Below, piece after piece: positions 1 to 37,824 of a DNA stretch of 37,824 bases. Under the pieces are notes generated by a model that searched no databases, was not told where the DNA came from, and saw only the letters and a program-made list of their open reading frames with translations. Made by a program: the position numbers and the translations under genes. This stretch comes from a virus: positions 1 to 37,824 of IMG/VR virus record IMGVR_UViG_3300044591_001189; one strand, given 5' to 3'. The first letter of the stretch is position 1; every line of letters starts with the position of its first letter.

Positions 1-127
1 TTTCTTTGCATACTCTTCGCGTAAGCATTTAATAAAGAACTGAAGGCTTGCTACTTTACCTTGAAGCATTATCGCTTCATCTGCGAGCCGTACGGCTTCA
101 CCTACGGCCTTTGTGATGGGGAGCCGT
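1..127. repeat. Terminal direct repeat, left copy (contig closure)
   Basis: Bases 1-127 are identical to bases 37698-37824. An exact overlap of 127 bases is what a de Bruijn assembler with k=127 leaves at the ends of a circular contig. The genome is therefore circular or circularly permuted, with a unit length of 37697 bases. The repeat lies inside a small minus-strand gene that reads without interruption across the junction, which supports true closure. A genuine short packaged terminal repeat is less likely. Confidence 0.95.
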
Positions 128-189
128 TTCAGAGCGGCGAACTTGCGTAGCCGCTCTTCATCGTGTGGGTCGGTGATGCGTATGTTCAT
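1..189 (-). CDS. Small ribbon-helix-helix-like protein, 68 aa (runs across the circle junction)
   Basis: The start ATG at 189 overlaps the TAA of the upstream tail gene (TAATG). The frame is open to base 1 and, when the contig is closed, continues through 37697 to a TAA at 37682-37680, giving 68 residues. The N-terminus MNIRITDPHDEERLRKFA followed by a helix-turn-helix around PITKAVGEAVRLADEA resembles the strand-helix-helix plan of Arc/CopG/MetJ repressors, and the rest is helical. It is the last gene of the late operon. A DNA-binding regulator is possible, but a small virion or chaperone protein is not excluded. The resemblance was judged by eye. Confidence 0.65.
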   Translation of the reverse strand, partial: MNIRITDPHDEERLRKFAALKRLPITKAVGEAVRLADEAIMLQGKVASLQFFIKCLREEYAKK

Positions 190-680
190 TAGTCGCGTCT
201 CAGTACAAGCTGGCCTTTAATAGTCGCACCGCTTGCGAAGGTATCGGCGGTTTTGATTTCGGGAACCATGTAGAGCGTGCGGCTTGTGCTTTGGCAAACA
301 TACGGCAAGTTAGGCGTCGCTTGAAGTGTGCAGACTCCAGAGGCGCCGTTTACCCAATCGGCTTCGGCTACATCGATATAGCCGACAAGTACATCAAATT
401 GCGCGCTTGAGAATGCTTGTGCGGCGTTCTGTGATGCGGGTGTGATTGCGCTTCCAAAGAACCACAAACGGAGCGCGGGCTTTTGGAGCGTTCCTGAGCT
501 TGTTTCCTTGAGGATTATGCGCTCGATCGTGCCTGAGAAGCCAAGAAAGCGCGCCGCGTCGATAGCGACCGCGCCTGAAGTGAGTATATCATTTGCCGCG
601 TAAGCGTTGGTATCGAGCGTTCCGAAGTCGATAGCTTGAAGCGTGCGGTCTTGTCCTGTTTTACCTGTGTAGAATTCCAT
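189..680 (-). CDS. Putative virion/tail-associated protein, 163 aa
   Basis: I do not recognise the family. The ORF starts at an ATG preceded by AGGA eight bases upstream and ends in a TAATG overlap with the next small gene. The sequence is rich in Ala, Thr, Ser and Gly, has alternating hydrophobic residues suggesting beta structure, and shows no transmembrane segment or catalytic motif. It follows the tail-tip and fibre-like genes at the end of the late operon. That position suggests a minor structural, baseplate or receptor-binding accessory protein. The function is inferred from position only. Confidence 0.6.
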   Translation of the reverse strand: MEFYTGKTGQDRTLQAIDFGTLDTNAYAANDILTSGAVAIDAARFLGFSGTIERIILKETSSGTLQKPALRLWFFGSAITPASQNAAQAFSSAQFDVLVGYIDVAEADWVNGASGVCTLQATPNLPYVCQSTSRTLYMVPEIKTADTFASGATIKGQLVLRRD

Positions 681-691
681 TTGTTATCCTG

Positions 692-1465
692 TTATGCGAA
701 GTTTACTTTGAATCCTTCTTCCCATGGACGCATCCATGCTATTTGAATATAAGCGCTTGAGTTCGAGGGTGTAATATCTATACTTTGCTGATGATTGCCT
801 TGTATTCTATATTCTACTTTGAATCCGCCTTTCTTATCGAATATATCATAATCCAAACTTGAGTTCCCGTCCTCTAAATAGCCAGGCACGGGCATCATTG
901 CCGTTATAGTTAAGGATGGGTATCCTTTTGATTCGTATGTTACAAAAGGTACATATGTATCGGTGCTATCAACCGATAGAATGGTCAAGCGGTTTATATG
1001 ATCTGCTATTGGTTCTGCACCTTGGAAAAGATGAACTGTTACAAGATACCATCCTGAGCGAGTTACGCGTATTATTGTCGGGTCTTCGCCATCTACATAG
1101 GCAAGTGAAGATGCTATGTCATACACCCCATATCCCGACCCATCGTATCCATCCCAATGAATATATGAGGATGAATTGCCATAAGGGAATGATATTACAT
1201 GAGTCCACGGCAATATCTTATGCAATCCCCATATATCGTTCTGATTCTTGCTTGCGGTTGCATTTGCCGCACTATACGCAATCGCTCTCGCATGTGCTCC
1301 TGCTTGTGCAAGAGTTGCGATGTTTTGCGCTTCATTCGACTGCGGATCGAGTGAGGAATTATCTTCACTTTCGATAAGCGTCAAAGCCGTTGGCTTGCGA
1401 CCGACATCGAAGGCTACTTGCTTGCGGCCTATGCCTGCGGGTCTTACGGGTTCATTAAATTTCAT
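692..1465 (-). CDS. Putative tail fibre / receptor-binding protein, 257 aa
   Basis: The start ATG overlaps the stop of the preceding tail-tip gene (TAATG). The N-terminal 80 residues are polar and Ala/Asn-rich (an EAQNIATLAQAGAHARAIA helix), as expected of a fibre stalk or attachment segment. The C-terminal two thirds look like a beta sandwich. The stretch IIRVTRSGWYLVTVHL and the closing strand AYIQIAWMRPW recall the pattern of C1q/TNF-like jelly-roll domains (a strand with SGxY, then a final strand near the C-terminus). Its place straight after the tail-tip gene fits a receptor-binding tip. The fold call is by eye and tentative. Confidence 0.55.
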   Translation of the reverse strand: MKFNEPVRPAGIGRKQVAFDVGRKPTALTLIESEDNSSLDPQSNEAQNIATLAQAGAHARAIAYSAANATASKNQNDIWGLHKILPWTHVISFPYGNSSSYIHWDGYDGSGYGVYDIASSLAYVDGEDPTIIRVTRSGWYLVTVHLFQGAEPIADHINRLTILSVDSTDTYVPFVTYESKGYPSLTITAMMPVPGYLEDGNSSLDYDIFDKKGGFKVEYRIQGNHQQSIDITPSNSSAYIQIAWMRPWEEGFKVNFA

Positions 1466-3318
1466 TATTCAGGCTCCGCGTCGATTCGTAGTGTAATATC
1501 GCACATCCCTTCATAGACTTTATGCGTGTGTTTAGTGATAACTGAAAGCGCTGTAGGAGCGCCGTAGATGCTCTCTAAGAGCGTATTATAGTCTGAGAGG
1601 TCTATCGTGCATCTTTGGCCTACATCGGTGGTCTTGACCGTTGTAAAGGTGCTTGTAAGGGTCGCCTCGGCTTGTTTTGGGCGTCCAAGGAAGTTCACCA
1701 TGGCATACGCCATGTTCTGAGGCAAGCACGCCTTTTGCTGTTCGCTGATAATTTGAAGCGGTATATTTGAAGTTAGGGTATTGGTATATTCAAGAGCTAC
1801 ATCTTCACCACCAAAGAATACGGACATAAGCGGGTCTATGCGCTTTACGATAGGTTTTTGTTTTTCAAAGTCATTGTTTCCTGTGCTAAAATATAGCATA
1901 GTGCCTGAATTTACAGTACTTCTATGATAATATGGAATACCATAAATCCCCGAAGGCGTTCCATCTTCAAGAAAAGCTATTTCTTTTCCACCGTAAAACT
2001 TCCGATTTGTCAATAAAGGCACATTATGGAACATTATCTTTACATCCTTGCTATTATCACCGCTCGTGCCTTGCGATCCATATTCAAAGCTCTCGGTATC
2101 TTGTTCACCTTTGATACTTGTTACGGCTACATTCACTTGGTTAAGTGTTTCGCTAAACATCTTAATTTTAAGATTGCCATAAGTGTTATCTTCATCGAAT
2201 GTCATTTGTGAAGTAAATGGATACGGATTGCTTGATACCATAGTTACGGTATAGGTATCGGGATTACCCGCCGTAAAGCTATAAGTAGAGCGCACGGTCT
2301 CTAAAGCGTTCTCCGATAGCATCCGATATACTTCATGAAAATTATTGAATTGAGCAAACATGAGAGGGTCTGCATGCGCTCCACTTAATAGAGTAGTTCC
2401 ACCTTCTTGAGGCCCCCAAATTTCGGCAATATAGCTACGATATTCATGAGTTACCGAAGGAAAGTTAAATGTATGCAAAAACATATCGTGACCGACAAAT
2501 GAGGCGCTTAGGTTTTGCACCTGAGAGCGCAAATAAGCGCTATACATTGCACCTATTTTAGTCTTGAGGCGTGCAAAAGTGGATATATACATGTAAAAAT
2601 CGCCTGGAAGCTCATCTATTGCCCAAACCCCTGCAAATAACTTTTGACTATTATATTGGTCTTGGTTGTATTTACCCACATAAATTGACCTCATTTCCGT
2701 ATTTTCTGCCTGTGATATATCAGCCGCATATTCCACTACATCTGAGTTACAGCGCAGCGCCATTTTCCATACATCTTCGGTAATTAGCTCTCCAATACAT
2801 CTATGAATATCGAATATCTCAATAGCGAATGTTATCACATTATCGAGCGCGGTTATTTCGAGTTCATTCTCGGCGCTGTACTTTTGGCATCCGATAAAAG
2901 CGGTCTTATATCCGCTCCCGTCATTGTACTGAAGAACAAAAGTATTGAAGGCGTCGTATTGTACTACGCTATTCGGAAGTAATCCATTTAAGAATCTCGA
3001 GCCGTCTGCGTTCCGTGCATAGCGCTTTGCCGTAGTTCCGCGTAATAGCTCCTCTCTCAAGTCATCAAGCGCCGTAGTGCCCTGCAAAGCGGCTATATTG
3101 ACATTGATTTTAAGCACTTGGCTAACAAGCCCCGCAGGGATCGAGCCGAGTTCAGTCTCTAAAGCCATATCTCGAAGCAAGAACTCAGGCGGAAGCGTAA
3201 CATTCGTACTCGTTCCGCCTGTTATGTAGTTCACACTGCTTGGAATGATATACATACGCCATTGGATGCTATCCTCACTTGTCCAAGTGGTTACAAAGCG
3301 CTGATTTGATAAAGGCAT
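1465..3318 (-). CDS. Tail-tip / baseplate protein (candidate Tal-like), 617 aa
   Basis: This is the second gene after the tape measure, the usual place for the siphovirus tail-associated (Tal-like) hub or baseplate protein. An upstream in-frame start exists at 3375, but the ATG at 3318 forms a TAATG overlap with the stop of the upstream gene and has AAGGAT about nine bases before it, so I chose 3318. The protein is large, mainly beta-rich and aromatic, with no transmembrane segment or obvious hydrolase motif. Sequence alone does not give a family. The tail-tip assignment rests on gene order. Confidence 0.65.
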   Translation of the reverse strand: MPLSNQRFVTTWTSEDSIQWRMYIIPSSVNYITGGTSTNVTLPPEFLLRDMALETELGSIPAGLVSQVLKINVNIAALQGTTALDDLREELLRGTTAKRYARNADGSRFLNGLLPNSVVQYDAFNTFVLQYNDGSGYKTAFIGCQKYSAENELEITALDNVITFAIEIFDIHRCIGELITEDVWKMALRCNSDVVEYAADISQAENTEMRSIYVGKYNQDQYNSQKLFAGVWAIDELPGDFYMYISTFARLKTKIGAMYSAYLRSQVQNLSASFVGHDMFLHTFNFPSVTHEYRSYIAEIWGPQEGGTTLLSGAHADPLMFAQFNNFHEVYRMLSENALETVRSTYSFTAGNPDTYTVTMVSSNPYPFTSQMTFDEDNTYGNLKIKMFSETLNQVNVAVTSIKGEQDTESFEYGSQGTSGDNSKDVKIMFHNVPLLTNRKFYGGKEIAFLEDGTPSGIYGIPYYHRSTVNSGTMLYFSTGNNDFEKQKPIVKRIDPLMSVFFGGEDVALEYTNTLTSNIPLQIISEQQKACLPQNMAYAMVNFLGRPKQAEATLTSTFTTVKTTDVGQRCTIDLSDYNTLLESIYGAPTALSVITKHTHKVYEGMCDITLRIDAEPE

Positions 3319-3794
3319 TAGATGAGATCCTTGCGATAGCATGTGATAGTGAACTTTTCCAAACCCGAAGCCCATTGTTTTTCATTGCTGAAGTCGCATC
3401 GTGCGAATACGAACGGGATTAAAGCTGCGGTAAGAGGGAAGTTTGTCGAATCTCTCCACCTTTGCGGTAATTGCTTGTTATTCGTGCCAGGCGATGGCGC
3501 TACGATGCGAGTGTATTTCTTTTGCAGAACGGTCTGCAGTAAGAATTGTATATTATCCGTAGTTACCGTGCCTGGATCCCATGTACTGTTAGGGATGCAA
3601 TCAACTTCGAGGCTCACTCGGATGCGGCGCTGACCTATCTCGGTTCCCGACATGCTCACTTCATTGGAACTTTCTACGGTATAGTTAGGTGATATACCAA
3701 ATATAGGGAATTCCACTGCAGTATAGGTCGCATTTCCCGTTGAGAATCCCGGATCGTCGCATCCTTCAAACTTTACCCAATATCTCCACGCCAT
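3318..3794 (-). CDS. Putative distal tail protein (Dit-like by position), 158 aa
   Basis: The ORF begins directly after the tape-measure stop, with AGAGG before the ATG, and overlaps the start of the tail-tip gene by one base. The sequence is beta-rich (for example IGQRRIRVSLEVDC), with no membrane segment. In siphoviruses the gene after the tape measure normally encodes the distal tail hub that joins tube to baseplate, and the size is acceptable for a minimal version. No family motif is visible, so the name is positional. Confidence 0.6.
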   Translation of the reverse strand: MAWRYWVKFEGCDDPGFSTGNATYTAVEFPIFGISPNYTVESSNEVSMSGTEIGQRRIRVSLEVDCIPNSTWDPGTVTTDNIQFLLQTVLQKKYTRIVAPSPGTNNKQLPQRWRDSTNFPLTAALIPFVFARCDFSNEKQWASGLEKFTITCYRKDLI

Positions 3795-3795
3795 A

Positions 3796-6700
3796 TTAAC
3801 CTCTTCTTGCTATACGGCGCTTTTCGGAATCGATCATCGCCTTGATTGAGTTATTATCGGCTTTTAGCTCGCCGCTTATTGATACATGCGTATTACGGTT
3901 GATTTGCCTGCCAAGCCCGCGCGTCTCTTCGCGTAGCTTTCTCACCTCTTGAATAAGGTCACCATCTTGAGTAACTGCATAGCGAACTTGAGGCGCTTGG
4001 CTAACATAGTAGTCTCGTATGCTCATGCCGGGATTCGCGTTCATCCATGCGAGCTCTTCGCGGTTTGCCTTTGTGCTTGCTGCGGTTATCACCGATTCGC
4101 CTCGTGATAGCCATGCCGGTATCGAGTCGCTTGTTTCGGTTCCTGGACCTTCGAGAGATACGACCCCGTCTTTGAATCCCAGCGCGGCCTTTGCTTGACC
4201 GAGCAAGAGCTGAAGCGAAGCGGTCGCAAGCCCTGCGGCAATCGGTCCGAATACCGGACCGAGCGCGGTGATGGAGCTTCCTAATATACCGGCTACGAAT
4301 GAAGGTATCATAGCTTGAACGGTATCAAATGCGACGCCTGCGGCTGCGTTCCCGAAGTCTCCGAGGGTCGCTTTACCGCTTTCGGCAAGCGCGGCAAATT
4401 GACCTGTTAGCGAAGTCATGGACTCGCCGATTATCTTACCTGTTTCACTGACATTGCCTTCAGCATCTTTGAACTGGTCGGTAACAAAACCTGTGATTGC
4501 GGCGCTTTGACTTCTTAAAAGTGATGCGACCGTCTTATCTTGCACTTCTTTTAAGCGATCTGTAAAAGTTATCTCGGTCGCTTCCATCGCGTCTTGCCTT
4601 GCTTTGTCAATATCTGCCATTTTAGCCGCGTAATCTTCGAATGATATTTCACGCTTCGCAAGGCTTGTCGTGAGGTCTTTCTCTTCGGCATCAAGCGCGC
4701 CGAGGCGCTCGGCTCTTATGGCTTCATTCGCTTCGCGTTCTTTTGCGATGCGCTCGGAGTTGAAGGCATCTAAGATATTAGTTTGCAAAGCCGTTGTAAG
4801 TTGAAAAGTTAGCGTGCTTTCTTCTTCAGCTTTTGCGATTGCCTTTGAGCTATCCGTTTGATAAGTTGCAAGCCTCGAAGTGAGGGTATTTATGCTCAAT
4901 ACATTTCGTTGTATTTGCGCGTCGAAGCTCTCAGCTGCTTCGATATTACCACTTGCGAGGGCTTCAGCTTTTGCGGCTTCGATTTCCGCGTTCTGAGATT
5001 TGATGAAGTCAAGATATTGGCTAATTTTAGCCGTATTCTCATCGAGTGCATCTTGTGAAGTTGCAAGCGCTTTGGGTATAAGAGCCTCGGTGTTCTTTTC
5101 GATATCCTTTACGGCAGTTTCAAATCCTTTTAGTTCTTCTTTGAAGTCGGGAAGTTTGAAGCTTGTCTTGATTTTTACCTCGAACTTATCCGCATCGGCT
5201 AACAACTTGCGAACATTCAAAAGAGCTTCATCTTTATCTTCACCTTTGCCAAGTTTTACGCCAAGTTGTAAGTTACCTTCGGCATCTCGAGTGGCTTTGA
5301 ATGCTCTCGTAATTGTATCGGCTACGGATGAAGCCGTAGGCGCGGCGTTCGGATCTTGTGCTAATTTAAGTTGAATCTCTTCTTTATTAAGGCCTTCGGC
5401 TTCAAATTTCTTTATCTGCTCTTTGCGGTAAATCTCAACGCCGTCGATATAGGATTTATACAATTTAAGAGCGTTCTTATATTCTGATTCTGGCGGTGTG
5501 CCTGCAGCACCTTTCTTAGCGGCCGCCGTCTTAGCGGCCGCGCTTGCCTTTGCATCCGCATTTGCTTGCTCTTTTGCTGCTTTCTCGGCTGATTCCTTAA
5601 CCTGCTGAGCCGCCGCATCGGTATTGGCTTGCTTTACTTTATCATTGAATCCTTTATTATACCCAGCTGCGACCTTTTCGCCGAATCCCGTAAAAGCATC
5701 AAGGGCTTTTTTAAGGTCAAAGCTACTTATCGCGGTGAAAAACTCACCGATTACGCCTTTAATAACCTTAAACGCCTCAGTTACGCCTCCGATAGTGCCT
5801 CGGATATTGCTAAAAGCCGTGCGAAGCGTATCAATAAAGCTCGTAGCACCTGAAGCAGCCGTTCCCGTGCCTTTAATGGATTCCGTGTTTTCATCATTTG
5901 TGGACATCCACCCCGCAATCGCGGATACGATGTTTGCAATCACTTGTATAGATGTCTGAATCGGTGTGATAAGGAACTCGACAAGCAATCCACCGAAGTC
6001 GGCTACTATTTTGCCGATTTCAGTAATTATCTCAGTTGCAGTTCCGAGCGCATCTTTGAACACTTGGATAATATCAATGCCTTGCTCCATATCACCACCT
6101 GAGCCGAATAAGCCTTTTACGGCATCGACAAGAGGTGCAAAGGCGGCTACGATAGCATCAAATACTGAATTAAAGATTTCACCTACGACAGTTACCGTAC
6201 TTATGGCTATATTAAATGCGGGCACGATAGTACCGATAACGATACCACCGATAGCGGCAAGGATAGGCTTAACTACTGAGAATATATTCTCGAACACGGC
6301 TGAGAACGCCTCGCCAAATTGGTCAAATACAGGCCCGAGCGTATCGGTAAATATAGGAATCACAATCGAAGCTATCGAGTTAATCGCTCCAATAATCACC
6401 GCGCTTCCCTTTTCAAAAGCAAGTGATAAGTTACGACCAACGGCATCGAATGAAAGATACTGACCTACGGCATTTTGAGCGGCTTGCCCTGCTTCAGTTG
6501 CTTTCTTTGTAATTTCATCGGTTGGTATTGGAGCGCCGAATAATTTATTATACGCTTGTACTCCAATATCTTCGGCGGGCGTTCCGGCTACGGCTACTTG
6601 TAATTGAGATGCCATAGATTCGGAGATTTGTCCTGAATCAAATGCGGTCTTAATCGATTCGCCTGACTTGGCTAAGAATTCTTTAATCGTAATTTGCCCG

Positions 6701-7677
6701 CTCGATGCGAGCTGCTCTAAATTGCCAAGCGTATCACCAAGCGCTTTTGGTAGTTGGTCTTTAATATCCGTAAAAGCCTTTGCCGTATCGCCTGCTTTAA
6801 GCCTGATTTGCGCTTCTTTGATTGAGTCAGCAATCTTATCGGTATTGAATAACCCCTCTTGACCAGCCACCACCAAAGCGCCTGTAAACTCTTCGGCGCT
6901 GAAGCCCGCCTCGTCAAGTAATTGAGAGTATTCTGCGAGCGTATCAAGTACATCGTCCTGCGAAGTTTTGCCCTCTTTTGCAGCCAAAGCGATAAGGTTA
7001 AACGCTTGATCTCCATCAAGTCCAAACTGCTTGATAAACGGCGTTGACTTTGCAATGACTTCGTTAACATCTTTGTCGTACAAATTACCAAGCGCTTGAG
7101 CGCGTGCGGTAAATTCTCCGATTTGCTCGGTAGGGAGCGCGTCTTTGAGCACTACTTTTGCATTGCTTATGATCTTAGTCGCTTCGGCTACTGATTCACC
7201 TACGCCACCAAGAAACGCCTCGTCTGCTTCTTTCTTGAGAGCCTCGAATTCCGCGCCCGTCGCGCCCGTCTGAGCTTGCAAATCGCCTTGCGCCGATATC
7301 AAACCCCTTCCCGCATCTACGACCGAGCCAAAGCCATCCACGATAGCCCCTACCCCCGCTTGAACCCCTGCGGCTAAACCACCTCCGACAAGCCCTCCGA
7401 TTAAACCACCTGAGAACGCATCGGTTAGGCCCGCTTGCAATCCGCCGAGGATACCACCCGCACCCTCAGCGGCTTCGCCGACCCCATCAAGTGAAGCCGC
7501 GAGCTTGTCGGCATCAGCCGCCGCGCCTGCAAAGTTGGTATCACCTACCTTGTCGAGCGCTTGCTCGGATTGCTTTGACTCGCCTTGTAATTGGTTAAGT
7601 TCGCTCGTGACTTTATTAAGCCCTGCGAATAACTCGGCGGCATCAAGCCCTAACTTAATTTTGATATCATCGGCCAT
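3796..7677 (-). CDS. Tail tape measure protein, 1293 aa
   Basis: This is the longest gene of the genome and sits directly after the frameshifted tail chaperones, the canonical tape-measure position. It opens with an alpha-helical segment rich in Leu, Gln and Ala, then has Gly/Ala-rich hydrophobic stretches (about residues 75-120 and 425-530) and long Lys/Glu/Ala coiled-coil regions in the second half, where EKAAKEQANADAKASAAA is typical. It ends with a basic tail. Such proteins set tail length, pass through the tube and often help DNA cross the inner membrane. With roughly 1.5 angstrom per residue, a tail near 190 nm is expected (inference). Its start overlaps the end of the chaperone extension. 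Confidence 0.93.
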   Translation of the reverse strand: MADDIKIKLGLDAAELFAGLNKVTSELNQLQGESKQSEQALDKVGDTNFAGAAADADKLAASLDGVGEAAEGAGGILGGLQAGLTDAFSGGLIGGLVGGGLAAGVQAGVGAIVDGFGSVVDAGRGLISAQGDLQAQTGATGAEFEALKKEADEAFLGGVGESVAEATKIISNAKVVLKDALPTEQIGEFTARAQALGNLYDKDVNEVIAKSTPFIKQFGLDGDQAFNLIALAAKEGKTSQDDVLDTLAEYSQLLDEAGFSAEEFTGALVVAGQEGLFNTDKIADSIKEAQIRLKAGDTAKAFTDIKDQLPKALGDTLGNLEQLASSGQITIKEFLAKSGESIKTAFDSGQISESMASQLQVAVAGTPAEDIGVQAYNKLFGAPIPTDEITKKATEAGQAAQNAVGQYLSFDAVGRNLSLAFEKGSAVIIGAINSIASIVIPIFTDTLGPVFDQFGEAFSAVFENIFSVVKPILAAIGGIVIGTIVPAFNIAISTVTVVGEIFNSVFDAIVAAFAPLVDAVKGLFGSGGDMEQGIDIIQVFKDALGTATEIITEIGKIVADFGGLLVEFLITPIQTSIQVIANIVSAIAGWMSTNDENTESIKGTGTAASGATSFIDTLRTAFSNIRGTIGGVTEAFKVIKGVIGEFFTAISSFDLKKALDAFTGFGEKVAAGYNKGFNDKVKQANTDAAAQQVKESAEKAAKEQANADAKASAAAKTAAAKKGAAGTPPESEYKNALKLYKSYIDGVEIYRKEQIKKFEAEGLNKEEIQLKLAQDPNAAPTASSVADTITRAFKATRDAEGNLQLGVKLGKGEDKDEALLNVRKLLADADKFEVKIKTSFKLPDFKEELKGFETAVKDIEKNTEALIPKALATSQDALDENTAKISQYLDFIKSQNAEIEAAKAEALASGNIEAAESFDAQIQRNVLSINTLTSRLATYQTDSSKAIAKAEEESTLTFQLTTALQTNILDAFNSERIAKEREANEAIRAERLGALDAEEKDLTTSLAKREISFEDYAAKMADIDKARQDAMEATEITFTDRLKEVQDKTVASLLRSQSAAITGFVTDQFKDAEGNVSETGKIIGESMTSLTGQFAALAESGKATLGDFGNAAAGVAFDTVQAMIPSFVAGILGSSITALGPVFGPIAAGLATASLQLLLGQAKAALGFKDGVVSLEGPGTETSDSIPAWLSRGESVITAASTKANREELAWMNANPGMSIRDYYVSQAPQVRYAVTQDGDLIQEVRKLREETRGLGRQINRNTHVSISGELKADNNSIKAMIDSEKRRIARRG

Positions 7678-7996
7678 GTATTCTGCGCTCCAATTTACGG
7701 CGTTCTTTGTGGTAAGTAATTAGATAGGCATAGGTCTTGATTACATCTACTCTCGGAGTATCGTAATATAGGCGCAAAAAAGCGGCGGTATCGCCGTTTG
7801 CCGCGCCTTTGAAAATCCAGTATTGCCCGCTCAGCTCGCCAAGATAATAAGCGCTCCCATCTCCATCCTCTTCTTCGTACTCGTCATCGTCGGGGTCATT
7901 AAAGGCTACAAGCTCTGCCAAGTAATACTCACATAATGCGGATTCTTCGGCATACTGTTTCACGAAAAAACTTGAGAGAGTCCAAGATACCGTCAA
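7667..7996 (-). CDS. Tail assembly chaperone, C-terminal extension read by programmed frameshift
   Basis: This frame overlaps the end of the upstream chaperone gene and stops inside the start of the tape-measure gene. It has an acidic middle (DPDDDEYEEEDGDG) and a basic end. An ATG exists at 7996, but it lies inside the upstream gene and has no clear ribosome binding site. The expected route is a shift at the T6-C run at 7970-7964, where TTT TTT C moves to TTC GTG (net +1, or -2). That would give a fusion of about 252 residues. The arrangement is the G/GT-type chaperone pair conserved before tape-measure genes of siphoviruses. The start coordinate given is the ORF; real entry is probably near 7965. 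Confidence 0.72.
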   Translation of the reverse strand: MTVSWTLSSFFVKQYAEESALCEYYLAELVAFNDPDDDEYEEEDGDGSAYYLGELSGQYWIFKGAANGDTAAFLRLYYDTPRVDVIKTYAYLITYHKERRKLERRIHGR

Positions 7997-8426
7997 GGTC
8001 TTGACCTTGCCAAAACTCGGAATCTACTTCGCTTTGAATACCGGCTAATAGTTCGCCGTTGGTAACTTTGCTTGTATCAATGCACTCTTTTACGAATTCA
8101 AATATCTTCGGAATGGTAGTCGCATCGACATTGATAAGCTCAAATAGGTTCGAGCGAACTTTAAGATATGCAGTTTTTACAATTTCTTGGAATGCGAACT
8201 CTTGCATGATATCTTTAAAGGCATCTTGTCCTTTCGTGAGGTCTATCTTGCTTGCTAAGTTCTCATTTAAAAATACCTTCTCCATAATCTCTTGCTCGGC
8301 TGCGGCTTGCGCGCCTTTAGTCTGTGCCAATTCACTCAAAAGAGGGGTAACTTTGTCATAAAGTGCGGGCGTAAGTTTGGTATGCAAAGGCACTTCATGC
8401 GCGGTATCATTCAAATATAATTTCAT
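7929..8426 (-). CDS. Tail assembly chaperone (gpG-like), 165 aa
   Basis: The gene lies between the major tail protein and the tape measure. The product is mostly alpha-helical and soluble (KLYLNDTAHEVPLHTKLTP, then helices with KGAQAAAEQEIMEK), which fits the N-terminal part shared by both forms of the tail chaperone. It carries the T6-C slippery run in its last codons (AAG TTT TTT CGT), after which the zero frame continues for only 11 codons plus the stop. AGGAG precedes the ATG. It should help polymerise the tail tube around the tape measure and is not expected in the virion. Family recognition rests mainly on gene order and the frameshift site. Confidence 0.78.
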   Translation of the reverse strand: MKLYLNDTAHEVPLHTKLTPALYDKVTPLLSELAQTKGAQAAAEQEIMEKVFLNENLASKIDLTKGQDAFKDIMQEFAFQEIVKTAYLKVRSNLFELINVDATTIPKIFEFVKECIDTSKVTNGELLAGIQSEVDSEFWQGQDLDGILDSLKFFRETVCRRIRIM

Positions 8427-8443
8427 GCTATCTCCTATTTAAT

Positions 8444-8469
8444 AAAAGGGGCGGCGGTAAAGCCGCCCC
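8444..8469 (-). terminator. Rho-independent terminator after the major tail protein
   Basis: On the minus strand GGGGCGGC, a six-base loop and GCCGCCCC form a perfect 8-bp GC stem, followed by TTTTATT. It sits nine bases past the stop of the major tail protein. Partial termination here would give excess tail-tube protein over the tape measure, as is common in siphoviruses. Confidence 0.9.
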
Positions 8470-8478
8470 GTGTGATTC

Positions 8479-9024
8479 TTAGACTTTTGTAAACCAAACT
8501 TCTTTGTATCCAATCTTCGCGGGGATTGTAACATTTGTTGCACCTGTTACGAGTGCGGTGCAGAATAGAGTAGATGATACTTGAACATCTACTTCATTAT
8601 TCACTACATCGCCGGCTACCTTTGGCTTTGTGTACTTACCTGATTCTTGGTCAAAAGCGCCTGCATCTTGAGCCATTTTGCAAAGCATCAATACCACTTT
8701 GCGCTTATTTGATACTGTATCCACTCCACCATACACAATCTGCAAGAGTGTATCGCTTTGAGCAGTTCCTGAGTTGAATTTTGTTCCGTCTTCATATTCG
8801 CCTGTATCAGCCGTTGCAACTGATTGCGGTGCATAATCTTCAAGAAATGTAGTCAAGTCTGGATTGTCTTCATTCTGATCGATTGTGAATGTCGTGCGAG
8901 TCAAAGATGTTTTGATCTTACGATTCATTTGATATACAGGTGATGCTCCGACCTGCGCGGATGGCGTTGTAGCAAGTTCATTCGCTGTGAAGAACACGCT
9001 AAGGTTACTTCCACCTACTACCAT
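8479..9024 (-). CDS. Major tail (tube) protein, 181 aa
   Basis: The size, position before the chaperone/tape-measure pair and terminator directly behind it identify the tail tube subunit. The sequence opens MVVGGSNLSVFFTANEL, is beta-rich, contains a long polar loop around residues 55-90 (DYAPQSVATADTGEYEDGTK), and ends with a hydrophobic strand (GYKEVWFTKV). There is no membrane segment. Its start overlaps the last codons of the upstream glycosyltransferase, so the two are translated together. It should form the hexameric rings of a non-contractile tail. Confidence 0.8.
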   Translation of the reverse strand: MVVGGSNLSVFFTANELATTPSAQVGASPVYQMNRKIKTSLTRTTFTIDQNEDNPDLTTFLEDYAPQSVATADTGEYEDGTKFNSGTAQSDTLLQIVYGGVDTVSNKRKVVLMLCKMAQDAGAFDQESGKYTKPKVAGDVVNNEVDVQVSSTLFCTALVTGATNVTIPAKIGYKEVWFTKV

Positions 9025-9725
9025 GATGTTACCTCGTTCTGTTTTGTTTTAAGATATGAGAATGTGTTAATTAAGTATTGCCAATTTCGGTCCGATTTTT
9101 CGCGGGTGTATTCGCGAATCATCAGCTTTGCGTTCCGTTCTGTTTTATCAAGTATTTCTTGCCTACTTTTGCTATATCCATAATGGAATAGCACTATATC
9201 CGTATCACCTATCACCGTATCACGGCCTTCCATGTCTAAGACTTCATGGCATATTGACTTCCATTTGAGACCTGAAGCGCGTCGCTTGAGTCTCATACTT
9301 GAACCTGCATAGCGAGTGCGTGCATATCGGATAGAGCTGTCTATATCAGGATTAGTCCCTGCAATCGTTAGCATAGCCGCGTCTGCATCGCTATCGTTTA
9401 GTTCATCTATAAAGCCCCAAAAATCCTCGTGCGGACTGCAAAGCCTTTCATCGCTATCCATGTGCAGTATCCATTCACCAGTCGCGTATTCATCAAGTTT
9501 ATTTCGGCAATATGAAAAGTCCATATAGTCTTCAGTGCCCGGAATCTCCCACGCTAAAACCACATGGTCGCTCGTTTTACCCACATAAGTGAATATAGGC
9601 TCTTTCAAGCGTGGATTCACCGTAATTTCAAGCGCTACAACTTCGATATTGTCTTCCGGCAAGCTCGCTCTCCAATCGGTTAGGCTTTCCCCTTCGGGAA
9701 AGATAACACATGCACTCACTCTCAT
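9018..9725 (-). CDS. Family 2-like glycosyltransferase embedded in the structural operon, 235 aa
   Basis: Residues 71-95 carry the GT-A hallmark: CRNKLDEYATGEWILHMDSD with the DSD metal-binding motif at 90-92. Further on are RLKRRASGLKWKSICHEV and VLFHYGYSKSRQEILDKTE, both typical of GT2-type glycosyltransferases. The usual N-terminal nucleotide-binding strand is shortened. The start shares an ATGA with the tail-terminator stop, and the end overlaps the major tail gene. It lies in the late operon and should act in the cytoplasm with a sugar nucleotide. A virion protein such as the capsid or tail tube is a plausible acceptor, but this is inference. Confidence 0.82.
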   Translation of the reverse strand: MRVSACVIFPEGESLTDWRASLPEDNIEVVALEITVNPRLKEPIFTYVGKTSDHVVLAWEIPGTEDYMDFSYCRNKLDEYATGEWILHMDSDERLCSPHEDFWGFIDELNDSDADAAMLTIAGTNPDIDSSIRYARTRYAGSSMRLKRRASGLKWKSICHEVLDMEGRDTVIGDTDIVLFHYGYSKSRQEILDKTERNAKLMIREYTREKSDRNWQYLINTFSYLKTKQNEVTSW

Positions 9726-10186
9726 TTATCACCTCTATAATAAACCACTCTAAAAGTCATGAAGTATATGCCTTTCGTTTCATCATCGTTGTAAGTTACC
9801 GCTTGCGCGTCAATGAAGTGAACGGGGGCGAAGTAAGTCCGCTCAAAATCACTCTCATATTCAGGCGGCTGAAAGTTTGTCAGTTTATTCTCAATCGCTT
9901 CGGCATAATCTGCAAGGTTTTCGCGAAGCACGGCCTTTCCTGCGGTCGAGTTCTTTTTTACTTGAACTCCGACAAGCAAATAGCAATCTATTTGCCCTTT
10001 ATTGGCAAAAGCGCTATCATCTTCGAGTCCAATAACTTCGCGTGTATCGGAGCCGCCAAGTATGCCGACAAAAGGGAATTGATATGTATTCCATTTATCT
10101 ATCATCACTTGGTCATATACCCTCACTCCGCTCATTGTGCGAAGCTGATCGGCTATTGATTGGAGCGCCGCTGATTCTCTTGCCAT
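9722..10186 (-). CDS. Putative tail terminator / tail completion protein, 154 aa
   Basis: It sits between the HK97 gp10-like neck protein and the tail tube gene, where siphoviruses keep the tail terminator. The sequence starts with a helix (ESAALQSIADQLRTM), then alternates strands including FPFVGILGG, QIDCYLLVGVQV and YFMTFRVVYYRGDK, matching the alpha/beta plan of gpU-like terminators. It overlaps the upstream gene by 34 bases and the downstream one by four (ATGA). The product should cap the tail tube and join it to the neck. The name is based on order and secondary-structure pattern, not a diagnostic motif. Confidence 0.68.
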   Translation of the reverse strand: MARESAALQSIADQLRTMSGVRVYDQVMIDKWNTYQFPFVGILGGSDTREVIGLEDDSAFANKGQIDCYLLVGVQVKKNSTAGKAVLRENLADYAEAIENKLTNFQPPEYESDFERTYFAPVHFIDAQAVTYNDDETKGIYFMTFRVVYYRGDK

Positions 10187-10695
10187 TGTTGTATTCCTTG
10201 GATTACCGCAGACCTCACTCCGTCTGCATATTTGTTATCTTGTCTGAATCTTTGCACGGCGGGCGCGAAGTAAGGACGCGCTGGTATTTGCACCCCGCCG
10301 ACCCGTCGCACTTTTAGAGCTATATTCCGAAAGTATGCTACTCCCGTCTCGCGATAGCGTGCCCAAAAGTAGCCTTCCATCTTGCCTTTAGTGCGAATAA
10401 AACCGCCTGTTTCTTGAATCTTGGCGTATGGCAAATCTGAGCCGTATTCTATCTCAAATATACCACTACTTTCTTGCACTTTGTAAACATTTCCCTCACC
10501 ACCGCGCGCAAAAGATCGGAATAACTTACCTGTGTTAATTGCGATCTTAGAACTTGTCGAAGGTGCGATGCGTTCCTTGAGTCCGCTCCGCTCCATTTGC
10601 GTGCCTATAAAGGCTTGCATCACAAAAGGGAAGCGTAAAAGCTGATCGTTTATAATCGGCTTTAATATGCCTTGCAGTTGAGCTACATCAAGCAT
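10153..10695 (-). CDS. HK97 gp10-like neck / head-tail joining protein, 180 aa
   Basis: The C-terminal half has the pattern of the HK97-gp10/virion morphogenesis family: SDLPYAKIQETGGFI (about residues 104-118), then IPARPYFAPAVQ near residue 146. The RPYF motif before the last helix is the usual mark. The N-terminal half is helical and includes INTGKLFRSF. It should form part of the neck connecting the connector to the tail terminator. The start lies just behind the connector gene and the end overlaps the terminator gene by 34 bases. Confidence 0.78.
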   Translation of the reverse strand: MLDVAQLQGILKPIINDQLLRFPFVMQAFIGTQMERSGLKERIAPSTSSKIAINTGKLFRSFARGGEGNVYKVQESSGIFEIEYGSDLPYAKIQETGGFIRTKGKMEGYFWARYRETGVAYFRNIALKVRRVGGVQIPARPYFAPAVQRFRQDNKYADGVRSAVIQGIQQWQENQRRSNQ

Positions 10696-10696
10696 A

Positions 10697-11323
10697 TCAC
10701 ACCGTTGGTATTACGAATTGAGCAAAGTATTTATGCCAGTCAATATCGGTCTTGAGTGAGTTGGATACATTCTGACCCGCTCCACCAGTAGATATTGAGT
10801 TAAGCCCAAACCAATTACCGCCCTGAGGGCTTTGCTTATAGCACAAAGCGCTCATTTCCGCGATGCCTTGAAGGATTGTATATGGCATATTGGTATCACT
10901 ATATCCAGTGCTTAGAGTCGCCTTAAATTGTCCGTTTGTTCTATCCCTAAATATGATATAATTCGCATAGGGTTCTGCATTCCATGCGAAGTTACCTGCA
11001 TCATACGCGGCATAAGTTGCAAACTCATTCGCACGCCATTCGAGCGATGTAAGAGTCGTGCCTGCATTGTAAGGGATAAACTTCCAAGAGTGATTAGCTT
11101 CATGCCCTCTTTGCGCCTTTGAAGCAAAGAACTGATAATATACCGTCCCAGTACGAAGAGGCTGACCGCAATAGCCTTCAGCCTCATCGTATGAGATCTT
11201 TATCAGTTCATCAAACCAAGAGTAAAGCGCCGTATCTTCGGTAGTCGGGTCGCCGTTTACTTCCAAATTAAGAAAGGTCATGAGAGCCGCGAACGCCCTC
11301 GGATTTGCGCTTGTGTATGGCAT
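10697..11323 (-). CDS. Head-tail connector (gp6/gp15-like adaptor), 208 aa
   Basis: It follows the capsid genes and begins with the helical pattern of connector proteins that bind under the portal: ALMTFLNLEV, then DTALYSWFDELIKISYDEAEGYCGQPL. In HK97 gp6-like families this marks the packed helices carrying a family-typical C-G at the helix end. The C-terminal part is beta-containing and ends with a hydrophobic tail. One base separates its ATG from the stop of the upstream 56-aa gene. It is probably the adaptor ring between portal and neck. Confidence 0.75.
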   Translation of the reverse strand: MPYTSANPRAFAALMTFLNLEVNGDPTTEDTALYSWFDELIKISYDEAEGYCGQPLRTGTVYYQFFASKAQRGHEANHSWKFIPYNAGTTLTSLEWRANEFATYAAYDAGNFAWNAEPYANYIIFRDRTNGQFKATLSTGYSDTNMPYTILQGIAEMSALCYKQSPQGGNWFGLNSISTGGAGQNVSNSLKTDIDWHKYFAQFVIPTV

Positions 11324-11324
11324 G

Positions 11325-11495
11325 TTATTTACCTGTTTTCTTGGTTTCTACTTTAACTGGATCAGGCTTCGGCGCTCTTAGTGCCTTTGCCTTGCCGTCT
11401 TTGATGAGAGCCTCGGCAATATCTGCGGGGAGAGATGTCTCAAACCCCGCAGAAACGCCACGATAAGGCTCGATTAAAATTAATTCAACGAGCAT
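11325..11495 (-). CDS. Small hypothetical head-region protein, 56 aa
   Basis: A short ORF, ATG at 11495 and TAA at 11325-11327, fills the gap between the major capsid and connector genes exactly. The product begins MLVELILIEPYRGVSAGFE, has LPADIAEALIKDGKAKAL, and ends with a Lys/Pro-rich tail. Small proteins of this kind, a strand pair followed by a basic tail, are common between capsid and connector genes in phages, and some are capsid accessory or head-tail proteins. I do not know its function. The tight packing supports it being real. Confidence 0.7.
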   Translation of the reverse strand: MLVELILIEPYRGVSAGFETSLPADIAEALIKDGKAKALRAPKPDPVKVETKKTGK

Positions 11496-11507
11496 TAGTA
11501 CACCTTA

Positions 11508-12704
11508 TTAGGTAGTTGATGTTTTGAGAACGCCGATCGCGCTTGGAGCAGGGAAGGCAAAAGCTACGCGCTCAACAACTTCGATACCTTTTTGATGAGT
11601 ACCGCCCAAACCAGTAGCACCGAAGTACTCTTTGTATTCATTTACGGTGACATCTTCACGAATACCCATCACTGTGAATTGTGCAAAGTCGCAATACACT
11701 GCGGATGCCTTATTTGCGGCTGAAGATGGGAAGAGTGAATCAGGTACGACATGCATAGGACGGCCTGTCGGTGTGAAGTAGCTATTCCCTTGAAGTGCAG
11801 TCATGCCGATGGAAGGCACATCAAGTGGTCTGATTTGATCGAATACAGGGCGTGAGCCAGCTGTTTCTTTCATCAAGAATCCGAAGATACTTTGAGGTAC
11901 TACGAATACGCCATTCGCAGCGACGCCTGAGTTAATACCAAGGCGCAAGTTCCACAGATCAGTCCATGAGATTTCACCGAATGTATCTTTTCCTGAAGAG
12001 TCGGACCCACCTTGGCGAACTACTGTAGTTCCGGACGCGTTCAAAAGTCCTGTGAAGTTAGGAGCTTGACCGTCTCCATTAAAGAACTGCTTATCTTCGG
12101 TCTCTGCAAGCGCGCGGCCTAAACCGTTCACTACATAATCCAAGAAAGCAGGGGTCGCGTCTTGTAATTGCTCTTCGGAGATGATAGCACCGGCTACGAG
12201 CTTGCGCGCTGTCATCGCTGTTGCTGTGAAGAAGTTCGCGGAATCGGTAACTGTGAGGCCTGAACCTTCAGCTACGACTGCACCTGTAAAAGCGCCGCTT
12301 GATACGAGGTTCTCAGTTTTGCCACGCATAGGGTAAATCTTCGCCAAAGCACGAGCATAACCGAACTGATCGGCAAAGCTCATGATCTCTTCAACCCAAA
12401 ACTGAGGAACGGCCGCGCCGCCTTGCGCTGAAGTACCTGTATTAAAATTAGCGCGTGTGATGTACTTGTTATTTGCAGTGCGGGCAATCTCATCGGCCGC
12501 GCCTTCGAGGCCTTTGTGCTTTGCCAAGATGTAGTCAGCAACTACGCGAGCTTGATCGCGGCGTGCATCATGATCGGCTTTGATAGATACCAAACCTTTT
12601 GCAGGTGATGGTGTGTTTACTGGGTGCAATGTACGCAACTGATCTGCGACTTTGCGGTCTACAACTTCTTTAAGTTGGTCTTTTGTTACGATAATGTTTT
12701 CCAT
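11508..12704 (-). CDS. Major capsid protein, HK97 fold, 398 aa
   Basis: The N-terminal region (about 1-100) is a charged helical delta-like segment (ENIIVTKDQLKEVVDRKVAD). The core then shows features of the HK97 family: the VAEGSGLTVTDSANFFTATA strand/loop, the TARKLVAGAIISEEQL stretch before the spine helix, QFFNGDGQAPNFTGLL, and a C-terminal region with a TVMGIREDVTVNEYKE strand. It follows the protease-scaffold gene as usual. The delta-like segment is probably removed by the upstream protease during prohead maturation. Multiple copies form the icosahedral shell. The gene starts 13 bases after the protease stop, with AAGGA upstream. Confidence 0.93.
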   Translation of the reverse strand: MENIIVTKDQLKEVVDRKVADQLRTLHPVNTPSPAKGLVSIKADHDARRDQARVVADYILAKHKGLEGAADEIARTANNKYITRANFNTGTSAQGGAAVPQFWVEEIMSFADQFGYARALAKIYPMRGKTENLVSSGAFTGAVVAEGSGLTVTDSANFFTATAMTARKLVAGAIISEEQLQDATPAFLDYVVNGLGRALAETEDKQFFNGDGQAPNFTGLLNASGTTVVRQGGSDSSGKDTFGEISWTDLWNLRLGINSGVAANGVFVVPQSIFGFLMKETAGSRPVFDQIRPLDVPSIGMTALQGNSYFTPTGRPMHVVPDSLFPSSAANKASAVYCDFAQFTVMGIREDVTVNEYKEYFGATGLGGTHQKGIEVVERVAFAFPAPSAIGVLKTSTT

Positions 12705-12716
12705 TAGGTCTTATCC

Positions 12717-13172
12717 TTAGATTAAATTGATTAAGTCTTCAGTTGTTACTTTCTTAGGCATGTTCAAAGTGATAGAACGGCCTGCTTCAACTCCGATAGC
12801 TTGCTTGATCTTCTTGTAACCGTTTTGAATCATGTCCATACCTTCGGCTATTTGCGCTTGTGTGGAAGCTGCAATCTTTTTGCCCACGCGAGTCTCAAGT
12901 CCTTTGAATGATGCCTCGACTTCCTCTTCAGAAACTACCTCAACTGGCGGTTCGGCGGCTGCGGGTTCGGGGGCTACTTCAGGCTCAACGGCTGGTGCTT
13001 CGCCTTTCAAAACTGCAAGCATAGGAGGAGCGCCTGCGGTAATGAACGCGTTTACGGATGCTTCGGCTTCTTCAGGTGAAAAACCGAGATTAATAACCTC
13101 ATTAACGAACGCTTCCTTAATTGCAGGTAAGAGCTCGTCTTTGATCTTTGCTTCGATCTCAGGGGTAAGCAT
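12717..13172 (-). CDS. Possible internally started scaffold protein, 151 aa (same frame as the protease)
   Basis: Within the protease gene an ATG at 13172 follows AAAAAGGAAAAGAGA, a plausible ribosome binding site. Translation from it would give the scaffold-like domain alone, starting MLTPEIEAKIKDELLPAI. The basic linker KKEKR just before this Met marks the end of the protease domain. Lambda C/Nu3 uses the same nested plan. There is no stop between the two domains, so the full fusion is certainly encoded. Whether the short form is made is inference. Confidence 0.4.
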   Translation of the reverse strand: MLTPEIEAKIKDELLPAIKEAFVNEVINLGFSPEEAEASVNAFITAGAPPMLAVLKGEAPAVEPEVAPEPAAAEPPVEVVSEEEVEASFKGLETRVGKKIAASTQAQIAEGMDMIQNGYKKIKQAIGVEAGRSITLNMPKKVTTEDLINLI

Positions 13173-13712
13173 TCTCTTTTCCTTTTTGTATTTATTGATT
13201 GAATCTTGAATAAGTGTTTTAAGCGATTTCTTAATCAAGGCTTGGCGATTGGCCGGAACGCTAACCACGCTAAACTCGACAAGCTCTGACTTTGTATAAA
13301 CTGTGACCTTCTTACCGTCGATTGTTTGCTCTTCATATTCGATTGGAATGATACCTACGGATACGGCCTTGACAAAACCTGCATTAATAAGCTTTGTAAG
13401 CTTCTTGCCCTCTTCAGTTACACATTCAACTTGAATAGTAGCTTCTAAGTTTTCGCCGTTCATTGCAAAGCCTAAGCAGCGACCGATAGGCCACTGATCC
13501 GAGTCATGCTGAGCAAGTACGATCGGGTTCGCAAGATACGCCGTGTAATCAATTCCGGAAGGTACTATGATAGTACCATATCGGTCAACTTCGGGAGTTG
13601 AGACTACGAAGGTAAAGATATCGTTCTCTTTCTCTTCGTATTCTTTCTCGCCTTTCTCATACTCGTACCCATCGCGGGTCTCAAGTACAAGTTCTCTTGT
13701 TATTAAATTCAT
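12717..13712 (-). CDS. Prohead maturation protease fused to a scaffold-like domain, 331 aa
   Basis: Residues 30-165 form an HK97-type (S78) prohead protease: catalytic His69 in VLAQHDS, Ser118 in KAVSVGIIP, and the acidic KSELVEFSVVSVPANRQAL segment at 141-159. From about residue 181 (MLTPEIEAKIKDELLPAI) the protein turns into a helical, Ala/Glu/Pro-rich region like a scaffolding domain and ends with a basic tail. An internal ATG at 13172 with AAGGA upstream could also make a separate 151-aa scaffold. AGAGGA precedes the main ATG at 13712. It should cleave the capsid delta segment and itself during head assembly. Confidence 0.9.
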   Translation of the reverse strand: MNLITRELVLETRDGYEYEKGEKEYEEKENDIFTFVVSTPEVDRYGTIIVPSGIDYTAYLANPIVLAQHDSDQWPIGRCLGFAMNGENLEATIQVECVTEEGKKLTKLINAGFVKAVSVGIIPIEYEEQTIDGKKVTVYTKSELVEFSVVSVPANRQALIKKSLKTLIQDSINKYKKEKRMLTPEIEAKIKDELLPAIKEAFVNEVINLGFSPEEAEASVNAFITAGAPPMLAVLKGEAPAVEPEVAPEPAAAEPPVEVVSEEEVEASFKGLETRVGKKIAASTQAQIAEGMDMIQNGYKKIKQAIGVEAGRSITLNMPKKVTTEDLINLI

Positions 13713-13732
13713 ATTAAATCCTCTATTTTTAT

Positions 13733-15766
13733 TTACTCTTCAACTGGGAATAATTGGCATCTGCAGTTAATGGCATTCGAGGCGCTTAAACCGCGACCAA
13801 GCGGGCGGTCTGCAGTCTCAATTACGGTGATAGGATTGCCGTCTGCATCCTTTGCTTCAGTCTCTACCGTAAATAGCCCTTTACCATCTTGATACGAGCC
13901 GTCAAGTCTTGCATGTGAAGGTCTTACACGGCTATCGCGCTGCGTAAGCCACATCATCTTGAAACCAAGGTCTTTATAGACCGTATGCTGCATCGCGCTT
14001 GTAACATTCGCTGCGGTCGTATTCGCAATCGTGCGGGCTCGTGATGTTTTAAGCGTATCAAACTGTTTGGTAAGTATATCCAAAAGCTCATCTTTTGTCT
14101 TGCTTGAGTTCGCTATGAGCGTCTTTTGCACATCCTCTTTAATCACTCCGATAGACTCGCGTATCTTATCTGCACTCTCTGTCGTGATTGCTTGTATCTC
14201 TTGCCCAACCGCTCCGCTCAAATCTTCCGTTCCGAGTGAGAATTGAGTAAGTAGCTCTTGCTTGACTGTTTCGCACGCCTCAAAGATTGCCTCTTCAAAG
14301 TCCACAAGCTCATCAAGTGATACCGTAACATCGCTCATGCTAATTGCACCGCTTTCGATTTGCTCAAATACTTGATCCTGAATAGTCTCAATCATTTGCT
14401 CTACTATCGGAGTGATATTATTACTCGCGATTGTTGTAAGCCCGTCGTAGTTACGCCAAAACAAGTCCTTGCTATCGGCTGTTATGAGAGGCAATTTCGC
14501 GCGGTTCTGTATTCCGTGTGCCCTTTCGAGTTTTCGGGGCATCATGGGCACGGGGGCGGGGTTTGCGACCGATTGAAGCGGAGCGTATCCACCTGCAATG
14601 AGTGGTATATTGCCATCTTTAATCGGATCGTAACCACGCGCGGCGCGCGCTTCATTGATTGTCTTGAGTCCCCATTTAAGCTCGAACTCTTCTTTACGCA
14701 TATCAGCATCGGGGTCAGCGTATTCGTATGGCTGCGCTTCAATTAAGATATCCTCTTCCCATCTACGGAAGTGTCTTGTGAATTCTTCAGCGATGTAAAG
14801 CGCTTCGGGGTCGATTGTGTTCTGCCTAAAGATTGCAAACTGAACCTCTGCAGTCGCACGGTTTTGGAAAGAGCCGTCGAGCATACCGGGAGGCACGCCA
14901 AAGACTTGTGCGATTTGAGCGCGTGTATCTTTGCTTACCGCTTCATAGCTAATTGATAGCTCGCCTTTTGGCGGTAATTGCAATTGCATACCGTTCCCAA
15001 GCAAAGCTCGGAGCTTATAGTCTGGGAGTTCTTCATTCCATTGTGCTTTGAGCTTGTACCAATCATCAGGATTCATTAGACTTGGATAGGTAGCTACGAG
15101 CGGTGGCACGGTATTATTCTCGAATAACCTTGCAAGATACGCGCTAACTTCGCGGTCAATAAAGGCATATTCAAGCGCTGCTGATACCAAGCCGACACCG
15201 AAGATATTCATACCGATTATCTCTTCAGGTCTTGCGCCCGGGTGAATTTTTGCAAGGTGAATAACCTCTTTCTCTGGTATCGCGATATTCCCCTCTTGAG
15301 CGGACTGATAGACATACCCTTCGATGAAGTTGTTATCGCCTTTGATAACTCGCATGCGGGTCGGATTAAGCACCCACATTTGAAGAGGCACTCGGTAGCC
15401 ATTTGTCGGAGTCCAGATATACGCATTTCCATTGATGCTTAGCCAATTTTCAATATAGCTGAACACTTGCGAGCGGGTAAAATACGGATTAGGATTATTC
15501 AAGAGCTCATTTGCCCAGTGACCTCGGCCTAGCTCTTCGCGCTTCCAATTCTTCTCGGCATAGCTATCGAACTTCACACCGGTCAAAGCGTTCGCACGAT
15601 GCTGCAAGCAAGCGAAGACCGTGCCTCGAAGCGAGGCCGCGAGTTCATTGCCGACTTGAGTCGCGCCGATATTACGGCTACCACCACTGCGGATATATGG
15701 CCTATCGTTTTTGCGCGGTGCAACAGCGGCCGCGATTCTATCTCGAAGTTGGTCAAGTAAACTCAT
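13733..15766 (-). CDS. Portal protein fused to a MuF-like minor head domain, 677 aa
   Basis: Residues 1-400 are an HK97-type portal: RGTVFACLQHRANALTGVKF, SYIENWLSINGNAYIW, PEEIIGMNIFGVGLVSAALEY, and VFGVPPGMLDGSFQNRA before the helical end. The C-terminal part (about 540-677) has the MuF/SPP1 gp7-like pattern: RARTIANTTAANVTSAMQHT, then MMWLTQRDSRVRPSHARLDG, and finally SNAINCRCQLFPVEE. Both domains are in one continuous frame. The start shares an ATGA with the terminase stop. The portal ring is the DNA gate; the MuF part is usually a minor head protein, here covalently attached. Confidence 0.92.
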   Translation of the reverse strand: MSLLDQLRDRIAAAVAPRKNDRPYIRSGGSRNIGATQVGNELAASLRGTVFACLQHRANALTGVKFDSYAEKNWKREELGRGHWANELLNNPNPYFTRSQVFSYIENWLSINGNAYIWTPTNGYRVPLQMWVLNPTRMRVIKGDNNFIEGYVYQSAQEGNIAIPEKEVIHLAKIHPGARPEEIIGMNIFGVGLVSAALEYAFIDREVSAYLARLFENNTVPPLVATYPSLMNPDDWYKLKAQWNEELPDYKLRALLGNGMQLQLPPKGELSISYEAVSKDTRAQIAQVFGVPPGMLDGSFQNRATAEVQFAIFRQNTIDPEALYIAEEFTRHFRRWEEDILIEAQPYEYADPDADMRKEEFELKWGLKTINEARAARGYDPIKDGNIPLIAGGYAPLQSVANPAPVPMMPRKLERAHGIQNRAKLPLITADSKDLFWRNYDGLTTIASNNITPIVEQMIETIQDQVFEQIESGAISMSDVTVSLDELVDFEEAIFEACETVKQELLTQFSLGTEDLSGAVGQEIQAITTESADKIRESIGVIKEDVQKTLIANSSKTKDELLDILTKQFDTLKTSRARTIANTTAANVTSAMQHTVYKDLGFKMMWLTQRDSRVRPSHARLDGSYQDGKGLFTVETEAKDADGNPITVIETADRPLGRGLSASNAINCRCQLFPVEE

Positions 15767-16932
15767 ACTAATATCTGCGGTGTTTTGCGAATAGCATTGA
15801 AGGCATAGCCCAATGCGTCAATAAAGTCATCATGCTTGTCTTGAGGAGTTCCGGTAAAGCTCAAGAGCTCCTCAGTGAATTCAGGGTCTAAGTGAGGAAC
15901 ATGATATACAAGCCCTTGCTCGTATCGTGCCTCAACGGGCTGGAATCGAATCACCTTATCGCGATCCGCTCGCACGCCGACTACATTCATTTTAGTATTT
16001 CGTTTCAGTTCTTGCACCATCCACGCTTGCGCTTGGTTTGATTCAACGGCTACGACGCGTGCTTGCCATCTCTCTTCGGCTGCCATGATGCGAGCTCCAA
16101 TCTCGGCAAATTGTGCTCTAAAGTGCTGGGCTTCAACTACCACTACTTCGCCGTCTTGAGTCGTTCCTATCACTACGATCGCAGTATAGTCAGCGGTCTC
16201 TTTTTGTGATATTGCCAAATCCACTCCGATATAGTAAGCCGTGCATACTTTATCATTTGCAATGCGTAGCCAATCGCGTTTAATCTTAGCTGAACTTCTA
16301 TCGACATATTCGGCTAGGAACTCTTGAGCGAATACGATGCTCGGTAAAAGCTCCTTTTGCCTATCCACTTCGCTCTCTTTGATTTGTCCACCATCGTATG
16401 TGGAAAAGTGGAAAGACTTCCAATCTTCGAGCGTATCGTGAAGCTGATCCAATTGCCAAAAGTGATTCTTACCTTTCGGCGTTGAGAAGAAATACGCATC
16501 GCCTTCATAGTCTGCGAGCATCGGAGATAGTACAAAGTTCCAATCGTCTTCAGCGTTTGGGCAATGCGCCCATTCATCACATATAATGCGGTGGAACTTG
16601 TTACCTCGAAGCCCGTCGGCTCGCCATATTCCTTGAAGATTCAATGTACTATTACCTAGTTTAATCTGTCCTTGCTTGTAAGTAGCACCAAGGGGCGCAA
16701 AGAAGTTTTGCGCTTCGGTTTCTCGGCCTGTGAGTTCTGTATATGACGGCGCTGTGTAGAGAACATACGCGCCATCCACTTCCAACATCTTCTCAAGGGC
16801 AAGAGCAAAAGCCAGATAAGACTTCCCAAAGCGACGCCCGCACCTAACAACATTAAAGCGCTTCCGATCGCGAAGTATTTCAAGCTGTTTCTCATGCGGG
16901 TAAATCTTGACTACTTTGTCCAATTTTAGCAC
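15763..16932 (-). CDS. terL: Terminase large subunit, 389 aa
   Basis: The ATPase domain shows a Walker A-like RCGRRFGKS (30-38), Walker B RIICDEWAH (115-123) and coupling motif FFSTPKGK (148-155). The nuclease domain has the first acidic residue D238 in YYIGVDLAISQKE, another in VVAVESNQAQAW, and the last in KHDDFIDALGYA near the C-terminus. All key residues expected for packaging motor and headful or site cleavage are visible. The start is GTG at 16932; the N-terminus overlaps the small terminase candidate by 41 bases, and the end shares ATGA with the portal. The length is on the short side for the family but complete. Confidence 0.95.
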   Translation of the reverse strand: MLKLDKVVKIYPHEKQLEILRDRKRFNVVRCGRRFGKSYLAFALALEKMLEVDGAYVLYTAPSYTELTGRETEAQNFFAPLGATYKQGQIKLGNSTLNLQGIWRADGLRGNKFHRIICDEWAHCPNAEDDWNFVLSPMLADYEGDAYFFSTPKGKNHFWQLDQLHDTLEDWKSFHFSTYDGGQIKESEVDRQKELLPSIVFAQEFLAEYVDRSSAKIKRDWLRIANDKVCTAYYIGVDLAISQKETADYTAIVVIGTTQDGEVVVVEAQHFRAQFAEIGARIMAAEERWQARVVAVESNQAQAWMVQELKRNTKMNVVGVRADRDKVIRFQPVEARYEQGLVYHVPHLDPEFTEELLSFTGTPQDKHDDFIDALGYAFNAIRKTPQILV

Positions 16933-17254
16933 CCCATTCTATAACCATTTTACCTTGTTCAACTGCTTGATTATTCAAGTGTCCAAGCAAGTCAAGTAAT
17001 ACCTTCATTGCTGCCATGTCTTCCTTCTCCAAGATCTTCTTATGAATCAGCATGTGAATCACTTCAGCCGCGACGGTCTCTTTCGTTTTACCGGGCTTGC
17101 TAAGCTCTTCAGCTGCCATCTTGGCAAGGTCTTTTACATACACCACCGAACCTTTAGGACGGCCCGCGCGGTTAATAAATTCAGGACGCTTGTCAAAGGT
17201 CGTAGACCTACCTTTCTTCAAGTTTTCGCTTTGTTCTTTTTTATCTTGTGGCAT
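16892..17254 (-). CDS. Candidate terminase small subunit, 120 aa
   Basis: It is directly upstream of the large terminase and overlaps it. It begins MPQDKKEQSENLKKGR and has INRAGRPKGS (a GRPKG motif common in small terminase-like and DUF5681-type phage proteins), then helices that could bind DNA and oligomerise (AAEVIHMLIHKKILEKED). A TTG start at 17263 is possible, but the ATG at 17254 with GGAT before it is better. Position and size support a DNA-recognition subunit of the packaging motor. No specific HTH signature was identified. Confidence 0.65.
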   Translation of the reverse strand: MPQDKKEQSENLKKGRSTTFDKRPEFINRAGRPKGSVVYVKDLAKMAAEELSKPGKTKETVAAEVIHMLIHKKILEKEDMAAMKVLLDLLGHLNNQAVEQGKMVIEWGAKIGQSSQDLPA

Positions 17255-17720
17255 AAGATCCAATTCCTAAACCTAATCCAAATAATCCAAGAAGCCAAGC
17301 CCATTCCGTTTTAGTCTCAGTCTTCACGACGGGTAATTGTACCGTGATTATTGAGTCGGGTCTTGGCTTGAATACTACTGAGAAATAGCCCTTGCGATTA
17401 GCATAGGCAAAAGCCATATTAATCGTATCTTTTGTCGCGGTTATTACGCTATCGCTTTGAGCTACAAACGAAGTATCACCGCAAGGGATTTCCACGGGCT
17501 TGTCTACAAAATATGTCGTATCGCTCGTCTTTATCATTACGCTCTTTGTATGCACTGAATCTCGGATTGTAACAGGGCGCTCGATTACTTGCACTATCTT
17601 TACCGTGTCGCGATGGTGTGAAGCTCTTCGGCTCGCTAGCTCAAAACCGCCCGCAAAACCTGCAATAATTAGCAAGAATATCGCGATCACTAATCCTATG
17701 AGTTTATAGTCTCTTTGCAT
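17241..17720 (-). CDS. Two-helix membrane protein of unknown function, 159 aa
   Basis: A hydrophobic segment at residues 7-27 (LIGLVIAIFLLIIAGFAGGF) and another at about 142-157 flank a polar middle of about 110 residues rich in Thr, Asp and Val. That topology puts a large loop outside the inner membrane. It overlaps the small terminase start by 14 bases and begins right at the stop of the phosphoesterase. Bacteroidota phages often carry proteins of this layout with DTV/DSV repeats; some are annotated as spanin-like. The topology would allow a role in lysis, but its place beside the terminase genes gives no direct support. Confidence 0.6.
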   Translation of the reverse strand: MQRDYKLIGLVIAIFLLIIAGFAGGFELASRRASHHRDTVKIVQVIERPVTIRDSVHTKSVMIKTSDTTYFVDKPVEIPCGDTSFVAQSDSVITATKDTINMAFAYANRKGYFSVVFKPRPDSIITVQLPVVKTETKTEWAWLLGLFGLGLGIGSYATR

Positions 17721-18589
17721 TATCTCTTTACCTTGCCATCTTCAATACGAATGTTCTGAAATTCGCCGTCTTCATGTATAAAAGCAAAACCATGATTAGA
17801 CTGAGAGTATGGCATATAGCCTCTTTTGAGCTTCGAGAGCGTTCCAATTACATCCGCTCTTAGGAATACGCCTTCAAGTGTTTTCTTTTGTATAGTCTGC
17901 GTTCTATGCAAGTGCCCCATGCAAGTATTAGCAAGGGCTTTGTTCATAAGTGATACTGCAGGATTTGCGCCGCCGTTCACCTTGATTTCATGACCATGTG
18001 CAATCCATGTTCCATGACAAAACATGAGCTGATTAGAGTCCACAAATTTGACTCCCTTTGCATCAAGTTCTAAGAGTGATTGCCAAGTGATAAGGCCTGC
18101 GAACTGGTCCGCTTTCTCTTGCAAAAAAGCATCGAGCCTATCCTCATGATTGCCTACTTTGAAATAGATCTTTGACTTCGGAAAAGTCATGCGTAAATTG
18201 TCAATAAAGTTCCGCGCCATTTGCAATTCAGTTGTGAATTCAATGTCATCTTTTCGCTTTGCCCATCTTGACAATTTATGTGCATCTACCGTATCACCAT
18301 TCAATACGATGTTATCTACTTTCAACTTGCGTAAATGCTGTATGCAAGCTCTTATCGCGTCAATATCATGGAAGCCCAAATGAACATCGCAAAGTATCGC
18401 AGTATTACCTTCAATTACGATATGCTCGCTTACTTCCTCTTTGCCGTCCTGCATCTCGATTAGCCACTCAGGCAAATCCTCGAAAGTATCCGTTTGCAAT
18501 CGGTATCTTGTCAAGGCTTCGACTTCATCTTCAGTCAAGCGATACCTTGCATTGCCTTTGCCTTGGATTCTGTCTTCTAATTTATTCAC
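17720..18589 (-). CDS. Calcineurin-like metallophosphoesterase, 289 aa
   Basis: All metal-binding blocks of the family are present in order: CDVHLG (D68, H70), LNGDTVD (97-102), KVGNHEDR (144-151), then GTWIAHGHE and MGHLHRTQ towards the C-terminus. An N-terminal extension of about 60 residues is helical and charged (LTEDEVEALTRYRLQ). The start is GTG at 18589 and overlaps the stop of the upstream small gene. Members hydrolyse phosphodiesters or phosphomonoesters with two metal ions. In phages such enzymes are found near terminase genes, but their substrate is generally unknown. The function here is known only at the level of the fold. Confidence 0.88.
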   Translation of the reverse strand: MNKLEDRIQGKGNARYRLTEDEVEALTRYRLQTDTFEDLPEWLIEMQDGKEEVSEHIVIEGNTAILCDVHLGFHDIDAIRACIQHLRKLKVDNIVLNGDTVDAHKLSRWAKRKDDIEFTTELQMARNFIDNLRMTFPKSKIYFKVGNHEDRLDAFLQEKADQFAGLITWQSLLELDAKGVKFVDSNQLMFCHGTWIAHGHEIKVNGGANPAVSLMNKALANTCMGHLHRTQTIQKKTLEGVFLRADVIGTLSKLKRGYMPYSQSNHGFAFIHEDGEFQNIRIEDGKVKR

Positions 18590-18752
18590 TCTGCATCGAG
18601 CCTAAAATGATACTCGCCGCATCCTCTTCAGTGCCGTCGATTGGTGTCTCAGTATTCCAAAGATTGCCATTTTGGTCAATGAATTTCCAAAGCATGACGG
18701 GTTCGCCGTTTTCGTTTTGCGCGGGGGTTTGTTTTTGTAGTGTGATTTCCAT
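18582..18752 (-). CDS. Small hypothetical protein, 56 aa
   Basis: The ATG at 18752 overlaps the TAA of the fibre gene (TAATG), and its stop lies inside the GTG-start region of the phosphoesterase (GTGAATAA). The product begins MEITLQKQTPAQNENGEPV and ends with an acidic helix (DGTEEDAASIILGS). It has no membrane segment. Small proteins that follow fibre genes are often fibre assembly or tip accessories, but there is no motif to prove this. The overlaps on both sides make the ORF credible. Confidence 0.68.
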   Translation of the reverse strand: MEITLQKQTPAQNENGEPVMLWKFIDQNGNLWNTETPIDGTEEDAASIILGSMQSE

Positions 18753-19594
18753 TATGCTTCGCCCAAATCATAAATTTCTATATATGAACCTTTGCCTGCT
18801 CTTAACCCCGTTGTTGACGATGTGGCCTGTGCCCATCTGAATGTAAATGTAGTCGGCGCGGTATCCGAGCGCCACAAAACCGTCAAAGGGTCCGCATAAG
18901 GACCAAGCGCCCCCGCTAATGACAAGCTGATATTTCCGCCTGTTAATTCACTTGACCCGTCCAACAGAATCAATTGATTGCTGTTGTATCTTCGCATCGT
19001 ACCGCCAAAGAAATTTCCTGAGCCTGAAACTTTTGGGGATACCGCCGCGCTTACATTTGTACGGTACCACAAAATATTGATAAAAATATAATAATTTCTA
19101 ATCGTCCCGCCCGGGAATGTATATGTCAGATGGTCATCATTTTGCAAAGTCGTAGAACTCGTCACCGTTTCGTCTGCGGTCTTTCTTACTATGGCAATAG
19201 GAGCACCAAGCGCGCTCAAAGTCGTACCGCTTAAACTTAGCCCACTTCCGATTGTTATTTCTTCAGCATCACCGCTACCTGCCGTTGCACGGCCAAGCAA
19301 GCGATTAGTATCACTAACATCTTGGAGCTTCGCATAAGTCACCACGCCATTGTCAATAGTCCAAACCGTGCCCGAACTTGCTACGGTTATATCACCCTTG
19401 TCGCCATCGGATACACCACCGCCCGCCGTAACCCATGATAAGTTACTTGCGCCATCCGTACTCAACACTTGACCATTTGACCCGCCGCTAATCTTGAGAC
19501 GGGTCGTAGTGGTGTTTATATCATTGCTATTATCTATCGTTTTGCTCGATAGAGTCGTAGGTAATTGACCGTTGTTTAGCTTTGTGGTAGCCAT
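18752..19594 (-). CDS. Tail fibre-like protein, 280 aa
   Basis: The N-terminal half is Thr/Ser/Asn/Gly-rich and has the repetitive shaft pattern seen in many phage fibres: SGGSNGQVLSTDGASNLSWV, VSDGDKGDITVASSGTVWTI, then ATAGSGDAEEITIGSGLSLS. The C-terminal half (about 150-280) is a beta-rich knob with FTFRWAQATSSTTGLRAGKG near the end, a pattern like receptor-binding domains. No catalytic motif is seen. It belongs to a cluster of four fibre/baseplate genes between the small membrane proteins and the packaging genes. It is likely to determine host binding, with partner genes 19598-21133. Confidence 0.82.
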   Translation of the reverse strand: MATTKLNNGQLPTTLSSKTIDNSNDINTTTTRLKISGGSNGQVLSTDGASNLSWVTAGGGVSDGDKGDITVASSGTVWTIDNGVVTYAKLQDVSDTNRLLGRATAGSGDAEEITIGSGLSLSGTTLSALGAPIAIVRKTADETVTSSTTLQNDDHLTYTFPGGTIRNYYIFINILWYRTNVSAAVSPKVSGSGNFFGGTMRRYNSNQLILLDGSSELTGGNISLSLAGALGPYADPLTVLWRSDTAPTTFTFRWAQATSSTTGLRAGKGSYIEIYDLGEA

Positions 19595-19597
19595 GTA

Positions 19598-20422
19598 TTA
19601 CTTCATGTAATCTGCAATAAGAACATCACCTGAAACAGGCGCAGTAGTCATTGTGATAGTATTCGTTGAGATAGTATAATCATTACCCGCTCCGCTCTTT
19701 TGTCGAACGCCGTTTAGGTATAACTTCAGCGTTCCGCTCGTAGGTGTGTTCGCCAAAGTGAAGGTAACATTCGAGCCGTTTATCGATCCACTCGGAGTCT
19801 CTTCAGTTACAAAGTTTGTAGTAGATAGCGTTCCGCTCGTATCTTGCGCGTAAGTTACCGCAGTCGAGCCGAGCGTTCCGCCTGAATTGCTTGTACAGAA
19901 ATAACGATACTCACCTTGTGCGGATCCTTGATCTACATACACCAAAGTACCTACAAGCTCATCCCATAAATCCGAATCAGTCGCTCTCACCATCGCAGTC
20001 GAAGAGGTATCAAAAACATAGATACCATTCTGAGCGGGCGTGTTCTGATTGTGAACAAGCACACGGTCACCCGCGCTAAGCGAAATACCGTCGATTGTGG
20101 AAGTTCCGGGATTGCTAAGATCAAGATTCGCTGTTGTAGCTACTTTCACATTCCGATAGCGATACGCGCTCGGAAGCCCTGCAATGATTGTATCGATATA
20201 TCCTTTATTTGCCGCATCACCTGAATCAGTCGGAGTAGCAAGCGTGGTAAGCTTGTTATTACCCATTGACTGATTACCCGTAAAGGCGACTGCGCCTGTT
20301 GCCTTGATAAATATAGTGCCCTCGGCAAGTTTATTTGTCGCAATATTTGCGCCGTCTGCAACTTTGCCATTCGTTATTGCTCCGTCGCGTATCTGGCGGC
20401 CTGCTATTGTAGTTTCAGCCAT
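19598..20422 (-). CDS. Tail fibre / appendage protein, 274 aa
   Basis: It opens with the fibre attachment pattern MAETTIAGRQIRDGAITNGK and has QSMGNNKLTTLATPTDSGDA, the motif found in many phage tail appendages before a coiled shaft. Residues 90-195 form a Gly/Asn-rich repeat domain that includes GDRVLVHNQNTPAQNGIYVF. The last 68 residues (ETPSGSINGSNVTFTLANTP onward, ending with GDVLIADYMK) are a small beta domain also present at the end of the neighbouring 122-aa protein. It probably forms part of the fibre that also contains the downstream 280-aa protein. Confidence 0.85.
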   Translation of the reverse strand: MAETTIAGRQIRDGAITNGKVADGANIATNKLAEGTIFIKATGAVAFTGNQSMGNNKLTTLATPTDSGDAANKGYIDTIIAGLPSAYRYRNVKVATTANLDLSNPGTSTIDGISLSAGDRVLVHNQNTPAQNGIYVFDTSSTAMVRATDSDLWDELVGTLVYVDQGSAQGEYRYFCTSNSGGTLGSTAVTYAQDTSGTLSTTNFVTEETPSGSINGSNVTFTLANTPTSGTLKLYLNGVRQKSGAGNDYTISTNTITMTTAPVSGDVLIADYMK

Positions 20423-20426
20423 TGTA

Positions 20427-20795
20427 TTATCCTAATTTATAATTTACTCTAATGTAATCACCAACCACGGGGCTCACATTCAAGATGATTGTCGTAGTGC
20501 CCGTTGTAGTGTAATCCACGCCGCTCGTCTGCGATACGCCATTAATGAATACTTGCACGCTTTCAGGGACAAAGTTTTGCGCAGTCGTAAAAGTCGCATT
20601 TGATCCATTAACCGCTCCGCTCGGAGTTTCACCTATGACAAAAGAGCCGCTCGCAGTCGTAACCGTAGCCCCGACTTGAACGGTGATATACTGCGGTATC
20701 GTCGTGATATCGACATCACCAGTCGAGGGCAAAATATCGATATTAACCGCCTCGCTCTTTGCCGTAATGATAACACTATCATTTGACAAGCTCAT
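20427..20795 (-). CDS. Small baseplate/fibre protein sharing a C-terminal domain with its neighbour, 122 aa
   Basis: The first 50 residues are beta-rich and polar. From residue 57 the protein has GETPSGAVNGSNATFTTAQN and ends with VFINGVSQTSGVDYTTTG and GDYIRVNYKLG. This is clearly the same domain that closes the next fibre gene (SPSGSINGSN-type start, LYLNGVRQKSG centre, GDVLIADY end). The duplication suggests either assembly of the two proteins through a common module or recombination between fibre genes. It overlaps the upstream gene by four bases. Confidence 0.78.
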   Translation of the reverse strand: MSLSNDSVIITAKSEAVNIDILPSTGDVDITTIPQYITVQVGATVTTASGSFVIGETPSGAVNGSNATFTTAQNFVPESVQVFINGVSQTSGVDYTTTGTTTIILNVSPVVGDYIRVNYKLG

Positions 20796-21133
20796 GCAGT
20801 CACCGTATCGATAAGCTCAACTTCACCACCAAGCCAATACTTAATCTCACCGCCTGACCATGCTATCTTAACATCATAGACTAAACCCTTTTGAGGAATC
20901 AAGCTTGCAGTCGAAGCCGCAGGTAAAGAGAGTGTATAAATGCCAGCCGTCGCGGGGTTATTGACCGCACTGGTGAAACTAAAAAGAGTCGTATTCGTGC
21001 TCTTAACTTTGCATTGTCCTGTTATGGTCGCGCCTGTAAGGTCGATTGCAGTGCCTGCTTGATCCTTGAGCTCTACAACAATCGAAAAGCTCTCACCTTT
21101 GTAAAGTGTTATATTGAATCTATCGCGTCTCAT
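20792..21133 (-). CDS. BppU-like baseplate N-terminal domain protein, 113 aa
   Basis: The whole protein resembles the N-terminal Ig-like domain of phage baseplate upper proteins: ITLYKGESFSIVVELKDQAG (8-27), then IDLTGATITGQCKV, GIYTLSLPAAST, and the closing YDVKIAWSGGEIKYWLGG. Such domains anchor fibres to the baseplate. The gene starts inside the stop of a small membrane protein and ends overlapping the next fibre-type gene, so the cluster is read as one unit. Confidence 0.75.
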   Translation of the reverse strand: MRRDRFNITLYKGESFSIVVELKDQAGTAIDLTGATITGQCKVKSTNTTLFSFTSAVNNPATAGIYTLSLPAASTASLIPQKGLVYDVKIAWSGGEIKYWLGGEVELIDTVTA

Positions 21134-21330
21134 GGCTTATCCGTAAATAACTTGGCAATAAAAGATCCACCAACCGCGAGGCTCAAGAGCGTAATCGCAA
21201 GAGTCATGTTATCCCTCAAATAAGCAAAGCCGCACCCGGCTATACCGGCGGCGGCGAGAGCGCCCGCGACCCTGCGAATCTTCGCGGGTGTAGGCTCGTT
21301 CCAATACTTGAAGCCAAAATGATAACTCAC
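21130..21330 (-). CDS. Small two-helix membrane protein (holin candidate), 66 aa
   Basis: Two hydrophobic stretches are visible: about residues 22-38 (AGALAAAGIAGCGFAYL) and 43-60 (TLAITLLSLAVGGSFIAK), with a charged tail. The layout fits a class II holin or an unrelated small membrane protein. It shares ATGA with both neighbours: the coiled-coil membrane protein upstream and the baseplate gene downstream. A second holin candidate lies at 22220-22489 next to the lysin and is more convincing, so I leave this one open. Confidence 0.6.
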   Translation of the reverse strand: MSYHFGFKYWNEPTPAKIRRVAGALAAAGIAGCGFAYLRDNMTLAITLLSLAVGGSFIAKLFTDKP

Positions 21331-21623
21331 TTGTTTAGGCCTGCAATAATTGTATAGATTTGATCAAGTCTTGAGTGAATCAAAGTAAACTGCTCTTTAA
21401 TACTTTCCGCTTGCTCTTTCTCTTGCTTTTCAAGCATTTGAACCCTATGCTCGAGAGTGCTCGTATTAAATACATGCTTTGCGGTTTTCTCAATTACTTC
21501 GGCTATCTGCTTTGCATGTGATAGTCTTTCGCGGTTCATAAATCGAAAGAACATCACCACTATCGTAACCGTTGAAACTAAAGTAGCAAGAACATTGCGC
21601 AGTAATTCACTTAATATGTCCAT
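21327..21623 (-). CDS. Membrane-anchored coiled-coil protein, 98 aa
   Basis: An N-terminal hydrophobic helix at residues 9-28 (NVLATLVSTVTIVVMFFRF) is followed by basic residues and then a long helical region with heptad character (about 55-95, LEHRVQMLEKQEKEQAESIK). This single-TM plus coiled-coil design occurs in phage antiholin- and spanin-like proteins and in the haemolysin XhlA family. It is the first gene after the UUCG terminator, and its stop overlaps the next membrane protein. The exact role is unknown; lysis is an inference. Confidence 0.6.
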   Translation of the reverse strand: MDILSELLRNVLATLVSTVTIVVMFFRFMNRERLSHAKQIAEVIEKTAKHVFNTSTLEHRVQMLEKQEKEQAESIKEQFTLIHSRLDQIYTIIAGLNK

Positions 21624-21637
21624 CGTATGTATCGTAT

Positions 21638-21665
21638 TAAAACAAGCGCCCTCCGAAGAGAGCGC
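21638..21665 (-). terminator. Rho-independent terminator with a UUCG tetraloop
   Basis: On the minus strand GCGCTCTC-TTCG-GAGGGCGC forms an 8-bp stem (two G-T pairs) closed by the exceptionally stable C(UUCG)G loop, followed by TTGTTTT. It is behind the lysin gene and in front of the late genes. It either ends the lysis transcript or lies in the leader of a late transcript that begins near 21704. Confidence 0.85.
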
Positions 21666-21710
21666 CCGCGGAGTGAAGGCATGAGATTAGGAGTGCCTAT
21701 GTCGGCATCG

Positions 21711-21742
21711 CTAAAATAGAGTTATGTCAAGGGACTTAGAAA
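21711..21742 (-). promoter_or_regulatory. Weak candidate late promoter (Bacteroidota type)
   Basis: On the minus strand TTTC, a 20-base spacer and TATTTTAG match the TTTG-N20-TAnnTTTG consensus at eight of ten fixed positions. It lies between the lysin stop and the UUCG terminator, facing the late genes, with an expected start near 21704. A TTGACA inside the spacer has no matching -10 box. It is supported mainly by position. Confidence 0.4.
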
Positions 21743-21750
21743 TTTTATTT

Positions 21751-22308
21751 TTAATAAACAACAAAATCCGTAATTCTAAAGTAATCAGTCGGGTTTATTA
21801 CCCGCGTTCTACCCCAAACCCCATCCCCATCATGCTGAGAGCCTCGTAGCCCCGAGCTTGTGTTACCTTCAACTGTCGTACCGCGCCTGCCTTTCCACTT
21901 ATCCACGATTCCCGCATGTCCGAAGGGCGTCGTTCCTCTTCGCCATACAATGATAGTGCCCGGTGGAAGATCCATGTTCTTAGCAATTACTTCAGTAGCC
22001 TTAATCGTTTTGTTGCGTGTAGCAAAATGACGCGCTAGCCCTGAACCTGTAAACGGAAGCCCCTTCACACCCGCCGAGTCTAAGCAAAAGTTAACGAATG
22101 ATGCGCACCACTGAGCGCGCTTTGGCGAGCGTGTCGAACGCTGAAAGCGCTCAACCCAATAACCGCCGTTATTGCCAACTTCTTTAGTTCCTATAAAGCC
22201 CTTGGCTATTAGCAATACTTTAGGACTGAGCGAAGCAGAGCGCAGCGGTGATGATGTTAGCACCGAGATACAAAGCGTAAGCGATAGGGTTCTGACTAAT
22301 AATTTCAC
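21751..22308 (-). CDS. Secreted CHAP-domain endolysin, 185 aa
   Basis: The N-terminus (VRTLSLTLCISVLTSSPLRSA) is a signal peptide or signal-arrest-release segment, expected to carry the enzyme through the inner membrane. The catalytic domain has Cys68 in QWCASFVNFCLDSAG and His131 in PFGHAGIVDKW, the pair used by CHAP amidases/endopeptidases, with PPGTIIVWRRG between. The start is GTG at 22308 with a near-perfect AAGGAGG nine bases upstream. It lies within the last 89 bases of the upstream membrane-protein gene in another frame. The enzyme should cut peptidoglycan at lysis. Confidence 0.87.
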   Translation of the reverse strand: MKLLVRTLSLTLCISVLTSSPLRSASLSPKVLLIAKGFIGTKEVGNNGGYWVERFQRSTRSPKRAQWCASFVNFCLDSAGVKGLPFTGSGLARHFATRNKTIKATEVIAKNMDLPPGTIIVWRRGTTPFGHAGIVDKWKGRRGTTVEGNTSSGLRGSQHDGDGVWGRTRVINPTDYFRITDFVVY

Positions 22309-22489
22309 GAGTATTGACCTCCTTGATTAAGTAAGAATCCACAAACCACGCCGCCCCAACTGCCAAAGCATACTTAGTCAAGCCGACTGCGAATGTGCTA
22401 AAACTCCCATCTCCTACTCCGAGAGTCGCACCAAGTGCAATAACACTAAGCGCGATAAGGGGGACAAAGGTCTTAAGTGTGTCCTTCAT
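22220..22489 (-). CDS. Holin candidate with three hydrophobic segments, 89 aa
   Basis: Hydrophobic segments lie at about residues 8-24 (FVPLIALSVIALGATLG), 33-54 and 68-87 (IAYALYLGANIITAALCF). Size and topology fit a class I holin, and the lysin starts inside its last 89 bases. An AAGGAGG in the middle of the gene serves the lysin. The holin would set lysis time by making inner-membrane holes. With a secretory lysin, it could also be a pinholin that depolarises the membrane. No family signature is visible beyond membrane topology. Confidence 0.72.
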   Translation of the reverse strand: MKDTLKTFVPLIALSVIALGATLGVGDGSFSTFAVGLTKYALAVGAAWFVDSYLIKEVNTREIISQNPIAYALYLGANIITAALCFAQS

Positions 22490-22503
22490 GTGATTTGATC
22501 CAA

Positions 22504-23136
22504 TTAAATAGATACTAAAATAGTGCGAAGCCTCTCATTATATTGCTTCACATCTTTGACCTCATACTTTGCCGTATTCAGCCCGCTAATCTCTGGACGC
22601 GATGCCAGCTCCTTCAATTTACGCAAGTTATCCGCTTGCCATTCGGCATAGTTTGTCCTATCGTGGTCATCACTCCAGAACTTGCCGAAACGGCGCTTAA
22701 ATCCAATCTTGATAACTCGTAGGTATAAATCGTCATCATCTGCAGACCAACCAAGATACTCATTAGAGTAGCCGTTTATCTTTCGATAGCTCGCTTTGTC
22801 AAACAGAGTCACACCGCCAAAGAAAGTCGGATAGGGAAGCTCGTACCCAAACTGCTCAACTGCATAAGCCAAGTGCGTAGGCATATCCGTATAGGAATAA
22901 TCTACATCCTCAGCGTACATATCGACATCGTGAAAGCAGTAATAGTCTGCATATTGAGACTCTAAGAATCCGATGTTCTTCATCAAACCGGTATTAAATA
23001 GCTTGCCCTCCTCTTGCTCTACGACCGTGATACCAAAGTCAAGCCCTTGGTCAGTTAGCACCTTCCACAAGTGAGGCACTTGCTTCGATAGGTGCTCTTT
23101 GCGGTTCCGATAGGGAATGATTACCTCTAATCTCAT
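22504..23136 (-). CDS. Beta-1,4-galactosyltransferase-like glycosyltransferase (GT7 type), 210 aa
   Basis: The sequence begins VIIPYRNRKEHL, has QEEGKLFNTGLMKNIGF (41-57), the DVD metal site in FHDVDMYAED (68-77), FFGGVTLFDKASYRKINGYS and then the acceptor/catalytic GWSADDDDLYLRV (129-141). These blocks match the beta4-galactosyltransferase/GT7 fold, which uses UDP-sugars and Mn2+. It is in the same operon as a SAM methyltransferase and the lysis genes, so it is probably expressed mid-late. Acceptors could be phage virion proteins, modified DNA bases or the cell surface; the sequence does not tell. Confidence 0.88.
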   Translation of the reverse strand: MRLEVIIPYRNRKEHLSKQVPHLWKVLTDQGLDFGITVVEQEEGKLFNTGLMKNIGFLESQYADYYCFHDVDMYAEDVDYSYTDMPTHLAYAVEQFGYELPYPTFFGGVTLFDKASYRKINGYSNEYLGWSADDDDLYLRVIKIGFKRRFGKFWSDDHDRTNYAEWQADNLRKLKELASRPEISGLNTAKYEVKDVKQYNERLRTILVSI

Positions 23137-23390
23137 TGAAGGTTCTCCAATATGTAGAACTCGGACTTCACCATCGCATCGTTAAGCGTCAAGTTCCTGA
23201 AGCGAAGCTCGAGCGCATATTTGCCCGTCATTTTATTGACGAGCTTCAGCTTCCACGCCTTCTCGGACTCAAAGAGGCGCGCTTCAAATAGCACGCCGTT
23301 CTTTGTTATCTCAGTTTTATAGCCGTTCTTACCGAGATCTTCCCATTCTAAAGTAGGCATTTCTTCGGGGTCATCAAAATGGTATAGCAT
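23133..23390 (-). CDS. Hypothetical protein, 85 aa
   Basis: I do not recognise the family. The ATG at 23390 (start MLYHFDDPEEMPTLEWE) is preferred over a TTG start upstream. The ORF overlaps the DUF3127 gene by 17 bases and the glycosyltransferase by four. The product is a compact alternation of strands (YKTEITKNGVLFEARLFE, AWKLKLVNKMTGKYALELRF) and one helix, without membrane segments. Its coupling to a single-strand-binding-like gene could mean a replication accessory, but there is no direct evidence. Confidence 0.65.
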   Translation of the reverse strand: MLYHFDDPEEMPTLEWEDLGKNGYKTEITKNGVLFEARLFESEKAWKLKLVNKMTGKYALELRFRNLTLNDAMVKSEFYILENLQ

Positions 23391-23697
23391 CGGGTTCGAC
23401 CTGCGGCGCGGGTTTGTTCTCAAAAATCTTCGAGAGCTTTATGGATGTGATATATCCGATCTTGCCCTCTTTGTTAGTGTATTCCTTACCACCGATAAAG
23501 CCCTCTGCAGTTACCTGCATCCCGACCTTAAAACCTCTTAGCATCTCGACCTTATCATTGATTGCCTCGAACTTGATGAAGTTCGGATACATCCCGCTCA
23601 TCTCTTTGACCACGATCTCGGCCTTTGTGAACTTGTCGGAATACTTCACAGGCTCGCCCGCAAAACATACCTCGCCGCTAATCTCAATCTTTGCCAT
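23374..23697 (-). CDS. DUF3127 family OB-fold-like protein (candidate ssDNA-binding protein), 107 aa
   Basis: The pattern KIEISGEV...YSDKFTKAEIVVKE...YPNFIKFEAINDKVEMLRGFKVGMQV followed by GFIGGKEYTNKEGK and YITSIKLSKI is the DUF3127 family, found mainly in Bacteroidota and their phages. These proteins are predicted to have an OB-like beta barrel. The C-terminal tail ends PDAIPF, a hydrophobic acidic tip like those of SSB proteins, which bind partner enzymes there. I chose the ATG at 23697, which has AGGAG eight bases upstream; the longer frame would overlap the methyltransferase. It is the only SSB candidate in the genome. Confidence 0.85.
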   Translation of the reverse strand: MAKIEISGEVCFAGEPVKYSDKFTKAEIVVKEMSGMYPNFIKFEAINDKVEMLRGFKVGMQVTAEGFIGGKEYTNKEGKIGYITSIKLSKIFENKPAPQVEPDAIPF

Positions 23698-23708
23698 TCT
23701 CTTAACTC

Positions 23709-24272
23709 CTATTTGTAAAATAACCATGAAGCGCCGCGCTTTTGAGTATGCGGAAGCCTCGAATTAACTGCAATCTGTACTTCTCTATGTGTCTTGTAAT
23801 CGTGCCCTGCAATTATACCGCCCGCCTTTACCTTCGGAAGCCAAGCATCAATATCAGCACATACGGAATCGGTATCGTGCGAACCGTCAATAAACACAAA
23901 GTCAAGGCTCGCATTCTTGAACTGCTTCGCCGCTTGAACTGAGGTTTTGCGTATCAGCGTAACTATATCCTTGACCGGATCGAGATTCTTTGTGCAAAGC
24001 TCAAAGAGGTATTCAGGATTATTCGCAAGCTCGGCTTCATGCCAAGATGATGCGGGGTCCAAGTGTTCTGCATTCCCTTTGAAGTGATCCACTAAGTTCA
24101 GTACGATCTTCTTGCCTGAGTTCTTAATCTCAACACCCGCAAAAGCTCCGCTCTTGCCTTTGAACGCTCCAATCTCAACAAAGATAGCCCCGTCTTCGGC
24201 TCTCGTTATGGCCTCGCGGTAAATATCCTCATAATCGCACCAGCCGTCAATCGTTTGGTAATAGTGATTCAT
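23709..24272 (-). CDS. Class I SAM-dependent methyltransferase (Methyltransf_24 type), 187 aa
   Basis: The SAM-binding motif FVEIGAFKGKSG is at residues 31-42, followed by NLVDHFKGN (motif II region), LDFVFIDGSHDTDSV (the FIDGSHxxDSV block typical of family 24) and WLPKVKAGGIIAGHDYK. It is the first gene after a good Bacteroidota-type promoter and has AAGGAG before its ATG. Targets in this family are sugars, small molecules or polysaccharides. Its neighbour is a galactosyltransferase-like enzyme, so sugar methylation on a glycan is a possible joint pathway (inference). Confidence 0.85.
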   Translation of the reverse strand: MNHYYQTIDGWCDYEDIYREAITRAEDGAIFVEIGAFKGKSGAFAGVEIKNSGKKIVLNLVDHFKGNAEHLDPASSWHEAELANNPEYLFELCTKNLDPVKDIVTLIRKTSVQAAKQFKNASLDFVFIDGSHDTDSVCADIDAWLPKVKAGGIIAGHDYKTHREVQIAVNSRLPHTQKRGASWLFYK

Positions 24273-24300
24273 TACCTTCAGCTCCTTAAATGTTATACAA

Positions 24301-24332
24301 CAAAGTTATCACAAAAACAAGGCACTTTGAAA
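24301..24332 (-). promoter_or_regulatory. Candidate middle promoter (Bacteroidota type)
   Basis: On the minus strand TTTC, a 20-base spacer and TAACTTTG match TTTG-N20-TAnnTTTG at nine of ten fixed positions. The expected start is near 24294, giving a leader of about 22 bases with AAGGAG before the methyltransferase ATG at 24272. It would drive the methyltransferase, DUF3127, glycosyltransferase and lysis genes. Confidence 0.7.
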
Positions 24333-24635
24333 ATCTTCAAAACTCTTCACTATCTTGTAGTTACATCCGCTTCGCTCGACCGTTGACTGCCACCACATCT
24401 GAGAGGCGCTTTGCCTACCTTTCTCGGCTTTGAATTCTAAGAAGGTTACGCCCGACCCGTCTGGATGGATATATGTCATGTCGGCCACGCCTGCCACCAA
24501 ACCCATCACTTTCAGACTCGCGCCGTGCCTCGCATCGCGAGGGTTATTGTGATTCATGTAAAGCAAACCCCGCTCGTCGGGGCGGTTATTCCAATGCCAA
24601 GTGAAGCAGAGGGTTTGGAGCTGGTGTTCAGTCAT
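24309..24635 (-). CDS. VRR-NUC domain nuclease, 108 aa
   Basis: The protein shows the VRR-NUC (PD-(D/E)XK type) core: GVADMTYI with Asp52, TFLEFKAEKGRQSASQ with Glu67 and Lys69, and the following QMWWQSTVER helix. The N-terminal part contains YMNHNNPRDARHG, common in small phage VRR-NUC proteins. Stand-alone versions act on branched or flapped DNA and help recombination or replication. It overlaps the ThyX stop by eight bases and ends just upstream of the next operon's promoter. Confidence 0.86.
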   Translation of the reverse strand: MTEHQLQTLCFTWHWNNRPDERGLLYMNHNNPRDARHGASLKVMGLVAGVADMTYIHPDGSGVTFLEFKAEKGRQSASQMWWQSTVERSGCNYKIVKSFEDFQSALFL

Positions 24636-25434
24636 TACTTACCTTCGCTAATAATTCGCTTATCTCTCTGCCTTTCAAGCCCTTAGATATAGCTATCGAT
24701 TCAAGCTCTTGCATGTTCATCGCTTGCTTGATGCTATCAAGTTCTAACCGCGAAAAGGTCTTGCTATGCAGAACATAATCCTCAAAGGCTTCATACGCTT
24801 TAGGTACTATCTCTTTCACTATATTCGCCATAGCCTCAGCATACACCCTGATCTCCCATTGCGCATGATGGTCAAGCCGTAGTGCCAAAAAATTCATAAG
24901 GTTCCTTAAATCTACCTTCCAAAACCACTCGGTATAATGGCTAACAGGTAAAACAGTTCTTGCAAGTTCCCGCGCTACTCCCTTCTCTAAAAGTGCTCGG
25001 TATACTTCATACTGCGCTTCATTTGACTTGTGAATCAAATCCTGAATCTCTTGCGCTTGGTCCGTTGGGAATGGCTTGCTATTCCGACCTTGCTTGTTAT
25101 CCTTTGATTGAGAGCTAATTTGTTCTAAAGGTGGGATGTACATCTCATCTTGCATCTCTGAATATCGGGCGCTAATCTCATTCACATTAGCCGCGCGGTG
25201 TCTGATCCACTGTCTAGCCACGAAAATGGGCAATTTCACATGAAACTTGAACTCGACCATCTCAAATGGCGTCAAATGATGATGCCTCATAAGATACCTA
25301 ATAAGGCCGCGATCTTCATGCAGTTGCTTAGTGCCTTTACCATACGACACCCGCGCGGCTTGCACTATCGAAGAGTCATCACCCATGACATCTACTAAGC
25401 GGACAAACCCGTCTAAACATGGCGTAAACTCCAT
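24628..25434 (-). CDS. thyX: Flavin-dependent thymidylate synthase ThyX, 268 aa
   Basis: The signature RHRX7S is intact: RHRAANVNEIS (78-88) followed by ARYSEM. Other conserved blocks are PFEMVEFKFHVKLPIFVARQ (dUMP/FAD region) and the later LARTVLPVSHYTEWFWKVD and FLALRLDHHAQWEIR. The enzyme makes dTMP from dUMP with FAD, NADPH and methylenetetrahydrofolate. I take the ATG at 25434, seven bases after AGGAG; a GTG one codon upstream is less likely. It sits behind helicase genes, as expected for a nucleotide-supply gene in the replication block. Confidence 0.97.
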   Translation of the reverse strand: MEFTPCLDGFVRLVDVMGDDSSIVQAARVSYGKGTKQLHEDRGLIRYLMRHHHLTPFEMVEFKFHVKLPIFVARQWIRHRAANVNEISARYSEMQDEMYIPPLEQISSQSKDNKQGRNSKPFPTDQAQEIQDLIHKSNEAQYEVYRALLEKGVARELARTVLPVSHYTEWFWKVDLRNLMNFLALRLDHHAQWEIRVYAEAMANIVKEIVPKAYEAFEDYVLHSKTFSRLELDSIKQAMNMQELESIAISKGLKGREISELLAKVSND

Positions 25435-25598
25435 CACTCATCTCCTAATAAATACGCTAACATTAAATCGCACTTCTTTTCCCAGTGTCTCATACCGATT
25501 AGCCACATCATGAAGAGCACGCGAGCCGTATCGTAGCTTACGCCGTGCTCCATGACTATGTCATCGAGAAAGTCTTGAGATAAGCGGCGATAGTTCAA
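25434..25598 (-). CDS. Small hypothetical protein with TTG start, 54 aa
   Basis: This ORF fills the gap between the SF2 helicase and ThyX. Its TTG start overlaps the helicase stop as TTGA, AAGG lies about eight bases upstream, and its TGA shares a base with the ThyX ATG. The product begins NYRRLSQDFLDDIV after the initiator and is amphipathic, with a hydrophobic helix VLFMMWLIGM. The overlaps on both sides support it, but the non-ATG start leaves doubt. No family is recognised. Confidence 0.5.
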   Translation of the reverse strand: MNYRRLSQDFLDDIVMEHGVSYDTARVLFMMWLIGMRHWEKKCDLMLAYLLGDE

Positions 25599-27013
25599 AT
25601 CAAATGCCTTGTCTTGTCTTTATGAACAAATAACCAACCTTTTGCATATCCCATCGCATCGCGATAGGCTTCGGCTTCGCTTCGCAATTTACATAAACTT
25701 TGCAGAACATAAAGAGGGTGCAATTTATTTGCCTTGGTTAATGCTATCCAATCCGGAAGCCCGCCTATCTTTGCCATCGCACGAGCCTCGTGAGGCTGCA
25801 ATATAGCAAGTTCTTCAAGAACTTCGCGCTCTGTTTTCGGAATCACCACACCGCAATACTCACACGCCCGCGCGCTCGCATATAGGAATGCATCACACTC
25901 AGGACAATTCTTATACACTGCGACGCCATCCCGTGGCTTCTTAGGTGGCTTTGTCCAGTCCCTCTCTTCATCCCACATGCCAAAGCGGTAAAGGTTATTC
26001 CCGAAGTCGAGCACTCGGAATGAAGTCTTGCCCTCGCATGTTCGCGAACCGCGTCCGACCATTTGCAGGAATAAGGGCAAGGACTTGGTCGCGCGATACA
26101 AAATCACAGTCTCAATACTCGGCTCATCAAAGCCCGTGGTAAAAAGCCCTACATTGATTAAAATTGCGCCAGCCGTCTCTTTGTACCACTTGAGAGCGTT
26201 TCGCCTCTCCTGAAGCCCAGCAGACCCGTTTATCGCGATTGCGGGAAGCCCCACACTTGTGAATTCTTGCAGTACCTCCTCCGCGCTGGCTAAATTAGGT
26301 GCGAATACAATCGACTTGGTATCATTTGCCCATCGCTTGTAGTTGGTCACCACGCCCTTGTAAATTTGCGAACGGCTGTACATATCCGCAAGCGAGTCAG
26401 CATCATAGTCACCGCCTTTGGTTTTCACTTGACTAAGGTCTATCGGAACCGAATAATACGAGGGCTTCGCAAGATAGCCCTCATGTATCAAGTAAGGTAT
26501 TGTCGAAGCCTCGACCATAGCCGTATAGACATCGCGCATAGTAGTTCCCTTCCCCTCTCTCCAAGGGGTAGCCGTCGCTCCAAGCACAAGAGCAGACTCA
26601 GGCAAATAGGGAAGTAGCTTGTCAAATGTTCGCTTATGACACTCATCAAAGATGAATAAATCCACGCTCTCAAGTAGAATTCTGTAGCCCGCCTGATCTC
26701 TTCGGCGATAGATAGTCTCGATCATGGCTACGAAGATACGCTGGCTTGAGTTAATTCGCGAGGTCTCTGCGGTGATGAGTTCCGGAACTATTGCGAGGTT
26801 ATTGAGCGCCCCGCCCGCTTGCCAAAGTAGCTCGCCTCGGTCGGTGATAATCATGACGCGCTTGCCCTTTTGCATAGCACCTTGAGCGATTGCCGAGAAC
26901 ATCACCGTCTTGCCCGCTCCGGTCGGAGCGCAAAGTATCACTCGCTTATGGCCTTGAGCGAAGGCAGCTCGTAGCTTATCGATTGCATTCTGCTGATATG
27001 GTCGTAAATTCAT
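25595..27013 (-). CDS. SF2 DEAD/DEAH-type helicase with a zinc ribbon, 472 aa
   Basis: Motifs in order: LRPYQQNAIDKLR (Q-like start), APTGAGKT (29-36, Walker A), FDECHKRT (122-129, DECH box), GATATPWR, and in domain 2 TGFDEPSIETVILYRATKS and QMVGRGSR. Near residue 375 a CPEC...CEYC pair makes a zinc ribbon. This is the RadD/YprA-like layout common in phages. It begins the gene block behind the candidate origin and is followed by ThyX, so a role in replication fork or recombination intermediate processing is likely. The substrate cannot be read from the sequence. Confidence 0.92.
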   Translation of the reverse strand: MNLRPYQQNAIDKLRAAFAQGHKRVILCAPTGAGKTVMFSAIAQGAMQKGKRVMIITDRGELLWQAGGALNNLAIVPELITAETSRINSSQRIFVAMIETIYRRRDQAGYRILLESVDLFIFDECHKRTFDKLLPYLPESALVLGATATPWREGKGTTMRDVYTAMVEASTIPYLIHEGYLAKPSYYSVPIDLSQVKTKGGDYDADSLADMYSRSQIYKGVVTNYKRWANDTKSIVFAPNLASAEEVLQEFTSVGLPAIAINGSAGLQERRNALKWYKETAGAILINVGLFTTGFDEPSIETVILYRATKSLPLFLQMVGRGSRTCEGKTSFRVLDFGNNLYRFGMWDEERDWTKPPKKPRDGVAVYKNCPECDAFLYASARACEYCGVVIPKTEREVLEELAILQPHEARAMAKIGGLPDWIALTKANKLHPLYVLQSLCKLRSEAEAYRDAMGYAKGWLFVHKDKTRHLI

Positions 27014-27231
<218 letters not shown>

Positions 27232-29457
27232 TTATTGCGAAAAATCGCCATAAGGGGCAAATTGCTTGCGAACCTTGACACGGTAAACAGTGCGAGGGAA
27301 TGAGTTGAATTTCTTCTTTTTGCGTTCGAACCCTGCTTTATTGAGTGCAATCCCGAGTCGATTCTCGGCAAATTTAACTTCAAGATGCTTTAGGATGGTA
27401 TCGCGAACCTCGGTCGCGGTCATCCAAGTGCCTTCGGTTCCGCTTGGAAGTTCGAATACGATATCGAGTGCTTCGGCTGCGGTATCGACTTGTTCATTAT
27501 CTTGCGTTGACATTGAAAGCTGAGCGATCTCGCCTTTATTGAGTTGCCAAGAGCTATCGCCTTCGGTTTTCCAGATGTGATAAGCTTCCATGAGCAAATC
27601 GATCTTATCTACCTCGCGATACGCCCCGAAGTCAATGCTAACTAAGTTAATTGGAATAATACGGCGGTTCCCAGTCGGGTCGTTAATCACTTCATTCTCA
27701 TTTGAGGTACCGCAGAGCACGGCATAGCGTCTGTAGTCTTCAAATTTGCGCCCGTAGGGCTGTCTGAGGTTAAAGAATTGCGTTGAGGCGTATTGCTTGA
27801 GTAGTTTGTACTCGTTTTTAGATTTGCCGGAGAACTCATCATCGCATAGTATAAGTTTTCTGCACATTAGGATTTCATCATCTTTGCCTCGGTCGAGTTT
27901 GGACTCGCCGTAATAGTCTCGAAGCTCTGAAGGTAGTAGCCATCTAAAGAAGTTTGTTTTGCCGAGGCCTTGTTCACCGCACATAACTAGAATAAGAAGT
28001 GAGTAAGTGCCGTGCATGGAAGCGATGAGGCTAATAATCCACTTTCGAATGAAGATACGGGTAATCATGGGGCCGAAGTCGACTATTTCGCCGTTATCAT
28101 TTACGATATGGCGTGCGGTTACGGTTGCGATGAGTTGGTCAATGGTTCCATGCTTCACCTCGCGGTCTTGATAGCGTTCAAAGAAGTCAAGGAACGGGTT
28201 ATAGGTGCGAGTGTTATCGTTATGAATGAGCGAATCGACATGCGATTGTGTGCATTTCGTACCGAGCGCTGTTGCAATTTCGGACCAGATGGTATTGAGA
28301 TTGCTTGTAGTCATCGGCTTGCCTTTGTACTCGATTTCTTGAGTTACTTCATTCTTTTTGATATCGTAGGCTTCGAGTGCGGCTTTGATGAGAGGGATAA
28401 CATTTTCTTCGCGGTTTGCTTTGTAGTTTTCTTTAGGGTTTTTAAGAACTTGCTCAACTATTTCGCGTGTAAATTCACTTGATATGCCTTCTTGTTCTGC
28501 TAGCTTAACAATGCTTTCTGTTATGTCTTTATCGGTACCTTTGTTAACTGATCGCCGAGCATAAGTCATTCCTGTTACTTTTCGAGTCTCTTCGGTTTGG
28601 AACTGAATACCGTGCTCTTTACACTTAAAGAATAGCGTCGCGATACCTACGCTACCGTCGTTTGTTTTCAAGAAGTTATCATACTTTGCATCGGTATTTT
28701 GCGCGTTGTATTCGGGATGCATCTCACTTATAGCGTGGAAGTAATCGCGGCCCGCTTCGCCGTAATGATCAGCCAAAGCGAAGCCGATTTGAATCCAATC
28801 GTGATACGATTCAGTAAGATCTATGCGACGGCTCCGGATCTGGCTAATAATAAACTCCATATCTTTTGAAGTATGCGCATGGATTACTCTTGTACTGATT
28901 TGCGCCTCTTTTTTGAGGTACTTTTTGAATACGGGTGTATCTTTCGGGTTCTTATGTAAAAATGGGTCGAATGATACAAAGCGGAGGCGCGTCACATCTT
29001 TACATGCTTTATCGGCTATGAGTTCATAGGTATCGGCAAGATACTTTTCAAGCGCGAGGTATGCTTCGAGGTGTTTTGCGGGTTCGATCCTGAAGTAGAT
29101 CGCATATCCGAGGCCTCCGAGTGATTGGTGGAAGGCATAGACAAAGGGATCGCTCATAAGGCCTCGAACTTTGTCATTAAGGCTATCGTTATCCTTATCA
29201 TCTACATCAATGCAGATTAGCCCGCTGTGGTTCTTTAGGCCGGCTTGCCCGCGCCCTGTGAACTCACCGCTTGGAGTTACTGCGGTGATCTTCCGCTTTG
29301 CGGCTTTGCGCTCTTCGGGGTCTTGAATAGCTCTGTAGGTTATCACCTCATCTTGCCAGTGGCCATTTTTGATAAGGTATAGGTACTCGTTAAATTCTAT
29401 AAGCTCTTGCGGGCGCGTGGCCTCTGCATTTGCGAATAGTGTGATTACATTACTCAT
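27232..29457 (-). CDS. Primase-helicase: VirE_N/PriCT-2/VapE-type, 741 aa
   Basis: The N-terminal domain (about 50-190) is the BT4734-like/VirE_N primase domain, with the acidic metal site in LICIDVDDKDND and the FHQSLGGLGYAIYFRI and DVTRLRFVSFDPFL blocks. A PriCT-2 domain follows (about 210-290, ESYHDWIQIGFALADHYG). The C-terminal half is a VapE/virulence-associated E helicase: P-loop GEQGLGKT at 494-501, LILCDDEFSG (Walker B region) and YAVLCGTSNENEVINDPTGN. It should prime and unwind phage DNA. The candidate origin lies directly behind it. The start overlaps the DnaA-like gene's stop. Confidence 0.93.
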   Translation of the reverse strand: MSNVITLFANAEATRPQELIEFNEYLYLIKNGHWQDEVITYRAIQDPEERKAAKRKITAVTPSGEFTGRGQAGLKNHSGLICIDVDDKDNDSLNDKVRGLMSDPFVYAFHQSLGGLGYAIYFRIEPAKHLEAYLALEKYLADTYELIADKACKDVTRLRFVSFDPFLHKNPKDTPVFKKYLKKEAQISTRVIHAHTSKDMEFIISQIRSRRIDLTESYHDWIQIGFALADHYGEAGRDYFHAISEMHPEYNAQNTDAKYDNFLKTNDGSVGIATLFFKCKEHGIQFQTEETRKVTGMTYARRSVNKGTDKDITESIVKLAEQEGISSEFTREIVEQVLKNPKENYKANREENVIPLIKAALEAYDIKKNEVTQEIEYKGKPMTTSNLNTIWSEIATALGTKCTQSHVDSLIHNDNTRTYNPFLDFFERYQDREVKHGTIDQLIATVTARHIVNDNGEIVDFGPMITRIFIRKWIISLIASMHGTYSLLILVMCGEQGLGKTNFFRWLLPSELRDYYGESKLDRGKDDEILMCRKLILCDDEFSGKSKNEYKLLKQYASTQFFNLRQPYGRKFEDYRRYAVLCGTSNENEVINDPTGNRRIIPINLVSIDFGAYREVDKIDLLMEAYHIWKTEGDSSWQLNKGEIAQLSMSTQDNEQVDTAAEALDIVFELPSGTEGTWMTATEVRDTILKHLEVKFAENRLGIALNKAGFERKKKKFNSFPRTVYRVKVRKQFAPYGDFSQ

Positions 29458-29893
29458 GCTTACTCTCTTTGATTAGGTTGCGGTAAAGTATTCGGAACTC
29501 CGGGTCTATGATTGCGCGGTCTTCGACAGCGCGGGCGGCTAAAATAGGTGTTTTGTGATTGCAACTGAAGATAAAACTGCAGTCTTGTTTTGTGAATCCG
29601 TTATGCATATAGCAGAGGGTAATCGCGAGGTATCTCGGGAATCCTTGCTCTTGAAATATCGTACGGGGGTCGAGGCCATAAGCGCGGGCTGTGAGTTCAG
29701 CCACGCGCTCGGCTATGTCGTGCATTTGGGCATTAGTGAGGCGCTTAATCTTACCGCGTGGCTTCTTTGGCCTATTGCCGAAGAGTATTTCTCGCTCGAT
29801 CTTTAATTGCTGCGAAAGAGGGAGCGTAGCAAGCGGCGAGCGGTTTGTATCAGCCGCGAGGTCATTAATATGACCGATAGCATGAAGGCGCAT
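29450..29893 (-). CDS. DnaA domain IV-like DNA-binding protein A, 147 aa
   Basis: The C-terminal 65 residues (about 83-147) look like the DnaA DNA-binding domain: GFPRYLAITLCYMHNGFT, then a turn-helix with QDCSFIFSCNHKTPILAARA, where the H-K-T recalls the DHT/DHS motif of DnaA. No ATPase domain is present. The N-terminus MRLHAIGHINDLAAD and PLSQQLKIEREILFGN resemble another protein of this genome (33122-33688). The gene is next to the primase-helicase, so a role in origin recognition or transcription control is plausible. Similarity was judged by eye and should be tested. Confidence 0.62.
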   Translation of the reverse strand: MRLHAIGHINDLAADTNRSPLATLPLSQQLKIEREILFGNRPKKPRGKIKRLTNAQMHDIAERVAELTARAYGLDPRTIFQEQGFPRYLAITLCYMHNGFTKQDCSFIFSCNHKTPILAARAVEDRAIIDPEFRILYRNLIKESKHE

Positions 29894-29961
29894 ATCTTAT
29901 GCCCGATATTATTGAAAGATTCGGCTAGTTCGTCAAGGCTTTGGCGGTCGAAGTTGTTCAT
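29803..29961 (-). CDS. Possible small protein overlapping DnaA-like protein A, 52 aa
   Basis: The ATG at 29961 forms an ATGA overlap with the upstream 75-aa gene. The ORF then runs 91 bases into the DnaA-like gene in another frame. It begins MNNFDRQSLDELAESFNNIG and continues as a hydrophobic and basic segment. If it is not real, about 64 bases between the neighbours are non-coding. The neat overlap favours it, the long overlap with the next gene speaks against it. Confidence 0.4.
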   Translation of the reverse strand: MNNFDRQSLDELAESFNNIGHKICAFMLSVILMTSRLIQTARRLLRSLFRSN

Positions 29962-30185
29962 GGCATTTCTATCTCGTTAAGTGCGATGTAATGCGGTTCG
30001 ATGTCGTATATTGAGTCTATGCTTATTTTGCTTGGCATAGGTCTTGTGCAGTAAAGATAAATCTCTTGATTCACTTCGCTTCGTTTTATGTATCCTAATT
30101 CATATTGCGGGCCGTCTTCAAGATCGATTCGCAAAAGTATCATACCTTCAGGCCATTCGCCGTATTCGAGTTTAGTCCATTTCAT
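29958..30185 (-). CDS. Hypothetical protein, 75 aa
   Basis: The start shares ATGA with the upstream DnaA-like gene and has GGGAGG in front; the stop shares ATGA with a small ORF. The product opens MKWTKLEYGEWPEGMILLRI, a pattern seen in short phage proteins of DUF551-like type (W-x-x-L-x-x-G-x-WP), and then has YIKRSEVNQEIYLYCTRP. It is likely a small beta domain. The function is unknown. Confidence 0.72.
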   Translation of the reverse strand: MKWTKLEYGEWPEGMILLRIDLEDGPQYELGYIKRSEVNQEIYLYCTRPMPSKISIDSIYDIEPHYIALNEIEMP

Positions 30186-30766
30186 GCCTTTAGCCTCCCT
30201 CTTCTAAAGTAGATTGGCGTTTTATCTCTTCGGTATCCTGTGCTATCGGCTCTTTCATATAGCCATTGGTCGAGTGCCCCGAAGATATGCTGATACTTGC
30301 CATAGACATCCACTACTTCCATGATAGTATGCAAGTGATGGGATAGGGTCGAGCGCTCCATGCCAAGATAGTGAGCTACTTGGAAGCTCGTTAGGTTAAG
30401 ATAAGTAATTGCAAAGAATACGAATACTTTTTTAGCATATACGATTTCTTGATACCGTACTTTCATGCGGATAGTTGGGTACGGGAGTCGCATCACTTTT
30501 ATAACCTCTTTCTCTAATGATTCGAGTAAAGCGACGGGATCATTGAAGTCGAGATAATACGAGCGGTTAAGGTAGTGGCCTGAGCGCTTGCTTTTATCCG
30601 GCTTTGTCATATCGATACGGGTTCGGCTATCTCGCTTTACTTCCATCTCTTTCGCGATTCGCATGCGCTCTTCGCGAAGCTGTTCGGATAGTGATTTGCC
30701 CGGCTCGAAGGCTGTGCGATCGAGAGTGTAGTTAAGTTCGGTAAGTGTTTCATTGTCTTGATTCAT
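30182..30766 (-). CDS. DnaA domain IV-like DNA-binding protein C, 194 aa
   Basis: This is the clearest DnaA-like member. Residues 100-150 read RMKVRYQEIVYAKKVFVFFA followed by ITYLNLTSFQVAHYLGMERS and TLSHHLHTIMEVV. That is the order of DnaA domain IV: an R/VxxAR-type helix, the LT-S-x-x-IxxxLG helix-turn-helix, and ST-x-x-H before the last helix. No AAA+ domain is present; the N-terminal 95 residues are charged and contain KSLSEQLREERMRIAKE, related to the LS..LK.ER block of its paralogues. Both ends overlap neighbours by ATGA. It may bind DnaA-box-like sites on phage or host DNA. Confidence 0.72.
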   Translation of the reverse strand: MNQDNETLTELNYTLDRTAFEPGKSLSEQLREERMRIAKEMEVKRDSRTRIDMTKPDKSKRSGHYLNRSYYLDFNDPVALLESLEKEVIKVMRLPYPTIRMKVRYQEIVYAKKVFVFFAITYLNLTSFQVAHYLGMERSTLSHHLHTIMEVVDVYGKYQHIFGALDQWLYERADSTGYRRDKTPIYFRRGRLKA

Positions 30767-31746
30767 GAGAAAATCTTCTCTTGTACTTTGTCTTTGAATC
30801 TTTTGCTAGCTTCTTTTAAATTAATAATCGCTTGCTTAAAGTAACTATCTTTTAATTCTATTCCGATAGCTTTGCGACCGAGTGAAACAGGACTATACAC
30901 TTCAGATCCTACTCCCATGAATGGAGTAAGTACGACCTCTTTTGGATTAGAATAAAGTTCTACTATTCTATCGATTACATCAAGTTGTAAGGGGTGTACA
31001 TGTTTCTCGTCATCTTCCTCTTTTGAATCACGGAACGGCAAAACATTATCTATACGAATATCATCCCAAACAGAACTAGCGTATCTTTGCCATGTGAGGT
31101 GAGAAAGTTTATTTCCTGACGGATCGCCGTCGTAATCTTTCCACTTTTTTACAAAATCTTTGTAGTTACCGTATGTTTCTTTATGAGCTTCTAAAAATGG
31201 AGTTTCTCCAAAGTATTCAGTAAGTCCGCATGGATGTGTAACTGGTACTTGATTATCGCCTGCTTTTGTAAATATCAATACATAATCAGGCATTGCAGTA
31301 AAACACTTTGTAGAGTCTTCGACAATAAATTTATGCATTAAAGATTGCACCATAGTACGCATGCGAACTTTTAGAGGCTCTTTCCATACGGTTATGCGAT
31401 TGCGATAATGGAATCCGTGTTTTTCATGTATTCTAATTATCTCATGTGGAAAGTCCCATAGATAACATCTGTTATCAAAAACATCCGTACAATGAACTGC
31501 AGTAATACGACCGGGCTTTGTTACTCTTGCAATTTCTTGTACTAGGAATTCGTACTGATCAAGGAACTGCTCGCGGCTTTCACAATTACTAAAATCATTC
31601 TCATGAGATGAGTAATTGTAAAGACCTGCGAACGGTGGAGAATAAACTGAAAGGTCTATGCTATCATTTGCCAAAGTTGGAAGTACATACATGCAGTCAC
31701 TATTATAGATTGCATAATTATCGGTTATTACTTGATCTTTAATCAT
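30763..31746 (-). CDS. DNA methyltransferase, beta-type (N4-cytosine or N6-adenine), 327 aa
   Basis: Motif IV, SPPF (36-39 in DLSVYSPPFAGLYNYSS), comes before motif I, TPFMGVGSEVYSPVSLGRKA near the C-terminus, so the order is that of the beta class. The middle has VKKWKDYDGDPSGNKLSHLT, a stretch common in phage DNA methylases of this size. SPPF/SPPY is usual for N4-cytosine or some N6-adenine enzymes; the exact base cannot be decided. It shares ATGA with the helicase upstream and the DnaA-like gene downstream. Protection of phage DNA from host restriction is the likely role. Confidence 0.9.
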   Translation of the reverse strand: MIKDQVITDNYAIYNSDCMYVLPTLANDSIDLSVYSPPFAGLYNYSSHENDFSNCESREQFLDQYEFLVQEIARVTKPGRITAVHCTDVFDNRCYLWDFPHEIIRIHEKHGFHYRNRITVWKEPLKVRMRTMVQSLMHKFIVEDSTKCFTAMPDYVLIFTKAGDNQVPVTHPCGLTEYFGETPFLEAHKETYGNYKDFVKKWKDYDGDPSGNKLSHLTWQRYASSVWDDIRIDNVLPFRDSKEEDDEKHVHPLQLDVIDRIVELYSNPKEVVLTPFMGVGSEVYSPVSLGRKAIGIELKDSYFKQAIINLKEASKRFKDKVQEKIFS

Positions 31747-33125
31747 AAGAAGCTCGGTAGGGTAATTGGTTTATTAAATTCTTTGTTTTCTATTTTGAAG
31801 TCTTGGGATGTTTGCTTTGTTAGATTATCGAACATTTGTATAGCACGGTCTTTTTTTATCATAAGACTTTCCATAACTTTCGTCTGTCCATCTGATAAAA
31901 TAAGATCTACAGTAACCGGTCTTTTTTGTCCGAATCTCCAAAAGCGTCGTATAGCTTGATAGTATTGCTCGTATGAATAAGTAGGAAAGTATGTCGTATG
32001 ATTGCAGTGCTGCCAGTTAAGACCAAAAGCGGTAATAGATGTTTTTGTGATTAGTTTCTTGATATCACCAGCGCTGAATCCTAAAAGTATTTCCTCTTTC
32101 TTATCTATGTTCATATTGCCTTTGACTTCGACTGTACTCTTGTCGAGTTCTCCGATTAGATCGGCTTCATCGTTAAGATTAACCCAGTAAACAGAGCACT
32201 CATGATATTTTGCTTTCTCTACTGCTTTATGGCATCTCATTTCAAGAGTTGCTCTTACTTCGGCTTTGATTTCTTTGAATCCTGTAGCCGGCATAGCAAA
32301 CATAGTATTTTGACCATCGATAGCGAGCGGATCAGTATTTTCTATAATTGTGATATTCTCGATAAGTTCGGGCAAAATATGACGCTCATCACTGAATCCA
32401 AAGTCTGAAGGCTTGCGCATCGATATTGACCATGATGCTATCCATCTCCAAAAGTCCTGCTCTGCATGAGCTTTGAGGTACCACTCTTCGCCCTGCCTTG
32501 CTTTGCTTATTTGCGATAACTTGGCTACATTGTTTTGGTTGTTTTTGAAAAACTTAGAAAGCATATCCATATAGCCAAGATATCCAAGAGCTTCGGAACT
32601 CGTGCCTAATTCTATGTAATCGTTAGGGCTTGGAGTCGCGGTGAATAGGAATCGATACTTGACTTTTTTTAAGAATGAAGTGATAGCATTTTTAGTAGCT
32701 CCTTCAAAGTTTTTTAAGATAGAGCTTTCATCTAGGATAACACACTCGAAGTCCTTTGAGTTGAAGTTTTCCAAGCGCTCGTAATTACATACGACTATCT
32801 TAGTTTTGAAACTTCCATCTTTGCTATATTCGATGTCATCGATACCAAACTTTTCAGCCTCTTTAATAAATTGAAAAGCGACTGCAAGCGGTGTAATAAT
32901 CAATACCGGATTATTTGTTTTTCTTGCATAATTCACGGCTATTGTAAGCTCTAAAATAGTCTTTCCTAATCCTGTATCTAAGAATACCGCGCATCTTCCT
33001 TTTTTAATCGCATATTCGGCTACATACTTTTGATAGTCAAACATATCATCAGGTAAAAACGAGGTCTCTATGCCATAATCTATCGAGCTATGTTTTTTGC
33101 TCTCAAGAAACTCCTTATAAGTCAT
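31743..33125 (-). CDS. SNF2-like SF2 helicase/translocase paired with the methyltransferase, 460 aa
   Basis: Motifs: FDYQKYVAEYAIKKG (Q-like), LDTGLGKT (49-56), IITPLAV (Ia), ILDESSILKN (130-139, DESS box), FTATPSPND (motif III) and in domain 2 TSITAFGLNWQHCNHTTYFP and AIRRFWRFGQKRPV (motif VI). The DEAD-like box DESS and the QxxRRxxRxGQ ending are of SNF2 type. The longer frame starts at 33155, but the ATG at 33125 forms ATGA with the upstream stop and has CGGAG in front. It is AT-richer than the structural genes. It may act with the methyltransferase on DNA; this is inference. Confidence 0.88.
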   Translation of the reverse strand: MTYKEFLESKKHSSIDYGIETSFLPDDMFDYQKYVAEYAIKKGRCAVFLDTGLGKTILELTIAVNYARKTNNPVLIITPLAVAFQFIKEAEKFGIDDIEYSKDGSFKTKIVVCNYERLENFNSKDFECVILDESSILKNFEGATKNAITSFLKKVKYRFLFTATPSPNDYIELGTSSEALGYLGYMDMLSKFFKNNQNNVAKLSQISKARQGEEWYLKAHAEQDFWRWIASWSISMRKPSDFGFSDERHILPELIENITIIENTDPLAIDGQNTMFAMPATGFKEIKAEVRATLEMRCHKAVEKAKYHECSVYWVNLNDEADLIGELDKSTVEVKGNMNIDKKEEILLGFSAGDIKKLITKTSITAFGLNWQHCNHTTYFPTYSYEQYYQAIRRFWRFGQKRPVTVDLILSDGQTKVMESLMIKKDRAIQMFDNLTKQTSQDFKIENKEFNKPITLPSFL

Positions 33126-33688
33126 CTCATCACTCCGTATAATTCTTTCATACATTCAAGCACTTTGCCGACTTGGAACTTTTTTTCTCTGCAACTTTTA
33201 ACTGCATTTGTTACTATATCGCGCTCTATGTCGAATAGATATGCGGTATCGCGGGTACTTATGTCGTAGGTATATCGCATGATAATACATCCTGCGGTAA
33301 AGAAATACTTTTCAAGGCTATACGGCTTCATCGCCATTTCATAGATGCTCATATCGCACCTATTTTCCATGTATCGCTTGAGCTTCATTGCAAAGTCTTT
33401 GTTATCCATCTTAGGAATACCATTATTAAAGTCCATGCCGTGCGATAAAAGAATAGCTTTCTCTTCATCGTGAAAAACTGCTTTGATTGGTATTGTTTTG
33501 TTCATCTTATAGTCGACAAAGCGCCCAGCTACCTTGCCTTTACCTTTTGGCTTCTTACCGAATAGCTGATTCCGCTCTGCTTTAAGCGCGTCCGATAGTT
33601 TTACGCGTCGTAGTGTTACGGGTCTTCCGTGTTCGCCGTCCATATCGGCTACATGTTTGTATAGTGATCCGATTGCGTGCAGGCTCAT
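33122..33688 (-). CDS. DnaA domain IV-like DNA-binding protein B, 188 aa
   Basis: The N-terminus MSLHAIGSLYKHVAD and VKLSDALKAERNQLFGKKPK match protein A's start (MRLHAIGH..., LSQQLKIEREILFG). The C-terminal 65 residues, KPYSLEKYFFTAGCIIMRYT followed by YDISTRDTAYLFDIERDIVT, have the spacing of a DnaA domain IV helix-turn-helix but lack the ST/HT residues, so DNA contacts may differ. The middle (55-110) is an insertion not present in protein A. AAGGAG precedes the ATG, and both ends use ATGA overlaps. Confidence 0.6.
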   Translation of the reverse strand: MSLHAIGSLYKHVADMDGEHGRPVTLRRVKLSDALKAERNQLFGKKPKGKGKVAGRFVDYKMNKTIPIKAVFHDEEKAILLSHGMDFNNGIPKMDNKDFAMKLKRYMENRCDMSIYEMAMKPYSLEKYFFTAGCIIMRYTYDISTRDTAYLFDIERDIVTNAVKSCREKKFQVGKVLECMKELYGVMR

Positions 33689-34302
33689 GCGGTTACTCCT
33701 TGGAATAGTTGTAGAGCGGGTTCTTCTTGAAGCCCTCGAATCGTGATATACTCATGTAAATAGTAAATCATGTCGAATACCTTAGCATCATTAAAGGCGG
33801 GGCGCGCAAAAGTGAACTCTTGATAGTTCTTGAAGTTATCGGCCTCGACATCTTGGAACTCGAATACTTTATAGGTTACGAATTTCGCGCCGAATAGCTC
33901 GCAGTACACTCGCCATTGCATTGAATCTGCATAGGCATCGTAGGTGATGGGGCTATACTTGGTTTTGATTTCCACCACATCGAGTCCGAGTAGTTGGTCG
34001 GCTACACCGGTTACGGATATATCACCGTATTTCGTGCGATATTGGCGGCGAACTTTGTACTCGAATACTCGCGAGCGATAATCCATGCAATTACGGGCAT
34101 TTAGAATACAGTCAGTGCTGAACTTGCCTTCGAACTCCATAGGGTAATCGGTCTGCATCATCTCGTGAAACTCTATCCCCCTTTGCATCATCTCGTTAGG
34201 GGGATCAAGTCTCAAAAGTGAGCGCTCAAACTGTTCGACTGTAATCTTGCCATCAAGAAAGCGGCGGTAAGATTCGAGCTGGGTGGCACTAATTTTGATC
34301 AT
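33685..34302 (-). CDS. PD-(D/E)XK nuclease, RecB/Cas4-like, 205 aa
   Basis: The catalytic core is visible: SVTGVADQLLGLDVVEIKTK gives Asp102, Glu111 and Lys113, and the following DSMQWRVYCELFG supplies the Q motif (Gln129). The N-terminal ISATQLESYRRF is the typical RecB-family opening. The His in GIEFHEMMQ (45) may be the extra metal ligand of Cas4/AddB-like enzymes. No iron-sulphur cysteine set was seen. It probably trims DNA ends in recombination or degrades host DNA, working with the Sak4-like ATPase and DnaA-like proteins of the same operon. Confidence 0.87.
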   Translation of the reverse strand: MIKISATQLESYRRFLDGKITVEQFERSLLRLDPPNEMMQRGIEFHEMMQTDYPMEFEGKFSTDCILNARNCMDYRSRVFEYKVRRQYRTKYGDISVTGVADQLLGLDVVEIKTKYSPITYDAYADSMQWRVYCELFGAKFVTYKVFEFQDVEADNFKNYQEFTFARPAFNDAKVFDMIYYLHEYITIRGLQEEPALQLFQGVTA

Positions 34303-34574
34303 TTGCTATTCAACTCCTTTAATGCTAAAAGAAGGATATCTAAATCGGCAAAATAAAGACGATAGTCATAGTTATCATTTTCACGCAAAGATATTTCTAT
34401 GTAATTTGGTTTGTCTTCTGATGTATAATCAGTTGCATATTTTAATGTTTTTATAAGAGATATGTCTAACCAAATATCATCGCTATTATCTAACCATGTA
34501 TTTTGATAAGTAAGCTGACTATAGTCCAAATATTCTCTTTGACATTTCAAAAACCATCCTTTTATCTCAATCAT
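34299..34574 (-). CDS. Hypothetical protein, 91 aa
   Basis: The ATG at 34574 is preceded by GGAGGCGATA, which is also the coding end (YGGDND) of the gene upstream, so I prefer it to the ATG at 34586. The product begins MIEIKGWFLKCQREYLDYSQ, is rich in Tyr, Asp and Leu, and has LYFADLDILLLALKEL at its end. No membrane segment or motif is seen. It is the last member of the small-gene cassette and overlaps the nuclease start by ATGA. Confidence 0.72.
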   Translation of the reverse strand: MIEIKGWFLKCQREYLDYSQLTYQNTWLDNSDDIWLDISLIKTLKYATDYTSEDKPNYIEISLRENDNYDYRLYFADLDILLLALKELNSK

Positions 34575-34800
34575 TATCGCCTCCATATACCAACCTATAA
34601 TACGCTTCGGGTGTGCAGGCTTCTTTTAGTTTTGCACCCGCTTCGAATGCTTTGATAATTTGCTCGCGTTCCTTTGCAATAAGGTCAATCGTTTGAAATC
34701 TTATTTGCGATATGACCTCGCCTGGTGTCAGAGTCACTGAAGCTTCATAATATGCGAAGTCAAGTGATTGCCGTAGGGTCTGCATTGCGGTTTTAATCAT
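34567..34800 (-). CDS. Small cassette protein with YGGDND end, 77 aa
   Basis: The start overlaps the upstream stop, with GGAGGCGACC before ATG. The product is helical (MQTLRQSLDFAYYEASVTL, then LIAKEREQIIKAFEAGAKL) and ends with YYRLVYGGDND. It belongs to the TAVEWL-like group of Bacteroidota phage proteins by its EQIIxAFExG centre and Y-Y-x-x-x-Y end, though the TAVEWL start is lost. The last codons contain the ribosome binding site of the next gene. The function of the group is unknown. Confidence 0.72.
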   Translation of the reverse strand: MIKTAMQTLRQSLDFAYYEASVTLTPGEVISQIRFQTIDLIAKEREQIIKAFEAGAKLKEACTPEAYYRLVYGGDND

Positions 34801-35002
34801 GGTCGCCTCCGTAGGTTTGTTTGTAATATTGCTCGCCTTTGTTTAATAAATTGCCAAATTCTGAAGCTTCGTAACCAATATCAAACGCATCCTCAATTTG
34901 TTCTTTTCCCATTTGCTCGGCTTCGTTACTCAATGATAGCGTCAAAGGTTTGCCTTCTAATAATCTACAAATTAACCACTGCACCGCTGTTTGCTTACTC
35001 AT
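34793..35002 (-). CDS. TAVEWL-type small protein, 69 aa
   Basis: The ATG at 35002, with GGAG eight bases upstream and ATGA overlap with the preceding stop, is preferred to the start at 35038. The product begins MSKQTAVQWLICRLLEGK, has KEQIEDAFDIGYEAS and ends GEQYYKQTYGGDHD. This is the TAVEWL / EQYY pattern common in Bacteroidota and their phages, function unknown. The final YGGDHD codons contain the GGAGG for the next gene. Confidence 0.8.
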   Translation of the reverse strand: MSKQTAVQWLICRLLEGKPLTLSLSNEAEQMGKEQIEDAFDIGYEASEFGNLLNKGEQYYKQTYGGDHD

Positions 35003-35124
35003 AACAAACTCCAAATAAAATAAAATAAACCAACCCAAAAGCCAATGATTGCACAGGCAAAAATAAACTTGAATGTAAAATATCCAATCTTGTCAAACCA
35101 ATACTCAAATGTTTGCTTACTCAT
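34999..35124 (-). CDS. Small membrane protein, 41 aa
   Basis: The ORF is too short for most gene finders but is well placed: GGAGGCGACC before its ATG at 35124 and ATGA with the next start. It begins MSKQTFEYWFDKIGYFTFK, sharing MSKQT with its neighbours, and continues with a hydrophobic helix FIFACAIIGFWVGLFYFIW. It is probably a single-span inner-membrane peptide. The N-terminus suggests it was made by fusing the cassette's common start to a membrane segment. Confidence 0.68.
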   Translation of the reverse strand: MSKQTFEYWFDKIGYFTFKFIFACAIIGFWVGLFYFIWSLL

Positions 35125-35215
35125 GGTCGCCTCCATGAAGTTTGCTTTTTACATATCCAATTATTAAAGCTATCCAAAATAATGCGGAAAAACATTTTAC
35201 AATTGTTTCAAACAT
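35117..35215 (-). CDS. Small membrane protein ending in GGDHE, 32 aa
   Basis: AAGGAGG precedes the ATG at 35215. The product is one hydrophobic helix (MFETIVKCFSALFWIALIIG) followed by YVKSKLHGGDHE. The GGDHE codons contain GGAGG and the overlap ATGAGTAA, which starts the next gene, so the end was shaped by the need to start its neighbour. It overlaps that gene by eight bases. Confidence 0.62.
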   Translation of the reverse strand: MFETIVKCFSALFWIALIIGYVKSKLHGGDHE

Positions 35216-35225
35216 CTTCGCCTCC

Positions 35226-35441
35226 TTAAAATATTCTTATTGCAATAAGCCTTTGTAAATTTGCCTTATCAATTTCCAAAAAATTACATTTTATGTTATA
35301 GTGCTCCATCATCTCAATATCTTTCTGTAATTTTTTAGTAATTGGTACAAGTCTGGTAATTATATCGTTAAATTCTTTCGATGATTCCAAATAAGAATCT
35401 ATTGTTTCTCTTGCTTGTTCTTGCGTTGGTCGCTTACTCAT
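35226..35441 (-). CDS. Small cassette protein beginning MSKRPTQEQ, 71 aa
   Basis: The ATG at 35441 follows GGAGGCGACC and overlaps the upstream stop; the longer frame from 35489 starts inside the upstream gene and has no ribosome binding site. The product is helical throughout (EQARETIDSYLESSKEFNDI, ITKKLQKDIEMMEHYNIK) with a short hydrophobic end. The stop is followed at once by the AAGGAGG of the next gene. No function is recognised. Confidence 0.7.
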   Translation of the reverse strand: MSKRPTQEQARETIDSYLESSKEFNDIITRLVPITKKLQKDIEMMEHYNIKCNFLEIDKANLQRLIAIRIF

Positions 35442-35661
35442 GGTCGCCTCCGTATGGTAATTCACCATGATAGAGTCTGTAATAATCATATCCGGTCACA
35501 TCCATTGCCCTACGCTCCCATGCTTTTGCAATTTGCTCGCATTCCTTTATCTTCGCATGTGCAAACATGCTATCGATTTTTTCTTTTTGTTTTCTTTCAA
35601 AAACAAATCCATATTCAAACATATGTTCCAACCACTCTACTGCTGTTTGTTGCTTACTCAT
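35434..35661 (-). CDS. TAVEWL-type small protein, 75 aa
   Basis: It begins MSKQQTAVEWLEHMFEYGF, the most typical member of the TAVEWL group here, then has KIKECEQIAKAWERRAMDV and ends with YYRLYHGELPYGGDHE. The start is an ATGA-type overlap with the preceding gene, and AGGAG lies upstream. The YGGDHE codons give GGAGG for the next start. Its relatives in Bacteroidota phages have no known function. Confidence 0.82.
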   Translation of the reverse strand: MSKQQTAVEWLEHMFEYGFVFERKQKEKIDSMFAHAKIKECEQIAKAWERRAMDVTGYDYYRLYHGELPYGGDHE

Positions 35662-35860
35662 CGATATACTCCTGATACGGGTCTCTTAAATTGCGAATCT
35701 TAACAAGCTCGCGTTTGTGTATTGTCATTCTTGCTATGCTTACCATCTCTTTCTCAAAGCGATCATAAGCCCACTCTCTGACATCCTCTTCGGATAGCGA
35801 GTAGTCTAGGAGCACATCGTCCTCGTCGAATGCGCCCCAGACTTCGAAGGGGTGACTCAT
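35654..35860 (-). CDS. Acidic hypothetical protein, 68 aa
   Basis: The start at 35860 shares ATGA with the Sak4-like gene. The product is acidic (MSHPFEVWGAFDEDDVLLDY) with a helix EEDVREWAYDRFEKEMVSIA and ends DPYQEYIDE. No membrane segment is present. Its stop overlaps the TAVEWL gene start, and CAGGAG lies in its last codons. Function unknown. Confidence 0.75.
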   Translation of the reverse strand: MSHPFEVWGAFDEDDVLLDYSLSEEDVREWAYDRFEKEMVSIARMTIHKRELVKIRNLRDPYQEYIDE

Positions 35861-36750
35861 TTCACCACCTCCTCAAACTTACCACTTTCTTTATTCCATT
35901 GCAAGCCGCGCTCTCCAAAGGTAGTCACTACGGAAGCCCAAACGGCGCGCTTTAAAGCATCCTCAAGCCCTGCTTTGCTGAGATCGGCTACAAACTTATT
36001 AGCATCCTTTACGGCTTTTGCCTTTTCAGTCCACTCGGATACGAGTGCAATGGCTTCTTCTTGCTCTTTGGAGCGCTTTGCAATCGCGGTCTTAGTGTGA
36101 TTGATAATATCGCTTAATTGCGTAGTCATCTCGTGAAGGCTACCGATATACACGGGTGCAATCTCAGCGCAATTTTTAGCGGTTACGGTATCGGATAGGT
36201 CAAAGGTAAGCACGCGCTTGTTTGCAATCGTAGTATAATATCCGACAAGGTCGCATGATTGCATAAGTAGGTCGTAACTTGATCCTGGAATGAGAGGGCG
36301 CTTGATGCGAACATCGCCTTCCTCTTTCTCTTTTGCATGTGCAATGAAGATCACATTCTTACCGCTTAATTTGAGAGGCAAGAAAAACTCTTGGAATAAA
36401 CGCTTAGTTTCGCCCCATAATTTGATACCATTGCGAAGTAGTGCGGGGTTCGACTTTACGAGGTATGCTTGCATGGCTTCAATTACCGTACCGGCAGTAT
36501 CGATAATTATGCTATCGTGTTGAGCTATGAGCTTGTCAAGGTCAAGTTTGCTATCGATCACATCTTGCCATGAGTCAAACTGCAGGGCGTTCTTGCGATG
36601 CGAAGCGCGGTGCACTCCACGATCGAAGTCAAGAAGCAGTGGATTCGGCGCGGTGAATGATAGGGTAGTTTTCCCGATTCCCGGATCGCCGTAGAATAAG
36701 ACATTGAGTCCTAAGACATTCATGTCATCTGTTGTTTGGATTAATCTCAT
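35857..36750 (-). CDS. Sak4-like RecA-family ATPase (recombination mediator), 297 aa
   Basis: Walker A is GDPGIGKT (21-28), followed by PLLLDFDRGVHRA (37-49), Walker B-like SIIIDTAGTV (80-89), and KNVIFIAHAKEKEEGDVRIK with the RIKRPLIPGSS segment. This is the phage Sak4/AAA_24 (RecA-like) pattern. The start at 36750 has TAGGAG six bases upstream; the ATG at 36756 lies immediately after it, so it is less suitable. The C-terminal 90 residues are helical and charged. Such proteins bind ssDNA and promote strand annealing or loading with SSB; here the DUF3127 protein may be the partner. Confidence 0.88.
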   Translation of the reverse strand: MRLIQTTDDMNVLGLNVLFYGDPGIGKTTLSFTAPNPLLLDFDRGVHRASHRKNALQFDSWQDVIDSKLDLDKLIAQHDSIIIDTAGTVIEAMQAYLVKSNPALLRNGIKLWGETKRLFQEFFLPLKLSGKNVIFIAHAKEKEEGDVRIKRPLIPGSSYDLLMQSCDLVGYYTTIANKRVLTFDLSDTVTAKNCAEIAPVYIGSLHEMTTQLSDIINHTKTAIAKRSKEQEEAIALVSEWTEKAKAVKDANKFVADLSKAGLEDALKRAVWASVVTTFGERGLQWNKESGKFEEVVK

Positions 36751-36958
36751 CTCCATCTCCTAAGAGCTTTTTAAGCTCGCTATAATTTAGTAAATACATA
36801 GACTTTTGCCCGTATGCTATTTCTTTTATTTTGCGAAGTACGGGCGGCTTCGCGTTTCTTTCATCTGTTTCAGGTCTTCCGCGTGCTAGGTAGTGAAGGT
36901 ATCGCATTGAGAGTCCGAAGATTTCCGCGGCTTCTCGGATAGTTAGCCATTCTCTCAT
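36725..36958 (-). CDS. Small HTH protein (MerR/excisionase-like fold), 77 aa
   Basis: The N-terminus MREWLTIREAAEIFGLSMRY is the HTH_17/excisionase-type helix-turn-helix, followed by a wing-like LARGRPETDERNAKPPVLRK and a basic end. It is the third gene of the early operon. Without an integrase in the genome, a role as transcription regulator is more likely than excisionase. It overlaps both neighbours. Confidence 0.78.
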   Translation of the reverse strand: MREWLTIREAAEIFGLSMRYLHYLARGRPETDERNAKPPVLRKIKEIAYGQKSMYLLNYSELKKLLGDGDEINPNNR

Positions 36959-37056
36959 CGAATAACCTCGCCGAGAGTGTATATCTCAAATTGAGTAATA
37001 AGCCATAATGCGAAGATCATGAATACCACGCCGTGCCATAGTTTGCCATTCTTCAT
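36955..37056 (-). CDS. Small membrane protein, 33 aa
   Basis: The ORF is supported by GGAGG eight bases before its ATG, by an ATGA overlap with the upstream gene, and by another with the HTH gene. The product begins MKNGKLWHGVVFMIFALWLI and is a single hydrophobic helix ending in charged residues. It is probably an inner-membrane peptide, expressed early. Function unknown. Confidence 0.65.
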   Translation of the reverse strand: MKNGKLWHGVVFMIFALWLITQFEIYTLGEVIR

Positions 37057-37226
37057 ATCTTGCCTCCGATATAGGTGATAATAGTTCCGACTGCTATGCC
37101 GAAGTTCACAAGTGCGAAGTTCTTTGCAACTACGATGAACTTATCACGATATGTGACCACTTCGAAGCCTTCGGGCGCGTTCTTTTGCGCCTCTTCTTTG
37201 GTTTTGTAGAGTCTGTAGAGTTTCAT
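37053..37226 (-). CDS. First gene of the early operon, small protein, 57 aa
   Basis: It starts MKLYRLYKTKEEAQKNAPEG, then has FEVVTYRDKFIVVAKNFALV and a hydrophobic C-terminus (VNFGIAVGTIITYIGG) that may be a membrane helix. It is the first ORF after the early promoter (leader about 32 bases, CGGAG before the ATG). Its last codons supply GGAGG for the next gene. Early small proteins of phages often act against host functions, but there is no evidence for a target here. Confidence 0.72.
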   Translation of the reverse strand: MKLYRLYKTKEEAQKNAPEGFEVVTYRDKFIVVAKNFALVNFGIAVGTIITYIGGKI

Positions 37227-37264
37227 GCCGTACTCCGTTTGTTTGTGTGTTGTTGATTACGGTG

Positions 37265-37296
37265 CGAACTTACGAACAAAACAAAAGGAATGCAAA
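37265..37296 (-). promoter_or_regulatory. Early leftward promoter (Bacteroidota type)
   Basis: On the minus strand TTTG, a 20-base spacer and TAAGTTCG match TTTG-N20-TAnnTTTG at nine of ten fixed positions. Transcription should start near 37258, 32 bases before the first early gene. All early genes to the primase-helicase overlap, so this may be the only promoter of a 10-kb operon. Confidence 0.82.
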
Positions 37297-37307
37297 CTTT
37301 TTTTTAT

Positions 37308-37496
37308 TTATCGTGAAATTTTTATTTTTTCGGGTAGGTGCAAGCTCTGTAAGTGCTTGTATTCTCGTGGAGTTATAGCAAATAAAATAATTTCATGCAC
37401 GGCGGTAAGTTCCGCGAGTGATATCACTTCTGATAGTGATTGCACGGCGCATCCATAAGCGGAGCCGCTCTTTTTGATTATTTTTATTTGATACAT
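37308..37496 (-). CDS. Small protein of the control region, possibly leaderless, 62 aa
   Basis: The preferred start is the ATG at 37496 (MYQIKIIKKSGSAYGCAVQS); an upstream ATG at 37544 is less likely. TATCTTTG lies just before it on the minus strand, so an mRNA would begin at or near the ATG. The protein has hydrophobic parts (HEIILFAIT) and a basic end, and no known motif. It lies between the divergent rightward promoter and the early promoter. Its position recalls a phage regulator, but this is inference. Confidence 0.5.
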   Translation of the reverse strand: MYQIKIIKKSGSAYGCAVQSLSEVISLAELTAVHEIILFAITPREYKHLQSLHLPEKIKISR

Positions 37497-37518
37497 TCGA
37501 CAAAGATAGGTATTTTTG
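37487..37518 (+). promoter_or_regulatory. Perfect rightward Bacteroidota-type promoter
   Basis: TTTG at 37487-37490, a 20-base spacer, and TATTTTTG at 37511-37518 match all ten fixed positions of the consensus. It is the best promoter in the window and the only one found on the plus strand. A start near 37525 is expected. A perfect inverted repeat (TGCAATC, eight bases, GATTGCA at 37522-37543) overlaps that start and may be an operator. Confidence 0.75.
37501..37508 (-). promoter_or_regulatory. Leftward TATCTTTG element before the 62-aa gene
   Basis: TATCTTTG fits TAnnTTTG fully, but the nearest TTG is only 15 bases upstream instead of 19-21, so the promoter is incomplete. It lies inside the rightward promoter, so only one may be used at a time. 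Confidence 0.35.
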
Positions 37519-37524
37519 CGATGC

Positions 37525-37597
37525 AATCTTAATTGCGATTGCACAAGTACAATATGGCTGCATGGGGTATGGCGATCTCGGGGAGGTCGCCTTTTTT
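37525..37597 (+). ncRNA. Candidate small RNA of about 73 nt
   Basis: A perfect rightward promoter and a strong rightward terminator enclose about 73 bases on a strand with no protein gene. The RNA would contain the second arm of the TGCAATC/GATTGCA repeat and end in the GC stem with six U. An ORF of 31 codons starting at 37553 reads through the terminator and is not convincing. The sequence shows no known RNA family that I can name. It may be antisense or a regulator; it is not proven to be transcribed. Confidence 0.5.
37571..37597 (+). terminator. Rightward rho-independent terminator of the control region
   Basis: GGCGATCTC, loop GGG and GAGGTCGCC form a 9-bp stem (one G-T pair) followed by six T. 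In the minus direction no T tract follows, so it serves plus-strand transcription. Confidence 0.88.
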
Positions 37598-37673
37598 ATT
37601 TGCATTGAATAGAGAGTTTTACTATATTGCACTCAGCGGCCTATCATAGCCGCAGTTCGCCCCCCCCGGAATG

Positions 37674-37700
37674 ACCCGCTTATCTAATAAGCGGGTTTTT
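37674..37700 (+). terminator. Second rightward terminator at the circle junction
   Basis: ACCCGCTTA, loop TCTAA and TAAGCGGGT form a perfect 9-bp stem, followed by TTTTC. It overlaps the stop codon of the minus-strand 68-aa gene and would keep rightward transcripts from entering the late genes. On the minus strand no T tract follows. Confidence 0.8.
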
Positions 37701-37824
37701 CTTTGCATACTCTTCGCGTAAGCATTTAATAAAGAACTGAAGGCTTGCTACTTTACCTTGAAGCATTATCGCTTCATCTGCGAGCCGTACGGCTTCACCT
37801 ACGGCCTTTGTGATGGGGAGCCGT
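37680..37824 (-). CDS. 3' part of the junction-crossing 68-aa gene (right copy)
   Basis: The last 18 bases of this gene, including its TAA at 37682-37680, lie here; the rest is the repeated copy of bases 1-127. The start codon is at 189 on the left end. It should be counted once, together with the left entry. Confidence 0.65.
   Translation of the reverse strand, partial: RLPITKAVGEAVRLADEAIMLQGKVASLQFFIKCLREEYAKKNPLIR
37698..37824. repeat. Terminal direct repeat, right copy
   Basis: Identical to bases 1-127. One copy should be removed when the genome is closed. Confidence 0.95.

Follow-up and report, generated by a model that had tools for sequence, protein, structure and literature searches.

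What is encoded at positions 37487-37700 of this phage genome, where promoter and terminator sequences face right and all of the assigned genes face left? The window, by which we mean the whole stretch of 37,824 nucleotides that was analysed, is a complete circular phage genome whose last 127 bases (37698-37824) repeat positions 1-127, so that the locus is internal on the circular map; the late genes are separated from the first annotated early gene by an internal region at 37227-37670 (Table 1). An earlier note, made from the letters of this DNA, had placed all genes on the minus strand, which fits the genes assigned here, helicase genes included, and had read the locus as a lone rightward transcription unit with a perfect promoter, an operator-like repeat and two terminators, encoding one short regulatory RNA that would control early or late expression. 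Comparison with related phages strongly supports small-RNA genes at the locus, as a pair and not as the single gene proposed: the earlier reading overlooked a second promoter, P2, and a second RNA, RNA2, to which the second terminator belongs, as well as a conserved minus-strand frame of 62 aa (ORF62) and the end repeat. We consider it highly probable, from conserved sequence and structure, that 37487-37700 holds two real RNA genes.

The phage primase is closest to primases of Flavobacteriia phages (31-38% identity), and this likeness, together with the promoter type, suggests a host in the Bacteroidota. A group-7 (galactosyltransferase-type) glycosyltransferase is also encoded in the genome, at 22504-23136 on the minus strand (Pfam PF02709/PF13733).

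Table 1. Positions of the locus features and of the assigned genes in the window
Feature	Position	Strand	Description
RNA1	37523-37597	plus	predicted 75-nt small RNA, from +1 to U-run of T1
RNA1 5' hairpin	37523-37542	plus	GCAATC-N8-GATTGC
Promoter P1	37487-37518	plus	TTTG (37487-37490)-N20-TATTTTTG (37511-37518), Bacteroidota sigma-A type
Terminator T1	37571-37597	plus	9 pairs (37571-37591), then six T; GGGG at loop
Promoter P2	37599-37630	plus	TTTG (37599-37602)-N20-TATATTGC (37623-37630)
RNA2	37635-37700	plus	predicted 66-nt small RNA: HP1, C-tract, terminator
RNA2 HP1	37636-37653	plus	stem GCGGC/GCCGC, loop CUAUCAUA
Weak stem-loop displaying RNA2 C-tract	~37655-37672	plus	
RNA2 C-tract	37660-37667	plus	C8
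Terminator T2 (of RNA2)	37673-37700	plus	11 pairs (37673-37697), then U-run
ORF62	37496->37308	minus	conserved 62-aa protein MYQIKIIKKSGSAYGC...KISR, divergent neighbour of RNA1; ITPREY/F motif
Probable early promoter	37265-37296	minus	TTTG-N20-TAAGTTCG; TAAGTTTG in L004
First annotated early gene	37053-37226	minus	
Last late gene	ATG at 189, through joint, stop 37680-37682	minus	68 aa; part inside 127-bp repeat
Sak4	35857-36756	minus	
Primase	27232-29457	minus	
Terminase	15763-16932	minus	
Portal	13733-15766	minus	
Major head protein	11508-12704	minus	
Tape measure	3796-7677	minus	

Promoters and terminators of the two units

P1 agrees with the flavobacterial promoter consensus, a -33 TTTG with a -7 TANNTTTG (PMC6847099), and is the only exact match to TTTG-N18-21-TANNTTTG in the window. 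The rightward promoter described before is thus exact, but a shuffled window would yield about 0.84 such matches, and the P1 match alone therefore proves little; it is conserved in its context in the related loci L003 and L012. The -7 box of P2 has the form TAnnTTGY, which is the -7 box motif SM5 of flavobacteria (PMC9723704), and in some other lineages it reads TAnnTTTG. The -33 TTTG is exact for both promoters in the window, and that of P2 is missing in several relatives. With the +1 set 5 nt downstream of the -7 box, the flavobacterial distance (PMC9723704), most lineages carry a TAnnTTTG or TAnnTTGY-like -7 box 12 nt upstream of the predicted +1, variants being TATATTGG in L067/L082 and TATATTCT in L043.

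The strong terminator seen before near the predicted start of the P1 transcript, T1, is borne out, and T1 and T2 are the two best terminators within the last 7.8 kb of the window. T2 includes the stop codon of the last late gene, which lies on the opposite strand.

On the other side of the locus, ORF62 is conserved in more than 20 loci and gave no Pfam match. Its start codon lies inside P1, 4 nt after a leftward TATCTTTG box, a spacing with which the ORF62 mRNA may be leaderless. Within ORF62, at 37416-37445, there is an operator-like palindrome, GAGTGATATCACTT followed by AGTGATTGCAC, which is not kept in L003. Further leftward promoters were seen in a different clade: L038 has four near-identical copies of TTTGCATATTGGTTAAAAATnnCTTATATTTG, ~310-710 bases apart and up to 2.6 kb upstream of Sak4, and L035, L036, L047 and L049 have two copies of a similar promoter.

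RNA2 combines a covarying hairpin with an exposed C-run

A protein search with Sak4 returned 47 related loci, and RNA2 was found by sequence in 28 of them and, by model and by eye, in L043; most of the other loci were short contigs that stop short of the region or belonged to a different clade (L035-L039, L047, L049). Related phages from at least eight lineages have RNA2, some of them with a terminase only 63-67% identical. Across these lineages RNA2 would be ~60-80 nt long and consist of a conserved 5' hairpin, a C-rich run that is exposed, and a terminator hairpin. The 26 distinct sequences have in common a -7 box, a GCGGC-CNAUCAUA-GCCGC type of hairpin, a run of 5-8 C and a terminator; the near-invariant CNAUCAUA is the HP1 loop in most lineages, and the C-tract is C5-6 preceded by U in most relatives. 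Against the RNA2 R1 model, of which it is itself a part, the window scores 55.5 bits.

In an alignment of 16 sequences, part of the RNA2 set having been retrieved by a pattern that constrains the HP1 stem, all 80 of 80 pair cells of this stem were standard, both sides had changed in three of the five pairs, and none of 500 shuffles reached the observed paired fraction or covariation score. L003, L004, L005, L043, L044 and L045 were brought in by the protein search and not by the stem pattern, and variants among them include GCGUC/GAUGC and GCUUC/GAAGC (L004, L005) and GCGGU/ACCGC (L003, L044, L045). The C-run tends to occupy the loop of a small stem whose sequence changes; its flanks pair modestly better than permuted ones (a mean at least as high as that observed in 173 of 5000 permutations). 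Folding of RNA2 gave z values of -3.0 to -4.75.

RNA1 is constrained within a clade and divergent between lineages

The inverted repeat TGCAATC-N8-GATTGCA, reported before at 37522-37543, is present and does lie at the predicted start, where it forms the 5' hairpin of the predicted RNA1. Its reading as an operator is disfavoured: we read it as a hairpin of the transcript because, in other lineages, hairpins unrelated to it in sequence usually start at or beside the same predicted +1. In most lineages the predicted +1 is on or adjoins the first paired base. Between the window, L003 and L004 this hairpin covaries at two of its six pairs (GTAACC/GGTTAC in L003, GCAACC/GGTTGC in L004).

RNA1 folds moderately better than its shuffles (z from -2.2 to -3.7, depending on the bases included), and the single-sequence evidence for a small RNA here would, by itself, be no more than suggestive. 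Within the clade L006-L033 RNA1 has a mean identity of 96.9%; in the nearby Sak4 gene third codon positions are 75% identical and fourfold sites 70%, a difference that indicates strong constraint on the RNA1 sequence. The sequence changes faster between lineages, not within them. RNA1 would be ~75-90 nt long in the different lineages, with the 5' hairpin at about +1, in many of them a core with UACUUAUGG or UAUGCUGC, and a terminator that usually has GGGG in or just before its loop; 11 of 12 lineages have a GGGG in RNA1, against about six expected from shuffles. The ATG frame that the window has in RNA1 is not kept in L003, L004 or L008.

Three features of a small-RNA gene, a host-type promoter, a terminator within ~100 nt without a conserved open reading frame, and compensatory changes, were found at the locus. 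It might still be supposed that only the two terminators matter, keeping spurious antisense transcription out of the converging late genes, and that the promoters are chance matches, since promoter matches this good do arise by chance and terminators are common near gene ends. We regard this as extremely improbable, as it explains neither that RNA1 is 97% identical over its whole body nor that HP1 covaries, and accounts for neither the near-invariant C-run nor the CNAUCAUA loop.

The two units recur together in varying arrangements

Loci of the same architecture found through the Sak4 protein, and not through the RNA, were L003, L004, L005, L043-L045, the record of L046 and the L006-L034 clade. 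The common plan is ORF62 on the minus strand, in the nearer relatives of the window, followed by the two rightward units, with the order sometimes modified. RNA2 is the more widely recognisable unit and RNA1 recurs beside it. A protein gene stands between RNA1 and RNA2 in L070 and L080, and in L043 the order is swapped, with RNA2 first and RNA1 after it, which indicates that each is a unit of its own and that the two tend to occur together.

These rearrangements bear on whether the RNAs act in cis. Both oppose all of the assigned genes from the gap that separates the late operon's end from the early promoter, and no terminator facing left was called in that gap. Any late-to-early read-through would run opposite to them, and RNA2 overlaps the 3' end of the last late gene at T2, which takes in the stop of that gene. 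An antisense pair that silences or terminates leftward late-gene read-through into ORF62 and the early genes, in the manner of lambda OOP, would suit this position. We nevertheless think it unlikely, given that the RNA structures are kept despite the intervening gene in L070 and L080 and the swapped order in L043, and that conservation tracks RNA structure while the sequence changes, which an antisense RNA does not need.

The region is also large and intergenic, with several hairpins and a strand-asymmetric C-run, and Sak4, primase and helicase genes are on the same map, as might be expected if the hairpins and the C6/G6 run acted as DNA, in a replication origin or a packaging signal. Such a DNA-level role seems very improbable: each set of hairpins has a -7 box at the right distance and a T-run after it in constant orientation, the cumulative GC skew does not turn clearly at the locus, the 127-bp end repeat has a length that looks like an assembly k-mer overlap, and the contigs of relatives end at varied distances from the locus. 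The end repeat of G045 has the same length, 127 bp.

Sixteen records of the phage group have terminases 63-99% identical to that of the window. G023 (TerL 78% identical) retains two short rightward units, whose terminator loops carry GGGA in unit one and UUCUUCC in unit two; this second unit is not recognised by the RNA2 model, and HP1 is unrecognisable in the 78%-TerL group. The model gave no hits in the near-complete relatives G037, G038 and G045 (TerL ~61% identical to that of L124), and the intergenic gaps inspected in G038 and G045 had no two-unit arrangement. The locus is therefore not universal in the phage group, and RNA2, being unrecognisable or absent in these relatives, is not essential everywhere.

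Searches outside the phage group

The whole window matched no Rfam 15 family at the gathering threshold. With relaxed settings the only sub-threshold match was to anti-hemB (RF02837), a Burkholderia small-RNA family, for which RNA2 scored 17.5 bits, far under the gathering value of 49.5 (E 0.11). A search for tRNA and tmRNA found none. The absence of an Rfam match at the cut-off counts against a reading in which RNA pairing plays no part and the RNAs are decoys that titrate a host or phage protein, such as an RNA-binding regulator or a defence nuclease. A protein-binding motif could be made up of the near-invariant CNAUCAUA loop and the C-run, whose places in the small structured RNA are fixed; we judge the decoy a quite improbable reading.

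By DNA, the phage collection gave no match to the region except two 26-base hits in Serratia phages, which were rejected as chance. The RNA2 core pattern had ten hits in scattered phyla among 84,980 prokaryote genomes, none of them convincing and all judged by eye to be chance; the best, L088 (31 bits), had a coding-looking context without promoter or terminator. Thirteen new loci that a looser pattern, ATCATRACCG..TYCCCCCC, drew from viral contigs were likewise set aside as chance. RNA2 was sought in the nearest cultured phages by primase (P12024S, phi46:1 and mymlan6-1) and not found; none of the cultured phages examined carries it, the phages that do being known from metagenomes only.

Possible pairing of RNA2 with RNA1 and with other RNA

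The two genes are predicted to be transcribed rightward from host-type Bacteroidota promoters, against all of the assigned protein genes, and both RNAs would be ended by intrinsic terminators. The RNAs are most likely base-pairing regulators. RNA2 probably acts by base-pairing in trans, its C-run pairing with G-rich stretches that would probably belong to host RNA, and RNA1 is perhaps its partner or sponge, as the RNA1 GGGG could pair with the same C-run.

A target search among the phage's own mRNAs, as proposed before, gave no enrichment of G-runs complementary to RNA2 (GGGGG 10 times in mRNA sense, 15 expected), and host RNA is therefore the likelier target if RNA2 pairs with mRNA in trans. 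The earlier proposal of control over early or late phage expression drew no support from the analysis. At ~27150-27223 on the minus strand, between genes by the primase, there is a GGGGGG site with a GTGTGTGT dinucleotide run, and this GGGGGG is a possible pairing site of RNA2. Bacteroidota mRNAs are without Shine-Dalgarno sequences and the ribosomes retain the anti-Shine-Dalgarno (PMC6847099), so that the G-rich RNA1 and the C-rich RNA2 could act on a little-used ribosomal site.

A GGGG that is exposed and able to pair with the RNA2 C-run, mostly in the terminator loop, was found in the window, L003, L004, L008, L043 and L073. L067 has a different exposed RNA1-RNA2 match of 7 bases; for L064, L070 and L080 the scoring gave no exposed GGGG-CCCC match, the GGGG being paired in the predicted fold with the U-tail or otherwise. 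The GGGG/CCCC match covers few bases, and GGGG runs are common enough to arise by chance. On visual comparison the potential pairing lengthens to CUUCCCC/GGGGAAG (L044/L064) and CUCCCC/GGGGAG (L003); this resembles covariation of RNA1 with RNA2, in few cases and in lineages that are not independent. That pairing of the two RNAs is their function can be put forward only tentatively, because the numbers are small and the lineages not independent. We are more doubtful of a dedicated pair, in which the RNA2 C-run and the G-loop of the RNA1 terminator would form a kissing complex, as a regulator with its own sponge.

Discussion

Taken as a whole, the best explanation of the locus, and the one to which we lean on balance, is a pair of phage small-RNA genes in which RNA2 pairs in trans and RNA1 is its partner or sponge. 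Lambda OOP, a phage RNA of ~75 nt, has a promoter and a terminator to itself, lies opposite the main operon and is antisense to cII. RNA1 and RNA2 are similarly short, have their own promoters and terminators and run against the main operon. OOP is a single RNA, transcribed from pO and linked to the control of cI/cII expression (PMC12197685), whereas here there are two RNAs, with conserved structures of their own and shifting gene neighbours.

In its hairpin-displayed C-run RNA2 is like anti-hemB and the cuckoo small RNAs of Proteobacteria. The cuckoo family alpha-r14 consists of small trans-acting RNAs with hairpins that display C-rich anti-Shine-Dalgarno runs (PMC10746234); alpha-r14 has CCUCCUCCC in three hairpins, and RNA2 has one C-run, CUCCCCCC, UUCCCCCC or similar. 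Both known groups are bacterial and from a different phylum, whereas RNA1 and RNA2 are phage-borne. RNA2 may resemble the anti-hemB class in manner and is not a member of it.

Among phage RNAs, which are ~50-125 nt long in these cases, PreS of lambda and VpdS of VP882 pair with host mRNA, and SprY, from an S. aureus prophage, is a sponge that pairs with the stem-loop of another RNA (PMC12197685). PreS and VpdS require Hfq, and no sequence relation of PreS, VpdS or SprY to RNA1 or RNA2 was shown. None of the phage small-RNA cases compared (PMC12197685) pairs a G-loop with a C-loop at a single phage locus. The Rfp RNAs of F. psychrophilum (PMC9723704) are small RNAs of the relevant phylum with the same promoter motifs; these are bacterial and chromosomal, unlike RNA1 and RNA2.

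The family described here has no Rfam entry and very likely represents real phage small-RNA genes, to judge from the comparative evidence. Small-RNA regulation in the Bacteroidota, where translation is initiated without Shine-Dalgarno pairing, is little known, and we know of no described structured RNA family like this one in their phages. Conservation in many related phages suggests an RNA-based control system that has not been described before, and the kissing pair, if true, would be a previously undescribed module of regulator plus sponge in a phage. The two RNAs are precisely bounded and their ends are predicted; together with the conserved seed-like run and a covariance model, this makes direct tests of transcription, pairing and targets feasible.
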